Virus record (IMG/VR): IMGVR_UViG_3300025914_000005
Location: 1-52,231 of that record
DNA length: 52,231 nt
Reading direction: 5' to 3' (one strand)
From: a virus
Made by a program: the position numbers and the translations under genes. Position 1 is the stretch's first letter; each line of letters begins with the position of its first letter. Of this stretch, positions 1-52,231 are shown piece by piece. Below the pieces are notes generated by a model. The model ran no database searches, had not been told where the DNA came from, and saw nothing but the letters and a program-made list of their open reading frames with translations.

Positions 1-116
1 ATGCCACTTCCAACGGCCCCCGCCGAACCAGGCGACGGGTTCGCGCCGCCTGAATAAATGTCCGTGGACGTCCCGGTGAAGTCCAATCCGCTGCCAAAAC
101 CGCCTTGTTCCGCCAT
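1..116 (-). CDS. 5' end of the large internal virion protein gene (repeat copy)
   Basis: This is the second copy of the first 38 codons of the 1217-residue virion protein gene encoded at 48567-52220, present only because the window ends overlap. The start codon is at 116 and the ribosome site AGGAG lies just beyond the repeat near 126-130. On the circular molecule this is the same gene, not a second one. Confidence 0.9.
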   Translation of the reverse strand, partial: MAEQGGFGSGLDFTGTSTDIYSGGANPSPGSAGAVGSG

Positions 117-127
117 TATGGCCGCTC
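1..127. repeat. Terminal direct repeat, left copy
   Basis: These 127 bases are identical to the last 127 bases of the window. A perfect repeat of exactly this length is typical of the k-mer overlap left when a circular or permuted genome is assembled, so it probably marks circular closure and not a biological terminal repeat. A true short direct terminal repeat cannot be excluded from sequence alone. Confidence 0.9.
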
Positions 128-174
128 CTAGACCCGATTTAAACGGAGCTATAGCACGGCCCGGGGCGAAAAGT

Positions 175-408
175 CTAGGCGCGCAAAAACTCGCACCGCA
201 GCCGCATTGCGTGTTTCTTGACCAAGCGGGGGAGCGCGATCGGCCGCGGTGCCCGGTAGCGTAGCGGGCTCTTTTGGTGCTTCCACCACTGCCCGAGCCA
301 TTGCGGGCGCAATGCTGCAAGCTGGTGTCTGGCGCGGGCGAGCGCTTTCCGCTGCCGGTGTGCGTCGCGTGACTGGCGCCATGGGCGCGGGTTAAGTGCT
401 CGTTTCAT
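175..408 (-). CDS. Small basic protein of unknown function
   Basis: A 77-residue reading frame very rich in Arg and Gln (begins MKRALNPRPW). The start is chosen because its ATG lies inside the last codons of the preceding leftward gene (stop at 392), the same tight overlap used throughout this operon. It would be the last gene of the leftward early block, just before the virion protein gene. No family recognised; a competing frame at 149-382 is less convincing. Confidence 0.5.
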   Translation of the reverse strand: MKRALNPRPWRQSRDAHRQRKALARARHQLAALRPQWLGQWWKHQKSPLRYRAPRPIALPRLVKKHAMRLRCEFLRA

Positions 409-583
409 CGTCAAGAAACCCTTCGTTATCGAGATCCCGTAACGCGCCGAACAAAGCACGGGCTTGCGCCTTGGTCAAGTTGGCGTACGACCCCTTACCG
501 TTAATAACGAGGCTCTCCCCGCTGTGGTTCTTCCGTACCTGAAGGGTTTTGCCCTCCAGCTCGATAGTCTTCAAGATAGTCAT
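392..583 (-). CDS. Small hypothetical early protein
   Basis: Encodes 63 residues beginning MTILKTIELEGKTLQV with an acidic end. Its ATG overlaps the stop of the upstream SprT-like gene (ATGA at 580-583), so the two are translationally coupled. The first half looks like a short beta-rich segment and the second half has an LTKAQARALFGAL helix. Function unknown. Confidence 0.7.
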   Translation of the reverse strand: MTILKTIELEGKTLQVRKNHSGESLVINGKGSYANLTKAQARALFGALRDLDNEGFLDDETST

Positions 584-1185
584 TCTTCATCCTCCTCAAG
601 CTGTTCGCACATCATACGCCCGTGCTTCACCGTACCGCAATAGGGCGCTCCAATTTCTTCAATCCACTTCTTTGTCACGCGAGCCAGGTAGCCGCACGTA
701 TTGCATTCACACTTGAGCAGTCGCGTGGCCTGCTTCTTGCGACTGATCGTGCCACGCAATTGCTTGTGCGGGAGCGGGCCGGCTTTGCGCAAAATCGGGT
801 CAATGACTTCGGCGTACATCGCTTCACCCGGAAGCGCCTGCGTTGCCTTGCCTTCAAGCCCAAGCACCGTGCATGCATGTTTAAACGGTGCCTTGTGGCC
901 GTGTTCATTGCCAACAGCGCCGTGCACCAACTCATGCGTGAGGATGCCGGCAACCTTCTTGGCGTTATCCTGCGACGGCGCAATGAAAATCTCGATTGTC
1001 TTGTCGGCTGATGCCTTGACGTCCCAGCATTCGCCAATCGCCTTGCTGCGGTAGCCGGTGGCCATGAAGCCAATACCGAACCGTACTTTGGCCGGAATGG
1101 GGAAACCGTGGCTCTTGAAATGCGGGCGAAGTTCATCGGCTACAAAGTTCAGCCATTCTTCGCGGGTCTGGAATTGGTTGGCCAT
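580..1185 (-). CDS. SprT-like zinc metallopeptidase domain protein
   Basis: A 201-residue protein with the zinc-metallopeptidase signature HELVH (H84, E85, H88) and, near the end, a zinc ribbon made of CxC/CxxC and a later PYCG. This is the arrangement of SprT/Spartan-like proteins, which in cells act on DNA-protein crosslinks; phage versions are common but their targets are not known. The start is set at 1185 because a strong ribosome site (GGAGAG in the shared leader at 1191-1204) precedes it; a longer frame to 1218 would run through that leader. It has its own promoter at 1217-1245 and heads a three-gene unit with 392-583 and 175-408. Confidence 0.75.
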   Translation of the reverse strand: MANQFQTREEWLNFVADELRPHFKSHGFPIPAKVRFGIGFMATGYRSKAIGECWDVKASADKTIEIFIAPSQDNAKKVAGILTHELVHGAVGNEHGHKAPFKHACTVLGLEGKATQALPGEAMYAEVIDPILRKAGPLPHKQLRGTISRKKQATRLLKCECNTCGYLARVTKKWIEEIGAPYCGTVKHGRMMCEQLEEDEE

Positions 1186-1190
1186 TGGGG

Positions 1191-1204
1191 TGCTCTCCAG
1201 CGGT
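1191..1204 (-). promoter_or_regulatory. Shared leader/ribosome site ACCGCTGGAGAGCA
   Basis: One of six copies of the same 14-base leader placed a few bases upstream of an ATG (others at 3798-3811, 5108-5121, 5565-5578, 12066-12079, 14476-14489). It contains the Shine-Dalgarno core GGAGAG, but conservation extends outside that core, so it may have another role in translation control. Confidence 0.75.
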
Positions 1205-1216
1205 TTTGATGAAAGC

Positions 1217-1245
1217 ACCGTATGCTAGCGTTTAAACCGTGTCAA
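1217..1245 (-). promoter_or_regulatory. Promoter TTGACA-N17-TACGGT (leftward)
   Basis: Reading leftward, -35 TTGACA (1245-1240) and -10 TACGGT (1222-1217) are 17 bases apart. The spacer contains a GTTTAAAC palindrome. The same -35/-10 pair occurs at 5526, 12027, 14435 and 16741 on the other strand. It would drive the SprT-like gene, and the -35 overlaps the stop codon of the preceding gene. Confidence 0.7.
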
Positions 1246-1445
1246 CGATTATTTTCTGCGAGCCACACGTTGTCGTCTATGGCCTCCCGGGCAACGTACT
1301 CACGTTTACCGTGCTTGACGCGATACGATGACGGAATGCGCTCCCAAGCCGAACGACCGTGCATGCGGATGAAGGCGCCTTTGCCGACATAGTCGAACAC
1401 CCGCCGATGCCAAGAGTACCGTCCTGTACGCCGCAATCGCGTCAT
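1242..1445 (-). CDS. Small hypothetical early protein
   Basis: A 67-residue Arg/Tyr-rich protein starting MTRLRRTGRYSWHRR. The start at 1445 forms an ATGA overlap with the stop of the preceding gene. No known domain. Its stop codon overlaps the -35 box of the next promoter. Confidence 0.6.
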   Translation of the reverse strand: MTRLRRTGRYSWHRRVFDYVGKGAFIRMHGRSAWERIPSSYRVKHGKREYVAREAIDDNVWLAENNR

Positions 1446-1684
1446 CGCAGCGACAGCCAGGTCATAAAGCCGAAGTGGTCCGCCGCGACCAGGCCGGCAA
1501 CCACAAGTAACGCGCCGATGACGATATCGCGCATGGTTACGATTGGTTCCGGTTCGTGCGGAACGGTGGCGTATCGCATCGGCGGGTTGATCGGTTTGCC
1601 CGCCCGCGAACACCCCACTGCGTGCCCCATATTGAACGCGCGAGCACATTCGCGGCACAGCCCGAAGTCTTCGATATCAGACAT
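1442..1684 (-). CDS. Small protein with Cys pair and membrane segment
   Basis: An 80-residue protein with an N-terminal CxxC (CREC) plus further Cys, then a single strongly hydrophobic stretch near residues 52-68 (IVIGALLVVAGLVAADHF). The layout suggests a small inner-membrane protein with a cytoplasmic metal- or disulfide-binding head. It overlaps both neighbours by a few bases. Function unknown. Confidence 0.65.
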   Translation of the reverse strand: MSDIEDFGLCRECARAFNMGHAVGCSRAGKPINPPMRYATVPHEPEPIVTMRDIVIGALLVVAGLVAADHFGFMTWLSLR

Positions 1685-1889
1685 GGGACGCCTCCAGCTC
1701 CAGCCGATCGGTCATTATTGTCGGCACGCGTTTCACAATCTCCGGAACGCCATCCGACCACATGACCATGAACCACGTACGCGTACATTGCGTCACCCGG
1801 CCTTTGGTGCGTTTTTCGTCAACCTTGCCGTGGCGCCAAAGCGTGACGTTGTCGCCAACCTTTACGGCTCTGAGTTCGTCGCGGGTCAT
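1677..1889 (-). CDS. Small early protein, paralogue of the 2169-2369 product
   Basis: A 70-residue protein starting MTRDELRAVKVGDNVTLW. It resembles the product of 2169-2369 (MTADEFNALKIGDKI) at the N-terminus, indicating a duplicated small beta-barrel-like family with a VGD motif typical of small SH3-like folds. The start at 1889 makes an ATGA overlap with the preceding gene. Function unknown. Confidence 0.65.
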   Translation of the reverse strand: MTRDELRAVKVGDNVTLWRHGKVDEKRTKGRVTQCTRTWFMVMWSDGVPEIVKRVPTIMTDRLELEASHV

Positions 1890-2185
1890 CGAAAATCGTA
1901 GACCTTGCCACCCCAAGGGCTTCGTACGCTACCGCCGAGGCCCCAGTTACCGGCGTACTCAAAATATAGACAGCCACCTTCCGAGTTGTGGTGCGCCATG
2001 ACGCGAGCGCCAGCGCCACGATTGCCGAGCACCAAATCGCCAGGTTCCGCGTTGTCAGGCATGCCGTGTCCTATCACGCGTCGCAACATCTTCACCCGAT
2101 AGCGCACAGGCCCCACGATGACGCAATCCGGCCGTTCCGTCGTGATCTCGCGCGGATATCGCTTCTCGCTATGTGGATGCGGCAT
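1886..2185 (-). CDS. Small hypothetical early protein
   Basis: A 99-residue Gly/Pro-rich protein. The middle part (GMPDNAEPGDLVLGN) again has a GDLV turn as in the small SH3-like proteins on either side. Its start overlaps the end of the upstream gene by 17 bases. No confident family. Confidence 0.6.
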   Translation of the reverse strand: MPHPHSEKRYPREITTERPDCVIVGPVRYRVKMLRRVIGHGMPDNAEPGDLVLGNRGAGARVMAHHNSEGGCLYFEYAGNWGLGGSVRSPWGGKVYDFR

Positions 2186-2369
2186 TGACCACCTCCAACC
2201 CGTACCAAGACGTCCCGCGATAGTACAGGAAAAACGTCGGCGCCTCCGGATTGCTGCCCCAGCGAATGTGCTTCCCGTGCGGCGACACCGTCACGACTTC
2301 GGCCGTATCACCGTCACCGTTCTGGATCTTGTCGCCGATCTTCAGCGCGTTGAATTCGTCTGCGGTCAT
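2169..2369 (-). CDS. Small early protein, paralogue of the 1677-1889 product
   Basis: A 66-residue protein starting MTADEFNALKIGDKIQ. The start at 2369 is fixed by an ATGA overlap with the preceding gene's stop (2366). The N-terminal MTxDExxAxKxGD pattern is shared with the gene at 1677-1889, so a local duplication is likely. Confidence 0.65.
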   Translation of the reverse strand: MTADEFNALKIGDKIQNGDGDTAEVVTVSPHGKHIRWGSNPEAPTFFLYYRGTSWYGLEVVNAAST

Positions 2370-2662
2370 GTCAACCCCTTCGCGTATAGCCACTGCTCGA
2401 CGTACGGCAGCAATTCGTTCTGATCGTAGCCGCTCACGTCTTCGCAGTAAAGCTCCATATCGGCTGCGATCTCGCGCGCCGTCATTTCGTGTAAGTAGCC
2501 GGCTTCCGCAGCGTTGAAACACCCACCCGACCACGCGTTGTCAAGACTGCCGAACACCGTACTGCGAAGCTTGCGACGCTCGCGACGCTCGAACCAGGCG
2601 CCCAAGCCGATGCCGATAAGTGAGACGGACATAAGCGTCCAAATGAGTTGTGCGAATGTCAT
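2366..2662 (-). CDS. Small membrane-anchored early protein
   Basis: A 98-residue protein with an N-terminal membrane segment (residues about 4-22, WTLMSVSLIGIGLGAW) followed by a basic stretch ERRERRK, so the bulk is predicted cytoplasmic. The ribosome site GGAG is separated from the ATG by a TTTAAAC-containing spacer, an arrangement seen again before two GTG starts at 6909 and 47475. Confidence 0.65.
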   Translation of the reverse strand: MTFAQLIWTLMSVSLIGIGLGAWFERRERRKLRSTVFGSLDNAWSGGCFNAAEAGYLHEMTAREIAADMELYCEDVSGYDQNELLPYVEQWLYAKGLT

Positions 2663-2678
2663 CGTTTAAATGCTCCTA

Positions 2679-2870
2679 TCAGCTTGGGTCATATTCTTCT
2701 GCCTGCACGCTAGCCAAACACACAATCAAGAGATGCCTACGTACCTCAACAACCGCGTGCTCTGTCAAGCTACCCGGAAACTGATTGACGTGTGTATTCA
2801 AATACTGTTCGCATTGCTCAATCTGCCGACGCAGCTCGCGTTGACGTACGCTGATGCCTGGTAAGGTCAT
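2679..2870 (-). CDS. Small hypothetical early protein
   Basis: A 63-residue protein starting MTLPGISVRQRELRRQIEQ. The first half should form an amphipathic helix, possibly a coiled coil. The start at 2870 forms an ATGA overlap with the upstream gene. No family recognised. Confidence 0.6.
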   Translation of the reverse strand: MTLPGISVRQRELRRQIEQCEQYLNTHVNQFPGSLTEHAVVEVRRHLLIVCLASVQAEEYDPS

Positions 2871-3064
2871 GGCCTGCACAGCTTGGTTGTCGCGTCCGCA
2901 GCCCGCAGATAGTCGCACTGCACCTTTGGAAGGCGGTCCCCCTCACTGCCGTAGCTGACCGCCGGCAATCGTATCGGGTGCTGTTTAAACGCGAGTACGC
3001 CAACAACCGCGGCATAGCACATCACCACGCCGCAAATCCACATTGCAAGATCGCTGGTCTTCAT
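2867..3064 (-). CDS. Small membrane protein
   Basis: A 65-residue protein with one N-terminal hydrophobic segment (MWICGVVMCYAAVVGVLAF, residues about 8-26) followed by a short soluble tail with two Cys. It could be an anchored periplasmic peptide or an uncleaved signal anchor. ATGA overlaps at both ends. Confidence 0.6.
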   Translation of the reverse strand: MKTSDLAMWICGVVMCYAAVVGVLAFKQHPIRLPAVSYGSEGDRLPKVQCDYLRAADATTKLCRP

Positions 3065-3234
3065 CGGTGCATGTCCAATAGCAGTTCAAGCGTACCTTTG
3101 AGGATCGCCGCGGTATCGGCGCCATCCTTCAGCCGTCCGAGCAATCTGCCGGCTCGACGCATGACGTCCTCACGCGTCACCGCTTGCTGCGGGAGCGGTA
3201 AGCCAGGCTCGCGGTCGAAACGATCACTTGCCAT
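3061..3234 (-). CDS. Short helical early protein
   Basis: 57 residues, starting MASDRFDREPGLPLPQQ and continuing as predicted helix rich in Arg and Leu. The start at 3234 overlaps the end of the upstream coiled-coil gene by 11 bases. Too short for assignment. Confidence 0.55.
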   Translation of the reverse strand: MASDRFDREPGLPLPQQAVTREDVMRRAGRLLGRLKDGADTAAILKGTLELLLDMHR

Positions 3235-3520
3235 CAGCTTTGCCCCAATCGATTTGCAGTACGTTACCATAGTCCATGATAACAGCCGTGGACGCGGGTT
3301 CGCGGTCACCGCGGAACTGAGACTGAAACGACGTACGGTCGGTAACTGCGCCGTGGCAGTCGCGTGGCTCGCTCCACGCATACCGCTCCGACACGGTTTG
3401 ATGCGCCTCCAGCTCCGCAATCCGATTGAGCAACGACGTCTGCCGTTCGTAAAGCTGCTCAATGGTGCGGATCATGGCCGCTTTGGTCCACGTGGTGAAG
3501 TCGATTTTGCCGTATGCCAT
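3224..3520 (-). CDS. Small coiled-coil early protein
   Basis: 98 residues with a likely coiled coil around residues 15-45 (IRTIEQLYERQTSLLNRIAELE). The start shares one base with the previous stop (TAATG at 3520). Function unknown. Confidence 0.6.
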   Translation of the reverse strand: MAYGKIDFTTWTKAAMIRTIEQLYERQTSLLNRIAELEAHQTVSERYAWSEPRDCHGAVTDRTSFQSQFRGDREPASTAVIMDYGNVLQIDWGKADGK

Positions 3521-3795
3521 TAGCTTTCGTCCTCCAACACGTCCACGTCGTAACCGAAAATTTCCTCCAACGCTTCAGCCGTCATGCCAACGCCCCGCAG
3601 CTTGGAAAGAACGTCAATGAGCGAGCCGATAACGCGTTCCAAGCGTTCAATCTTGGCAGCCTGCCGTTCCTGCACACCTTCCGCAACACCGGCAGCGCGT
3701 TCCGTGACGTGCTGCACAACTTGTGTGGCGTCGCCTGTCGGTTTAAGCTGGTGATAGTGATACGATGGCGTGGTGTACGTGAATGTCTTGGTCAT
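3520..3795 (-). CDS. Small early protein with helical segment
   Basis: 91 residues: a Thr/Tyr/His-rich start, a helical middle (AAKIERLERVIGSLIDVLSKL) and a very acidic end (DVDVLEDES). The start is supported by the shared leader ACCGCTGGAGAGCA at 3798-3811. It lies just downstream of a 137-base regulatory region (3796-3932) with a TGTCATACA site and an inverted repeat. Confidence 0.65.
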   Translation of the reverse strand: MTKTFTYTTPSYHYHQLKPTGDATQVVQHVTERAAGVAEGVQERQAAKIERLERVIGSLIDVLSKLRGVGMTAEALEEIFGYDVDVLEDES

Positions 3796-3797
3796 GT

Positions 3798-3811
3798 TGC
3801 TCTCCAGCGGT
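3798..3811 (-). promoter_or_regulatory. Shared leader/ribosome site ACCGCTGGAGAGCA
   Basis: Leftward copy of the 14-base leader, four bases upstream of the ATG at 3795. GGAGAG is the Shine-Dalgarno core. Confidence 0.75.
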
Positions 3812-3891
3812 TAGGCCCCAAGCCCCGGGTTCGGCAGTGGCTTCACCACTTCGGCGCCCGGGGGCTCAGAACATCAAGCTTGGGGTATGAA

Positions 3892-3941
3892 CCCGCTTGA
3901 CGCCCGTACGCTGTCATACAAAACGTGGGGTGTCAAGCGGG
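3892..3941. repeat. Inverted repeat flanking a TGTCATACA site
   Basis: CCCGCTTGAC (3892-3901) and GTCAAGCGGG (3932-3941) are perfect inverted copies. The TGTCATACA motif lies between them at 3912-3920, and a CGTACG palindrome at 3905-3910. Each arm contains TTGAC, so the structure could hold face-to-face -35 boxes or a regulator dyad. No convincing -10 at the usual distance was found. Confidence 0.6.
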
Positions 3942-4121
3942 CTTGATATAAAAACGCAAAAATAACCCAGCAACCTTTGCACTGGCGCGCGTCTGCAGAT
4001 TGTACCACATGGCCCGCGCCTTGTCGCGTTGGAAGCCTGCATCCTTCAACGCCTGTTCTGCTTCGGCGATCGTGGCGAAGGTGGGCTGTACGTCGGTGGT
4101 CACTTCTCCAGCCCCTCCCAT
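3933..4121 (-). CDS. Small hypothetical early protein
   Basis: 62 residues, starting MGGAGEVTTDVQPTF with a helical middle. The ATG lies in the last codons of the upstream gene (overlap 22 bases). Unknown function. Confidence 0.55.
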   Translation of the reverse strand: MGGAGEVTTDVQPTFATIAEAEQALKDAGFQRDKARAMWYNLQTRASAKVAGLFLRFYIKPA

Positions 4122-4339
4122 GGCATCTTCGGCAACGAAGGCTTGGACCGCTTCGCACGATGAAAAGTAACGGCGCGGTGAAACTCCGCTTTGTGGTCAC
4201 TGTCGCGACGCGGATCTTTCAAATCCTTACCGCCGCGAAAAACTCCGGGAACGAAGTTCATCGTTTTGGTTTGCTTCGGTGTGCAGGTTATGTCCACTGC
4301 CGTACGTTGCTGCTTACGGGTGGTCGCGTGCGTCTTCAC
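4100..4339 (-). CDS. Small basic early protein
   Basis: 79 residues, Lys/Arg/His-rich (begins MKTHATTRKQQRT), probably nucleic-acid-binding by charge alone. ATGA overlap with the upstream gene at 4336-4339. Confidence 0.6.
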   Translation of the reverse strand: MKTHATTRKQQRTAVDITCTPKQTKTMNFVPGVFRGGKDLKDPRRDSDHKAEFHRAVTFHRAKRSKPSLPKMPWEGLEK

Positions 4340-4791
4340 TTCCCTTGCTCCTCAAGCCGTTGCCGGCGGCGACCATATGCCCGCGCGTTGTCCGTGTCCA
4401 GCCCGACGCACCAGGCCATAAGACCGATTTCCGGCCGGTCGCAGATGGCGTCCCAATGACGCACAGCCGCACGCCCATTGACCGGGGACGCCGCGATGGC
4501 CAACCGGAGCGCTGAAGCTGCCGGCTCCTCACAAGCCGCCAGAACGCGTTCCATCCGCTTTGACCGTTCGAAGTCTTTGGGGCCGAGCTGACCGACCGTA
4601 ACCAAGTCGTCAACGACCGTAGCGAGCAAGCCGGCACAGACCGTAGCCAGCTCGATAGGCAGGCCACGCTGCCGGCAAGCCGTCGTGAGTGTTTCACTGT
4701 GAACGCGAACAAGCTGCCGTATGTCCGCTAAGCCACTCATGGCCTGCGCAACATAGTGCTGACCGATAGGGACCGTTGCCAAGGTATTCAT
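4336..4791 (-). CDS. First gene of the leftward early operon, unknown function
   Basis: 151 residues, largely helical and Ala/Leu-rich (MNTLATVPIGQHYVAQAM...). It is the promoter-proximal gene of a block of overlapping small genes running to 175. A leftward promoter-like sequence lies at 4833-4861, about 40 bases upstream. No family recognised. Confidence 0.65.
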   Translation of the reverse strand: MNTLATVPIGQHYVAQAMSGLADIRQLVRVHSETLTTACRQRGLPIELATVCAGLLATVVDDLVTVGQLGPKDFERSKRMERVLAACEEPAASALRLAIAASPVNGRAAVRHWDAICDRPEIGLMAWCVGLDTDNARAYGRRRQRLEEQGK

Positions 4792-4832
4792 TAGTGCCTA
4801 AGTTACTAAAAGTTACTGGGGCTTACTCCCGT

Positions 4833-4861
4833 AGTCTAGGGTGGGCGTCCTGAGCCGTCAA
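4833..4861 (-). promoter_or_regulatory. Leftward early promoter TTGACG-N17-TAGACT
   Basis: On the minus strand TTGACG (4861-4856) and TAGACT (4838-4833) are 17 bases apart, a good sigma70 match. It points at the gene starting at 4791 and would drive the leftward early operon. Confidence 0.6.
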
Positions 4862-5045
4862 GGCGTAAGGACAGCCTATCCATTCGGAGGGCGTCTTAAC
4901 CGGAGGTTAATTAGCAACCTAATAAACAAAAACCGCATATTATCAGTTTTCATGCCAAAATCATACTCGGATTGTACATTAACAATTTTTATACTCTCAA
5001 AATACACGGATTGTTAATATACTTGTTTTTGTAACACTTCGTGAT

Positions 5046-5074
5046 TAGACGTATGAAAACTGTTGGCTTATGGT
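5046..5074 (+). promoter_or_regulatory. Rightward early promoter TAGACG-N17-TATGGT
   Basis: TAGACG (5046-5051) and TATGGT (5069-5074), spacer 17. The sequence around the -10 (TGTTGGCTTATGGT, then TCATCAAC) aligns with the promoter at 5526-5554, which supports function although both boxes differ by one base from that copy. Confidence 0.6.
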
Positions 5075-5107
5075 TTGGTCATCAACAACGCGAACGTGTT
5101 CGCGCTA

Positions 5108-5121
5108 ACCGCTGGAGAGCA
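5108..5121 (+). promoter_or_regulatory. Shared leader/ribosome site ACCGCTGGAGAGCA
   Basis: Copy of the 14-base leader ending three bases before the ATG at 5125; it decides the start of that gene over an upstream in-frame start at 5041. Confidence 0.75.
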
Positions 5122-5124
5122 GAT

Positions 5125-5529
5125 ATGACCACTTTTTCCGCAACCGAGCTGACCGCCCTTATCGCCGACGTCACCACCGAAATGCAGACGCTTGAAGCGT
5201 CTTCCATCGAGGACGCGGAATTGGTTCCGCTCGCTAGCGCGATTAAGCTGTTGTGCGAGTACCGCGCAAAGATTGACGCGGAGATCCGCACGCGCGTACT
5301 GGTGAACAACCGCCTGGTGCCCGGCGTCATGCTTAAGGATGAAGTCAAGCACCGCGTTTGGAACGACGTGGAAGCGGCTTCATCGCTCGCACGCGAACAG
5401 TTCGGCGATGCGGCCTTTGACATCAAGCTAAAGAGCCCCGCCGGCATCGAGAAGCTTGGACCCGCAGGCAAGGCGTTCGCTGCGATGGGCAGTGAAAAAC
5501 CTGCGGCCGGTAAGACGATTGCCTATTGA
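5125..5529 (+). CDS. Early protein resembling the C-terminal part of DUF2800 proteins
   Basis: 134 residues. The second half (RLVPGVMLKDEVKHRVWNDV, then a segment ending SPAGIEKLGP) resembles the C-terminal tail found on DUF2800 nucleases as I remember that family (pattern PGxKL...R.W.d...a). The actual DUF2800 nuclease here is encoded separately at 15561-16553, so this may be a split-off or standalone version. First gene of the rightward block; start fixed by the leader at 5108-5121. Confidence 0.55.
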   Translation: MTTFSATELTALIADVTTEMQTLEASSIEDAELVPLASAIKLLCEYRAKIDAEIRTRVLVNNRLVPGVMLKDEVKHRVWNDVEAASSLAREQFGDAAFDIKLKSPAGIEKLGPAGKAFAAMGSEKPAAGKTIAY

Positions 5530-5554
5530 CACACAAAAACAGTTGGCGTACGGT
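5526..5554 (+). promoter_or_regulatory. Promoter TTGACA-N17-TACGGT
   Basis: TTGACA (5526-5531) and TACGGT (5549-5554), spacer 17 ending GTTGGCG. The -35 overlaps the stop codon of the preceding gene. It is nearly the same as the promoters at 12027 and 14435. Confidence 0.75.
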
Positions 5555-5564
5555 TCAGTCATCA

Positions 5565-5578
5565 ACCGCTGGAGAGCA
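5565..5578 (+). promoter_or_regulatory. Shared leader/ribosome site ACCGCTGGAGAGCA
   Basis: Leader copy three bases before the ATG at 5582, in a transcript predicted to start near 5561. Confidence 0.75.
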
Positions 5579-5581
5579 CAA

Positions 5582-5749
5582 ATGGCCCGCAAGATTTACC
5601 TTCAGGACTACCCGCTGCAAATTCTCGAAACCATGGCTGAAGTTGCCGAGCGCGAAGGCGCTGCGGAACGTCTGGCAGATATCCAACGCGCCATGCTGGA
5701 AGCCACCGCGTACGGCGTCAACCACGACCGCAAGCCGAGCAGGGGTTGA
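5582..5749 (+). CDS. Small helical early protein
   Basis: 55 residues (MARKIYLQDYPLQILETMAE...), mostly predicted helix, ending in a basic tail. Preceded by its own promoter and the shared leader. Function unknown. Confidence 0.65.
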   Translation: MARKIYLQDYPLQILETMAEVAEREGAAERLADIQRAMLEATAYGVNHDRKPSRG

Positions 5750-5753
5750 GATC

Positions 5754-5927
5754 ATGGAACACCTCCCCGAAATCGAAGTGCATCACGACCACGTTGCCGA
5801 CTTTTGGACGTTCGGCCGTGAAGCCTACCAAGCCACATTCGGCGGCTATGACCTTGGCTGCACCGTGGGTGTTGGTAAAACTCCGCTCGACGCCATCGTT
5901 GACTTGCTGGATCAGATGGAGGAGTGA
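5754..5927 (+). CDS. Small acidic early protein
   Basis: 57 residues starting MEHLPEIEVHHDHVADFW and ending DLLDQMEE. The composition and the TFGGYDLGCTVGVGKTPLDA segment resemble small HicB-like antitoxin folds (short beta-sheet then helix), but no toxin partner is evident, so this is only a suggestion. Five bases after the previous stop. Confidence 0.55.
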   Translation: MEHLPEIEVHHDHVADFWTFGREAYQATFGGYDLGCTVGVGKTPLDAIVDLLDQMEE

Positions 5928-5929
5928 AA

Positions 5930-6157
5930 ATGCATCATCGCAAATTGATGACCGCGCGCCAAAAGAAGCAAGCCAGAGAGCGTACGCGTCGGCTTTTCAT
6001 CACTGCACACGTAAGTCATGCCATCGCGGACGTATTGGAGCCCAAGAACGTCACGCACTACGAAACTAACGGCGGGCTCTGCCAAATCCGCATGGTTGTG
6101 GAGCGCGACGGTATCGAGGAAGCTTATAATCTCACACTGACAAAAGTCCGTACGTGA
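5930..6157 (+). CDS. Small basic early protein
   Basis: 75 residues starting MHHRKLMTARQKKQARERTRR. The ATG at 5930 is preferred over an in-frame GTG at 5924 because GGAGG at 5919-5923 is better spaced for it. A basic N-terminal helix is followed by a short beta-rich part. Function unknown. Confidence 0.6.
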   Translation: MHHRKLMTARQKKQARERTRRLFITAHVSHAIADVLEPKNVTHYETNGGLCQIRMVVERDGIEEAYNLTLTKVRT

Positions 6158-6327
6158 TGGCCAAGATCCGCAACCGCGACTACACCGTTTGGAAAGTCGT
6201 CATCGAGAAAGACGGTTTTGCAACGAAAGAGCTGATCCGTGTCGGACGTCACTATGCGGAAGTTGAACGCCACGTACAGTTGGCCAAAGACCGTACGTTG
6301 AAAATTACCTTGGTTAGGGGGACGTGA
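6157..6327 (+). CDS. Very small early protein
   Basis: 56 residues (MAKIRNRDYTVWKVVIEKDG...). The start shares one base with the previous stop (TGATG at 6155-6159). Alternating hydrophobic/charged residues suggest a small beta-sheet domain. Coding is supported by its place in the overlapping gene chain. Unknown function. Confidence 0.6.
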   Translation: MAKIRNRDYTVWKVVIEKDGFATKELIRVGRHYAEVERHVQLAKDRTLKITLVRGT

Positions 6328-6328
6328 T

Positions 6329-6502
6329 ATGCACGCACTCGCATTTATAGCGGGCTTGGTTGCCATGATCTCACTCGCGTTTGGCAAAGACGTCGCAGCC
6401 ATGTTCGCAATGGTGGTCGTTGCCATTATCGGTTGCTTGACCGTACTGGCTGGAACATTTTTCGGGTACGTGCTGTACCGTGTTGTGATGGGGACAATAT
6501 GA
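6329..6502 (+). CDS. Small two-pass membrane protein
   Basis: 57 residues with two hydrophobic segments (about residues 3-18 and 24-48), joined by a short GKDV loop. It overlaps the next gene (ATGA at 6499-6502). Its place among early genes argues against a classical lysis holin; it may be an early membrane-active protein. Confidence 0.6.
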   Translation: MHALAFIAGLVAMISLAFGKDVAAMFAMVVVAIIGCLTVLAGTFFGYVLYRVVMGTI

Positions 6503-6807
6503 AAGTCGTCGTGATGGACGCAGTTAACGAACGCGTGAAAGAATACGACACTCCATGGGACTTTCGTTTTGCCGCCATCCTGTTTCGCAAAATACTGTAC
6601 GTTGCTACGCCGAACCACATGGACGCGCGTAAGATGATTGAAGCGTCTATGTCCAAACTCGCAATGCAGCGCGCATACAATCGCGTAGTTGATGGCAAAG
6701 AAACCATGCTGTTCGGTTTCGCGTATCTCGACAAAGAAACTTGGGTGTGGGAACATTGCCCCGAATATCAAGAAGCTCGCATGACGATTTACGTACGTGG
6801 ATTTTAG
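6499..6807 (+). CDS. Hypothetical early protein
   Basis: 102 residues, mixed alpha/beta, starting MKVVVMDAVNERVKEYDTPW. The start at 6499 is chosen for the ATGA overlap with the membrane protein gene. No family recognised. Confidence 0.65.
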   Translation: MKVVVMDAVNERVKEYDTPWDFRFAAILFRKILYVATPNHMDARKMIEASMSKLAMQRAYNRVVDGKETMLFGFAYLDKETWVWEHCPEYQEARMTIYVRGF

Positions 6808-6908
6808 GACGGGCGAGTAGTGAAGCCCATAGCGCAGCACTGGCGTTCATCCGCGCGTTGCGCGCGGCGGGTGCCGACGACACCGATGCAGATTAGGAGC
6901 GTTTAAAC

Positions 6909-7355
6909 GTGGCACGCACAAAAGACGGGTGGACGCTGGTAAACGTCCATCAGAAGATCCACCTTGGCAAAAAAGACTATCGCAACATGGAAGAGTGGAA
7001 GCGCCCGTGCCGCGTCTGCAATCAGGACTTCTACATTTACACGCGTGAGAATGCCGTACAGGTAAATGCAGCGTTTGGCTTGCGTACGTGCAAGCATCAT
7101 CGCGGCATGAGCAGTGGCCAGGTCGTCCCGATCGTGCAGGAAGTCCCCAGCGGATTGCAGGCGCAATACGACGCGCAGCACTCCACCTTGCTATGGCAGG
7201 AAGGCGAATTGCAACGCCTGTACGCCAGAGTTGAACAGTTGGAGGCGGAACTGGGAATTCACAAGCCGCCGAGTTTAAACGATTTCCTGAACGGGGCTAA
7301 ACCGTTGGTGATGGACAAAATTTCGTTCTTGCCTTGGCCGCCGAAGCAGGGCTAA
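6909..7355 (+). CDS. Hypothetical protein with Cys/His cluster, GTG start
   Basis: 148 residues starting at GTG. Residues about 34-62 contain CRVC and CKHHRG, a possible zinc site, and residues 95-116 form a short coiled coil (LLWQEGELQRLYARVEQLEAE). The ribosome site AGGAG (6896-6900) is separated from the GTG by GTTTAAAC, the same layout as at 47475. A 101-base gap (6808-6908) before it shows no clear gene. Confidence 0.65.
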   Translation: MARTKDGWTLVNVHQKIHLGKKDYRNMEEWKRPCRVCNQDFYIYTRENAVQVNAAFGLRTCKHHRGMSSGQVVPIVQEVPSGLQAQYDAQHSTLLWQEGELQRLYARVEQLEAELGIHKPPSLNDFLNGAKPLVMDKISFLPWPPKQG

Positions 7356-7360
7356 AAGGA

Positions 7361-7393
7361 AAACCCCCACCGGGGCTGAACCGGCAGGGGTTT
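7361..7393 (+). terminator. Hairpin after 6909-7355
   Basis: AAACCCC (7361-7367) pairs with GGGGTTT (7387-7393), and inside it CCGG pairs with CCGG. It lies six bases after a stop codon. No U-tract follows, so termination would be weak or the hairpin may have another role. Confidence 0.45.
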
Positions 7394-7424
7394 GGGCGAT
7401 ACCCACTCACGATCTGGGGCGTGA

Positions 7425-7793
7425 ATGTCTTTTCTCGATACACCATTCCAAATGCCTGCGCAAGTCGCAGCGCTTTACGTCGAGACGGACGGCGCATACT
7501 ACGGAATTCCCGGGGTAGATCCTTGGGACAAGGCCCGTGATGCCAGGCAGTACGCAGGACCGTGGCCAGTGGTTGCCCACCCACCTTGTCAACGCTGGGG
7601 ACGCTTCGCCGAAGGCGGCACGCACCCGAACTCCGAACGTTTCGAGATTGGCGACGATGGCGGCTGCTTTGAAGCTGCGTTGCGCGACGTCCGAACGCAT
7701 GGGGGCGTGCTGGAGCACCCGCAGGACAGCAAGGCTTGGAAGTGGTTCGGCTTGAATACGCCTCCACGATCGGGGGGGATGGATCGTGGCTGA
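7425..7793 (+). CDS. N-terminal part of a frameshifted conserved phage protein
   Basis: 122 residues as read. The segment VVAHPPCQRWGRFAEGG and GGVLEHPQDSKAWKWFGL is characteristic of a conserved phage protein family of unknown function that I recall as about 220-240 residues. The frame ends early just after a run of seven G (7772-7778), and the missing C-terminal half is in the +1 frame at 7786-8103. Reading the run as six G gives one continuous protein (SGGWIVADKFGGW). Either a homopolymer error, a real disruption or +1 frameshifting. Confidence 0.65.
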   Translation: MSFLDTPFQMPAQVAALYVETDGAYYGIPGVDPWDKARDARQYAGPWPVVAHPPCQRWGRFAEGGTHPNSERFEIGDDGGCFEAALRDVRTHGGVLEHPQDSKAWKWFGLNTPPRSGGMDRG

Positions 7794-8103
7794 CAAATTC
7801 GGCGGCTGGACGTGTCGCGTCGAGCAGGGCTTTTACGGCCACTTCTCCAACAAAGCCACTTGGCTGTACGTCTGCTTTGCAGCTACGCCGGCATTGCGAT
7901 GGGGCAAAGGCGCGCAACGCATCCACCCGGTCGCACTCGCCAAGCACGGATACGAAAAGGCCCGGCGTATCGGAATGGTGGCGATGGTTGGCGGCAAAGA
8001 CAAGACACGCGTACGCAACGGCACGCCACCGGAGTTTAGAGACCTGCTTTTGTGGATCGCCCGCACGGCACAACCGGGTATGCTGTGGGGCCGTACGCCA
8101 TGA
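7786..8103 (+). CDS. C-terminal part of the same frameshifted protein
   Basis: 105 residues if started at GTG 7786. FGGWTCRVEQGFYGHFSNKATWLYV continues the family seen in the preceding frame. The GTG has no clear ribosome site, which argues that this part is normally made as a fusion with 7425-7793 and not alone. Its end overlaps the primase start (ATGA at 8100-8103). Confidence 0.6.
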   Translation: MADKFGGWTCRVEQGFYGHFSNKATWLYVCFAATPALRWGKGAQRIHPVALAKHGYEKARRIGMVAMVGGKDKTRVRNGTPPEFRDLLLWIARTAQPGMLWGRTP

Positions 8104-10145
8104 CCGTGCCGGCAACCATGCAAGAATTTTGGGAGCAAGCCCTTGCGCGCGGTCTTTTCCCGCTTGCCATCGCCAGAGGATCAAAGGCGCCCATTGGTGA
8201 CGGTTGGAACGTCTGGCAGTCACCTATCGCCCACCCCGGAGCTGGGTCAATTGGTCTCCGATGTGGTGACGCGGGTTTATCCGCTTTTGACGTGGACGTA
8301 TCGGACCCCGCATTGGCTGCATCTTTACTGGACGCGTTTCGGGCTGCATTGGGACAGCACGCCCCCGTACGCTGGGGCAGACGTCCACGATTTCTTATTC
8401 CTTTCTACCTAACGGATACCCCCGTCGTTGGACGAACTTTTACCTTTGCGAACGGTGAAAAACTCCAGCTCATTGGCGGACAATTCGTCGCATTTGGCCC
8501 CCATGCTGTCACAGGCGAACCGTACGTTTGGGAAAATTTTGATAACCCATGGCCGCGTTTGTCATCCGCTGACCTTCAAAAAATACTGGACTACGTACCG
8601 CGGCATGCAGGAACTAGTCTGCGGTTTGCTGCCGATCATGAAATTGCTGACGCTACCGAGCTAACTGAGGCCAAGCCGCGCAATCAAGACGAATGGCAGG
8701 CCGGCAGGGACGCGGCTGTGAAGTATCTCGGCTTGCTCAAACAAGAACTGATGGGTAAAACAGAGGGGCGCGGCTCGACTATCTTCAGCCTGGTAGGCGT
8801 GTTGAAGTTTGCCGAGCTGAACGGCATGTGTTCGCGCGATGAAATAGAATTCGCGATCACATCGGCCGGTCAACATTTGGACGAAGGTGTTGGCGGGCGT
8901 ACGCTAGGCGAGGAGATAGCCAGGCAAGAACTGTTGCCCGTTCTGCGCGGCAACCTGATTATGCAAGCGGTCATGTCACGCCGTACGCTGGTGCAGGGTT
9001 TGCTTGACGCGCAAACGCCCACGCTTGCGCCGCGTACGGGTTTTGAATTGAGGATGGAAGATGACACAGGCGAGTTGCCTTGGATCTTATACCAAAGGAT
9101 TTTGGCCGGCGAAGTGCATTTTTTCACGGGGCACAGTGGAGCCGGCAAGTCCACAGTTGTTAGCGATATGGTCGTACAGTGCCTTAGTGGACAACAGTGG
9201 CTTGAAGCTGATTGCGAACGTGCGGACGGTCACGTTTTATGGATTGCATCCGAAGACGATTACGGCACCGAAAGGCGAATGCGCCACCTACTACGGCAAC
9301 AACCAAACGGCAGTCAGCTCGCGTCGCGCTTCCATCTTATCCCGGGTTTGAGCGACCCGCTTGCATTTGAACATCAGTGTTGTTCACAGGTCAACATGAT
9401 GCACGCAATGGGCATGCGCGTGGACCTTATCGTACTCGACACGTGGGGCGCTTCGGGGCTTTGCTTTTCCGACAACGACACGGAAAGCGTACTCAAGGCC
9501 ATGTTCATTCTGAAGCAAGTAGCAAAGCGTACGGCTGCGGCCGTTGTCGTCACGGATCACTTACCCATGGGAAACGAAGATGCCTGGTTCAAAGGAAACG
9601 GAGCAAAAGCCGGCAACTCTGGTTTCATGTACCGGGTTACGGCGGGGAAACAAGATACTGTCAGCATCGATTGTGGAAAGGCTCGCGGAGCGCCGAAGGC
9701 TAGAAGCTTTACAGGTCGCATCGTATCTGAAAATTATGGACGCGATAGCAAAGGCCGTACAACAACCGTAAATACGTTTAAACGCGACGAACAAAAAGCG
9801 GTTGTTACCGCTCAGACGGCCGAAATGCGCTTGGCTGCGGTGCTGCCTGGTGTCGTTGCCGGCAATATGGATGCCGTACGCAGCGGGCTTGTGGTGCGTT
9901 TTGCCGACGTCGCCGATGCGGTGGGCATGCTTGTGGGCAGGCTTGAACCACCAACACATATTTGCAGCCCGGCTGCGGCCGAAAAGATTTTCGGAAACGA
10001 TGGCGTACGGCACTTGACAGCTAGCGGTCACGCCCGTACGGTGCGCGGATACGTTTTCCTTTACGCTCCCAAGCAAGTCGCAGCACAACCATTGGTGATG
10101 AACTGGGAGATAAAGCTGCCGGAGGGTTCGCCATGGCAAAGTTAA
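8100..10145 (+). CDS. Bifunctional primase-polymerase / AAA ATPase (replicative primase-helicase)
   Basis: 681 residues. The N-terminal part (about 15-150) is a prim-pol domain with the metal-binding FDVDV (D64, D66) and the later GGQFVAFGPHAVTGEPY block. The C-terminal half is a RepA/RecA-like ATPase with Walker A GHSGAGKS (344-351) and Walker B VDLIVLD (441-447), followed by VVVTDH (motif 3-like). Together these predict primer synthesis and a hexameric helicase-like motor at the fork. The start at 8100 forms an ATGA overlap with the previous gene. It is the first large replication gene. Confidence 0.85.
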   Translation: MTVPATMQEFWEQALARGLFPLAIARGSKAPIGDGWNVWQSPIAHPGAGSIGLRCGDAGLSAFDVDVSDPALAASLLDAFRAALGQHAPVRWGRRPRFLIPFYLTDTPVVGRTFTFANGEKLQLIGGQFVAFGPHAVTGEPYVWENFDNPWPRLSSADLQKILDYVPRHAGTSLRFAADHEIADATELTEAKPRNQDEWQAGRDAAVKYLGLLKQELMGKTEGRGSTIFSLVGVLKFAELNGMCSRDEIEFAITSAGQHLDEGVGGRTLGEEIARQELLPVLRGNLIMQAVMSRRTLVQGLLDAQTPTLAPRTGFELRMEDDTGELPWILYQRILAGEVHFFTGHSGAGKSTVVSDMVVQCLSGQQWLEADCERADGHVLWIASEDDYGTERRMRHLLRQQPNGSQLASRFHLIPGLSDPLAFEHQCCSQVNMMHAMGMRVDLIVLDTWGASGLCFSDNDTESVLKAMFILKQVAKRTAAAVVVTDHLPMGNEDAWFKGNGAKAGNSGFMYRVTAGKQDTVSIDCGKARGAPKARSFTGRIVSENYGRDSKGRTTTVNTFKRDEQKAVVTAQTAEMRLAAVLPGVVAGNMDAVRSGLVVRFADVADAVGMLVGRLEPPTHICSPAAAEKIFGNDGVRHLTASGHARTVRGYVFLYAPKQVAAQPLVMNWEIKLPEGSPWQS

Positions 10146-10708
10146 CCGCTACTCACACGTACGCAGAGTTAGAACTGTCCCAAGCCGCGTACGATGAAAT
10201 CGCCAGCAAGCTTAAAGAAGCCGGATACGATCACGTGTTCATGGATGACGGCACGATCGATATGCAGGGTATCGGCGTGACACGCGAAGGTGTTGCGCGG
10301 TCATCTGCCGTCACCGACAGGGCGGCAGGCTTGACGGATGCTCATTTGGAGGACCTGCGTTCGCACATTCGTGGTAGTCAGCCTTCGGAGACTGGCACCT
10401 ACGAATACGAGCTAGGCAGCGGCTGGCGCTGTTTTCATTGCGGCGAGATGTTCCGCACCCATGGCGGCGCAGAGCTTCATTTTGGCAAACCTGCTGACAA
10501 ACGTCCGACCTGCGTGTCTGTCGGTGTACCGCAGGGAGTGCCAGAGCAAGCGGCAAATAAACCGGCAATCGATCCCAAGCAGATCAAGGCCATCGACGAT
10601 TTTCTGGCCGATGGAGAACGGGATAGGGGCTACAGGGCCTTCGCCATGATGCGGCATTTGTGGCCCCGATTGAGAGAACTGGCGCTCGGCGAGGAGGGCT
10701 CAAAATGA
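10133..10708 (+). CDS. Hypothetical protein with zinc finger
   Basis: 191 residues. The middle part (WRCFHCGEMFRTHGGAELHFG) is a CxxC plus His motif seen in many phage proteins of unknown function; a later Cys (PTC) completes a possible zinc site. It overlaps the primase gene by 13 bases, so coupled expression is likely. Confidence 0.7.
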   Translation: MAKLTATHTYAELELSQAAYDEIASKLKEAGYDHVFMDDGTIDMQGIGVTREGVARSSAVTDRAAGLTDAHLEDLRSHIRGSQPSETGTYEYELGSGWRCFHCGEMFRTHGGAELHFGKPADKRPTCVSVGVPQGVPEQAANKPAIDPKQIKAIDDFLADGERDRGYRAFAMMRHLWPRLRELALGEEGSK

Positions 10709-10944
10709 GTGCTTGCGGTCACGGGAAGACGTTCAACGAGCCCTGCACCGAATGCCAGCTTGTGCTGGCTCGCGAGGGGTTGGCGTGGGCTCTTCAGAGC
10801 GTCGAGAAATATAGCAAGTTCATCGCGGAGCTTTCGCCAGATCATCCCGCGCCTTGGGTCGAGCATGGCACAGGATGGATGAAGGTGCATGGCCTTACGT
10901 CATCACCGCTCTCGCGCCCAAACCGTGGAAGCAATGGCAACTGA
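10705..10944 (+). CDS. Small Cys-rich protein
   Basis: 79 residues; starts MSACGHGKTFNEPCTECQ, giving a CxH...CxxC zinc-binding pattern at the N-terminus, then helix. The start at 10705 makes an ATGA overlap with the upstream gene. Function unknown. Confidence 0.65.
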   Translation: MSACGHGKTFNEPCTECQLVLAREGLAWALQSVEKYSKFIAELSPDHPAPWVEHGTGWMKVHGLTSSPLSRPNRGSNGN

Positions 10945-10974
10945 TATCTGGGGCAACTGGGACGGCATCTGCGC

Positions 10975-11205
10975 ATGCGGGAAAGCGAGTATGGATGGCT
11001 TACGGTGCCCTTTGGGAGCGACCCACCAGGCTCGCGCTTTGCCGTTGGCGATGTGGTCGTTTCCGGCTGTTACCTCGAACGTGGAACCGTCGTTAACGTC
11101 GGCACCGCAACCTTGGCCATTCAGTGGAGTGACGGGAACGGTGGACAAATAGTCTACCCCATCGACGCACCGTACCTTAGAAAACTCGAATTTTGGGAGC
11201 TGTGA
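10975..11205 (+). CDS. Small SH3-like hypothetical protein
   Basis: 76 residues; FAVGDVVVSGCYLERGTVVNVG looks like a small beta-barrel. A second frame, 10934-11152, begins MATDIWGNWDGICACGKA with a CxC motif and also overlaps the previous stop; its first 40 codons look gene-like too. I favour 10975-11205 for the longer sensible sequence, but both may be used. Confidence 0.5.
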   Translation: MRESEYGWLTVPFGSDPPGSRFAVGDVVVSGCYLERGTVVNVGTATLAIQWSDGNGGQIVYPIDAPYLRKLEFWEL

Positions 11206-11207
11206 GA

Positions 11208-11351
11208 ATGTACATTTTCTTTGGAGCGGTCGCTGCCGTATCGGCTACGGTGTGCGTACTGACAAGCGACAGTGCGAAGCCGGCCGTACCTGTTTTTTCT
11301 TGGTTGGTTACTGTGGCGTTCCTCGCAGCAAGTGTGCTTTGCCGTGGATGA
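11208..11351 (+). CDS. Very small two-segment membrane protein
   Basis: 47 residues with two hydrophobic stretches (residues 2-18 and 28-44) separated by a short SDSAKP linker. Starts two bases after the previous stop. Length and layout are like small phage membrane peptides; no function assigned. Confidence 0.5.
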   Translation: MYIFFGAVAAVSATVCVLTSDSAKPAVPVFSWLVTVAFLAASVLCRG

Positions 11352-11703
11352 CTTTTGGAAACTCCCCGTCCAGCTCGACGCGTGGCCCCCGGCAGCGTTA
11401 CCCGCACGCACGACTGAAGACACGGTAAAAGCCATTCAGGCCGACGTACGCTACATCGTGTCGCACACGGGTGTGCTGGTGTACGTGGAAGGGCCGCAAG
11501 CCGACAAAATCGGATTGCTGTTCAACACTCGCAGGGGGCAGAAGTTTCCAACCGGCACCACGGAGGCCACGGGAGGCCACACGATCGAATTCCGCGACCT
11601 TGGGTGTCCACAACCAGGCGCACCCGAAATGACCCTGATGGAAGCCGCGGCGACTCTGTACGCCAATCTGAGAACCCTTGGACTGGAAATGGTGTTACGA
11701 TGA
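11344..11703 (+). CDS. Hypothetical protein
   Basis: About 119 residues if started at GTG 11344, which overlaps the stop of the membrane peptide gene. The body (TTEDTVKAIQADVRYIV..., then GQKFPTGTTEATGGHTIEF) suggests an alpha/beta fold. The start is uncertain: an ATG at 11272 in the same frame would run through the neighbouring gene. Confidence 0.6.
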   Translation: MDDFWKLPVQLDAWPPAALPARTTEDTVKAIQADVRYIVSHTGVLVYVEGPQADKIGLLFNTRRGQKFPTGTTEATGGHTIEFRDLGCPQPGAPEMTLMEAAATLYANLRTLGLEMVLR

Positions 11704-12023
11704 AATACTGGCCAGCAAGCGCACTCGCAGACGCCCCCGGTTGCCATCCCAAGGCTGCGGAGGATCTTCGCAACGCCAACCTAAAAGGCGTCGAAACCAA
11801 TCCGAAGGTGGCCGATGCGGCCTTTGTGATCGTGTCACATGGCATGGTTATTGGGCAGTATCAGCCGGTGGCAATGCCGCCCAAGCACCCCGACGCGGAC
11901 GAGCTGGTTAGCCTGGTGTACCTTCGAATGCCGTCGCCTTGGGAGTGGCGCTCACTGGAGCGTGCCGGCATGATTGAAGCTGCGGACGGCTACTATTATT
12001 TTTTGCAATCTGCGCTACATTAG
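11700..12023 (+). CDS. Hypothetical protein
   Basis: 107 residues starting MKYWPASALADAPGCHPKAA, with an ATGA overlap at 11700-11703. No recognised domain. It ends at 12023, just before the promoter at 12027. Confidence 0.6.
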   Translation: MKYWPASALADAPGCHPKAAEDLRNANLKGVETNPKVADAAFVIVSHGMVIGQYQPVAMPPKHPDADELVSLVYLRMPSPWEWRSLERAGMIEAADGYYYFLQSALH

Positions 12024-12026
12024 GGG

Positions 12027-12055
12027 TTGACGTACGGAAACAGTTGGCGTACGGT
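12027..12055 (+). promoter_or_regulatory. Promoter TTGACG-N17-TACGGT
   Basis: TTGACG (12027-12032), 17-base spacer ending CAGTTGGCG, and TACGGT (12050-12055). Both boxes overlap CGTACG palindromes. Followed by the shared leader at 12066-12079. Confidence 0.75.
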
Positions 12056-12065
12056 GCTTCCACAA

Positions 12066-12079
12066 ACCGCTGGAGAGCA
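12066..12079 (+). promoter_or_regulatory. Shared leader/ribosome site ACCGCTGGAGAGCA
   Basis: Leader copy two bases before the ATG at 12082. Confidence 0.75.
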
Positions 12080-12081
12080 CC

Positions 12082-12291
12082 ATGTTCAAGCCCCTCATGT
12101 CGAAGATCATGAAAGAAGCCCACGCCCGCGCAAAAGCTGATATGGCTGACCAGACCGCGTTTCCGGGATTGGTGCGCCGTCCGTACAGCTACTATCTCGG
12201 TCTTCAGATGAAGTCTGGCTTTGCAGAGGCTCGCATTGCCATCACTGGCATGGCGCCCACTTTCATGCTGCCGGCAGTGCGTTGGGCTTGA
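12082..12291 (+). CDS. Small hypothetical protein
   Basis: 69 residues (MFKPLMSKIMKEAHARAKAD...), with a helical N-terminal half. Start set by the leader sequence. It has its own promoter, so it may be needed at high level. Function unknown. Confidence 0.65.
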   Translation: MFKPLMSKIMKEAHARAKADMADQTAFPGLVRRPYSYYLGLQMKSGFAEARIAITGMAPTFMLPAVRWA

Positions 12292-12303
12292 GGGGGTGAC
12301 ACG

Positions 12304-12405
12304 ATGACCGAACAGAAAGAATTCGAGGTTCAAGTTGAACGCAACTTTTACGCGTTCTTGTTTCTCGCCTTTGCAGGGGCGTTTTTGGTGGGGTGCTTGC
12401 TGTGA
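12304..12405 (+). CDS. Very small single-pass membrane peptide
   Basis: 33 residues: a short charged start (MTEQKEFEVQVERN) then one membrane segment to the end. It overlaps the next gene by GTGA (12402-12405). Too short for homology; coding is supported by the overlap pattern. Confidence 0.45.
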   Translation: MTEQKEFEVQVERNFYAFLFLAFAGAFLVGCLL

Positions 12406-12581
12406 CCGAAAAACATGAAATCGAACCCCTATTCTACGTCAAAGGGGCTGCGGTATTTCAACGCCCCGTACGCAGCGAAAAAGGCGTACGTATGGGGTTC
12501 CGCGTTTGTGATGTTTGCGACGGCGTAGACGCGGCGGAAATCTGCGCCATCCTCAACAAAGGCGAGCCCGCAGCCTCATGA
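12402..12581 (+). CDS. Small Cys-containing protein, GTG start
   Basis: 59 residues from GTG 12402, with a CDVC motif in the middle. ATGA-type coupling at both ends. Unknown function. Confidence 0.55.
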   Translation: MTEKHEIEPLFYVKGAAVFQRPVRSEKGVRMGFRVCDVCDGVDAAEICAILNKGEPAAS

Positions 12582-14215
12582 GTACGCCATTCGTACCGCG
12601 CAAGCACCAAACGGAAGGGGTTGACGCGCTTTTCAACTCGCAAGACCGCTTTAGCGTGGCCGAAGTTACTGTAGCCGGCGGCAAATCTGACATGCTGGCT
12701 ATGCTGGCCAGAAAGTACATGGAGTACGGTCGCGTCATGATCGTAGCCCACAATAAAGAGCTGGTAAAACACAACGCTGCAGCTTGCCAGCGCCACGGCA
12801 TCAGCCCCGGTATTTGTTCCTCCGCTCTTGGCGTCAATGCGTTCGCCCGCGTCACAGTTGGCACAATCGGCACGATCGTTAACCGGCGCCATCTGTTTAA
12901 AGACGTGGTGGCTATTCCAGTTGACGAAGTCCATATGGTTCCGCCGGCCAAGTCGTCACAGTACCGTACGTTGTTCAACTATCTCAACCATACAAAGGTC
13001 AACGGGCTCACGGGAACGCCATTCCGGGCGGATGGCACTGGCGACTTGGCGAAGACCTTCGGCCCGATCGTGTACCGCTACACATTCCTCGATGCGCTCC
13101 GGGACGGCTACGTCAAGCCGATCGTTCCCGTTGACGCTGGCGAAGACGAACAGATTGACACCGAAGGTCTCAAGATCGAAAAGGGCGATTGGGACTTGGA
13201 CGAAATGGCGTCCCGCGCCATCAAGCTGGCGCCCTCGCACGTCCGTACCGTACTTGACGTCATGCAGAAGTTTGGCCGGCGTCGTGTGCTGGTGTTCTGT
13301 TGCAATATTGAGCACGTAGACAAGCTTACCGAAGCGTTTAAACGTGCAGGCGCTCGCGCTGCCGGCGTTCACTCTCAATCGATGTTTGGCCACCGCGACA
13401 AAGCCGTTGAAGCGTTCAGGGCCGGGTACGTCGATATTCTCGTTTCCTGCAACATGTTCAATACGGGTTTCGACGTACCCGATATTGATTACCTCGCTTT
13501 TTGCAGGGCTACCAAATCAGCCGTCTACTACGCGCAAGGACTTGGTCGTGGCGCTCGCATAACCCCGTACGCCAATAACTGCCTTCTGTCCGATTTCGGC
13601 GGCAACACAGCCAGGCATGGCACGCTTGACGCCATCAGTGCTTCGCCCGGCAAGCTGCTCGAATGCAAAGCCGTTAGCCCGTTCGATCCGGACGCAACAT
13701 GCGGGACAGAGTGGGAGACGTGGGAGCATGGCAAGACATGCCCGTACTGCAAAACGATCCACGATAGCGCGCCGAAGTGCAAAACGTGCATGGAGCGCTT
13801 CGACCCGCATTATCACGGTATGCGGTGCCCTCACTGCGGGACGCACCAAGCGGACGTTCGGAAGTGCATGGCGTGTGAGGAAGTCTACGCGTCGTTCCTG
13901 CACCCCATCTGCCCCCATTGCAATTTCGACAACACCGTCACCCGGGAAGGTGGCAAGGATCTCAATTCGCGCGGTGCCGGCGGGGAAGCCGTCAACGTGG
14001 CGAAGTTGATCGCCGCGGCACCGTGGCAAGCGGTGACGTCCCCGCCGGTCAAGAACCTGTCGGGTGGTTGGTACCTGCCAACACAGTACGCCATGGTTGT
14101 ATGGCCTTACGAGGATTTACCGCAGGTTCACAGCGTCTATCTGGAGCGCGCGAATAACGGCAGATATACAGCCAAAGGGCTCTATGACGTCCACGGCCAA
14201 TTGCACCAACGATAG
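12578..14215 (+). CDS. Superfamily 2 DEVH-box helicase with zinc knuckles
   Basis: 545 residues. Motif I is AGGKS (33-37), a variant without the usual GxGK spacing; motif II is DEVH (116-119), motif III TGTPFR (145-150) and motif VI QGLGRGAR (320-327). After the two RecA-like domains comes a region with five CxxC pairs (388/391, 401/404, 417/420, 430/433, 445/448), probably a multi-zinc DNA-binding module. Likely acts in replication or recombination with the nearby primase, nuclease and polymerase. The start at 12578 overlaps the upstream stop (ATGA). Confidence 0.85.
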   Translation: MSTPFVPRKHQTEGVDALFNSQDRFSVAEVTVAGGKSDMLAMLARKYMEYGRVMIVAHNKELVKHNAAACQRHGISPGICSSALGVNAFARVTVGTIGTIVNRRHLFKDVVAIPVDEVHMVPPAKSSQYRTLFNYLNHTKVNGLTGTPFRADGTGDLAKTFGPIVYRYTFLDALRDGYVKPIVPVDAGEDEQIDTEGLKIEKGDWDLDEMASRAIKLAPSHVRTVLDVMQKFGRRRVLVFCCNIEHVDKLTEAFKRAGARAAGVHSQSMFGHRDKAVEAFRAGYVDILVSCNMFNTGFDVPDIDYLAFCRATKSAVYYAQGLGRGARITPYANNCLLSDFGGNTARHGTLDAISASPGKLLECKAVSPFDPDATCGTEWETWEHGKTCPYCKTIHDSAPKCKTCMERFDPHYHGMRCPHCGTHQADVRKCMACEEVYASFLHPICPHCNFDNTVTREGGKDLNSRGAGGEAVNVAKLIAAAPWQAVTSPPVKNLSGGWYLPTQYAMVVWPYEDLPQVHSVYLERANNGRYTAKGLYDVHGQLHQR

Positions 14216-14225
14216 GGGGCATCAG

Positions 14226-14438
14226 TTGGGCAGGAAGCACACAGATTGCGTAGAAGCGACAATGGACGAATTGCGCAAGCATGGCTATCAGCCGCAGGAA
14301 CCAATTCAAGGGAAGGGGCACTGGCGCGTGAAAGCTTCCGGGCTACCGCCGATCTTCTGTTCTGGCACGCCTAGCGACATTCACGCAGTAAACGCAGCCA
14401 GGCGTACGGTTCGGAAAATAATTATGCAGAACAGTTGA
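14226..14438 (+). CDS. Small HicA-like phage protein, probable TTG start
   Basis: 70 residues if started at TTG 14226, which has AGGGGG six bases upstream; an internal ATG lies at 14262. The core (LRKHGYQP..., GKGHWRVKASG, SGTPSDIHAVNAARRTVRK) matches my memory of a common small phage family with an alpha-beta fold related to HicA. No antitoxin partner is evident. Function unknown. Confidence 0.6.
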   Translation: MGRKHTDCVEATMDELRKHGYQPQEPIQGKGHWRVKASGLPPIFCSGTPSDIHAVNAARRTVRKIIMQNS

Positions 14439-14463
14439 CATGGCATTTCGGTTGGCGTACGGT
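14435..14463 (+). promoter_or_regulatory. Promoter TTGACA-N17-TACGGT
   Basis: TTGACA (14435-14440), spacer of 17 ending GGTTGGCG, TACGGT (14458-14463). The -35 overlaps the stop codon of the preceding gene, as at 5526. Confidence 0.75.
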
Positions 14464-14475
14464 TTTCGTACATCA

Positions 14476-14489
14476 ACCGCTGGAGAGCA
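14476..14489 (+). promoter_or_regulatory. Shared leader/ribosome site ACCGCTGGAGAGCA
   Basis: Leader copy three bases before the ATG at 14493; the flanking bases CATCA and CAAATG are also the same as at 5565. Confidence 0.75.
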
Positions 14490-14492
14490 CAA

Positions 14493-14675
14493 ATGATCAA
14501 GTCACCGTCAACGGGATGGATTTTGAGGTGCCGCATGCTGCGGCTGTTCAACGACTACCACGACGGACCCTTTGGCTTAGGCAACCAGTCCGAAAGTACG
14601 CGAAACGCCATGGTGCTTATCGCTGGCATCGTTCGCGCTGAGATCGCCCAAGATCGTACGCTTATTTGGTGCTGA
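14493..14675 (+). CDS. Small hypothetical protein
   Basis: 60 residues (MIKSPSTGWILRCRMLRLFN...). It has its own promoter and the shared leader. Mostly helical at the end. Unknown function. Confidence 0.6.
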   Translation: MIKSPSTGWILRCRMLRLFNDYHDGPFGLGNQSESTRNAMVLIAGIVRAEIAQDRTLIWC

Positions 14676-14692
14676 CTTTCGCTCCCCGGGCC

Positions 14693-14721
14693 TTGACGGT
14701 AAGGCCCGTGGAGTGTCATAC
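14693..14721 (+). promoter_or_regulatory. Promoter TTGACG-N17-TCATAC overlapping a TGTCATACA site
   Basis: TTGACG (14693-14698) and TCATAC (14716-14721) are 17 bases apart. The -35 lies in the loop of a GGGCCTT/AAGGCCC hairpin (14688-14707), and the -10 overlaps TGTCATACA (14714-14722). Drives 14750-15238; likely open to regulation by whatever binds the 9-mer. Confidence 0.55.
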
Positions 14722-14749
14722 ACAACCGTCATCAACCACAGGAGACGAC

Positions 14750-15238
14750 ATGAAGATCACAGTTGAGTTTGGCGATTGGGAGGAGCTGGAGGCATTCCGT
14801 ACCAGCGGCAAGAAGACGCGCGCCAAAGGCGCCAAGGATGACGACGGCGAAACCGGCGGCGCGAACGTGGGAAACATTCCGGGCAATGGCCAGGCTCCCG
14901 CACCGCAGATGCCTTCGGGTGCGCAGCTCCAAGCCGCGGCCGGCGGTGCTGGGGCGGGCCTGTCGGCTGCTCCCGGTGCATTCCCCGGTGGCGGTATGGC
15001 CCCGGTGATGGGCGGTGACCCGGCGGTGGCGGCGCTCGTTCAGCGCATCAGCGTCCGCGTGGACGGCGCCATTGCTTCGGGCCAACCGGCGGAAGGCGTT
15101 ACGCAGTGGCTTCGCAATGCCTGCGTTCAGATTGACTCGGCCGCCGGCCAAGCCGATCTCAACACGCTGAAGACGGTCTATCTTTTCAAGCTGCCGGTTG
15201 CGTCGCTCGACGCGATGGCTAAGACGATGGGCGCCTAA
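14750..15238 (+). CDS. Gly/Pro/Ala-rich protein of unknown function
   Basis: 162 residues: a short conserved-looking start (MKITVEFGDWEELEAFR), a basic/acidic linker, a long Gly/Ala/Pro-rich low-complexity middle (about 45-105), and a helical C-terminal part. Ribosome site AGGAG. It lies in the replication region; flexible linkers of this kind also occur in the ssDNA-binding protein at 16818. Function unknown. Confidence 0.65.
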   Translation: MKITVEFGDWEELEAFRTSGKKTRAKGAKDDDGETGGANVGNIPGNGQAPAPQMPSGAQLQAAAGGAGAGLSAAPGAFPGGGMAPVMGGDPAVAALVQRISVRVDGAIASGQPAEGVTQWLRNACVQIDSAAGQADLNTLKTVYLFKLPVASLDAMAKTMGA

Positions 15239-15273
15239 CCGTACGCTGAACAGGCAAACGCGTACGGAATACC

Positions 15274-15307
15274 CCCGTCCGGTTTTCGTGAGACCGGACG
15301 GGTTTCT
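15274..15307 (+). terminator. Rho-independent terminator
   Basis: CCCGTCCGGT (15274-15283) pairs perfectly with ACCGGACGGG (15293-15302), a 9-base loop, followed by TTTCT. It ends the transcript of 14750-15238. Confidence 0.8.
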
Positions 15308-15401
15308 ACTTTCCCAGCGGGGTACTTGCTTAGTAGGGAAGGCGTCACCCGGTACCGAATAGACGTTGTGACGGACGGAGTGCCCCGCGCGGAAAGTAGA
15401 A
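15304..15401 (+). ncRNA. Candidate structured RNA
   Basis: TTCTACTTTCC (15304-15314) pairs perfectly over 11 bp with GGAAAGTAGAA (15391-15401). After a 2x2 internal loop, GCGGGG (15317-15322) pairs with CCCCGC (15383-15388). Inside, CGTCAC (15343-15348) pairs with GTGACG (15368-15373). The nested arms resemble a tRNA-like or riboswitch-sized fold, but there is no T-loop or CCA signature, so a tRNA is unlikely. It begins in the tail of the terminator. Confidence 0.5.
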
Positions 15402-15560
15402 GTTGTGCCGTTGGCGGCCGGAATGCGTGAAACGATGGCAAGGCTAGCGCTGGCTTTCGCCACACGTGCTGCGGAGGCCGCGACAAACGGGGGAGGGGGT
15501 CATATGCCTCCCTTAAGGGTTAGAGACCCTTGGCACCACACATTTTTAACAGGATATCAG

Positions 15561-16553
15561 ATGCCCCACGCTCTTTTCCCTCCGTCCAGCTCCAGCACAT
15601 GGCTTAAGTGCAGCTACAGCGCACGCAACGCCATTCCGGAGGTTGAGAAGCCGTTGAAGACCCGCCAGGCTTCCGCAGAGGGAACGCGGGTTCACGAGCT
15701 GCACGAAAATGCGGTCACGCAAATGGAATTTCCGGACGACGATGACCCGGCGGCCGAAGCGATTGCAACCGGCATGGACTTCATCCGGCAGCTTGAACGT
15801 GGCGTGCTCTACGTTGAACGTACGGTGCATATCACTTCTGAATGTTGGGGCCGCCCCGACGTCGTCAACCTGCACCCGTACATCACCACCGTTTACGATT
15901 TGAAAAACGGCAAGTGGGACGTTGACGCCTACCACAATACGCAGATGTTGACGTACGGTTCCGGCTATTTGGATCAGATAACGTCACCGTGGTTTCGCTT
16001 CGTTATTTATCAACCGAACGGGCTCGACGAAGTACCGTTTAAACAGTGGGTGGCGCATCGGTCCGAAGTCGAAGCGCACAAGCAACGCGTAATTGAAGCC
16101 GTGAATGACCGCAGCAACGTTCCGCGGCCTGGTCCGCATTGCCGGTGGTGCCGCGCATTCGCAATGTGCCCGGCCATGAACGACGACGCAGTTTTCGTGA
16201 TGGCTGCGCTTCGCCGCAAGCCGGAAGAATTGACCGAAGCTGATCTTGTGCGTTTACTTCGCCTGATCCGGGGGCTTGGCGATGCGAAAAGCACGTACGA
16301 AGAATTGTTGACCGTACGCCTGAAACTCGGTCGTGCAGCTCCGGACGGTTCCGGGCTGAAGCCGAGAAAGACTTTTCGCGCGTGGAATGATCCTGTCCAA
16401 GCTATCGCTTACTTGCAACCACGGTACGGCAGCAAAGCCGTCAAGCCGGTATCGCCTGCACAAGCGGAGAAGCTTGGAGCAGAGGGCAAGGTTTACGCGA
16501 CGGTCGGAATGGGCGTTCACAAGCCGCCTGGTGACATGCAGGCTTTCTATTAG
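15561..16553 (+). CDS. DUF2800-type PD-(D/E)XK nuclease with Fe-S cysteines
   Basis: 330 residues. The N-terminal start (HALFPPSSSSTWLKC, then AEGTRVHELHE at 39-49) is typical of DUF2800 phage nucleases; D100 and D113-L-K115 fit the catalytic D...(D/E)xK core. Four cysteines, C17 and the cluster C194-x2-C197-x5-C203, match the Fe-S pattern of Cas4/AddB-like exonucleases. Probably an exonuclease for recombination or end processing, acting with the ssDNA-binding protein just downstream. The start at 15561 is supported by AGGA and by family starts. Confidence 0.8.
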   Translation: MPHALFPPSSSSTWLKCSYSARNAIPEVEKPLKTRQASAEGTRVHELHENAVTQMEFPDDDDPAAEAIATGMDFIRQLERGVLYVERTVHITSECWGRPDVVNLHPYITTVYDLKNGKWDVDAYHNTQMLTYGSGYLDQITSPWFRFVIYQPNGLDEVPFKQWVAHRSEVEAHKQRVIEAVNDRSNVPRPGPHCRWCRAFAMCPAMNDDAVFVMAALRRKPEELTEADLVRLLRLIRGLGDAKSTYEELLTVRLKLGRAAPDGSGLKPRKTFRAWNDPVQAIAYLQPRYGSKAVKPVSPAQAEKLGAEGKVYATVGMGVHKPPGDMQAFY

Positions 16554-16561
16554 GAGCAAAC

Positions 16562-16744
16562 ATGACATTCTATGCAGGACAGTCCGTACGCTGCGTTCAT
16601 GCGATTGGCTCCTATCTGGAAAAAGGTGCCGTATACACGGTGAACAGATTTAGCGAGGAAGACGAAGAAAACGATGAAGCCGCTTATCTGACGCTTCGCG
16701 AAATAAAAGGCGCTTTCGACCCGGTCCGTTTTGAACCTGCTTGA
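16562..16744 (+). CDS. Small hypothetical protein
   Basis: 60 residues: VRCVHAIGSYLEKGAVYTVNRF followed by an acidic loop, a small beta-barrel type common in phages. AGGAG ribosome site, eight bases after the nuclease stop. Function unknown. Confidence 0.65.
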   Translation: MTFYAGQSVRCVHAIGSYLEKGAVYTVNRFSEEDEENDEAAYLTLREIKGAFDPVRFEPA

Positions 16745-16769
16745 CCCCTTTGCGTTAGTGGCGTACGGT
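16741..16769 (+). promoter_or_regulatory. Promoter TTGACC-N17-TACGGT
   Basis: TTGACC (16741-16746), 17-base spacer ending GTGGCG, TACGGT (16764-16769). Starts within the previous stop codon region. Expected to give strong expression of the ssDNA-binding protein. Confidence 0.75.
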
Positions 16770-16817
16770 AGTGTTGTGAAGTGACTATCTGGATCATTTG
16801 GAAAAGGGAAAACGACA

Positions 16818-17846
16818 ATGGTTGCACAGAGACAGTATGAACCGTGGATGGTGTTTCAAGGTCGCATCGTGGATCTTCGCCATCTGTGGGAGCCGAGCCG
16901 GGAGTACAAAGGCAAGGCACAGGAAAAGCCGTCTTGGTTCTCCGCTATCATCGTGCCGAAGACGCAAGCGGACTGGCGTTTCGAACCCGCCTTGCAAGCG
17001 GTCGCCGAAGCGTGCCGCAAGATTTGGCAGAACGCACAACACGTCAACCGCTTCCCCGTGAGCGACGGCGACTTGCCGAACGCTGAAGGGAAATCTTCCG
17101 AGTGGGCGCGCGGTCACTGGATCTTGCCCATGTCCACGAGCAACCCGCCCAACGTTGAAATCGTGCAGCCCGGCGGTAATCTCGTTAAGCTGGCGAACAA
17201 GGCACTGATGCTTCCCGGCGGGCAGCTGATCACCGTCAAGGCCGGCGACTTCGTCACTGTCGGTGGAACCTGCGCCATCGCTCAGAATGACCCCGGCCGC
17301 GTCAAGTCCTACCTCAATGCCGTAGTGTTCACCGGGGCTGGTGCGGAAATCATGTTCGCCAATCAGGTCTCTGGAGCCGAACTGATGCGGGCAGCACAGG
17401 CGCAGGGGATGCAGCCCACCGGGTTTGCTCCCGCCGCCGGCATGCAGTCGCCTGGTGGGGCTCCGGGCGGTTGGGGAGGGCCACAGCAAGGGGGTTTTAC
17501 GCCCCCGTCACCAGCCTTTGCCCCGACACCGGGCGCCCCTGCATTTGGAGCGCCGGGCCAGGCCGCGGGGCCTGCGACGGCCCCGTTTACGAACGGCGCT
17601 CCGGGCAGTGGTACTGCGTTCCCTTCTAACGGAGCGCCGCAGGCCCCTTTCGGGTCTGTCGCGCCGGGCACGCCTCCGTATGGCGCCCCGGGCGGTATGC
17701 CGGCCAATGGCGGGCAATTCCCTTCGAACAGTGGCCAGCCTGCACCGCAGACTGCATACCCTTCTAACCCAGCCACCGTCCCGCAGTGGGGGGCGCCCCA
17801 GCCCCAGCTCTCCACACCCCCCGGCGGTGGGTGGCCGCAGCGGTAA
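16818..17846 (+). CDS. DUF2815-like single-stranded DNA-binding protein
   Basis: 342 residues. The N-terminal part (about 1-175; MVFQGRIVDLRHLWEP, EKPSWFSAIIVPK, GDFVTVGGTCAIAQND) resembles DUF2815/T7 gp2.5-like OB-fold proteins. The rest is a long Gly/Pro/Ala-rich linker. Unlike most SSBs the end is not acidic (ends GGGWPQR), so interaction with partners must differ or use the linker. It lies between the DUF2800 nuclease and DNA polymerase, as in many phages. Confidence 0.7.
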   Translation: MVAQRQYEPWMVFQGRIVDLRHLWEPSREYKGKAQEKPSWFSAIIVPKTQADWRFEPALQAVAEACRKIWQNAQHVNRFPVSDGDLPNAEGKSSEWARGHWILPMSTSNPPNVEIVQPGGNLVKLANKALMLPGGQLITVKAGDFVTVGGTCAIAQNDPGRVKSYLNAVVFTGAGAEIMFANQVSGAELMRAAQAQGMQPTGFAPAAGMQSPGGAPGGWGGPQQGGFTPPSPAFAPTPGAPAFGAPGQAAGPATAPFTNGAPGSGTAFPSNGAPQAPFGSVAPGTPPYGAPGGMPANGGQFPSNSGQPAPQTAYPSNPATVPQWGAPQPQLSTPPGGGWPQR

Positions 17847-17856
17847 GCGGCTCAAT

Positions 17857-17895
17857 GGCTCCCGGGGTGGCGGCATCCCGGGAGCCTTCGTTTTT
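17857..17895 (+). terminator. Rho-independent terminator
   Basis: GGCTCCCGGG (17857-17866) pairs with CCCGGGAGCC (17877-17886), 10-base loop, followed by TTCGTTTTT. It separates the highly expressed ssDNA-binding protein from the polymerase gene. Confidence 0.85.
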
Positions 17896-17906
17896 GAGGG
17901 GCTACC

Positions 17907-19886
17907 GTGCTCAACTACAACGATATTGCCTGCGATCTTGAAACGCGTTCTGTCGTCGATTTAAAAAAGTCGGGCGCGCGTCGGTACGCGGCCGATCGCA
18001 CTACAGCCATTACGGTTGCGGTCTGGAGTTTCCGCGACGTCCGAAAATCCGCCTGCCCGCTTTACCCGCAACTTGGCACCCACACGATTGCGGATCTCTA
18101 CGCGGATATTTTCGAGTGCATTCGTTGCGGTGGGTTGTTCAAGGCACACAACGCCAATTTTGACGTGAACGTGTTGCTGGGTCAAAACCCGTTCCTCGCC
18201 ATTCCCGTACGCCACGTTGATTGCACCATGGGCCGGGCACAGGCGCTCGCATACCCCGGCGGCCTAGATGAAGTCTGCAAGGTGTTCGGTCTGCCAGGCA
18301 AAGACCCGGAGGGCCACGCCGCCGTCATGAAGACGTGCAAGCCGGACAAGCACGGGCGGTTCTGTGAAGATTACGAAACGTACGTTACGCTGGTTGCGTA
18401 CGCTAAGCAGGATCTTGACTGCCTTATCAACATCGATGAACGTTTGCCACAGATCCAACCGGCCGAACGTCGGGTGTTTGAGCGCACGTGGCGCCGCAAC
18501 GAAATCGGCCTCCCGGTTGACACCCACCTTGCAACGGCTATCGCGCTTCGTCGGCAAGAGATTGAGGAAGAAACCAGCCGGCAGCTTGTCGATTTGACCA
18601 ATGGCAGCGTCACGAAGCTGTCCCAACGCGCTCGAATTCTCGATTGGGCCAACAGCGGCAATCGAGCCGCCGGGCTGGAAAGCACGAAAAAGTACATCGT
18701 TGACGAAAAGTTGCAGGATCAAAATTTGCATCCGGACGTCCGCACCGTACTTGAACTGTTGAAGTCCGAAGGCGGCTCCGCACCGTTGAAGGCGCAGACG
18801 CTTCTCGATAGGCATGTCAATGGTTGGTATAAAGACGGGACGCGATACTTCGGCGCGCGGTCTGGTCGCGGCACGTCCGAAGGTGTGAACGTCTTCAATA
18901 TCGCTCGCCCGTCCGGGAAGTTTGACGGAAAGGAAGGCCGGCCATCCATCGATCAGGTTATCGACTGGTTGAAGGCCGGCTTGCGCGAGGCGCAATGGAA
19001 TGGCGTTACGTACCTGATGAACAACACGGCGCTGTCCGATTGTTTGCGCGGCTGCGTTGGCGGGCTCGACGGCTACGCGGTCATCGACAACGATTTGTCG
19101 AACGCTGAGTACCGCATTGCAATGTGGATGGCTGGCGACCAAGACCGCCTAAACATGCTAGCCGCAAATGGCGACCCGTACATGTTCAACGCCATACAGA
19201 TGGGATGGGTGCCACCAGGCGCGACGAAAGAGACGCATCCGAAGCAACGTCAAGACGCCAAGCCGGTGACGTTGGGCGGCAACTATCAATTGGGCTGGAA
19301 AACGTACATGGCTCAACAGCGTACGGGCGGGCGCCGCATTGACGAAATGAAGGCGCAAGCCGATATCATGGGGTACAGAAGCGCCAACCCCAAGCTTGAG
19401 CAGTTGTGGCACGATCTGGCGGAAGCGTTTAAACTCTGCATCTATGAACATCCGGGGCGGATCTTCCCGGTTGGCAAGGTTGCATTCCAGAAAACCACGG
19501 ATGGCACGGTTTGGATGTTGCTTCCATCTGGCCGTTGCATTCCGCACTACAGCGCGCACATTACTACGTTCGGTGAAATGGCGTTCTTTCGTGGCAAGTA
19601 CGGCGCTATGCGCCGGCAAAAATGCTTTGGTGGTTCGTTACTGGAAATCGCTTGCCAATCGATCACGCGCGATATCATCACGACTGCGGAAGACGAGATT
19701 GAAATCGAAATGCCGGACACGCATTTGGTGCTGGACGTCTACGATAGTATCCTTGCACTGGCGCCCGTTGCAATAGCTAAAGAACGCGCTGAACAGATGC
19801 GCGGCATCATGTGCCGCGAGCGTACGTGGACTGCGGGGCTGCCGATAGATAGTGATGGCTACATTCACGTACGGATGAAAAAATAA
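17907..19886 (+). CDS. Family A DNA polymerase with 3'-5' exonuclease
   Basis: 659 residues from GTG 17907 (ribosome site GAGGGG). Exonuclease motifs: DLETR (D10, E12), HNANFD (81-86) and YAKQD (165-169). Polymerase motif A is DLSNAEYR (395-402), motif B contains RQDAKPVTLGGNYQLG (447-462), and motif C is VYDS (611-614). In the family motif C is normally HDE, so here D613 is kept but the next acidic residue is Ser. This is the phage replicase, acting with the prim-pol/helicase and SSB. Confidence 0.9.
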   Translation: MLNYNDIACDLETRSVVDLKKSGARRYAADRTTAITVAVWSFRDVRKSACPLYPQLGTHTIADLYADIFECIRCGGLFKAHNANFDVNVLLGQNPFLAIPVRHVDCTMGRAQALAYPGGLDEVCKVFGLPGKDPEGHAAVMKTCKPDKHGRFCEDYETYVTLVAYAKQDLDCLINIDERLPQIQPAERRVFERTWRRNEIGLPVDTHLATAIALRRQEIEEETSRQLVDLTNGSVTKLSQRARILDWANSGNRAAGLESTKKYIVDEKLQDQNLHPDVRTVLELLKSEGGSAPLKAQTLLDRHVNGWYKDGTRYFGARSGRGTSEGVNVFNIARPSGKFDGKEGRPSIDQVIDWLKAGLREAQWNGVTYLMNNTALSDCLRGCVGGLDGYAVIDNDLSNAEYRIAMWMAGDQDRLNMLAANGDPYMFNAIQMGWVPPGATKETHPKQRQDAKPVTLGGNYQLGWKTYMAQQRTGGRRIDEMKAQADIMGYRSANPKLEQLWHDLAEAFKLCIYEHPGRIFPVGKVAFQKTTDGTVWMLLPSGRCIPHYSAHITTFGEMAFFRGKYGAMRRQKCFGGSLLEIACQSITRDIITTAEDEIEIEMPDTHLVLDVYDSILALAPVAIAKERAEQMRGIMCRERTWTAGLPIDSDGYIHVRMKK

Positions 19887-20377
19887 TGTATTTCACCAGA
19901 AAGCTAACGTACGACGATGCGGGAAATTTATTCCGCATCACTTCAAACCCGGAAGTTACAAAGTATCTTGGCTTCCGTACGCATCGCGTTATTGACGATG
20001 CTCGCGAGTTAATTGCGGCGTACGCTAAAGCTAACGGTTACTGGTTTGGCGTATTTGACGGACTGCCTTGGGCTGAACGCCTGGTTGGTGTTGCCGGCTA
20101 TGAGAAGCAAGGGCACAGCATCGCGTGTGCTTTGTACTTCAGCCCGCTAGCGCGAGGCGCAGGACGCCGTTTTGCAGCTCCGTGGGTGCGAGAGCTATTT
20201 TTCCAAAACTCAGACATCAAACGTATATGGGCTCACTGTCACGTGGACAACGTCCAAGTTCAGCGTGTCATGGAACGGATGGGCGCCGTACGCGAAGGCC
20301 GCATGGCAAAGTATGCCGTATTCCCCAATACCAGCGAGGAACCACAGGATTGCTACCTGTACGCAATCACTTCTTAG
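19886..20377 (+). CDS. GNAT-family N-acetyltransferase
   Basis: 163 residues resembling RimJ/RimL-type acetyltransferases: NPEVTKYLGFRTH near the start, a central LVGVAGYEKQGHSIACALYF strand pair, and HCHVDNVQVQRVMERMGAVREG (the usual N-x-x-S/V-xxvmeklGF segment). Start codon overlaps the polymerase stop (TAATG). Substrate unknown; phage acetyltransferases can modify host proteins. It converges with the ejection protein gene with an 11-base overlap. Confidence 0.75.
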   Translation: MYFTRKLTYDDAGNLFRITSNPEVTKYLGFRTHRVIDDARELIAAYAKANGYWFGVFDGLPWAERLVGVAGYEKQGHSIACALYFSPLARGAGRRFAAPWVRELFFQNSDIKRIWAHCHVDNVQVQRVMERMGAVREGRMAKYAVFPNTSEEPQDCYLYAITS

Positions 20378-20984
20378 CCAGCGAGCTAAGCCCGGAGAAC
20401 AGCGAGCCGACGCCCGCACCGATGCCGGTATCGGCCTTGGCTTCCGACTGAGCGATGGCGGCTTGCGCGCTGTTCTGCGACGACACCACGCCTGCCTCTT
20501 GGCCCGTGGCGGTCTGACCAACACCGATGCCTTGGAAGAGATCGCCAACGACCGTGTTGAGCTGGCCAAAGTTCTGATTGTTGCCCGCAAGGTACTGCGT
20601 GTACGCGTTGTTGGCGTACGTGCTGGCGATATCCTGCGACGTCTGGTTGATCGAACGCAGGTTGGCGCCGGACAGGAAACCACCCGCAGCCAGGTTCGTT
20701 GCGCTGATCGCCTTGTCAGCCTGCGTAGTCTGGTAGGTCTGTGCCGGCGACCCCTGATAATTTTTCATGAAGTCTTGGTAAGACTGCGTCCCGGCCGCCC
20801 CGGACAGATTATCGATGGCGGCCCCGGTCTTGTCGAGCAGGCCGGTTCCAAACTGAACGTACGGATCAGTCTTCGACGTGACGTCGTTCACGTTCGAATT
20901 GATAGCGTTGCTGGCGCTGTTAAGGTCGTCTTTGGCCATGATGCCGCCGACGATACCGCCCAAACCCGAACCGACGTCGCTCAT
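20367..20984 (-). CDS. P22 gp7-like DNA ejection protein
   Basis: 205 residues, rich in Ala/Gly/Asn/Gln without Cys or Trp, starting MSDVGSGLGGIVGGIM (glycine-rich amphipathic segment). DPYVQFGTGLLDKTG and later Gln-rich helices resemble podovirus internal ejection proteins that leave the particle with the DNA. Ribosome site AAGGGG. Expressed leftward from the region shared with the RHH regulator. Confidence 0.65.
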   Translation of the reverse strand: MSDVGSGLGGIVGGIMAKDDLNSASNAINSNVNDVTSKTDPYVQFGTGLLDKTGAAIDNLSGAAGTQSYQDFMKNYQGSPAQTYQTTQADKAISATNLAAGGFLSGANLRSINQTSQDIASTYANNAYTQYLAGNNQNFGQLNTVVGDLFQGIGVGQTATGQEAGVVSSQNSAQAAIAQSEAKADTGIGAGVGSLFSGLSSLAKK

Positions 20985-20993
20985 GGAAGCCCC

Positions 20994-21023
20994 TTGACTT
21001 GTATGACACGTAAGCTATGTATA
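20994..21023 (+). promoter_or_regulatory. Promoter of the RHH regulator with embedded TGTCATACA site
   Basis: TTGACT (20994-20999) and TGTATA (21018-21023), spacer 18. The 9-mer in reverse orientation (TGTATGACA, 21000-21008) directly follows the -35, a position where a bound protein would block RNA polymerase. The portal promoter at 26100 has the same -35 plus 9-mer arrangement. Confidence 0.6.
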
Positions 21024-21029
21024 CCACCC

Positions 21030-21242
21030 ATGGGGAAAAACGGCAACACCACCATGATTTCGGCACGCATCCCATCGGATCTTGTGGTCCGGGTGGATTA
21101 CATCGTCCGGAATACCACAATCGACACAATCAACAACCGATCGGACGCAGTTGAGCACGCGCTAGCCGCCTTTGCGGAAGCGCAAGAGAGGGAGTTTTTG
21201 CGTCTTGGCATCATCGAAGCCCCGAAAAAAGACCGCGCGTAA
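21030..21242 (+). CDS. Ribbon-helix-helix (CopG/Arc-type) DNA-binding regulator
   Basis: 70 residues. TMISARIPSDLVVRVDYIV followed by NRSDAVEHALAAFAEAQ is the RHH pattern: a short beta-strand with alternating residues (MISARI), then two helices. RHH proteins dimerise and put the strand into the major groove of short repeated sites. The gene lies just downstream of a TGTCATACA copy, so autoregulation is likely and I propose it as the factor that reads this motif genome-wide. A long upstream in-frame extension exists but has no ribosome site or sense. Confidence 0.7.
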   Translation: MGKNGNTTMISARIPSDLVVRVDYIVRNTTIDTINNRSDAVEHALAAFAEAQEREFLRLGIIEAPKKDRA

Positions 21243-21636
21243 GAAGGCCCCCAAGGTCGTCCACCGCACGCGCAAAACCGTCCCGGTCAAGCCGGAAGAC
21301 GTCTCGGAAGACTGTCTTCAGATCCACACCGCAACGTGGCTGAAAGAGGCGTACCCTCAGTTGCTCGCCTTTCACGTCGCCAATGAGCGCAAGGCGAACG
21401 TACAGCATCACGTGAAGCTGAAGGCAAAGGGCGTGCTTGCTGGCGTAGCCGATTGGCTTCTATTTCCCGACGTCGAGCACAAAGCAGCTATAGAGCTGAA
21501 GGTTGACGACAATGAACAAACCAGCGAACAAGTAGACTTTGAAATCGCGTGGCGCGAGTGCGGCGGCCAATACTACCTCTGCCGTACGCTTGAAGAGTTC
21601 CAGCAAATCGTTAACGGCGTGATGCTCTTTAGATAG
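21205..21636 (+). CDS. VRR-NUC domain nuclease
   Basis: About 143 residues from TTG 21205 (an ATG at 21172 in the same frame is possible). A very basic N-terminus precedes the VRR-NUC fold: GVADWLLF (catalytic Asp), AAIELKVDD (ExK) and EQVDFEIAWRECGGQYYLCRTLEEF. Such small nucleases are common in phage replication modules and may resolve or nick branched DNA. The start lies within the RHH gene, so the two are translationally coupled. Confidence 0.75.
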   Translation: MASSKPRKKTARKKAPKVVHRTRKTVPVKPEDVSEDCLQIHTATWLKEAYPQLLAFHVANERKANVQHHVKLKAKGVLAGVADWLLFPDVEHKAAIELKVDDNEQTSEQVDFEIAWRECGGQYYLCRTLEEFQQIVNGVMLFR

Positions 21637-22018
21637 CTTGCGCCACCCAAGCACCACCAACACGGATGTACAGACGCGAGCCCGCACCACCTGCACGATT
21701 ATAGTACCAATCGCCGTCAACGCCGAGCCCGACAGACGGACCCGTAGCACCGTTGTAGACTTGGTTGCGAGCGAGTAACGCGGTGATGCTGGCTTGCTGT
21801 TGATTTACCAGCGCGGTCAGAAAGCCTATCTGTTGCTGTTGCTGAGTGGTCAACGTGTTGAGCGCGTCGATTTCGTTCTGAAGCGTGTTGAACCCGGGAA
21901 TAAGCGAGGGGTCTATTGTACCGTCGCCATTGAGGATATTCACCAGCTCCAAAAGCCAGCGGTTAAAGACCGGGTCTTGGATCGCGAAGCCTACAGGCGG
22001 CGGTACTTTTTGAACCAT
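21629..22018 (-). CDS. Putative virion/tail protein with coiled coil
   Basis: 129 residues. PGFNTLQNEIDALNTLTTQQQQQIGFLTALVNQQQ is a Gln-rich coiled coil; the end GDWYYNRAGGAGSRLYIRVGGAWV resembles segments found at the end of phage tail or head fibre proteins. Probably a trimeric fibre or needle-like part. Converges with the VRR-NUC gene with an 8-base overlap. Confidence 0.6.
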   Translation of the reverse strand: MVQKVPPPVGFAIQDPVFNRWLLELVNILNGDGTIDPSLIPGFNTLQNEIDALNTLTTQQQQQIGFLTALVNQQQASITALLARNQVYNGATGPSVGLGVDGDWYYNRAGGAGSRLYIRVGGAWVAQAI

Positions 22019-22046
22019 TTGACTTATCCACAGAATTTATTATAGT
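22019..22046 (+). promoter_or_regulatory. Promoter TTGACT-N16-TATAGT
   Basis: TTGACT (22019-22024) and TATAGT (22041-22046), spacer 16; close to the sigma70 consensus and directed at the isolated rightward gene at 22074. Confidence 0.65.
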
Positions 22047-22073
22047 GCCCGTACGTCAATTTTGGAGGGCACT

Positions 22074-22307
22074 ATGTTTACCATTCAGTACGAAGCCGCT
22101 AACGGTACGCACCTCACGCAGAATTTTGACAGCGTGAGTAAGGACCGGCTCACACGGCACCTTGCGAGCTACACTCGCCCCATCATCGCCGTATACGAAC
22201 AGGCCAACCCGATCACGAAGGCGATGCAAAAGCGCGTAGCCGATTGGCCAGGTACCAAGACACGACACGCCGTCGCTTTCTCCATTTCGGCTACGCACCC
22301 CGCGTGA
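22074..22307 (+). CDS. Small hypothetical protein
   Basis: 77 residues (MFTIQYEAANGTHLTQNFDS...), mixed alpha/beta. GGAGG sits five bases before the ATG. It has a good promoter of its own although surrounded by leftward genes, so its expression is set apart from the structural operon. It overlaps the end of the leftward gp10-like gene by 17 bases. Function unknown. Confidence 0.65.
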   Translation: MFTIQYEAANGTHLTQNFDSVSKDRLTRHLASYTRPIIAVYEQANPITKAMQKRVADWPGTKTRHAVAFSISATHPA

Positions 22308-23733
22308 TGTCGGCATAGAAGCTGTCAACCGTAAACGGCGCCTGCGTGCCGGAGTAGCGCAAGCGAAGCTGTCGGCGCCGTTCCGTCCCCAAGCCCCTTG
22401 CGACGGCTCTACGCGTGCCAGGTTGCGGCATCTGGATTGATCGATGACCGCGCCACGTTTGGCCTTTGTCGATTGACCAATCGAAATCAAAATTTCCCGC
22501 GGCCGGTCCCATGGACGACGTGACGTCCACTGAATTCAGCGTGTGCCGCTTGTCTTCCTCGCCCAGCCACGGCGTTATGATCTCGCGGTACAGCGTACCG
22601 CCGGGTTCTGATGACGAATTGATATCGAGGCGGCAAACGTGGCCGGTGTCCAAACCAACGTACGTAATTCCGGTATCGTGCTCTGTAGCACAGCGTCCGG
22701 CGTGGTCTGCGCGTCCCGGTGACTGTCGGTAGCTCCACACGCCGAAATTCACCGCCAGCTCAAGCGACCATTGGCCGGGCAGCGTAATGACGTAGAAGTC
22801 GGCGCCGCCCTGTCCGTACGCGTAAGAAGTCAGCGATGCGATTTGAGCATCGGTTAGCTGCTGAAGTAGGATGTCCACCCAATTCGGGCTCGCGCCTTGC
22901 GCCGTCTGCCCTGAAGCTCGCCAGATCCGCTTGTCCGTGCCGACGAAGCCGAAAGATCCACGGAGCCCCGCTAGTGTCGTGCGGGATGCCAAGCCGACTT
23001 CAGTTAGCGAGTTGGGGAACGGAGCGAAGGGAAAATCGGTGTTGTTGCCCGCATCGTACCATTGCTCCATGGAGCGTGATCCGAGCGGCCACATGACGCG
23101 GCCGGACACGAACATGTCAACGATGCGATCCGCTCGCGCTTCTTTGGTAGCGAAGGCGTTAGGGTCCACGCTGGCGGGCGCAAGCGGCGCCGATCGGTAC
23201 ATACGGTCTGATTGGTTGGCGTAAAAGTTGGACGCCGCGGACCAAATCGTCATGTTGTCAAGTTCAACGCAGGTAGCCGGGTCAAAGTTTATGGAGTTGT
23301 CAAATCCTGCGTTGACCACGCCCGCGCCCTGGGTGGCCGTGTACCCTGTTCCCGCTTCCGCTGCGTTGAGCACGTTGCGGTTGGACGCGATGACGAGCGC
23401 CGTACGATCTTCAGCCATGCGGATAACTGGCTGTAGCGCGTTCACTGCCACCGTACCGGAAAGCGTTGGCGCTCCAGTCTCTACGCCGTAATAAATGGTG
23501 CCGTCCGCATGACCGCTCCAGACGGTGCCGAGCGCGTGACACAGAGCGATGCAAGCCGACGAAGACGGACGCGATACCAGCGTCAAGCCAGGCGCCCCGA
23601 GCAGCCGTGCTTTGCCGTCCTTGGCTTCCGTGTCCTGCCGCGGAACCACGCGTACGTTGGTCAGCTTTCCCGCGCCCATGTCGATGTTGAGCGGGTCTTG
23701 AAACGTGCCGAGTATGTTGAGCGGTGCGGTCAT
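22291..23733 (-). CDS. P22 gp10-like tail hub / packaged DNA stabilisation protein
   Basis: 480 residues. The sequence (MTAPLNILGTFQDP..., SRSMEQWYDAGNNTDFPFAPFPNS, GFVGTDKRIWRASGQTAQGASPNWV, then YADITRGA at the end) matches the podovirus gp10-type tail hub family that plugs the portal after packaging. The start at 23733 forms an ATGA overlap with the gp4-like gene, giving the P22-like order gp4 then gp10. Confidence 0.75.
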   Translation of the reverse strand: MTAPLNILGTFQDPLNIDMGAGKLTNVRVVPRQDTEAKDGKARLLGAPGLTLVSRPSSSACIALCHALGTVWSGHADGTIYYGVETGAPTLSGTVAVNALQPVIRMAEDRTALVIASNRNVLNAAEAGTGYTATQGAGVVNAGFDNSINFDPATCVELDNMTIWSAASNFYANQSDRMYRSAPLAPASVDPNAFATKEARADRIVDMFVSGRVMWPLGSRSMEQWYDAGNNTDFPFAPFPNSLTEVGLASRTTLAGLRGSFGFVGTDKRIWRASGQTAQGASPNWVDILLQQLTDAQIASLTSYAYGQGGADFYVITLPGQWSLELAVNFGVWSYRQSPGRADHAGRCATEHDTGITYVGLDTGHVCRLDINSSSEPGGTLYREIITPWLGEEDKRHTLNSVDVTSSMGPAAGNFDFDWSIDKGQTWRGHRSIQMPQPGTRRAVARGLGTERRRQLRLRYSGTQAPFTVDSFYADITRGA

Positions 23734-24407
23734 GAGCGCAAAAACCGCATCCACTGGCGACCACGCGCCCATTGCTTCCACTTCGTATCGACCGCAATCG
23801 CTTGCTGTGCGATCAGGCCAGCACTGTTCGGGTCTTTGCCGTACGCAGTGCAAGCTCGCAGTCCGAACAGCAATGTAGCGTCGTGAACGCCTTCGGGCGG
23901 CATCGGTAGCGTGTCGGACCCATCCGCCGCAGCCAGTAGCGGACAGCGTCCACCGTACTCAATCAATGCCGGAAAACTCGCGCGCGGCGGTTGCCATGCG
24001 TTGATAATCAAACTGCCGTCCGCCTGCCGGCGCTGGTGCCATTTCGTAATCATGCCCGGGAATGTCGTACGGACAACATCGGTCATCGGGCTTTCGCGTG
24101 TCTCCCGGCTTGTGATGCCGATATCCTTAATCCAGAGAGACTTGAGCGCGACGGCATCGGCGTTGACGGTGAAACTGTTTCCGGCGCCGATCGTGAAAGA
24201 ATACTCCACGCCGTTCACGCCCGCCGGAAGCGTGATGTTCACAAGCTGCATAAAATACTGTGCCGCACCGTCCGCTTGCTCGTTTCGCAAGAGGTTGTTG
24301 AGCAGCTTGACGCCTATCGCAAGATCCGTCGTGGCCGGGTCTTCTGTGATATCGAGAATGCCGAATAGGTGCAGCCCTTCGGCGATGACATCGGAAACCA
24401 AAGTCAC
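23730..24407 (-). CDS. P22 gp4-like head-to-tail adaptor
   Basis: 225 residues from GTG 24407 (ribosome site AGGGGAG, with a GTTTAAAC in the spacer). VSDVIAEGLHLFGILDI, then LAIGVKLLNNLLRNEQADG is typical of gp4-like adaptors that bind under the portal and start tail assembly. The C-terminal half (ALIEYGGRCPLLAAAD...) continues the family. A longer frame to 24449 would overlap the zinc-ribbon gene by 37 bases. Confidence 0.7.
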   Translation of the reverse strand: MTLVSDVIAEGLHLFGILDITEDPATTDLAIGVKLLNNLLRNEQADGAAQYFMQLVNITLPAGVNGVEYSFTIGAGNSFTVNADAVALKSLWIKDIGITSRETRESPMTDVVRTTFPGMITKWHQRRQADGSLIINAWQPPRASFPALIEYGGRCPLLAAADGSDTLPMPPEGVHDATLLFGLRACTAYGKDPNSAGLIAQQAIAVDTKWKQWARGRQWMRFLRS

Positions 24408-24412
24408 TGCGT

Positions 24413-24982
24413 TTAAACTCCCCTGTAGACGGTCGGGGGCGGCCCCCACAGTTGGGTGACAACGTCAAGGTCCGTCTTGCCGATATCGCTTGACGGGTCA
24501 AGCGGAGGCGTGACCGTACGCACGGAGCCCGAAGGAATAAAGGTACCGTCCCATTCGGCCGGGTTGATCGTGGTCACGTCCACGATGGCGTAGGACGTCG
24601 GGAGCGCGGGCGGAAAGGCCGCGGACTTGCCGAGCGTCTTGTAGTAGGGCACCACTTTAAGCAAGCCTTGCAGCCGCGTGGCGTCGTCGGACGCCGGTAC
24701 CTGCGGTGCCGTGCTCCATAGCGTATCGAGGCCCCAGCGTGCCGGATACGGTTCCGGCGGGGGCTCTATCGAGCGATCGGGGTAGGCTTGGAAATCGAGC
24801 ACATCAGGCCACGGGTCCAAGCACGAACGCACGGGCCGCCCGGAAGACGGGGAGCACACCAGCAAGCCGGTCAGGCGTTCGCGCCGTAACGTGCTGTAGG
24901 CCACGCGAGCGCCACAGCGCGGACACGCCGCCCATGTCTCAAAAGGCGCAAATTTCGGCTTGACTGAATGGCCCGCTTTCAT
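24413..24982 (-). CDS. Phage structural protein with N-terminal zinc ribbon
   Basis: 189 residues. CPRCGARV, then RRERLTGLLVC and CLDPWPD form a zinc ribbon as in a family of phage head-associated proteins (CxxCG ... tGLlVC..C.dp). The rest is Pro-rich. Lies between the gp4-like gene and the capsid terminator. Exact role unknown. Confidence 0.6.
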   Translation of the reverse strand: MKAGHSVKPKFAPFETWAACPRCGARVAYSTLRRERLTGLLVCSPSSGRPVRSCLDPWPDVLDFQAYPDRSIEPPPEPYPARWGLDTLWSTAPQVPASDDATRLQGLLKVVPYYKTLGKSAAFPPALPTSYAIVDVTTINPAEWDGTFIPSGSVRTVTPPLDPSSDIGKTDLDVVTQLWGPPPTVYRGV

Positions 24983-25003
24983 GCCGGCATCCTACCACCA
25001 AGA

Positions 25004-25035
25004 GAAAAAGGCCGCCAGCGTGAAAACTGGCGGCC
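25004..25035 (-). terminator. Rho-independent terminator after the capsid gene
   Basis: On the minus strand GGCCGCCAG (25035-25027) pairs with CTGGCGGCC (25018-25010), 8-base loop, followed by TTTTTCTC. It separates the capsid transcript from the downstream tail hub genes. Confidence 0.85.
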
Positions 25036-25057
25036 CCAAGTCTGGGAGGAAACGCTT

Positions 25058-25990
25058 TTACTGCGCGTCGGCGCCGGGCGAAACGTAGACGGTGCGGAAG
25101 TCCACGATAGACGCCGAGCACCGGAACCAAATGGCGAGCAACTTGGCCTGGTTCGACCAGTTGCTATCCTCCCGGGTCTCCAGCCCGGAGCGCTCCCAGA
25201 AGGTCATGCCCTGCCCGTTGTCCTTGTCCTGTTCGGACGTCTGGATGAAGTAGTTGTCTTTGTCCACGAGGTACGGGGTTTCGATGACTTCGGGCAGTGC
25301 GCCGGTCGCGCGCAGCACGTTGATGTTGTTCGTCTGCGCATTCCACTGCAAGGGCGAGCCGAGAATGCGCCGGGTCTCCGGGCCGTTCTCCGGGGACAGG
25401 ATGACGCGCTTGGGCCGGGTGTTGATGATGAAGCCGCGACCGTTGCGCGCATAGCTGATCTGGATCACGGCATTCTCGAAAGCGAGTTCCGAGACGTTGG
25501 CCGCAACCAGCAAGTTGCTCTGGAAGCCGGTGGCGGTCGGGTGCGAAGCCGAGCCGAGCGGGACGCCGTCCGCACGTACGCCGTTCACTGCGTCCACCGC
25601 GACTTGCAGCGGCGCGTGCGCGATGTACTCCATGGTCTGGTTAGCGCTGAAGGCAAGTTCCTTCATCATGCGCCCGCCGACGTCTTCGTACAGGTTGTCG
25701 TCTTCCGCTTCGCGCGAGATCGCAACAGCCAGGCCGTACGAAGCGTGGGTAACCTGCGTACGGTAGCCCTCATTCGGAACGTCGAACTGGACGCCTTCGA
25801 GTTCGGGCTGTTGAACGGCAAGGCCAAGGCCGGCACGTTCGGTCATGAACTCCTCGAAAGCCTTCTCCGAAGACTTGCTGTCGAAAAAGTTGGTGTAGAC
25901 CTTTTCGAGGCGTTCGTAATCGAGGCCGAACAAGGCGTACAGGCCGGGCCAGTATTGCGAAGCCTGTAGGGAACGGTCAATGACCTGCAA
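25058..25990 (-). CDS. Major capsid protein
   Basis: 310 residues. LYALFGLDYERLEKVYTNFFDSKSSEKAFEEF and the GYRTQVTHASYGLAVAISREAEDDNLYED block resemble the Mu gpT-type major head protein family, which has the HK97 fold. Length fits an unprocessed capsid protein. The reading frame has only TTG at 25990 with a good ribosome site (GGAGA); the next in-frame Met is 48 codons later, so a TTG start is likely. A terminator follows, consistent with high, separate expression. Confidence 0.8.
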   Translation of the reverse strand: MQVIDRSLQASQYWPGLYALFGLDYERLEKVYTNFFDSKSSEKAFEEFMTERAGLGLAVQQPELEGVQFDVPNEGYRTQVTHASYGLAVAISREAEDDNLYEDVGGRMMKELAFSANQTMEYIAHAPLQVAVDAVNGVRADGVPLGSASHPTATGFQSNLLVAANVSELAFENAVIQISYARNGRGFIINTRPKRVILSPENGPETRRILGSPLQWNAQTNNINVLRATGALPEVIETPYLVDKDNYFIQTSEQDKDNGQGMTFWERSGLETREDSNWSNQAKLLAIWFRCSASIVDFRTVYVSPGADAQ

Positions 25991-26137
25991 GGGAATTCTC
26001 CGTGCGTTGAGGGGTCCGGCGTTTTGCAGGCCGGGCGATTTAAACGATGCAGGAATAGCACTTTTTTATTTTGTTCACAATATGTGGTAGTTTAAACAGT
26101 TGACTTGTCATACATAGAGTAATATTACGGGGACCGC
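25991..26137. promoter_or_regulatory. Divergent control region between capsid and portal genes
   Basis: 147 bases, AT-rich in the centre. It carries the portal promoter (26100-26128), a GTTTAAAC (26090-26097), and a possible leftward promoter TTGTGA-N16-CTATTC (26078-26051) for the capsid gene. Confidence 0.5.
26100..26128 (+). promoter_or_regulatory. Portal promoter with embedded TGTCATACA site
   Basis: TTGACT (26100-26105) directly followed by TGTCATACA (26106-26114), and TATTAC (26123-26128) after a spacer of 17. Same -35/9-mer arrangement as at 20994. The start point would be only a few bases before the ATG at 26138, so the message is nearly leaderless. Confidence 0.55.
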
Positions 26138-28093
26138 ATGACCTATTCGCCGCCAAAGCTCAAAATCGACCTGCAAGCCCCCGAGACAATCGGCAATTTG
26201 GCGGCAAAAATGACGGCGTCCGATCGCCGCGTACTTGCCGACCACCTTTGCGACCTGATCGCGATCGATGAACAGTCCATGGGGCCGTGGCTGGCGAATG
26301 CCAGGCGCTACCTTCAGCAAATCAAGAACACTGCGTCCCGGTCGAAACAGGGCAATCAGGAACAGCGCGGGAGCGAGGAAAGCGACCAGTCGTCCCCGGG
26401 TACGGGTCTCACGCTTTCAGCTATCGTACAATTTGCAGCTCGCGCAACCGATGCGCTGCTAGGCGAGCCCCAGCTTTTCAAAGCGTCGAAGTCCGGCGGC
26501 GAAGCATTGGCGGAATGGACTTCGGATCAGTTCCTAACCGATGACCCGGTTTGGACGCTGGAAACGGATCAGCTTGTTATCCACATGGCCGCAACCGGCC
26601 TTGCGTGGCGTAAGCGCAAGTACGAAAGCGAAGACAAAAAGATATATTCGAAGTTCCTCCCCTGTACGCACGTCATCGTCAATTCCGGCATGCGTACGGT
26701 TGAGCGTACGCCACGCATGACGGAGGAGTTTGAGCGCTATCCGTACGAAATAGACCGCAGCATTGAGCGCGGTCACTGGGTTGACTACCAACCGCGCTAT
26801 GACGAACAAGACCCGCAAGCGTCCATGAAGTTCTACGAAACGGATTGCTGGCTTGACTTCGATAACGACGGCATCAACGAACCGTGGACCGTCACGATTG
26901 CACTCGACGACATGAAAGAAGTCGTCAAGATTGAGCCGCGGTGGTCGTCCAAAACGGTTGTGGACAACAAAGAAGAATTATTCTTTAAACCCGTACCCCG
27001 TTATTTCCCGTACGTGTTCCTGCCGGACCCGGATGGCGGTTTCCTCCCGATGGGTTTCGGCTGGCTTCTGGAGAACCCGGAAAACACCGCAAACGACCTT
27101 CTCGCGTCCATCATCGATACCGCGAAGTCCGAAGCCGAAAACGGCGGTGTGATGGTGGGCGGTGGCGTTGGCGTACCCGACAGCGTGGAAATCAAAACCG
27201 ATCGCGTCAACGTGCTCCCCGGTGACCGCCCGCTGAACGACACCTATCAGTCTTTCCCTGTCAAATCGGTTTCGTCCGGTTCGGTTGCCGTACTTGAAAA
27301 AGTTATCACACTTGGGGACCGCATCGCAGGCACGCTGAACCTTTTGGAAAACGCACCCGCATCCATGTCCGCGACGCTGGCAAAAGGCATCATCGATAAC
27401 GGTTCGCAGGTACAGAGCGCCGTACATCGCCGCATGGTTCAACAGCTTACGGGCGAGGGCAAAGCCCACGTACGCATGGCTGACATGTACGATTTGCTGC
27501 CGCAAGCCATCTTGGCCGGCGATACCGGCACAATCGCGGTCACCGCAGACCCGCAGCTAGCCACCGAAATGCACCGGAGCGCACTTGCCGGCATTTATTT
27601 TCAGATGCTTGACCAAGCCGAGAAGGGCGTACCGTGGCAGCTTCCAGAAATCCAGCTACGTCTCTGTCAGGTTCTCCGCTTGCCCAACCCGGAAAAGCTG
27701 ATCGGGCAGGCCAAGCCGCAGGAAGCCACGCCGGCCGAACGCCTCAAAGGTGCGATCGATATGCACAAGGCGAGCACGGCGCGCATTCAGACGATTGGTA
27801 AAGTTGCCGTGGATCTTACGTCGGCGCTTAAGAACATCGTGGAAGCGCAAGGCGGCATGCAAGGTAATCAAATGGCGCTGCTACAAATGGCGCAGCTTGA
27901 AGAAACCGTGAAACAGCTAATGACGGAAAGTCAGAATGCAGGATCAGGATTTGCGGGATTGGATCAACCACCCGGTAACGCAGGCGGTGCGCCAGGTTTA
28001 CCAGGCCCGCAGCAAGGGGGTGGTGGACCGCTTCCTGTCGGGGGTGGCGGTGGTGACGGAGCTGGAGCAGGGGCAGGCGGCGGGTTGGCATGA
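26138..28093 (+). CDS. Portal protein
   Basis: 651 residues. The order of segments (acidic N-terminal region; LSAIVQFAARATDALLGEP; GLAWRKRKYE; YFPYVFLPDPDGGFLPMGFGWLLENPENTANDLLASIID; long helix SLSVSS-like GIIDNGSQVQSAVHRRM) is that of podovirus portals of the P22 type. The last 45 residues are a Gly/Pro-rich tail that is encoded over the start of the next gene (27936). Forms the dodecameric DNA channel. First gene of a rightward head operon. Confidence 0.8.
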   Translation: MTYSPPKLKIDLQAPETIGNLAAKMTASDRRVLADHLCDLIAIDEQSMGPWLANARRYLQQIKNTASRSKQGNQEQRGSEESDQSSPGTGLTLSAIVQFAARATDALLGEPQLFKASKSGGEALAEWTSDQFLTDDPVWTLETDQLVIHMAATGLAWRKRKYESEDKKIYSKFLPCTHVIVNSGMRTVERTPRMTEEFERYPYEIDRSIERGHWVDYQPRYDEQDPQASMKFYETDCWLDFDNDGINEPWTVTIALDDMKEVVKIEPRWSSKTVVDNKEELFFKPVPRYFPYVFLPDPDGGFLPMGFGWLLENPENTANDLLASIIDTAKSEAENGGVMVGGGVGVPDSVEIKTDRVNVLPGDRPLNDTYQSFPVKSVSSGSVAVLEKVITLGDRIAGTLNLLENAPASMSATLAKGIIDNGSQVQSAVHRRMVQQLTGEGKAHVRMADMYDLLPQAILAGDTGTIAVTADPQLATEMHRSALAGIYFQMLDQAEKGVPWQLPEIQLRLCQVLRLPNPEKLIGQAKPQEATPAERLKGAIDMHKASTARIQTIGKVAVDLTSALKNIVEAQGGMQGNQMALLQMAQLEETVKQLMTESQNAGSGFAGLDQPPGNAGGAPGLPGPQQGGGGPLPVGGGGGDGAGAGAGGGLA

Positions 28094-28190
28094 CCTGGTA
28101 AAGCTGATAGAAAGCAAGCCGGCGGAACTCCGTACGTTTCTGGAGAAGCACCGCACGCCAATATCGAGGAGCACTTGGCCAAATGACTGA
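27936..28190 (+). CDS. Small head-region protein overprinted on the portal end
   Basis: 84 residues (MQDQDLRDWINHPVTQAVRQVYQ...). WxxHPVT near the start is a pattern I associate with small proteins beside phage portal genes. It overlaps the portal gene by 158 bases in the +1 frame, where the portal reads as Gly/Pro repeats. GGAAAG upstream can serve as ribosome site. Confidence 0.6.
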   Translation: MQDQDLRDWINHPVTQAVRQVYQARSKGVVDRFLSGVAVVTELEQGQAAGWHDLVKLIESKPAELRTFLEKHRTPISRSTWPND

Positions 28191-28728
28191 TACCGTACAC
28201 CGCTTTCTAATCCCGCATGAACACGTCATCCCCACCCGGGACATGGTCATCATTCGCCTGCCCCGGCCGCCGGAGAAGGTGGGCAGCATCATCGTGCCGG
28301 ATCAATCGCGGGATATCGCGCAACACAACGTCATGGCCGGGCGTATCGTCGCCATGGGGCCGCTCGCGTTCAACTTCAAGGACGCGCGGAAAGAAGATGC
28401 GTCCGAATTCATGAACCGGCAAAACGTACAGCTTGGCGACTGGGTTCTGATCCGCCCGTTTGCCGGTACGATGGTTCAGGGCGGTCAGCTCATTCCCACC
28501 GGCTGGCGCTACGTCTCCAGCTTCCAAGACGTGATCGGTATCATTCCGGCGGACAAAATGCCGGCGGCCGAAACGCTGCAATGGGACGCGGACGAAAGCC
28601 AGCAAGGCGTTGAAGGTGCAGCCGTCGAGCTGGCGAACAAATCCCCCATTGCGCCCGTGCCGGATAACGTACGCGAGCGCGTCACGTACCCGAGCAAGAA
28701 CCCCAAGAAACAGCGCAACCACCGCTAG
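28183..28728 (+). CDS. GroES-like (co-chaperonin fold) protein
   Basis: 181 residues. RDMVIIRLPRPPEKVGSIIVPD, GRIVAMGP and LGDWVLIRPFAGT correspond to the beta-barrel blocks of Cpn10/GroES (DRVxV...GGIxLPD, GxVVAVGPG, VGDxVLFxxYAGT). The mobile loop region is replaced by phage sequence and a 60-residue extension follows. It could replace host GroES for capsid folding, as T4 gp31 does, or be a decoration protein with this fold. Overlaps the previous gene by 8 bases. Confidence 0.6.
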   Translation: MTDTVHRFLIPHEHVIPTRDMVIIRLPRPPEKVGSIIVPDQSRDIAQHNVMAGRIVAMGPLAFNFKDARKEDASEFMNRQNVQLGDWVLIRPFAGTMVQGGQLIPTGWRYVSSFQDVIGIIPADKMPAAETLQWDADESQQGVEGAAVELANKSPIAPVPDNVRERVTYPSKNPKKQRNHR

Positions 28729-28739
28729 GAGCAAAGTCT

Positions 28740-29372
28740 ATGGATCTGGACGAATTGATGCGCAAAACGACGCTGGACACGCTCACTTCGCAACACGAAG
28801 CTGCGGTGGTCAACGGTGACGTCGCAGGCGCCAAGGCCGCAGCCGACAAGCTTGCCGAGTTCAAGCTGGCAACGGCGCCAAAGCCCGCCGTTCAAACCGG
28901 CTTCGGCGATACGGAAGTCAAAGCCGAGCTGAACAAGCTGCCGTGGTTCGGTGCCGACCCCAAAAAGTCGGCGAAGGCCATGGACGCGGCCCGCAACATG
29001 TCCACCGCCAAGTTTGCCACACCGCAGGCTTTCGTTGAAGCGGTCGTGAAGGCCGTCGAAGATGACGCCGCAGCAACGACGACCGCCACGGAGGAGCCCG
29101 GGGACGACGATGACGATGCGGGCAAGGCAGCGACCAAACCGGCCACTCGACGCACGGATGGCCCCCGGGACGACGATACGGGCGCGCGGGGCCGCGGTGC
29201 CGGTGGCGGCGCCTGGTCGAAGCTGAGCGAGGCACCCAAGGACGTGCAAGCGCGCATCAAGGCGTCTGCGCAGAAGTTCCTCCCGGCCGCCGCTACGGAG
29301 GAACAGCGCAAGAATTTCCACAAGCGAGCGCTTGACGCAGCGTACGCAGAGCATCAACGGAAGGCGAAGTAA
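28740..29372 (+). CDS. Putative capsid scaffolding protein
   Basis: 210 residues, highly charged: helical N-terminal half, acidic middle (EEPGDDDDDAGK), Gly-rich linker and a basic helical end (FHKRALDAAYAEHQRKAK). This layout and the place next to portal and capsid genes fit a scaffold. AGGAG ribosome site. No direct family match. Confidence 0.55.
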   Translation: MDLDELMRKTTLDTLTSQHEAAVVNGDVAGAKAAADKLAEFKLATAPKPAVQTGFGDTEVKAELNKLPWFGADPKKSAKAMDAARNMSTAKFATPQAFVEAVVKAVEDDAAATTTATEEPGDDDDDAGKAATKPATRRTDGPRDDDTGARGRGAGGGAWSKLSEAPKDVQARIKASAQKFLPAAATEEQRKNFHKRALDAAYAEHQRKAK

Positions 29373-29375
29373 GCC

Positions 29376-29915
29376 ATGAACGCAGGTTTCATCCCGGGCA
29401 TCGATGACCACTTGAAGCCCAACCCGCCGGCCGCCATTCCGGAGGCGTTCAGCGCCGGCAACGCCGTGGCCAACCTGACCCCGTTCAAGGAAGCCTTGGA
29501 CTGGGAACAGATCATTCAGAACCTTGTTCTGGACCGACCGCTGAAGCTCTACATTCCCGATCGCGAGAAGTACCCGGATTGGGAATTCTTCATCTGCAAC
29601 GGCACGCCTACCGCCATGATGAACGCCAAGAACAAGGGTTTCGTGCCGGTGACGGACGAAAAGCTGTCGAACCTGTTCAAGGATCTCACAGCCGGCACCG
29701 ACGAAGACGGTAAGGCATTCCGACCTATCCTCATGGCCCGCAGCAAGGCCGTAGGCGACCACGTACGCAAGCGCCACCGGAAACAACTTCAATCGCTGTA
29801 CGCCGGCATGGACCCGACCAAGAAAGACATCGGCGGCAAGTATGCGACCCGCGTTGACGGCGTCGGCATGTCGCAAGGTTCTTTCGAGGGGCCTGCGTTC
29901 CGCATTCGCGTCTAA
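29376..29915 (+). CDS. Head-region protein of unknown function
   Basis: 179 residues (MNAGFIPGIDDHLKPNPPA...). Segment LDRPLKLYIPDREKYPDWEF looks like a folded domain; basic stretch KRHRKQ near 128-135. Three bases after the scaffold-like gene. Probably structural or assembly-related by position only. Confidence 0.6.
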   Translation: MNAGFIPGIDDHLKPNPPAAIPEAFSAGNAVANLTPFKEALDWEQIIQNLVLDRPLKLYIPDREKYPDWEFFICNGTPTAMMNAKNKGFVPVTDEKLSNLFKDLTAGTDEDGKAFRPILMARSKAVGDHVRKRHRKQLQSLYAGMDPTKKDIGGKYATRVDGVGMSQGSFEGPAFRIRV

Positions 29916-29931
29916 CCACGGAGGAGCCACC

Positions 29932-30111
29932 ATGGCGAAGGGAAAGGGCGGCGGGGCGAAGAAAGCCCCCGCCAAGAAAGAACCCACGGCGGACATGCAC
30001 CGGCAGAAGGCGGCCGAACTCCACGCCAAAGCCAGGCTGCATTCGGCCCGTGCCGATATGATGGACGTCAAGAACCCGAAGAAAAAGGGTGACGTGCCGG
30101 GGTGCTACTGA
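29932..30111 (+). CDS. Small Lys-rich protein
   Basis: 59 residues starting MAKGKGGGAKKAPAKKEP, then an Ala/His-rich helix. GGAGG ribosome site. Strong positive charge suggests contact with DNA in the head. Its stop shares bases with the next start (TGATG). Confidence 0.6.
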   Translation: MAKGKGGGAKKAPAKKEPTADMHRQKAAELHAKARLHSARADMMDVKNPKKKGDVPGCY

Positions 30112-30356
30112 TGCCGGAACCGTCTTGCCCGCTGCCAAAGCGAGCGCGGGAGGCCCGCGTATTGCTCTGCAAAGGACTGCCCACCAAAGAAGTTGCTGCC
30201 GCGATGAACTGCGCACCGCGTACGGTAGAAGGCTACGCAGACGCACTCCGCAAGGCCTACGGTGTTCGCAACATAGCGGAGCTGATACGCGCGGTTTACG
30301 ATCTCGACGCGGTAGACGCAGCCAAAAACAAGGCCCCGGAATTACCCGGGGCCTGA
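30111..30356 (+). CDS. LuxR/GerE-type helix-turn-helix protein
   Basis: 81 residues. REARVLLCKGLPTKEVAAAMNCAPRTVEGYADALRKAYGVRNIAELIRAVYD is a complete LuxR-type HTH (GLxxKEVAxxM...RTVExY...LRxxYGVRNxAEL). Without a receiver or ligand domain, it may be a late-gene regulator or, given its place near head genes, a terminase small subunit. Ends at a bidirectional terminator. Confidence 0.65.
   Translation: MPEPSCPLPKRAREARVLLCKGLPTKEVAAAMNCAPRTVEGYADALRKAYGVRNIAELIRAVYDLDAVDAAKNKAPELPGA
30331..30353. terminator. Bidirectional terminator hairpin
   Basis: AGGCCCCGG and the complementary CCGGGGCCT flank a short AATTAC loop. It lies over the end of the HTH gene and just before the end of the convergent leftward gene. 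T-rich tails are weak on both sides. Confidence 0.6.
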
Positions 30357-30357
30357 A

Positions 30358-30792
30358 TTACTTCTTGGTCATCTTGAGGACCAAGTCCATGAGGACGGCC
30401 GTGACGGACTTGTCCCGTTTCTTCGCCAAAGCCACCAAAGCCTTTTTCTCCGGCTTCGACAATTTCATGTCCACGCGCTCCGTACGAACAAGAGGCCGTT
30501 GGTTGCCGGGCTTGCGAGCCGACTTCTTGGGCCGCGACTTCGTCGCCGGCTTCTTTGCGGCCTTGGCCTTTTTCGGGGGTGCCTTCTTGGCCTTGGCCTT
30601 TTTGGTCTTCGGCTTCGCCGGCTTGGACGGCTTGCGCTTCGTGGCCGGCTTGGCCTTGGACTTCTTTACCGGCCGGGCCTGAGACTTCGCCGCAGCCTTG
30701 GCGGCTTTCTTCGCGATCTCACTCGGACGGGGTTTCCGCGGCGGCTTTTTGGGCTCCGCTGCCGGCGGTAGCGGGTCGGTCGTGTCAAACAT
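30358..30792 (-). CDS. Histone H1-like Lys/Ala/Pro-rich protein with RHH-like C-terminus
   Basis: 144 residues. Residues about 10-95 are Lys/Ala/Pro repeats (e.g. KAKAKKAPPKKAKAAKK) as in bacterial and eukaryotic H1 tails. The last 42 residues (RVDMKLSKPEKKALVALAKKRDKSVTAVLMDLVLKM) look like a ribbon-helix-helix domain. The fusion suggests a sequence-guided DNA-compacting or gene-silencing protein. The start at 30792 has AGGAG upstream and its own promoter at 30826-30855. Confidence 0.7.
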   Translation of the reverse strand: MFDTTDPLPPAAEPKKPPRKPRPSEIAKKAAKAAAKSQARPVKKSKAKPATKRKPSKPAKPKTKKAKAKKAPPKKAKAAKKPATKSRPKKSARKPGNQRPLVRTERVDMKLSKPEKKALVALAKKRDKSVTAVLMDLVLKMTKK

Positions 30793-30825
30793 GCGTGCTC
30801 CTAGGTACGGGTTGCAATCCGTACT

Positions 30826-30855
30826 TCTATAGTCTACAGGTACGGAAACTGTCAA
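30826..30855 (-). promoter_or_regulatory. Promoter TTGACA-N18-TATAGA (leftward)
   Basis: On the minus strand TTGACA (30855-30850) and TATAGA (30831-30826). Strong consensus boxes; drives the H1-like gene. Confidence 0.65.
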
Positions 30856-30873
30856 CCCCCGGAGGCCGTACGC

Positions 30874-31149
30874 ATGAGTGAATTACTGCACATCGTGCCG
30901 CGCGGCACGGGCATGGACGACCACGGCAACGGTACGGGAGACGTGGCAACGTGGTTACGAAGTATCGCGGACCTTATCGAAGCCGGCGACTTCGGTACGG
31001 TTGGGGCTGGAGTTGTCGTGCTGCGGGAAGACGGGCAGGGAGAAACAGGTTCGGCATTTTGCTTGCGTACGCGACGCTGCAACATGACGTTCGTTGAGCA
31101 GTACGGCACGCTACACTTGATGGCACACGACATGAAAACTGGCGTCTAA
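30874..31149 (+). CDS. Small hypothetical protein
   Basis: 91 residues (MSELLHIVPRGTGMDDHG...), with GDVATWLRSIADLIEAGDFGTVGAGVVVLRE in the middle. GGAGG precedes the ATG. Divergent from the H1-like gene and convergent with the terminase. Unknown function. Confidence 0.65.
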   Translation: MSELLHIVPRGTGMDDHGNGTGDVATWLRSIADLIEAGDFGTVGAGVVVLREDGQGETGSAFCLRTRRCNMTFVEQYGTLHLMAHDMKTGV

Positions 31150-32762
31150 TCAACCGCCATCGCGACCGCGCAAACGTCAAGCCGGTCTGGTGAACGCCCC
31201 AGTTCTTTTCGGATCTTCTCTTTTGGCGTCATGAGTAGCTGCGCGTTTTCGTTGCGGTGACAGCCGCCCACGCCCCACTTATACGCGGCGGCTTCCTCCT
31301 GCAACAGCTTGTCATTCGGTATCGAGACGTCGCTTTGCAGCCACACGCCAAACTTACCGTGCAACTCCGAACGACGATTGGCGTACTGTACGGCATTGTG
31401 GGCGCCATGGCCGAAACCCACCGCTATGACTTTTTCCGGGCCGTGCATTCGCATGCGTAGCCTGGTGGCGTCGAGCACGGCTTTTCCCATGCCGGTGCTA
31501 TCGATCGCGATGCAATCCATATTGTAGCGTTTAAACTGTTCAACCAGCCAATCGGCCTGTACGTTGCTGTCCGGCGTGGCCAGCTCGCCCCATATGCGGG
31601 CACCGATAGCGGAGCCCTGCCGATCGGCGACGAAAGCCTTGTCTTGTCCGTCTCCGGCTGGGTCTATCGCAAGGATCTTCAGCGCGCCGGCAGAGGGCCG
31701 GGGGGTGGCTACCATGGCGGCCGAAATCAGTGACGCTTTGAAAAAGTCAAGCGTGCTGTCTGCCATGAAACATTCGGAATAGATAGCCGGGTACTCCTGC
31801 CTGGTAAGCCGGTGGATCAGATCCGGTTGCCCGCCGTTCATGGTCGCGATCGTATAATTTTGCATCCAAAACCAGTAAAGCTGTTCTCGGCTCAAGCCGT
31901 GCAGCTTCGCATAGTCTTCGAAATCGCGGGATGCCTTCCACGCAAATGGCAAGTCATGGCGTACGTATTCCGGCATCAGTCTCCATGGCAGGAAGTGACA
32001 GCGCCACGGGCCTTTGTTGTTGGCCCGCATGGCTTCCTCGCACATGTTGAAAAACATGCCCGACTGCCCATTGCCCGTGCTCTCCATGGCAATTTCGGTG
32101 CCTGGTAAGTTCTGCACCGTCTGAAGCAAGCCGGACGACAAATCTTCCGTGTTGTCAAAGAAAGCCGCTTCGGACAGATGCAGCAAATGAAAATCGTCGG
32201 AACGGCCGATATCGCCGCCTTCAGCCGACGACACCTTGTATAGCGATTTCAAAATATCAAAAATCAGCTCGCGCGCGTTGGTGGCGCCGATATGCGGTCG
32301 CAGAGCCGGCGGCAATCCTTCGCAAAATTCCTTAATCTCTCGATGCAGGTTCGCAGCGCTGTCCGTGCGGTGCGCCACGACTTGAGCGCGGCGACCGTAG
32401 CTAGTGGCCGTGCTGTGAAAATATCGGCTACCGATGTACGTAGACACGCCCATTCGGCGCGCTTTCGGAATTAGCGCACGCACCATTCCGAATTCTTTAA
32501 GCTCCGCGTCTACTTTTTGGTGAAGTACGGTTTGCGCGTTGTTCAGGACAAACGGCTTTCGCTCACCACCTTCACGCGGCCGGATCTTGATAAACTCGCG
32601 GTACTTGTCGAAGTCCTTAAGCTTGGCCTTTATCTCGGCTTTGACTTCCGCGTACGGCTTTACGGGCGGCGGCTCCCAAGGCCACGCAGGCGCATCCGGT
32701 ACGGGTTGCTGCCAAGGAAACGGCGCGAAAGGTTCTGTACCCGGAAATGGTTCAAGCTGCAT
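31146..32762 (-). CDS. Terminase large subunit
   Basis: 538 residues. ATPase: Walker A-like IPKARRMGVST (about 93-103) and Walker B region FHLLHLSEAAFF. Nuclease: ILAIDPAGDGQDKAFV, CIAIDSTGMG and RLDVCAVAM supply the three acidic metal ligands. This is the DNA-packaging motor and headful nuclease. It is on the opposite strand from the portal operon. Ribosome site AGGG. Confidence 0.9.
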   Translation of the reverse strand: MQLEPFPGTEPFAPFPWQQPVPDAPAWPWEPPPVKPYAEVKAEIKAKLKDFDKYREFIKIRPREGGERKPFVLNNAQTVLHQKVDAELKEFGMVRALIPKARRMGVSTYIGSRYFHSTATSYGRRAQVVAHRTDSAANLHREIKEFCEGLPPALRPHIGATNARELIFDILKSLYKVSSAEGGDIGRSDDFHLLHLSEAAFFDNTEDLSSGLLQTVQNLPGTEIAMESTGNGQSGMFFNMCEEAMRANNKGPWRCHFLPWRLMPEYVRHDLPFAWKASRDFEDYAKLHGLSREQLYWFWMQNYTIATMNGGQPDLIHRLTRQEYPAIYSECFMADSTLDFFKASLISAAMVATPRPSAGALKILAIDPAGDGQDKAFVADRQGSAIGARIWGELATPDSNVQADWLVEQFKRYNMDCIAIDSTGMGKAVLDATRLRMRMHGPEKVIAVGFGHGAHNAVQYANRRSELHGKFGVWLQSDVSIPNDKLLQEEAAAYKWGVGGCHRNENAQLLMTPKEKIRKELGRSPDRLDVCAVAMAVD

Positions 32763-32781
32763 GACGAACCCTAAAAGCTAC

Positions 32782-32812
32782 GGGCGCGGTGTAGGAGCAC
32801 TGCACCGCGCCC
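32782..32812 (-). terminator. Hairpin between lysis-region genes and terminase
   Basis: GGGCGCGGTG (32782-32791) pairs with CACCGCGCCC (32803-32812), 11-base loop. On the minus strand GTAGCTTTT follows, a weak T-tract. It lies between 32834-33163 and the terminase gene. Confidence 0.55.
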
Positions 32813-32833
32813 GGCCCCAAATCCGTGCGCTAA

Positions 32834-33163
32834 TCAGGTCGTCGCAGAGCCGGGTGCTGCGGCAACCGTTGCGTCCGGATCAAGCTGCGTTTCGATGGCG
32901 TTCCACGCTGCGTCGATTTGGGCGTCAAACGCTTGCAGAGCTGCGAGCTGATCGGGCTGGGAAACCACGCCTTGCAGCGACGTGATAATGCCTTTGACGG
33001 CCACGTACGCGCCACTGATCTCTTTTTCAATCAGCGGCGAAAACTCTATCAGCGCCGTCACGACGCCGGAAATGAGGGCGGTCACTTGGGCCGTTTGCGG
33101 ACCCGTCAACAGCGGCATGAGCTGTTGGATCAGGGCGAGGAAGGCGGTAAGAGCCGCGTTCAT
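32834..33163 (-). CDS. Small amphipathic helical protein
   Basis: 109 residues without Cys; N-terminal half is hydrophobic helix (ALTAFLALIQQLMPLL, then VTALISGVVTALIEF), so it may be membrane-active. ATGA-type overlap with the lipoprotein gene suggests a shared role in lysis. No family recognised. Confidence 0.55.
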   Translation of the reverse strand: MNAALTAFLALIQQLMPLLTGPQTAQVTALISGVVTALIEFSPLIEKEISGAYVAVKGIITSLQGVVSQPDQLAALQAFDAQIDAAWNAIETQLDPDATVAAAPGSATT

Positions 33164-33585
33164 TTGGATGCCCCCGGGGCTTGCGCGATGGGTTGCGCTT
33201 TGAGCGCGTTCAGCGCGCCCACCATGGCGTTGTACGTGGACGCCAAAGCCGGCGTTTTGTTGACCACGCTACTTTCCAGTGCCGCCCGAGCTGCGGAGCC
33301 CGTACGGATGGACTTGACCACAACGCGGCGGATCACTGCGGAACAGATGGAGGGCGCCATCTTTTCCTGAATGCAGTATTGCCCGTAGTTCGTGGCCGTG
33401 ACCTTCACCGCGTCGAAGGCGTACGCGGCCGGAATGACCACGTCGGACGGAACCGTAGCCGTCGTGGCGAGCGTGAAGACCTGTTGCAGCGTGGCAACCT
33501 TGGCCTTGAATTCGGCGACTTGCTGAGCGCAGCCGCCAAGCGCTACGGCACCAACCAGGCACAGTAGCGCAAGAGCGCGTTTCAT
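33160..33585 (-). CDS. Phage lipoprotein
   Basis: 141 residues with a classic lipoprotein signal: MKRALALLCLVGAVAL then lipobox LGGC (Cys19) and AQ. The mature part is helical and soluble. Located in the putative lysis cluster, so it could be an outer-membrane-linked lysis or superinfection-exclusion factor, although it is too long for a typical Rz1. Ribosome site AGGGG. Confidence 0.7.
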   Translation of the reverse strand: MKRALALLCLVGAVALGGCAQQVAEFKAKVATLQQVFTLATTATVPSDVVIPAAYAFDAVKVTATNYGQYCIQEKMAPSICSAVIRRVVVKSIRTGSAARAALESSVVNKTPALASTYNAMVGALNALKAQPIAQAPGASK

Positions 33586-33616
33586 GTTCGTATCCCCTGT
33601 TGCCGGCGTGCGGCGG

Positions 33617-33904
33617 TTACTTGGCGGTGGCGAGGATGGCGGCGGCCTGACCCGGGGTGACCACCTTCGGATTTGGCGTGGCGTTGGCGCTCTCCGGGGA
33701 CGTCACGACGATGGCGCCGGAGTTGCCCACGGTGTTCTTGAGCGACTGAAGCCGCGTCACCACCGCCGGCCACACTGCCAGCGCCGCGACCCCGATAGCC
33801 GTCCACGCGCCGACGTCGAGCCCAAGCCAGCCGTGGCCGGCAGCGTAGCCCGCGAAACCAGCAACCAGCGTGGACGCCGTCGTCTGTACTTGCGTTCCGT
33901 TCAT
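33617..33904 (-). CDS. Holin-like membrane protein
   Basis: 95 residues with two likely membrane segments (about 11-23 and 33-49: TLVAGFAGYAAGHGWLGL, then AIGVAALAVWPAVV), and a short soluble tail. AGGAG precedes the ATG at 33904. Position between endolysin and lipoprotein genes supports a holin or lysis-related role. Confidence 0.55.
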   Translation of the reverse strand: MNGTQVQTTASTLVAGFAGYAAGHGWLGLDVGAWTAIGVAALAVWPAVVTRLQSLKNTVGNSGAIVVTSPESANATPNPKVVTPGQAAAILATAK

Positions 33905-34002
33905 AAGTGATGCTCCTAAAGGTGAAGTTGCATTTAAACAGCTACCAGATATTGACGAACAAGGCAAATCATGTCAGACGAAAACTGTGAGAACGGAGCC
34001 CC

Positions 34003-34050
34003 GGGGGTTGGCCCTCCAAGCGGATTGCCCTCCGATGCCAACCCCCGTTT
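34003..34050 (+). repeat. Long inverted repeat at the start of a rightward gene
   Basis: GGGGGTTGGC (34003-34012) and GCCAACCCCC (34037-34046) are perfect inverted copies, 24 bases apart, followed by GTTTTCG. The right arm starts inside the ATG at 34035, so the hairpin could hide that start or act as a weak terminator. Confidence 0.6.
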
Positions 34051-34469
34051 TCGTCATCGTCCGCCCGCCGAACCGCGAGCCTTACGCCCTCCCGCTGGAC
34101 CGGCTTACAAATCACATACGGGCGGCTAGGACACTCCGAACGATGGGAAAGCTTGCATCGCACTTCGCACGCGCTAACGCGGCCATGGATCGCGTGGAAG
34201 CCAACACCAAAGCTCACGTGGATAAGCTAGTGGAGCGTACGGACGGCTACCTTAACCGTCTGGATGGCCACATGCAGAAACGCCACGAAGCCTTGGACGG
34301 GCAGTTTTCCGAACTGGCTGAGTTCGAACGCGACTTGGAGGAGTTCGGAAAAAACGACCGTGGCGGCGATGGCGAGACTATCGAGAAACCCGCGCCGCAA
34401 AATGAAGCGCAGAAAGAGGCGGGGACGAACGGATGGACGCCTCCAGCCGACAGGTCGTTTAAACACTAA
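34035..34469 (+). CDS. Coiled-coil hypothetical protein
   Basis: 144 residues from ATG 34035 (a GTG at 33987 is an alternative). Residues about 35-110 are predicted helix/coiled coil (MDRVEANTKAHVDKLVERTD...). It lies on the opposite strand between the endolysin and holin-like genes. A competing 52-codon frame from ATG 33971 has a better ribosome site (AAGG). Function unknown. Confidence 0.5.
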   Translation: MPTPVFVIVRPPNREPYALPLDRLTNHIRAARTLRTMGKLASHFARANAAMDRVEANTKAHVDKLVERTDGYLNRLDGHMQKRHEALDGQFSELAEFERDLEEFGKNDRGGDGETIEKPAPQNEAQKEAGTNGWTPPADRSFKH

Positions 34470-35107
34470 CCCCGTAGCAAGCGGCCCCACAAATCGTCGC
34501 CGGCAAGCTTTGTAGCTGCCGGCGTTTTCTTTTCAGGCTCCGCAATCACGGGCGGTTTGATCGCAGGCGCCGTCACGACCGCAACACCTTCGCCCAGCAT
34601 CACGACGTCTGCATGCCCATGGCTTGCGCTGTCTGCGTACGGGTTGTAATCTTCGATCGGGTACCAAGATCCTGAGAACAGTTCCGATTGACGCCACACA
34701 GGGATGCGCTGCACATGCCCGCTATCGACGAAGCTGCCTTCTTTTGCGTGACCCCAGTCCTGCCCGCTCACAAGCCCGTGCTTGCGCGCCAGCGTGCGCA
34801 AAAAGACGTAAGGCTTGTTATCTTCGGCGTACTTGCCGTTCACAAAGACGCCGAAGTCAACCGCTACGCCGTACCCGTGGCAACCGACCGTACGTAACTG
34901 AGTTCTGCGTTCGGTGAATAGCGCGGACTGCCTGGTTTGACTGCGGTACGTCTCCAACACTCGCAAATCGATGCCGCTGGCTTGTGCATCCGCGACAAGA
35001 TCCGCGACCGCTTGCCGCGTGCCGGGCTCCAGCATGGCCATGTCGCGGCAAACAACGTCTGAGCGGTAGTATTTCGAGTTGCGGATTACGCTGTCATAGA
35101 AAGACAT
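34466..35107 (-). CDS. Endolysin, M15-family peptidoglycan peptidase
   Basis: 213 residues. ETYRSQTRQSALF, CHGYGVAVDFG (H77, D84), WGH (H120) and DSGHV (H131) form the zinc-binding site of VanY/L-alanyl-D-glutamate peptidases. The last 60 residues are a Pro/Lys-rich tail. No signal peptide, so it needs a holin. Cuts the peptide stems of the cell wall. Confidence 0.8.
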   Translation of the reverse strand: MSFYDSVIRNSKYYRSDVVCRDMAMLEPGTRQAVADLVADAQASGIDLRVLETYRSQTRQSALFTERRTQLRTVGCHGYGVAVDFGVFVNGKYAEDNKPYVFLRTLARKHGLVSGQDWGHAKEGSFVDSGHVQRIPVWRQSELFSGSWYPIEDYNPYADSASHGHADVVMLGEGVAVVTAPAIKPPVIAEPEKKTPAATKLAGDDLWGRLLRG

Positions 35108-35116
35108 GGCCGTACC

Positions 35117-37471
35117 TCAAAACGGATTGCCAAAGCCTACCACGCTGAACACGTCACAGTCTTGGAGTGTGGCAACGGCGTTCGTGACGTAGCACCCCAC
35201 CCGCGCCGCGGAAGTGGTCAGGTTAGCAGAGTTGGCCACGCCTACCACTCCCGGACCCGTACCCGTTTGCTGAGCCGCGCCCGAAATGGTGTAATTAGCG
35301 TCGAGCTGCGGTGTGATAAAAGTAAACGTGTAGTCACCGGCACCGTTGCGAATGCAAGACGTGACGTTAAAGCTATCCTTCAACGTACAGGCGGCTCCGG
35401 TCTTGCCGTCAACGCGCGCCCAAAAGAAGGGGTACGGGTTGCCCGAGAAACCAAGAAACTTGGTCCCGGTAAAAGCTTGCCAGTACACATTGCGGACTGA
35501 GAAAGTCTGCGGATTGATTTGACCGGAGGCGCCTTGAAGCTGCGCAAAGCCGGTGGCGACGTTCGTAACGTCCGAACGAACCTTGATACCGTCAATGGTG
35601 GCGTTGATCATGCCACCTTTGTTAATGCCGGTGCCGAAGATCATGCAGAACGTCGTAGGGCCGGATGCGGTGGTGCTAAGACACTCACCGTTTTTCCAGC
35701 TAAGATTGATGCCGGCCGCCGCGTACAGGCCCACCCCGTACGTGTTCTCCATATCGACGGCTTCTAGGGTGATGTTGTCGTTGGAGCCGGCTTCGGTGAA
35801 GTAAAAATTTGTATTCTTGTTCTGCGTGAAACCGATGTTCTTAAAGTTGGCGATCAGGCCGGTATACGCAATGGCCCCCGACATGGTTGGACCGTTGCCG
35901 TTAACCTGCATCTGCGGCGGTCGAAAAGTGAGCTGAACTACGCCAGATCCCGCGTAAGCACCAAGGGCGGTAGTATTGACGTTGTTGCCATTGGCGTCGC
36001 AGAGCGCGAAGCTGTTGGCCGTTACGGGAGCGCAAGCGCGGAAGTTACCAGGCCCGAGGGCCATGCCGGTGATACCCTGTACCCACACGTAGTCCCCAAC
36101 GGTCCAGTTAAAATTGGACGTTGCGGACGTCACTATGCCCGGATTGGCGTTGGTGATGGCGGTGATGCTGGTAGGATTGAAAAACGCGTTAATCGGCGGA
36201 ACCGTACCGCATAGGTTAAAGAAGCTGTTGATGACAGTGAGATTTGAATTCTCCAGCGTGTTACCCGCGCCGTTCAGGCACCACCCGCTGACATTGTCCC
36301 ACTTGACGTTATCAAAGGTTACGTCAAACCAGCCGTCACTATCACCGGACCAATTTGGCATGCCGACGCCATCGCCGGTAAGCCCCTTAAGATAGACGTT
36401 GCGCATAAACGAATAGCCGACCTTGAACCACAGAACGCCCGAAGCGTTCGCGGTGGCCGCGCTGTTGGTAATGGACAGGTCGCTTAGCTCTGCCTCTTGC
36501 CACACCGCAACTTTATTGGTCGGGACCGCGTGAGCACCGCCTACCGCAGTGATGGTGTAGGAACCTGCGGCAAGGCCGTGCGCGTCCGCCGCTGCGATAG
36601 TCGCATAGTGCGCTGGCGGGTTCACCGTATCGATGTACACCGAGTACGTGTAGCCGGATTGAATTGGCGGGAGCGTGAGCGCGATCGAACCGGAACCCGC
36701 GCCGCCGACCACGACTTGCTTGGCAAGCGGGCCAAAGATTTCGTTGGCAGAGCCGTCCGTAACGGTGACGTTGACGAAATAGGTGTTGGCCGCAAGAGCG
36801 CCGCCCGAGGTGGACGGAGTGAGGACGAACAGCGACTTGTACATGCTCGCCAACGCAGGGTTGACGGCAAGCATGTAGTCGTTGGCAACTGCGGTATCTA
36901 AATTCGTGACCAGCCGACCCGCGCCGGAAATCTTCACGCCCGGTACGGTCAGTGCTCCCGTAGTCGTGAAAGTATTGAGCGCAATCTTAGTGGCGACGTG
37001 ACACGTACCCGCTTGGAGGAGCAAACGACGTCCGGATATTGCCGCTATGGCCGTATTGATCGCGGGGCCGTCATCGGTGACGCCGTCGCACTTCACGCCC
37101 CACCACGGAGCGTACGCATAGCCAAACGCCGCAGTGCACGTGAGCGGCACAAGCGAGCACGAGCTGTTAATCAGCGTCGATAGCGCGGTGTGGAAAAAAC
37201 CCGAACCGTTGTAGGCAAGTACGTCATTCGTTGCCGAACCCGAGTTGTCCAGCCCCGTACCGCCCCCGTTGATGCCGACATTGCCAAATGCGGGGTCCGT
37301 CGAATTGCCGGTGCTGGTAAGCGGCTTGCCGGCCGCACCGGGAGCCGCATTGGTAAAACCTTGCGAACCGCTGCCGCGACCCACGGGAACCGAGTGCTGC
37401 GGAACCTGCCACTGCGCTAACGCAGGCGACACAGCCAACAGCAACGCGAGCGCCAAATAACGTACGTACTT
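35117..37471 (-). CDS. Pectate-lyase-fold tailspike with N-terminal signal peptide
   Basis: About 784 residues if started at the ATG near 37474, overlapping the previous stop (ATGA). The first 22 residues (MKYVRYLALALLLAVSPALA, then QW) read as a Sec signal peptide, which is unusual for a virion protein. GVKCDGVTDDGPAINTAI is the classic start of the beta-helix domain of receptor-degrading tailspikes. Probably binds or cleaves the host O-antigen or capsule. A longer upstream frame lacks a ribosome site. Confidence 0.75.
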   Translation of the reverse strand, partial: KYVRYLALALLLAVSPALAQWQVPQHSVPVGRGSGSQGFTNAAPGAAGKPLTSTGNSTDPAFGNVGINGGGTGLDNSGSATNDVLAYNGSGFFHTALSTLINSSCSLVPLTCTAAFGYAYAPWWGVKCDGVTDDGPAINTAIAAISGRRLLLQAGTCHVATKIALNTFTTTGALTVPGVKISGAGRLVTNLDTAVANDYMLAVNPALASMYKSLFVLTPSTSGGALAANTYFVNVTVTDGSANEIFGPLAKQVVVGGAGSGSIALTLPPIQSGYTYSVYIDTVNPPAHYATIAAADAHGLAAGSYTITAVGGAHAVPTNKVAVWQEAELSDLSITNSAATANASGVLWFKVGYSFMRNVYLKGLTGDGVGMPNWSGDSDGWFDVTFDNVKWDNVSGWCLNGAGNTLENSNLTVINSFFNLCGTVPPINAFFNPTSITAITNANPGIVTSATSNFNWTVGDYVWVQGITGMALGPGNFRACAPVTANSFALCDANGNNVNTTALGAYAGSGVVQLTFRPPQMQVNGNGPTMSGAIAYTGLIANFKNIGFTQNKNTNFYFTEAGSNDNITLEAVDMENTYGVGLYAAAGINLSWKNGECLSTTASGPTTFCMIFGTGINKGGMINATIDGIKVRSDVTNVATGFAQLQGASGQINPQTFSVRNVYWQAFTGTKFLGFSGNPYPFFWARVDGKTGAACTLKDSFNVTSCIRNGAGDYTFTFITPQLDANYTISGAAQQTGTGPGVVGVANSANLTTSAARVGCYVTNAVATLQDCDVFSVVGFGNPF

Positions 37472-38079
37472 CATGGTGCGATAACCCATCCTAGCAGATC
37501 CGCAGAGGGATACAGGGTAATTCCGTTCAACTGATCCGGTGTGGAGTACAGGCTCCAGTCGATTTGTCGCATGATAGTTTCGCCAACCACCGGATCTAAG
37601 TTGATTTGGTGACTTACAACGTTGGTTGACCAATCTACAATTTGAAGCGGTTGCGTACGTCCTACTACCGTAGGAAGTGACAGCGAGGTCACCGCAGGAT
37701 TATCGCGCTCAATAGCTGCTAGCGTAGTGAGCGCATTCACGGGCGCGCTGTTGGTAACCAACTGAAAAACGTTGCTGATGGAAGCCGCTGCAAACACCGC
37801 ACGCCACAGCAACGGCGTTGCAGGCTCAAATTCTTGAGTGGTGGGGTTGTACAGAAAAACAGCGCTTTCGGTTACCCACGACATAGTCGAAGTCTTCAAC
37901 CACACAGTAGAAGACACGTTGGTATTCGGTGGCGACGTGGGATTGACGTACAGCGTAAATAATCCAGCCCTAGCCATGGCGCTAAGTACGTAGTCAAGAC
38001 CGGGCATCCGCTCCAGCCGCACGCCTCCGGAGGTTTGCCGAAGCAATGCCAGAAAGTCTTGAGTGGAGCTGTACGACAT
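37471..38079 (-). CDS. Tail protein, short paralogue of the collar fibre
   Basis: 202 residues. The first 40 residues (TQDFLALLRQTSGGVRLERMPGLDYVLSAMARAGL) closely match the N-terminus of the gene product at 38085-39230, so the two are paralogues that probably share an attachment point on the tail. The rest has no recognised domain. Confidence 0.65.
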   Translation of the reverse strand: MSYSSTQDFLALLRQTSGGVRLERMPGLDYVLSAMARAGLFTLYVNPTSPPNTNVSSTVWLKTSTMSWVTESAVFLYNPTTQEFEPATPLLWRAVFAAASISNVFQLVTNSAPVNALTTLAAIERDNPAVTSLSLPTVVGRTQPLQIVDWSTNVVSHQINLDPVVGETIMRQIDWSLYSTPDQLNGITLYPSADLLGWVIAP

Positions 38080-38084
38080 CGGTT

Positions 38085-39230
38085 TTAATTCTTCGTGGCT
38101 ATGATGACGTCCGCGTACGTCAAGCGCATGTCGTGCGAGTGAGTGTGCGAGCCACCACCGCCCGTACCGCCATCCGTGTTGGCCGCAGCGGACGGAGACC
38201 CCGCAGCGCCGAAGCTGCCGCCGCCGAAGGTGTTGTAAAAAGCGGGTGCAGAATAGCCGTGCGTGTGAGACGGGATTTGCGAAGCCCCGAGCGTAGTAGC
38301 GCCAACTTGCGTCGTTCCGAACAACGTAGAAAAGGCAACACTGCCGCCCGTCGAAATAGCGCCGGACGTAACGCGCAAGCCTGCGTCGTTCACTGCCGTT
38401 TGCTTCGTCCAGTTGACCGGGGCCGATGTCTGGCGAAATACCAGCACCGTACCCGATGCGAATTCAGCGCCGGGAACAGCCCAAGACGGATTTAAGCCGC
38501 CTCCGTTCGTAACAAGGTTGTACCCGGCGGTCCCGGGAGCGAGCGCGGCCCAGTTAGCCGCGCCGCGGTACATTATCGCACCCTGAGTGCTGCCGAACAG
38601 CGCGTCGAGCAAGCCAGAGACCCCGACCCATCCCGGGACAGGACCGGCCGTCACTGCCAGTATCGTATTTACCGTGCTCGCTTCAAGCGCCTGCCACTGC
38701 GAAGCCCCACGATAGATCATGGCACCAGGCGTAGAGCCGAACGTCACGTCCAGCGCAGCGCTGTCCACCGCGTACGTCGAGCCCGGAAGCGGGCTCGCAG
38801 GCCATGCGCCTGCTACCTTGGGGCCATATAGGCCTCCGGGGAAGTCCGAGCGAATGGAAAAATCGCCATTGTTGCCGACCGTGTTTGCAGGTGGTCCGCC
38901 GGCAACGATGTACCATGACGTGCCGAGCGAATTCGAAGCCGCAAGCAATAGCTGCCACAGTAGCGCGGCCGAAGCCGGTTCGTAGTCGGCGTTGGCTGGA
39001 TTCCAAAGGTACAGGACGCCTTCACCCGTGTAGGACGGATTGGCGGGCTTGAACCAGGCCGTTACGTTTTGACTGGCTACGGGCGCGGTAGCCGACGTCG
39101 TCACCGTGATCAAGCCAGCACGCCCGAGCGCTGCCACCACGAAGTCAAGCGACGGCATGCGCTCTTTGGCTACAGACCCGCCAAGGTTTCGAAACATGGC
39201 AACAAAATCAGTCGCAGGATTGAAAGACAT
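38085..39230 (-). CDS. Tail fibre with collar-type His-rich tip
   Basis: 381 residues. The N-terminus (ATDFVAMFRNLGGSVAKERM) is shared with 37471-38079. The middle has two copies of an FGSTxGAxIYRG repeat. The C-terminus (VLVFRQTSAPVNWTKQTAVND, IPSHTHGYS, GSHTHSHDMRLTYADVIIATKN) is the HxH-rich fibre tip that binds metal ions along a trimer axis in many phage fibres. AAGGGG ribosome site. Confidence 0.75.
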   Translation of the reverse strand: MSFNPATDFVAMFRNLGGSVAKERMPSLDFVVAALGRAGLITVTTSATAPVASQNVTAWFKPANPSYTGEGVLYLWNPANADYEPASAALLWQLLLAASNSLGTSWYIVAGGPPANTVGNNGDFSIRSDFPGGLYGPKVAGAWPASPLPGSTYAVDSAALDVTFGSTPGAMIYRGASQWQALEASTVNTILAVTAGPVPGWVGVSGLLDALFGSTQGAIMYRGAANWAALAPGTAGYNLVTNGGGLNPSWAVPGAEFASGTVLVFRQTSAPVNWTKQTAVNDAGLRVTSGAISTGGSVAFSTLFGTTQVGATTLGASQIPSHTHGYSAPAFYNTFGGGSFGAAGSPSAAANTDGGTGGGGSHTHSHDMRLTYADVIIATKN

Positions 39231-39239
39231 CGTTGCCCC

Positions 39240-39671
39240 TTAAATATCGTGTTGGTCGTCCGCAGTGTAAAGCGGGTTCAGCGTTGGCGTTATCTGCACT
39301 CCCGGCGTAGGCCACGCTCCGGCTGTCTTCGGACCGTACATGATTGGCTGCATGCCGTAGCTTCCCGAACCGGCCCACAACATGAAGTAGTCGCCATCCG
39401 TGCCTAGATCGTTCGTCGGCGGAACCGGGCCGAACCACCGCGTTGACGTGGTATTGTACGGAGCAGGCAGCGTAAAAAGATAGTGACCCCATGGATCAAC
39501 ATCGAGCGGAGCGCGTTTATTGAACATGTTGAACGTTGACTTATCAACGTACAGGTCTCCCACCACTCCGGCTTGCGGTACGGGCGGCCCAAAGCCGTGC
39601 ATGATCTTCCCAAACTGTTTGGTTTGGGCGAAGATGCCGCTCTGAAGCGTACCATTGTCGAAACCAGAGAT
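39240..39671 (-). CDS. Tail protein, paralogue of 39681-40313, probable ATC start
   Basis: 143 residues if read from ATC 39671. Codons 3-34 (GFDNGTLQSGIFAQTKQFGK...) match the start of its upstream paralogue. AGGAGG lies five bases before the ATC, and the in-frame TAG of the upstream gene lies only three codons before it, so no ATG, GTG or TTG is available. Starting at the first ATG (39602) would delete the conserved 23 residues. Contains VDPWGHYLFTLPAPYNT and ends like its paralogue (NPLYTADDQHDI). Confidence 0.6.
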   Translation of the reverse strand: MSGFDNGTLQSGIFAQTKQFGKIMHGFGPPVPQAGVVGDLYVDKSTFNMFNKRAPLDVDPWGHYLFTLPAPYNTTSTRWFGPVPPTNDLGTDGDYFMLWAGSGSYGMQPIMYGPKTAGAWPTPGVQITPTLNPLYTADDQHDI

Positions 39672-39680
39672 AGCCGCCTC

Positions 39681-40313
39681 CTAGATCAAATGCGCGTCTT
39701 CCGCGGTGTAGAGTGGGTTCAACGTTGGCGATATTGGCACCGCGCCCGACTGCACCCCGACCTGACCAACAGTGCTGCCGACTGCCTCCATGACAGCCAA
39801 CGGAAAGATCACTTCGGCAAGCAAGCCGAGTGCTATCAATTGCGTACTGTTGCTTTCCGGAAGCGAAGCCCCTTCGTCTAGCAATCCGATTTGGCCAATC
39901 GTGCCATCGCCACCGATGACAGTATCCGGACCGTTGCCGTTCTCTGGCCAATCCGTGGCTTGTTTGGGGCCGTAGACGCCCGGCATCATGCCATAATTGC
40001 CACTGCCCGACCACTGCAAGCAATAGTCACCAGGCCCGCCTATGTCAGGGGTGGGCTGAGCGGCGCTGAAGAATTTCAAAGCCGTACGGTACGGCGCCGG
40101 CAGTACGAACAGGTAATGGCCCCAAGGATCTACGTCGCCGTCCGGGCTTGTGCTGCGTTTGTTGAATACTTGCCAAGTGACCACGTCGATATAGATATCG
40201 CCGATGTAGCCGGCTTGAGGTACGGGCGGTCCAAAGCCGCGCAAGATCGTACCGAATTGCTTCGTCTGCGCGAAGATGCCCCCGTACAATGTTCCATTGT
40301 CAAAGCCCGCCAT
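39681..40313 (-). CDS. Tail protein
   Basis: 210 residues (MAGFDNGTLYGGIFAQTKQF...). GFGPPVPQAGYIGDIYIDV and DVDPWGHYLFVLPAPYRT are shared with the downstream paralogue; a 50-residue Gly/Leu-rich insertion makes it longer. Likely a tail adaptor or fibre base protein. Confidence 0.65.
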   Translation of the reverse strand: MAGFDNGTLYGGIFAQTKQFGTILRGFGPPVPQAGYIGDIYIDVVTWQVFNKRSTSPDGDVDPWGHYLFVLPAPYRTALKFFSAAQPTPDIGGPGDYCLQWSGSGNYGMMPGVYGPKQATDWPENGNGPDTVIGGDGTIGQIGLLDEGASLPESNSTQLIALGLLAEVIFPLAVMEAVGSTVGQVGVQSGAVPISPTLNPLYTAEDAHLI

Positions 40314-40314
40314 A

Positions 40315-40734
40315 TCACGTTACCGCCCCGGTTTCGCCCGTACGGCTAATCTGGAGCGCCAACGCGGCGCCTCCACCGGCCGAAGCGTCAATCGAGATCA
40401 GGCGCAATCGCACCCATCCGGCGCGGTGCGCGCGGCGATCGGTGGCCACAAGCAAGTTTTGCCACAGGTCGATTGGCCAAGCCTCTCCGTCCGCCTCGCC
40501 GCCGAACATCTTCATTTCGAGCACGACTTGACCGGCCACGTTGAAAGGCGATTTCGTCACCACCGAAGCCGCGGCGCTCTGGTAGTTGATTGAAGCGTGA
40601 CAGACGTTGACCGCGATGCTGTCACCCTTCTGTATTGGCAACCAGCCGGTAGCATCGCCTACGTTGTCCGTGTAGACGTAATCTTGCTGCGCGTTGAGCC
40701 GCGTGCCAGACCCACCAGGCCGGTAAAATGTCAT
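40315..40734 (-). CDS. Tail/virion protein of unknown function
   Basis: 139 residues (MTFYRPGGSGTRLNAQQDY...), mostly beta by composition. Lies directly upstream of the paired tail proteins. No family match. Confidence 0.6.
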   Translation of the reverse strand: MTFYRPGGSGTRLNAQQDYVYTDNVGDATGWLPIQKGDSIAVNVCHASINYQSAAASVVTKSPFNVAGQVVLEMKMFGGEADGEAWPIDLWQNLLVATDRRAHRAGWVRLRLISIDASAGGGAALALQISRTGETGAVT

Positions 40735-40743
40735 CGTCGCCGC

Positions 40744-40986
40744 CTACTCGACGAAGCGGGATTTGAACGTGGTGGCGCCGCCGGAGCCGGCGCCATGGCG
40801 CGATTTCGCAGCCCGGCGGTTGCTGTTCGAAATGTCAGCCGTTTCGCCCGGATACGAAGCTGCGTCCATCTTCCCGGTCGGAAGCGCACCGCGGCCCTTG
40901 AACACGGTATCGGGCGGCCCGAACTCATTCGGAACGCACTTCGTACCTTTGTTGTTGAAGGCCGTACGGCCAACGATCTTGCTCAT
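40744..40986 (-). CDS. Small virion-region protein
   Basis: 80 residues (MSKIVGRTAFNNKGTKCVPN...), Gly/Lys-rich and ordered-looking only in the first half. ATGA overlap with the upstream gene. Unknown function. Confidence 0.55.
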   Translation of the reverse strand: MSKIVGRTAFNNKGTKCVPNEFGPPDTVFKGRGALPTGKMDAASYPGETADISNSNRRAAKSRHGAGSGGATTFKSRFVE

Positions 40987-41183
40987 TTGGTGCGGCCTTT
41001 CTTGCCGTTGGTTGACGTACGTTTCGCCTTCGCAGGCAACACGTGAGCGAGGATCATGGCCTGCCCGGGCCGCAACATGCCGACGTTCTCCATTCGCTTC
41101 GCGATGAAGTACGTGGCCGGATCGATGTTCACCGGCTGACCGGGAACGCCGACGTTGGCGCGCTTGGGCAGGCCAGAGGGCAT
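40983..41183 (-). CDS. Small basic protein
   Basis: About 65-66 residues from ATG 41183 (MPSGLPKRANVGVPG...), ending in a Lys/Arg-rich tail. Starts at the stop of the upstream gene. Unknown function. Confidence 0.55.
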   Translation of the reverse strand: MPSGLPKRANVGVPGQPVNIDPATYFIAKRMENVGMLRPGQAMILAHVLPAKAKRTSTNGKKGRTK

Positions 41184-41184
41184 G

Positions 41185-41451
41185 CTACGAAGCCGGCTTG
41201 GCCGGCGACTGGTTACCCGCCCCGGGGAACGGTTCAGCGCCTTCAGGCGGCATGCCGTACTCTGCGGCGAATTCGGCAAATGCCTTCACCAGCTCCGGAT
41301 GCTCCGCGTCGGCGTGCTCCATCGCCATTTGGACCTTTCCGGCCGCGGCCTTGATCTGGTCGGCGAAATTCTGGTTTTGGATCTTCTCGGCAACGCCGGC
41401 CAACTCGATCAGCGCCTTGTGGAGGTGGCCAAGAGCGGTCTTCATGTGCAT
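41185..41451 (-). CDS. Small helical protein
   Basis: 88 residues, an amphipathic helical bundle by composition (ALIELAGVAEKIQNQNFADQIK) with a Pro/Gly tail. AGGAG ribosome site. A TGTCATACA copy (41468-41476) lies just upstream, so it may be regulated with the other sites. Unknown function. Confidence 0.6.
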   Translation of the reverse strand: MHMKTALGHLHKALIELAGVAEKIQNQNFADQIKAAAGKVQMAMEHADAEHPELVKAFAEFAAEYGMPPEGAEPFPGAGNQSPAKPAS

Positions 41452-41467
41452 GATGCATGCTCCTATT

Positions 41468-41476
41468 TGTATGACA
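41468..41476 (-). promoter_or_regulatory. TGTCATACA motif
   Basis: One of seven copies of the 9-mer (others at 3912, 14714, 21000, 26106, 46678, 46709). Here it is centred in ATTTGTCATACAAAT, a 6+3+6 palindrome. Confidence 0.6.
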
Positions 41477-41485
41477 AATCCGGCG

Positions 41486-41719
41486 TTACTCCGGGTCCGG
41501 CGGGTCCAGTTTACGCCGTTTAAATCGCTCCAGCAAGCCTAGGGCGTTGAGCATCTGAAATATCATGAAGGTAGCCGAGATCGCCGCGTAGACCGTCGTG
41601 GGCGTCGGCATATGCGTCCAAGCGTCTGACAGCCATGGAAGGGAAACCAAAGACACCGCAACCACCGGCCAGTTGAGGAAGTCCAAATTGGGGAAGTGCA
41701 TTCTATGGTGCTCGCTCAT
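41486..41719 (-). CDS. Small two-pass membrane protein
   Basis: 77 residues with two membrane segments (about 17-33 and 42-60) and a charged C-terminal tail (ERFKRRKLDPPDPE). This is the layout of a class II holin, a second holin candidate besides 33617-33904. AGGAGG ribosome site. Confidence 0.55.
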   Translation of the reverse strand: MSEHHRMHFPNLDFLNWPVVAVSLVSLPWLSDAWTHMPTPTTVYAAISATFMIFQMLNALGLLERFKRRKLDPPDPE

Positions 41720-41765
41720 GGCGAAACCTCCTAGTTACCCCCGGCGGCCCCGCAGTCTTACGCGT

Positions 41766-42086
41766 TTACGATTGTGGGATGGCAGGCACAAGACGGGATG
41801 CAACACGCGTCAACGCTTCACGAGCCTCTTGGTTCTGCCTCAGTGTCTCGTTTCTGAAGCTCTCGACTGCCGCACCCGCCTGCCGCGTCTGTTGTGCGTT
41901 CTCGATAAGCAGCATGGGCAGGAAGGTATCCACGCAGCCCCAGTGGTCTACGGGCTCGCCCGTTTGCGGGTTCGTGCCCTTGACACTGACCCATTTCGGG
42001 CACTTGCAGCCAGGCTCCGTGATGATGGAGTGGCAAGTACGTTTAAACGCAGTTGCCGGACAGCGTACTTCAGGATTTGGGAGCAT
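41766..42086 (-). CDS. Cys-containing hypothetical protein
   Basis: 106 residues with CPATAFKRTCHSI, CKCPKW and WGCV, so several Cys near the N-terminus, then a helical end. Overlaps the upstream gene by 17 bases. Unknown function. Confidence 0.6.
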   Translation of the reverse strand: MLPNPEVRCPATAFKRTCHSIITEPGCKCPKWVSVKGTNPQTGEPVDHWGCVDTFLPMLLIENAQQTRQAGAAVESFRNETLRQNQEAREALTRVASRLVPAIPQS

Positions 42087-42357
42087 TGGCCGCCGCCTTG
42101 GTTTCGTCGGCTTTTACGGCTTCGACCTTCCACGCATCGAGCAACGTGGAGTACGGCGCCATATCCGTGATGACTGCGTTTGCCGGTTTGTGGTTCTGCC
42201 CGCACGCGACGCACGTACGGCTAGCGTACTCGATTTCGCCACGTACGTCGTCCCACTGGATTGCGTGAACGTCTGCCGGCAGTTTTGAGCAATCAACCTC
42301 ATGCCGCTCCCCGTCAACGATCACTGTGTTGTCGCTTCGGACTATGGTGACTTTCAT
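42070..42357 (-). CDS. Small hypothetical protein
   Basis: 95 residues. MKVTIVRSDNTVIVDGERHEVDCSKLPADVHAIQWD is a pattern I recall from phage tail-region proteins (a short beta domain), and CVACGQ adds a Cys pair. AGGAG ribosome site. Confidence 0.65.
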   Translation of the reverse strand: MKVTIVRSDNTVIVDGERHEVDCSKLPADVHAIQWDDVRGEIEYASRTCVACGQNHKPANAVITDMAPYSTLLDAWKVEAVKADETKAAANAPKS

Positions 42358-42451
42358 GTCGTTTGCTCCTAAAAGGTGCCGCAGAATTTATCTGCTTTGA
42401 CGGTTAGGGGCAATAGCTTGTGCTGCACTAATCCACCCCCGGTGCCCCTGA

Positions 42452-42721
42452 GATAGTCGTGGCCTGCTTGAAGGGAGTGGACTACCAGCACAGCGATGTG
42501 ATGAGGAATTACCGATCATGATCATCTACCAAGGCGGCACAAACGATATTTTAGCGCCACCTACGCGCGGAGATATGCAGCGTAATATACTCGCGCTCAA
42601 GCAGCGCGCCCTAGAAGCTGGCTGCCGCGTTTACCCGAGGCTGCGTCAATCAAAGGGATTCAGGAAGCATCTGAGACGGGCGGGCCTTAAGCAGCCAAAA
42701 GGTAGTTTGCGACCATCGTAG
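42452..42721 (+). pseudogene. Antisense remnant of an SGNH hydrolase gene
   Basis: On the + strand, open codons from 42452 include IIYQGGTNDILAPPTRGD and NILALKQRALEAGCRVY, which look like block III and the following helix of an SGNH/GDSL hydrolase (GGxND). It lacks the N-terminal GDS block and the C-terminal DxxH block. It points opposite to the intact SGNH gene next door, so it is probably a leftover from tail-module exchange. A 67-codon ATG-started frame begins at 42518. Confidence 0.45.
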
Positions 42722-43856
42722 CAGCTTGTACGGTGCCTGTCTGGTTAGGGTGGGTTGCGTCGTACATCCAACCTCTGCCGTTGGCAACGGTCCAACTGCC
42801 TCCGAATAGATTGTAAAAGTCTAGTACTGGACATCGGTTAGCCGCACCAAGAGATATGATGGCTTGGTTATATGTCGTTTGAGGAATAGCCAAACTGCTG
42901 CTTTGCGGAAACGTCGTGCAAAGAATTACATCGCTATACTGCTTCCACGAGGTAATGTTAGTTTGATAGTCGCCCATGAAAGTGCCGGGCGTGCTCGCAT
43001 TACCGATCGTCGTTTGTGCCAGATAGTCGTTGACGCCAAAATTAGCTATCGTTGCAAGAACTGGAATCTGAGGTAGATTGGTCGCCGCCATCTGAGCGAG
43101 CTTTGGCGTATAGGTATTGACTTGGAGCGTTGACGCCTTCGCGCCTGAAACACCGTTGTTGTTGCAGCTAACGTCATAACCAGTCGAAAGCCATCCCCAA
43201 GCACCATATACTCGGACGGCGCCACCACTCGCACGAGCGATGTTGATAGTGTGGCCTGTTGCCGCAGCAAATGTTACCACAACAACTTGTGCAGATTGAG
43301 TGCCAGAAGAATTTACGGTTGCCAGCGTCGCGCCACCATCGACGTTTACCGTGAAAGTCCCGCCGCCACCGGTACCCTGCTGAAATAAGATCGCACAAGT
43401 ATCAAGGTTCTCCGCGACCGTAATAGACCAAGCCCCGGTATTGGCACCCGTTTGATTGATGCTTGTTCCAGAAAATCCTGCACCGTCGTTTGCGGCTTGC
43501 CAGCCGGTCAGCAGCGTCCCGATACGTGGGTCATAAGATAACCAATTGGCTGTTGTCGCATTGTTATCGCAGAAAATACCGGATGCGCGGGATGGCAATC
43601 CCCCCGCAGCGAGTAGTCCTGACACAATAACAGGAAGACAGTGAGCGCGAGAATCAATGTAGGCGTTGCTAGATGGCGGCGAGGCCACACCACTATCGCC
43701 GAAACCCATCATCGTGCTATCGCCGGGAAAGTTAATGGCGAAGCGGCTGGTCCCTGCTAAAACCCCAGCCTTACCTGCTCTGAGGCGCGACAACGCTAAC
43801 CCTTGCACTCCCCCAAGGGGAGCGGCAATGAGGTTGTTGTACCGAAACCCGCGCAC
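42687..43856 (-). CDS. SGNH/GDSL hydrolase-type tail protein
   Basis: 389 residues. FPGDSTMMGFGD is the nucleophile block (GDS), ANFGVNDYL block III (GxND) and MYDATHPNQTG the catalytic Asp/His block. The middle (about 130-215) is a beta-rich insertion. Such enzymes on tails remove acetyl groups from surface polysaccharide. This gene is less GC-rich than its neighbours, a sign of recent acquisition. Confidence 0.75.
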   Translation of the reverse strand: MRGFRYNNLIAAPLGGVQGLALSRLRAGKAGVLAGTSRFAINFPGDSTMMGFGDSGVASPPSSNAYIDSRAHCLPVIVSGLLAAGGLPSRASGIFCDNNATTANWLSYDPRIGTLLTGWQAANDGAGFSGTSINQTGANTGAWSITVAENLDTCAILFQQGTGGGGTFTVNVDGGATLATVNSSGTQSAQVVVVTFAAATGHTINIARASGGAVRVYGAWGWLSTGYDVSCNNNGVSGAKASTLQVNTYTPKLAQMAATNLPQIPVLATIANFGVNDYLAQTTIGNASTPGTFMGDYQTNITSWKQYSDVILCTTFPQSSSLAIPQTTYNQAIISLGAANRCPVLDFYNLFGGSWTVANGRGWMYDATHPNQTGTVQAATMVANYLLAA

Positions 43857-44161
43857 TAGCCGGAGCCCTTCGCGATCAAAGCAATCTCGCCCGTGAGCGC
43901 GGTGACGCCCGCAAGTGTCAATTGGTACTGGCCTGCGGGAAGCTGAAGCACGGTATAGCCATCTGCGGCAACCGGACCGCCGCTCCCCATGACCGAAACG
44001 TACGTACTGCCATCCGGTAGAAGCTTCTTAAGCGTTGCCGTACCCCAAGCCGTTGCATGCAGCGTCAAGCCATAAACGCCGGCATCAAGATTGAAATCAA
44101 GATCCGTCGCATTGATGGCGGCCCAGTACTGAAAGCTGCGCGGAATGTTGCGGATAGCCAT
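43856..44161 (-). CDS. Small virion-associated protein
   Basis: 101 residues (MAIRNIPRSFQYWAAINATD...), beta-rich (GVYGLTLHATAWGTATL, LQLPAGQYQLTL), resembling small spike or decoration proteins seen next to tail genes. Adjoins the SGNH gene. Confidence 0.6.
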   Translation of the reverse strand: MAIRNIPRSFQYWAAINATDLDFNLDAGVYGLTLHATAWGTATLKKLLPDGSTYVSVMGSGGPVAADGYTVLQLPAGQYQLTLAGVTALTGEIALIAKGSG

Positions 44162-44176
44162 TATGGAGCCCTCTGC

Positions 44177-45241
44177 CTAATGATGCGATGGAACGGAAAC
44201 AGCCTCTTGGCCGTCGCTACGCTCCCCCGATATGATAAGACGTCGGCAGTAGTCGCCGAAATCGCTAGCCACAGCATACCAGCGAAAAACACGCCCCAAG
44301 CAAACCAGGCCGATAAACGAAGAAACCGGCATCCAAAGCGGCATGGAGTACATGCCGGCGGTGACGAACGCGAGCAGGACGGGCCATTCACTAGCTTCCG
44401 TACGCCAGAGCGCGAAAGCAAGCATACCGATCGGGATAACTGCCATGACGCCGTATTCAAAAGCAAGCTGCAAAGCGTCATTATGCGCGTACTCCAAGAA
44501 AATCACATGGTTGTCATAGCGAGCCGCAACCTCATAGAACACGCCCGGCCCCCACCCCAGCCAGGTTAACGCGCTCCACGCCTGCGACCAGATAAACAAC
44601 CGCTGTACGTCTGAAGGCCCGAGCGACACGAAGTTAAAGAACAGCACCACGGCGCACAGAGCAAACGCGAATACCCACGTTCGACGCACCGCGCACCCGA
44701 GCAACCCGACAGCCAGCGCAAACCAGGCGCCGCGCGAACCGGACAGCGCGAGGCCCGGCAATAGCGGCAACGCCCACAACCACATGCGTTGAGAAACGAG
44801 CGCAACTATCAGCACGGCCAGAACCACGCCTAGCTGTACGCTGTTGACGAACAGCCCCGCCGGAAACTCGCTCACACGCGGAACTACGGACACGCCGAAA
44901 TGTTGCAGCATTGCAATGGCGGAAGACGCGGCGCAGCCAAGAGCTAACCCCGCGTACAGCTCGCGAGTGCTCTCCAACGTCGTGCCGAACCAAACCGACA
45001 GCGCCATGATGACCAGTTGCCAGAGGCCAAACACTCCAGAACCCGGCATCGGAGTGAACAATAAGTGGACAGCTCCGTACGCTACGAAAGCCAGCCCGGC
45101 AGTGTGCAACAACGTGAAAGGTCCACTGCGGAGTAGCGCGAACGGCAGAACGACGGATAGGAGGGGCCATTGTGTCGCAATGAACGCCCCGGTAACGCCC
45201 GGGACGTAGCAAAGCGACACAATGGCCCCTAACCAGAACAT
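44177..45241 (-). CDS. O-antigen ligase/polymerase-like membrane protein
   Basis: 354 residues from ATG 45241, with about ten membrane segments. The large periplasmic loop region contains GSRGAWFALAVG and EYAHNDALQLAFEYGVMAVIPIG, the hallmark of the Wzy/WaaL family (HNxxLq...eyG). Such a protein can alter or block host O-antigen assembly. It sits between virion genes, in the same direction, so it would be made late. Confidence 0.75.
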   Translation of the reverse strand: MFWLGAIVSLCYVPGVTGAFIATQWPLLSVVLPFALLRSGPFTLLHTAGLAFVAYGAVHLLFTPMPGSGVFGLWQLVIMALSVWFGTTLESTRELYAGLALGCAASSAIAMLQHFGVSVVPRVSEFPAGLFVNSVQLGVVLAVLIVALVSQRMWLWALPLLPGLALSGSRGAWFALAVGLLGCAVRRTWVFAFALCAVVLFFNFVSLGPSDVQRLFIWSQAWSALTWLGWGPGVFYEVAARYDNHVIFLEYAHNDALQLAFEYGVMAVIPIGMLAFALWRTEASEWPVLLAFVTAGMYSMPLWMPVSSFIGLVCLGRVFRWYAVASDFGDYCRRLIISGERSDGQEAVSVPSHH

Positions 45242-45246
45242 GGCAG

Positions 45247-45825
45247 TTAGTGCGCGCCGATCGCGAACGGGATGACGGTGGCGCCCGGGGTATTCTGAGC
45301 GCCAGCGCAAATTCGCGCCTGCGTGTACAGCGGAATATCAGCCGCCGAAGGCTGGCCGGGCTGAAGCGGAATGACCCGCTGCCCCGCGGTGCTCGAAGGG
45401 CAAGCCGCGCCCCATGCAACGGGCGTCGAAGCCGCAACGGTCATCGCCGCCGAAAGCGTGATGGACGTGACACCGTTGTAAGCCGAAACGGTCGTGCCCG
45501 AGGTGATGCCGGTGCCGCTGATGATGCAGCCCACGCAAGGCGCGATCGTCGGCACTGCGGTCAGCGTGAGTGCGGTGGACGAACCCGACGTCGAGCCCAC
45601 ACCCGCGCCTTGCGACGTGAACAGAAGCAAGTTGCCTTGCAAGATCCGGATTTCGATCGGGCCGTTGCCGAGATCGGTCGGAGCCGCCGCACCGCCGGAC
45701 GTCGAGCCATCGATATAAACCGGGAGCTGTGTGACGACCTGCCCCAGTGAGCCTTCGGTGGGGAGCATGAGCCCCAAAGCGACGAATGCCGCAACCACCG
45801 CGGTCTTGATGTTCTTCCACTGCAT
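45247..45825 (-). CDS. Secreted-looking virion-region protein
   Basis: 192 residues from ATG 45825 (ribosome site GAGGG). The N-terminus (MQWKNIKTAVVAAFVALGLML) reads as a signal peptide. The body has TALTLTAVPTIAPCVGCIISGTGI and a pattern of Thr/Ser/Gly strands as in fibre proteins. Second protein with an apparent signal peptide in this region, after the tailspike. Confidence 0.6.
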   Translation of the reverse strand: MQWKNIKTAVVAAFVALGLMLPTEGSLGQVVTQLPVYIDGSTSGGAAAPTDLGNGPIEIRILQGNLLLFTSQGAGVGSTSGSSTALTLTAVPTIAPCVGCIISGTGITSGTTVSAYNGVTSITLSAAMTVAASTPVAWGAACPSSTAGQRVIPLQPGQPSAADIPLYTQARICAGAQNTPGATVIPFAIGAH

Positions 45826-45868
45826 TTTAAAATCCCTCATTGTGCGTGTTGTGACCGTACGTCGCGCG

Positions 45869-46603
45869 TTAGTCGGCGGTGAAGCCGCCACCGCCGCGAT
45901 AATGACGGGACTGATTGAACTGCACCTTGGCGACGAAGCCGGCCTGCGTCGGATCGTTGCCGATCACTTCGCCCGAACCGATGACGCGCAACGGCAGCGT
46001 GGACGTGTTCGCGAACGATGCCGGATCGATGGACACGCCCGACACGCCGAACCGCGTCGCTTGGAAGCCGGCATTCGCCTTGACGTCGGCGCCGCCCATG
46101 AGGAGCTGATTGAACGCCGTACCCGGCACGGTGGGAACAGTCGCGTACATTTCAAGCTGCGGGTCGGTGTCCACAAAACACCAGGCCTCCGTGTTGGCCG
46201 GAACGTACTGGAAGCCGTTCTTGGCCATGTACAGCGTCATCATGAAGCCGACGACCACACCCGCAAAAATGCCCGTAGTGTCGCCGGGCACATACCGCGT
46301 GATATTCGGCGCCATAGACTGGTTGCCGAGCCCGGAGCCGCCGCCGTTGCCGATCACGACCGAAGCGGAGGGGGCCGAAATGTTGAACGGGAAATCGCCA
46401 CCGCCCTGCACGCCATGCCCGCTGTCCGCGATCACTGCGATATCACCACGGAAGATCGCCGCCGCATTGGTGGCCGCCACGTGAAACGCCTTGACGGAAG
46501 CTTGCGCCTGCGGGCCGCCATCCCCGGGGTTGGCGGGCAGAAGGCCCGAATAGTGGCGAAAACCACCGATGCTCAAAGCAGACTGGTTGAGAAAGCTGGC
46601 CAT
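45869..46603 (-). CDS. Virion protein of unknown role
   Basis: 244 residues (MASFLNQSALSIGGFRHYSG...), Gly/Ala/Val-rich, beta-dominated, with no Cys cluster; composition fits a capsid decoration or minor head protein. GGAG ribosome site. First gene of the leftward late block that runs to 35117. Confidence 0.6.
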   Translation of the reverse strand: MASFLNQSALSIGGFRHYSGLLPANPGDGGPQAQASVKAFHVAATNAAAIFRGDIAVIADSGHGVQGGGDFPFNISAPSASVVIGNGGGSGLGNQSMAPNITRYVPGDTTGIFAGVVVGFMMTLYMAKNGFQYVPANTEAWCFVDTDPQLEMYATVPTVPGTAFNQLLMGGADVKANAGFQATRFGVSGVSIDPASFANTSTLPLRVIGSGEVIGNDPTQAGFVAKVQFNQSRHYRGGGGFTAD

Positions 46604-46677
46604 GGGGTCTCCGTGTGCCGGTTGCGTTTAAATCACTGCGCAAGACCTACCACGCCAAATTTTGTTCCGGTACGACT

Positions 46678-46717
46678 TGTATGACAGGTATTGCAATTTA
46701 TTTTTAGCTGTCATACA
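46678..46717. promoter_or_regulatory. Paired TGTCATACA operators, inverted
   Basis: TGTATGACAG (46678-46687) and CTGTCATACA (46708-46717) are perfect inverted copies, 31 bases (about three helical turns) between the centres of the 9-mers. They flank and overlap the promoter at 46691-46719. This spacing suits two bound RHH dimers on one face of the DNA. Confidence 0.65.
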
Positions 46718-46719
46718 GT
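46691..46719 (+). promoter_or_regulatory. Promoter TTGCAA-N17-TACAGT
   Basis: TTGCAA (46691-46696) and TACAGT (46714-46719), spacer 17. The -10 overlaps the right TGTCATACA copy. Drives the two small genes at 46753 and 47073. Confidence 0.6.
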
Positions 46720-46752
46720 GCCACGGAAACGAATTTAACGTACGGAGCTGGT

Positions 46753-47055
46753 ATGAACTCGGAAGCCGCGCCTTGGAACGCAGTCTTCACTACCCACACG
46801 GGCGAGCGCATCGGCTACCCGCGCCTAGGTGCCGCACTTCTTTCGGTGGCGAACACTTGGAAAGAACTCGCTAAGGCCGTACGCGTTGAAAATGCTTACG
46901 CAGACCACGTCACCGATCAAGAAAAAGAAAAAATTATGCTTGATATGCTAGAACAAGCAGACCGCATCTGCATGGGTGTCGAACCGATGGGGTTTTGGCT
47001 CTGGCAACGCGTAAACTTAGAATTAACCGGCAAATGTGTTGGGTTCCTACCCTAA
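46753..47055 (+). CDS. Small hypothetical protein
   Basis: 100 residues (MNSEAAPWNAVFTTHTGERI...), mostly helical. GGAG ribosome site. Expressed from a promoter bracketed by operator copies, so it is probably tightly controlled. Unknown function. Confidence 0.65.
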   Translation: MNSEAAPWNAVFTTHTGERIGYPRLGAALLSVANTWKELAKAVRVENAYADHVTDQEKEKIMLDMLEQADRICMGVEPMGFWLWQRVNLELTGKCVGFLP

Positions 47056-47072
47056 CAGTTGAGGTTGCGACA

Positions 47073-47273
47073 ATGAACTGGGATTTTGACACCGCACGTG
47101 CAGAACGCATCAAAGCGCTACTGAACGCGAAAGACCCGCGTACGGGCATCCCGTACTTTTTGCTACGGCCTAGTCCTTTAGGTAATCTTCCACAGTCTTT
47201 CCCGACTGCGGTTCAGCCGCCGGAAGCCATGAGTTTGCTTCTCGACGCATGGCCGCCCGCACAATCCCGGTAA
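47073..47273 (+). CDS. Small hypothetical protein
   Basis: 66 residues (MNWDFDTARAERIKALLNAK...). GAGG upstream. Its last third overlaps the convergent candidate terminase small subunit gene by about 100 bases, so the C-terminal part may not be under selection. Confidence 0.5.
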   Translation: MNWDFDTARAERIKALLNAKDPRTGIPYFLLRPSPLGNLPQSFPTAVQPPEAMSLLLDAWPPAQSR

Positions 47274-47475
47274 CGCCGCTATCGCGAGCACGTTCGAACA
47301 GTACGATTTCGCCTTCCGCGATGGCTCGCACGATTTCCGGGTCCGCTTTCATCTGATCTTCAGTAAGCCCGTACGCGGTCGCGATCAGGTTTGGGGGCAC
47401 GCCCAGTTCAAGGCGCTCCAGCATCTTTTGCCGCGGCGTCTTTTCCTGCGGTGCTGCTCCCCAGTTCCATGACAC
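47170..47475 (-). CDS. Candidate terminase small subunit
   Basis: 101 residues from GTG 47475. PPNLIATAYGLTEDQMKADPEIVRAIAEGEI resembles the HTH of small terminases (IAxxxGlTxxQ...DPExxxAIaxGe), followed by an ARDSGVTGIVRAAMRREANSW helix as in that family. No other clear TerS was found. The GTG is preceded by AAAGG and a GTTTAAAC spacer. The LuxR-type protein at 30111 is the alternative. Confidence 0.45.
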   Translation of the reverse strand: MSWNWGAAPQEKTPRQKMLERLELGVPPNLIATAYGLTEDQMKADPEIVRAIAEGEIVLFERARDSGVTGIVRAAMRREANSWLPAAEPQSGKTVEDYLKD

Positions 47476-47487
47476 GTTTAAACGCCT

Positions 47488-47727
47488 TTAGCTCCCGGGC
47501 GCGGGAATGGTGTACAGCGTGACTTCGTGCCACTCCGTCACCACGTACGGAGACACGCAAGCTAGCGTACCGTCGTGCGTGGTGAGGTTAACCTTGTCGC
47601 CTTTCGTCCACGTCTTCGGATAGTACGCTATGATGCTTTTGGAGCCGTCCGCGTTGTCCGCAACGTGGATCTTGGCCTCCGTGACATCGAATGTGGTGTG
47701 GTTGAAGTAGGTAAAAACGGGTTTCAT
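47488..47727 (-). CDS. Small hypothetical protein
   Basis: 79 residues, beta-rich (FNHTTFDVTEAKIHVADNADGSKS). Lies between the transglycosylase and the candidate small terminase. Unknown. Confidence 0.6.
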   Translation of the reverse strand: MKPVFTYFNHTTFDVTEAKIHVADNADGSKSIIAYYPKTWTKGDKVNLTTHDGTLACVSPYVVTEWHEVTLYTIPAPGS

Positions 47728-47730
47728 GAT

Positions 47731-48570
47731 CTATCCTACCAGTTTCCCAGCCGCGTCAAACGTACGGCCATAGCGCAGGTAATACAGTTTTCCGCCGTGG
47801 TTCACAACCCCGGCCGTAGGACCTATCGGCTTATAGCCCGCAATTTGCGGCCCGGCAGCTTCGGCCGCCCGCGCCTGCAAAGCGTCTTCGTCTTCCGGAG
47901 CTGCACCAGGCTTTGCCGCTTCCTGCGTTCCCGGCTTGGCGTTCTGTTGATCAATCCACGCGGAAATGCGCTGTTTCATCGTCGGTTGCGGTGCGTCCGC
48001 AGGCTTGTTCGTCTGCACTGGCGCATTCGTTGCCGTCACCGTACCGCCGGCCTTGGTCACGCGATCTCGATAGGTGTCGAGCGCCTGCGATACAGTTTTG
48101 GGCGTGCCGTCGTCGTTGAAGTAAAACGGCTTGTTCCCGAGCGCGTTCTTTTTGCCGACGATATCAACCGCACTCGCGTCCGGATCAGCCTTGAACAGCT
48201 TGGCCGCGCCTCCCGCGCCTTGCTGATGCGCCACGTACGCGGACAAATCCGTGACCGGCACGCCCCGCGCTTGTAGCACCTTCGCGTTGTCAGCCGTAAA
48301 GCGATCGTTCAGTTTGCCTTGATCTTCCGGGCTCATGGCCCGGACCTGATCCTGCGTGTAGCCGTACCCTTCTGCGGTGCCAGGCATGAACTGATAGATG
48401 CCGCCACCGTTGCCGTACGATTTACCGCCACTGCTTTCGATATGGCCCACTGTTGCATTGTAGTTCGGCGACAAACCCGTTTTTGCCAACGGGTTCGCAT
48501 TCACGTCTGCCGGTGTTTGCGTATCGGGCGATGCCGGCGTACTGCTTAGTGGGTCAACTTCATCCGTCAT
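47731..48570 (-). CDS. Virion-associated lytic transglycosylase
   Basis: 279 residues. GHIESSGGKSYGNGGGIYQFMPGTAEGYGYT carries the SLT-type catalytic Glu (E45) and the GxYQFMPGTA block. A helical C-terminal half follows. Located beside the internal virion protein with an ATGA overlap, it probably opens peptidoglycan during DNA entry. Confidence 0.75.
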   Translation of the reverse strand: MTDEVDPLSSTPASPDTQTPADVNANPLAKTGLSPNYNATVGHIESSGGKSYGNGGGIYQFMPGTAEGYGYTQDQVRAMSPEDQGKLNDRFTADNAKVLQARGVPVTDLSAYVAHQQGAGGAAKLFKADPDASAVDIVGKKNALGNKPFYFNDDGTPKTVSQALDTYRDRVTKAGGTVTATNAPVQTNKPADAPQPTMKQRISAWIDQQNAKPGTQEAAKPGAAPEDEDALQARAAEAAGPQIAGYKPIGPTAGVVNHGGKLYYLRYGRTFDAAGKLVG

Positions 48571-51500
48571 TGACGCACCGCAATGTTTGCACCCGCGTTC
48601 GCACTAGCGGCGGCCGGGAACGAACTGTACGCGCTGCCCGGCTTAAGCCCGAGCATGGCGCCAAAGTCAGCGTGAGCGTTTGCGGCCTTCGCCGCTCGCC
48701 ATTCGTTCAAGCCGGCGAGAAGCTTGCTCGCGCTGATAAGGTGCCCGAGCACCGGGATTTTTTCAGCACCGACAAGCGTACGGACGTCCTTTTCCACGTT
48801 GCCGTTGCGCTTGTTCGCTTCTCGCAACGCGTCCCACGCCGCGATAGCCTCTTTGTCTTCGCCGGCAAACGCACGGAACGCCTTGTCGGCATCACGGCCT
48901 TTTTCGCCGGTCATACGAGCCGCGCGCTCCAAATCACCGCCATTCGTGGCCGTGTTCAGAATGGCATACTTACGGTCCACGTCTTTCAAGCGTTCGATAA
49001 GCTGCTTTCCGCCCTCCTCACCGAACACGTACTTGGCCGCTTTCTCTTGCTGTACGCGAACGGCATCCGCCAGCGTGCGGTAGTCATCCGCGATACGCTG
49101 CTTGTGCGGCGACGTCGAACCGAGCGCATCACGTTCAGCCGTAAGCAGCGACGAACGCGCGTCCTGCAACTGTTGCCACTTGTGGCCCCAGTCCTGCGCA
49201 GGCGCCGTGATCGCCATTTCGACGCGCTTTGCTTCGTTCTGAAGCGTTGGCGACATGCTAGCGGCGGCTGCAATCGGCCCATCGTTTAAACTAGGCGCTG
49301 CTTTTGGCGCACCAACGCCCGCGCTGCGTACGTCTTCGCGCATCTGCGTGTATTGCTGCCCAAGCCGCTGCTTCTCCAGCTCACCGGGCCGGTTCATGGT
49401 GGCTTCGCCGGTCGGGACCTTGTCCTGCGACACCTTGTAGGCGTACTCGACGTCTTCAGGCTTCAGGCCCGCGTCCTTGATCGTGGTTTCCGCCTTCTCG
49501 ACAGCTCTTTCAGCCTGCACGTATGCAGGGTTATCCACCGCAGCCGTACCGTTGGCGCCTGCGATCTTCGGTTCTGTCGTCTCCAGCGTTTGACGCGCTT
49601 CAGACAGCGACTTGGCCGCGTTCTCAAGCCCGGCCTTTGCGTCCGAGCTGAACAGTGACCAAACCTTGTGCCCCGCCATGCCGAGCGCGCGGCCAAACGC
49701 CTCGCCCAAAACTGCCGAGCCCGCGCCCTTCAAGCCCGCGTCAACGGCATCGGCTGCGTTGTCCCCGCGTGCCGCGGCGGCTCCGCCCTCAACAGCACCC
49801 GCGCCGGCAACGCGTGCCGCGGTGGCGACGACTGGGCGCGCTTCACTCATGACGCCAAGCACGCCACCGAGCGCGGCCTGCTCGCCGATCTTGAGCGGAT
49901 CTTGCGGGTTGCCGCGAATGTAGTCCTGAACGACTTGGCCCGCAGCACCGCCGGCAGCGCCTCCCGCGACGCCACCCGCCGGTCCGCCCGCCATGAAGCC
50001 ACCAACACCACCAACCGTCGAGCCGATCGCGGGCGCGTTGTCCGTGGCTGCTTTACCGACAGCCGCGGCGGCTTGCTCGCGCTCGCCTTCGGGCACGCCC
50101 TGCATGAAATGCGCATTCAAAAAATCGCCGATCTTCTGAATGACGGATTTGTCTCCGCCCTTGCCGAGCGCAGCCGCGATCGTTTTCGGTTCGATCGGCT
50201 TGCCACTCTCCAGCGCCTTTTCGATGCGCGGGTTGGTCAAGACGGCCTGAACCTGTTTTTGCATGCCGGGACCGGGCGGTACGCCCTTGTCTGTCAACCA
50301 TTGCTGTACGGCGCTGGAAACGCCCTGCAACTGTACGTGAACAGGATCTTGCGGCCCGGGCGGCCGATCACCTCCGCCCTCGCCCCCTTCGCCGCCGGGC
50401 GCCGCAGCGGGAGCCCGGGGCGATGGCGTACCAGACGGGGCGGGACCCGCTGGCGGGGGTGTGACGGCGCCAGCGGCTTGCTGTACCGGCGTCGCGACGG
50501 GTGGAGACCCGGGGAGCTGATTGGACGGCTGCGCACCAGGCGGAAGCGATGCAGCCCCGGCGCCGGGACGTTGCGCGCCAACCTGCAACACGCCATCGCC
50601 ACCGCCGATAGCCTGGTGCGAGTTCATCATGCGGTCGATTTGCGCCTGCCGGCCGGACTGCATGGCATCGTCAATGCCGCCACCGTACTCGCCTTTGCCG
50701 AGCCCGAACACGCTGCTATCAAAGCCAAGCGCTCCCGCACGCTCCATGATCCGGCCGCCGCGTTCGTTGATAGAAGCGTCATTGGCGCCCTTGATCACGT
50801 CCATCACGTCACGGATTTGCGACTGCGTGAGCGTGGTCATATACGAACGGACTTGTTCGCCTGTTAGCGTATTGATGCCGCCGGCATAGTTGGCCTTGAT
50901 CGTGTCAATAAGGTTCTGCACGGCAGCGCGCTTGCCGGTTTCGATCTTGAGCAGCCCGACGTTCGCACCGCCGGAGCCGCCGCGCAGCATGGACGCGAGC
51001 CCTTCCGCGATACCTTGCTGTACGTTCGGATTGGTGTTCAACGGGTCTTTCGACTTCGGGTCAATCAGATTGCCCTTTTCATCGTGCGTCGCGAGCTGAT
51101 AGGTACGGTTGAACTCGCGAAACTTCTCCAGCTGTTGTTTTGGAACCGCAGTCTCAAATTCCTCGCGAACCGCCTTGCGTTGATCGTTGTCGCCAAGCGT
51201 GAACGACTTGCCGAGCTGGCGCGGGTCCGCCATGCCGTTGACCACGAAACCAGGCGTACCGCTAGCAGCATTGCGCGACCACACGCCCGCCTTGACCTGA
51301 TCGCCGTACGCAGTGGTAATGCGGCCATCCCAGCTTTCGGCTTCCTTCTTTTCCATTGGTTGGTAAGTGTTGCGCGCCTCTAGCTTGTTCTTAAGCCCGT
51401 CAAGGCTGATGCGGGCATTGCGCAACGCGAGCCCTTCGCCCGCTTTGGCGCTGTTGAACGCATCAAGCGTGTCAGGCACCTTGAAGCCGAGCGCTTGAAT

Positions 51501-52220
51501 ATCCTTCAGCACGCCATTGTGCTGCAAATCACGTACAGCCGCCGAATATTCACCCTGCGTGGTCATGTTCGAAAGCTTGTCATATGCAAACTGTGCATTG
51601 GACAGATGACCGGCCACGCTTTCGTGAACCTGATCCGCGATGGCATCAGCCGCCTTCGGATCAATCGTCATCAGCCCTTGAAACGATTTGAGATCGCCCT
51701 TGATCGCGCGTTGCTGCGCAGCCTGTACGCGAGCCTCACGTGTGGCGTATTCGGACACTTCACCAGGCGCAAGCCCGAGGTTGGCCGCTTCCTGCCGGTT
51801 CTGAGCGATGACGGCTTTCTGCGTTTGGATCTTCTGAAGCGCTTCCGTACCTTGCTGCACAAGCGCAAGATTGTGGTTCTTGGCGTCCGGGTCCAGAATG
51901 CCGATGATGACGCCACGTACGCCCGTGCTCGCGTCGTTCGCGTGCTGTACGCGTTGACGCAGGATGTTCTCTGCCATGTCGAGCGGCTGAGCATCGGGGC
52001 CGGCGGGGTTGATGACCAGACCCGAACCGAACGCAGAAGCGGTGTTCGCGTTTTGGACGGGTGGGGTGGCGGGGGCAGAAGCAGCCAGCGGTACATCCGC
52101 GCCGATGCCACTTCCAACGGCCCCCGCCGAACCAGGCGACGGGTTCGCGCCGCCTGAATAAATGTCCGTGGACGTCCCGGTGAAGTCCAATCCGCTGCCA
52201 AAACCGCCTTGTTCCGCCAT
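48567..52220 (-). CDS. Large internal virion / DNA ejection protein
   Basis: 1217 residues. The N-terminal two thirds are Gln/Ala-rich helices (e.g. ALVQQGTEALQKIQTQKAVIAQNRQEAANLGL); a Pro-rich linker (about 535-600) follows; then a glycine zipper (GGVGGFMAGGPAGGVAGGAAGGAAG, about 745-770) that could insert into a membrane, and more coiled coil. The size and layout match podovirus internal core proteins that form the ejection channel. Ribosome site AGGAG just before the ATG at 52220. Confidence 0.75.
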   Translation of the reverse strand: MAEQGGFGSGLDFTGTSTDIYSGGANPSPGSAGAVGSGIGADVPLAASAPATPPVQNANTASAFGSGLVINPAGPDAQPLDMAENILRQRVQHANDASTGVRGVIIGILDPDAKNHNLALVQQGTEALQKIQTQKAVIAQNRQEAANLGLAPGEVSEYATREARVQAAQQRAIKGDLKSFQGLMTIDPKAADAIADQVHESVAGHLSNAQFAYDKLSNMTTQGEYSAAVRDLQHNGVLKDIQALGFKVPDTLDAFNSAKAGEGLALRNARISLDGLKNKLEARNTYQPMEKKEAESWDGRITTAYGDQVKAGVWSRNAASGTPGFVVNGMADPRQLGKSFTLGDNDQRKAVREEFETAVPKQQLEKFREFNRTYQLATHDEKGNLIDPKSKDPLNTNPNVQQGIAEGLASMLRGGSGGANVGLLKIETGKRAAVQNLIDTIKANYAGGINTLTGEQVRSYMTTLTQSQIRDVMDVIKGANDASINERGGRIMERAGALGFDSSVFGLGKGEYGGGIDDAMQSGRQAQIDRMMNSHQAIGGGDGVLQVGAQRPGAGAASLPPGAQPSNQLPGSPPVATPVQQAAGAVTPPPAGPAPSGTPSPRAPAAAPGGEGGEGGGDRPPGPQDPVHVQLQGVSSAVQQWLTDKGVPPGPGMQKQVQAVLTNPRIEKALESGKPIEPKTIAAALGKGGDKSVIQKIGDFLNAHFMQGVPEGEREQAAAAVGKAATDNAPAIGSTVGGVGGFMAGGPAGGVAGGAAGGAAGQVVQDYIRGNPQDPLKIGEQAALGGVLGVMSEARPVVATAARVAGAGAVEGGAAAARGDNAADAVDAGLKGAGSAVLGEAFGRALGMAGHKVWSLFSSDAKAGLENAAKSLSEARQTLETTEPKIAGANGTAAVDNPAYVQAERAVEKAETTIKDAGLKPEDVEYAYKVSQDKVPTGEATMNRPGELEKQRLGQQYTQMREDVRSAGVGAPKAAPSLNDGPIAAAASMSPTLQNEAKRVEMAITAPAQDWGHKWQQLQDARSSLLTAERDALGSTSPHKQRIADDYRTLADAVRVQQEKAAKYVFGEEGGKQLIERLKDVDRKYAILNTATNGGDLERAARMTGEKGRDADKAFRAFAGEDKEAIAAWDALREANKRNGNVEKDVRTLVGAEKIPVLGHLISASKLLAGLNEWRAAKAANAHADFGAMLGLKPGSAYSSFPAAASANAGANIAVRQ

Positions 52221-52231
52221 TATGGCCGCTC
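52105..52231. repeat. Terminal direct repeat, right copy
   Basis: Identical to bases 1-127. See the left copy; interpreted as assembly overlap of a circular molecule. Confidence 0.9.

Follow-up and report, generated by a model that had tools for sequence, protein, structure and literature searches.

The window, by which we mean the whole 52,231-nucleotide stretch of virus record IMGVR_UViG_3300025914_000005, bears direct repeats of 127 bp at its two ends and represents a closed phage genome that maps as a circle of 52,104 bp. It belongs to a group of uncultured soil phages whose related contigs, 51–54 kb in length, carry the same genes in shifted order and in many cases end repeats as well; the shifted order is consistent with circular permutation. 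Host DNA within the contig was ruled out by the 127-bp end repeat together with this permutation-like arrangement. No close isolate was found (TerL about 30% and capsid at most 35% identical), nor any tRNA. Replication genes (primase/helicase, helicase, exonuclease and DNA polymerase) are located on the plus strand, and a run of conserved genes occupies the minus strand from position 52220 down to 31146, including those for a 1217-aa protein, a transglycosylase, tail proteins, a VanY-type endolysin and the large terminase. The gene for a Wzy_C-type membrane protein is embedded in this run, separated from the preceding gene by 5 bp and from the following one by 15 bp (Table 1).

Table 1. Features of the Wzy_C gene and its surroundings in the tail-gene run of the window.
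Feature	Position	Strand	Evidence or remarks
Wzy_C-type membrane glycan polymerase/ligase gene	44177..45241	-	354 aa; Pfam, AlphaFold2 model, Foldseek, 14 phage members
Codons S169-R170, first conserved Ser-Arg of the family	44732..44737	-	Invariant in 22/22
GN1 motif RX14GXG, R214 to G231, predicted large periplasmic loop	44549..44602	-	14/14 phage members
HNDALQ, residues 253-258, His motif HNX9G	44468..44485	-	HNX9G in 14/14 phage members
192-aa protein directly upstream, left slot edge	45247..45825	-	Sec signal-peptide-like N-terminus, recurrent in relatives examined
244-aa strongly conserved upstream gene	45869..46603	-	64-82% identical in 17 related contigs, some near-duplicates
101-aa protein, right slot edge	43856..44161	-	Directly after the 192-aa gene in six polymerase-less relatives
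Tail protein with SGNH/GDSL esterase domain	42687..43856	-	PF13472 E 4.4e-8; PHROG 15881 tail E 1.9e-11
Variable tail-fibre protein, same run	35117..37474	-	PHROG 11355 tail fibre, E 2.6e-10; Sec signal-peptide-like N-terminus

Several plus-strand genes elsewhere in the genome deserve mention. Among the replication genes, positions 19886–20377 encode a GNAT acetyltransferase that is kept in nearly all relatives. The product of 28183–28728 has a weak match to a phage GroES-like co-chaperonin (E 5e-4) and its gene is also kept in relatives; that of 30102–30356 is a LuxR/GerE-type helix-turn-helix (HTH) protein (E 8e-8) present in none of the relatives compared. The DNA polymerase gene of one relative, G013, contains an 864-bp insert (L061:8171–9034, minus strand) through which the polymerase frame stays open for 288 aa. 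This insert begins with Cys and ends with His-Asn followed by Cys, its N-terminal part matches PHROG 93 (E 5e-7), and from these features it appears intein-like. A second frame of the insert, open over 261 aa, codes for an HNH endonuclease (PHROG 374, E 6e-28); it would be unusual for an intein to contain such an endonuclease out of frame.

The Wzy_C gene is complete, with 354 codons running from an ATG at 45241 to a TAG at 44177, and its GC3 of 0.69 lies within the range of its neighbors. Pfam matches the protein to Wzy_C (PF04932, E 9.5e-7), scoring 29.2 bits for the protein alone and 32.4 bits in a whole-frame search, where the curated cut-off is 31.7; the tested homologues and Wzybeta of Pseudomonas phage D3 (21.9 bits) likewise fall under this cut-off. 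No family in PHROGs or NCBIfam matched the protein, and a sequence-profile search of the PDB returned 0 matches. Homologues of the window protein by direct search were confined to this phage group, giving 14 phage proteins with the window's own included. A chance open reading frame is ruled out by these homologues, 45–62% identical to it over the matched segments, and by an omega of about 0.1. Namely, dN/dS was 0.12 and 0.10 for two close pairs of phage Wzy_C genes, and the gene is therefore under strong purifying selection.

An AlphaFold2 model built on 22 sequences reached a mean pLDDT of 81.6 and a pTM of 0.83, an earlier model from 8 sequences being weaker (pTM 0.66). Foldseek against the PDB matched the model to the WaaL O-antigen ligase (7tpg, E 7.2e-7, prob 1.00), the sole match under 0.001, with which it shares a multi-span fold and a large periplasmic loop at 19% identity and a TM-score of 0.48–0.53. 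The only prob-1.00 match in a BFVD fold search was an uncharacterised 434-aa protein of Arthrobacter phage Faja (E 0.019), the host being Gram-positive by its name. The product is thus a multi-span membrane protein of the Wzy_C/WaaL superfamily, and the preliminary description of an O-antigen ligase-like protein was accurate in its coordinates, its family and its HNDxLQ motif.

Residue conservation was assessed in an alignment of 22 proteins, 14 from phages and 8 from bacteria (Gammaproteobacteria, Planctomycetota, Elusimicrobia, Hydrogenedentes and a Roseburia). An Arg/Arg/His set formed by R170, R214 and H253 is invariant throughout, as are S169, N254, D255, L257 and G264. The GN1 motif, defined in type-B Wzy proteins as RX(11-24)GXG (PMC12502699), is found in all 14 phage members, and GN1 followed by HNX9G arose in only 9 of 20,000 shuffles of the 354-aa protein. 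The full GN2 motif, HNX9GX(2-4)G, occurs in 0 of the 14, the second glycine being otherwise spaced or missing; most type-B members carry it, but not all (PMC12502699). Beta linkages accompany Wzy_C and the GN1/GN2 motifs (PMC4815439, PMC12502699), and the assignment to the beta type is weakened here because none of the phage members has the strict GN2.

These comparisons bear on whether the protein is a polymerase or a WaaL-type ligase. A ligase would transfer a host-made glycan onto another acceptor, or cap chains, and would change the density of the surface polymer rather than its linkage. The only solved structure matched is indeed the ligase WaaL, and Wzy_C spans ligases and polymerases; since no Wzy_C-type polymerase was among the PDB fold matches, the fold comparison favors neither. 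However, the phage-borne members described in the literature consulted, from D3 and epsilon15, are polymerases (PMC4815439), and on balance we regard ligation as unlikely. Sequence and model together fit polymerization, ligation and protein glycosylation alike and do not separate them. The Wzy of Salmonella phage epsilon15, a temperate phage, is, by its published description, likewise a phage-borne Wzy_C protein. The epsilon15 polymerase yields beta-linked O-antigen (PMC4815439 Table 2).

The closest described counterpart is Wzybeta of phage D3 (NP_061525.2; relatives in PMG1, phi297 and VarioGold), a phage-borne Wzy_C membrane protein of 386 aa that also has Arg and His in the Wzy_C loop and whose gene also lies near tail-fibre and lysis genes. 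Mutagenesis showed Arg254, Arg270, Arg272 and His300 of Wzybeta to be essential (PMC4815439), and the same source describes Wzybeta placed in PAO1 as changing the polymer (PMC4815439). A search for direct homology between the two proteins found none, tblastn giving no match and hhalign no significant one; the non-significant profile alignment pairs R270 and EYIHN of D3 with R214 and EYAHND of the window protein. D3 also differs in being temperate, in carrying an O-acetylase and iap, and in having wzy-beta on the strand opposite its late genes. Of the traits of D3-type seroconversion, Wzybeta homology, an O-acetylase and an integrase with repressor were not found in the window. There is no free space beside the Wzy_C gene, and Iap, the 31-aa alpha-polymerase inhibitor of the D3-type cluster, is too small for a reliable search.

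Among the nine members whose flanks were examined, the gene occupies one slot, between the 192-aa gene and variable receptor-binding genes. An independent sample drawn through the terminase and reduced to distinct genomes with a readable slot comprised five genomes with the gene (G020, G026, G028, G032 and G034) and seven in which the slot is empty (G006, G013, G015, G017, G021, G024 and G033). The empty slot generally has the 101-aa gene some 23–77 bp after the 192-aa gene (G013, G015, G017, G021, G024 and G033); in G006 a different small gene of the tail region comes next instead. In a tree built from seven concatenated core proteins, presence and absence of the Wzy_C gene require three changes. 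The gene is found on the deepest drawn branch, that of the window, which is long and of unsure placement, and on several well-separated branches. This pattern would fit an old presence with losses, though it does not prove one.

The seven relatives without the gene could also be read as a sign that a host gene was captured recently and has no selected role in the phage. Against this stand the omega of about 0.1, the presence of the gene on well-separated branches of the tree and the distance of its bacterial relatives, which in a pattern-based scan of a genome collection were only 23–38% identical. A plasmid search and a search of annotated phages gave no relatives of the protein, and no further phage Wzy_C proteins were found by way of the bacterial relatives. 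Recent capture from bacteria is therefore unsupported, and we consider a captured gene without a selected role highly improbable.

The preliminary description had also placed the gene among virion genes in a phage with no visible lysogeny genes, and had described O-antigen modification as known chiefly in temperate phages. The gene content of the minus-strand run bears out the first point, the second held across about 20 related genomes, and the third agrees with the D3-type phages described below. Genes for a tyrosine integrase, a resolvase or an HTH_3 repressor are all absent from the window, and a search for integrase in relatives, which the same description had suggested, found tyrosine integrase in 0 of 20 genomes of the group. 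A resolvase-family recombinase was present only in one complete relative (G026) and in the chimeric contig G016, and an HTH_3 protein over the cut-off only in one genome (G024). Recognised genes for lysogeny are thus missing from almost every genome of the group, an absence that does not by itself prove a lytic life. As a separate observation, G016 (98,428 bp; L095–L099) is listed as one virus and consists of the complete G017 genome linked, through 127-bp ends that both parts share, to about 46 kb of other sequence. It is probably an assembly chimera, and its reading as a prophage in host DNA was ruled out by this structure.

Twelve phage records match D3-type Wzybeta, and the three examined (D3, FBPa19 and Fyn8) are temperate, each with an integrase and a repressor. 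By analogy, the soil phages might be temperate by an unrecognised route such as plasmid-like maintenance, with the gene serving for lysogenic conversion in the classical manner of the D3 polymerase; the recombinase of G026 and the HTH_3 protein of G024 could be taken in the same sense. The absence of tyrosine integrase from the group, and of resolvase and HTH_3 genes from the window, argues against it. So does the arrangement of the locus: the Wzy_C gene is on the same strand as the virion genes around it and has no convincing promoter of its own, whereas wzy-beta of D3 runs opposite the late genes. A temperate life of this kind seems rather unlikely. Promoter- and terminator-like sites around the Wzy_C gene were no commoner than in shuffled sequence, and we infer its late expression from its position.

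Polysaccharide-directed domains in the region's tail genes include SGNH in the window and GH26 and BNR in relatives, and these esterase and glycosidase domains suggest polysaccharide receptors. The SGNH/GDSL tail protein, which had no match in 18 related contigs, is probably a receptor-binding enzyme, and the conserved 244-aa protein is probably a virion protein. Two neighbors, the 192-aa protein and the downstream tail-fibre protein, begin with Sec signal-peptide-like sequences as called by eye and by a simple rule rather than by a trained predictor; the N-terminus of the latter, MKYVRYLALALLLAVSPALA-Q, is similar in 10 of 11 relatives examined. Such N-termini recurring across relatives are odd for virion proteins. 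Furthermore, several relatives have a long protein that begins with a paralogous domain bearing its own signal peptide; the one in G013 looks pectate-lyase-like by eye.

These exported-type neighbors would be possible periplasmic substrates for a protein O-glycosyltransferase that decorates the tail-module proteins encoded alongside it. However, they are kept in relatives that lack the polymerase and so are not obligate partners of the enzyme. The protein also has no second PglL-type/Wzy_C_2 domain, Pfam at E <= 1 giving Wzy_C alone, and PglL enzymes are much longer than 354 aa. We therefore find protein glycosylation improbable. The signal-peptide neighbors do raise the possibility that the tail-gene run acts more widely on the host envelope. 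The run could then be a host-surface remodelling module, in which a periplasmic glycan enzyme and Sec-exported tail-fibre-like proteins act on the envelope of the infected cell, through lytic serotype conversion or through glycosylation of exported tail proteins; we hold this broader idea to be doubtful.

The explanation we favor, with about even confidence, is that the gene encodes an inner-membrane beta-type glycan polymerase, made late with the virion genes, that alters the host surface without lysogeny and blocks re-adsorption or superinfection. It starts from the observed family, fold, invariant residues, purifying selection and tail-run position and from the near-complete lack of recognised lysogeny genes in the group; we infer the late timing, the choice of polymerase over ligase, what the enzyme acts on and how the phage would profit. 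The enzyme, a type-B, inverting Wzy_C polymerase folded like WaaL and with its Arg/Arg/His active site on the periplasmic side, would sit in the inner membrane, presumably synthesized alongside the tail genes when progeny are near release beside receptor-bearing cells and debris. It would join the host's lipid-linked surface-polysaccharide units through a new type of linkage, probably beta. Because the catalytic loop would face the periplasm, these host lipid-linked repeat units would be all that the enzyme needs, and one phage gene could therefore change the polymer. The surface of the dying cell would then cease to fit the phage's own receptor-binding enzymes. Serotype conversion without lysogeny would in this way keep progeny off lysing cells and debris and would block superinfection, the role that the preliminary description had proposed and one that would agree with a gene set among receptor-binding genes. 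That the substrate is O-antigen is assumed here; capsule, exopolysaccharide or a protein glycan would be the alternatives.

Some observations count against late surface conversion by a polymerase. Seven related phages manage without the Wzy_C gene, an O-acetylase of the Oac kind (PF01757) was found in 0 of 19 genomes, unlike in D3, and no family-2 glycosyltransferase (PF00535) was found to accompany the gene. A similar role in lytic phages, a change of O-antigen or a masking of receptors that keeps progeny off debris, has been proposed for the Gnarl proteins and for Llp of phage T5 (PMC12373910). The Gnarls differ from the enzyme described here in being small and thought non-enzymatic; Llp differs in targeting the phage receptor and making no glycan.

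The family of this protein is known and its function has precedents in temperate phages, while its setting is new. Phage O-antigen polymerases accompany lysogeny in the annotated phages examined. If the polymerase of this soil phage group does act as we propose, serotype conversion would pay within a single lytic round as well, and this would show one route by which soil viruses retain enzymes of surface-polysaccharide synthesis.
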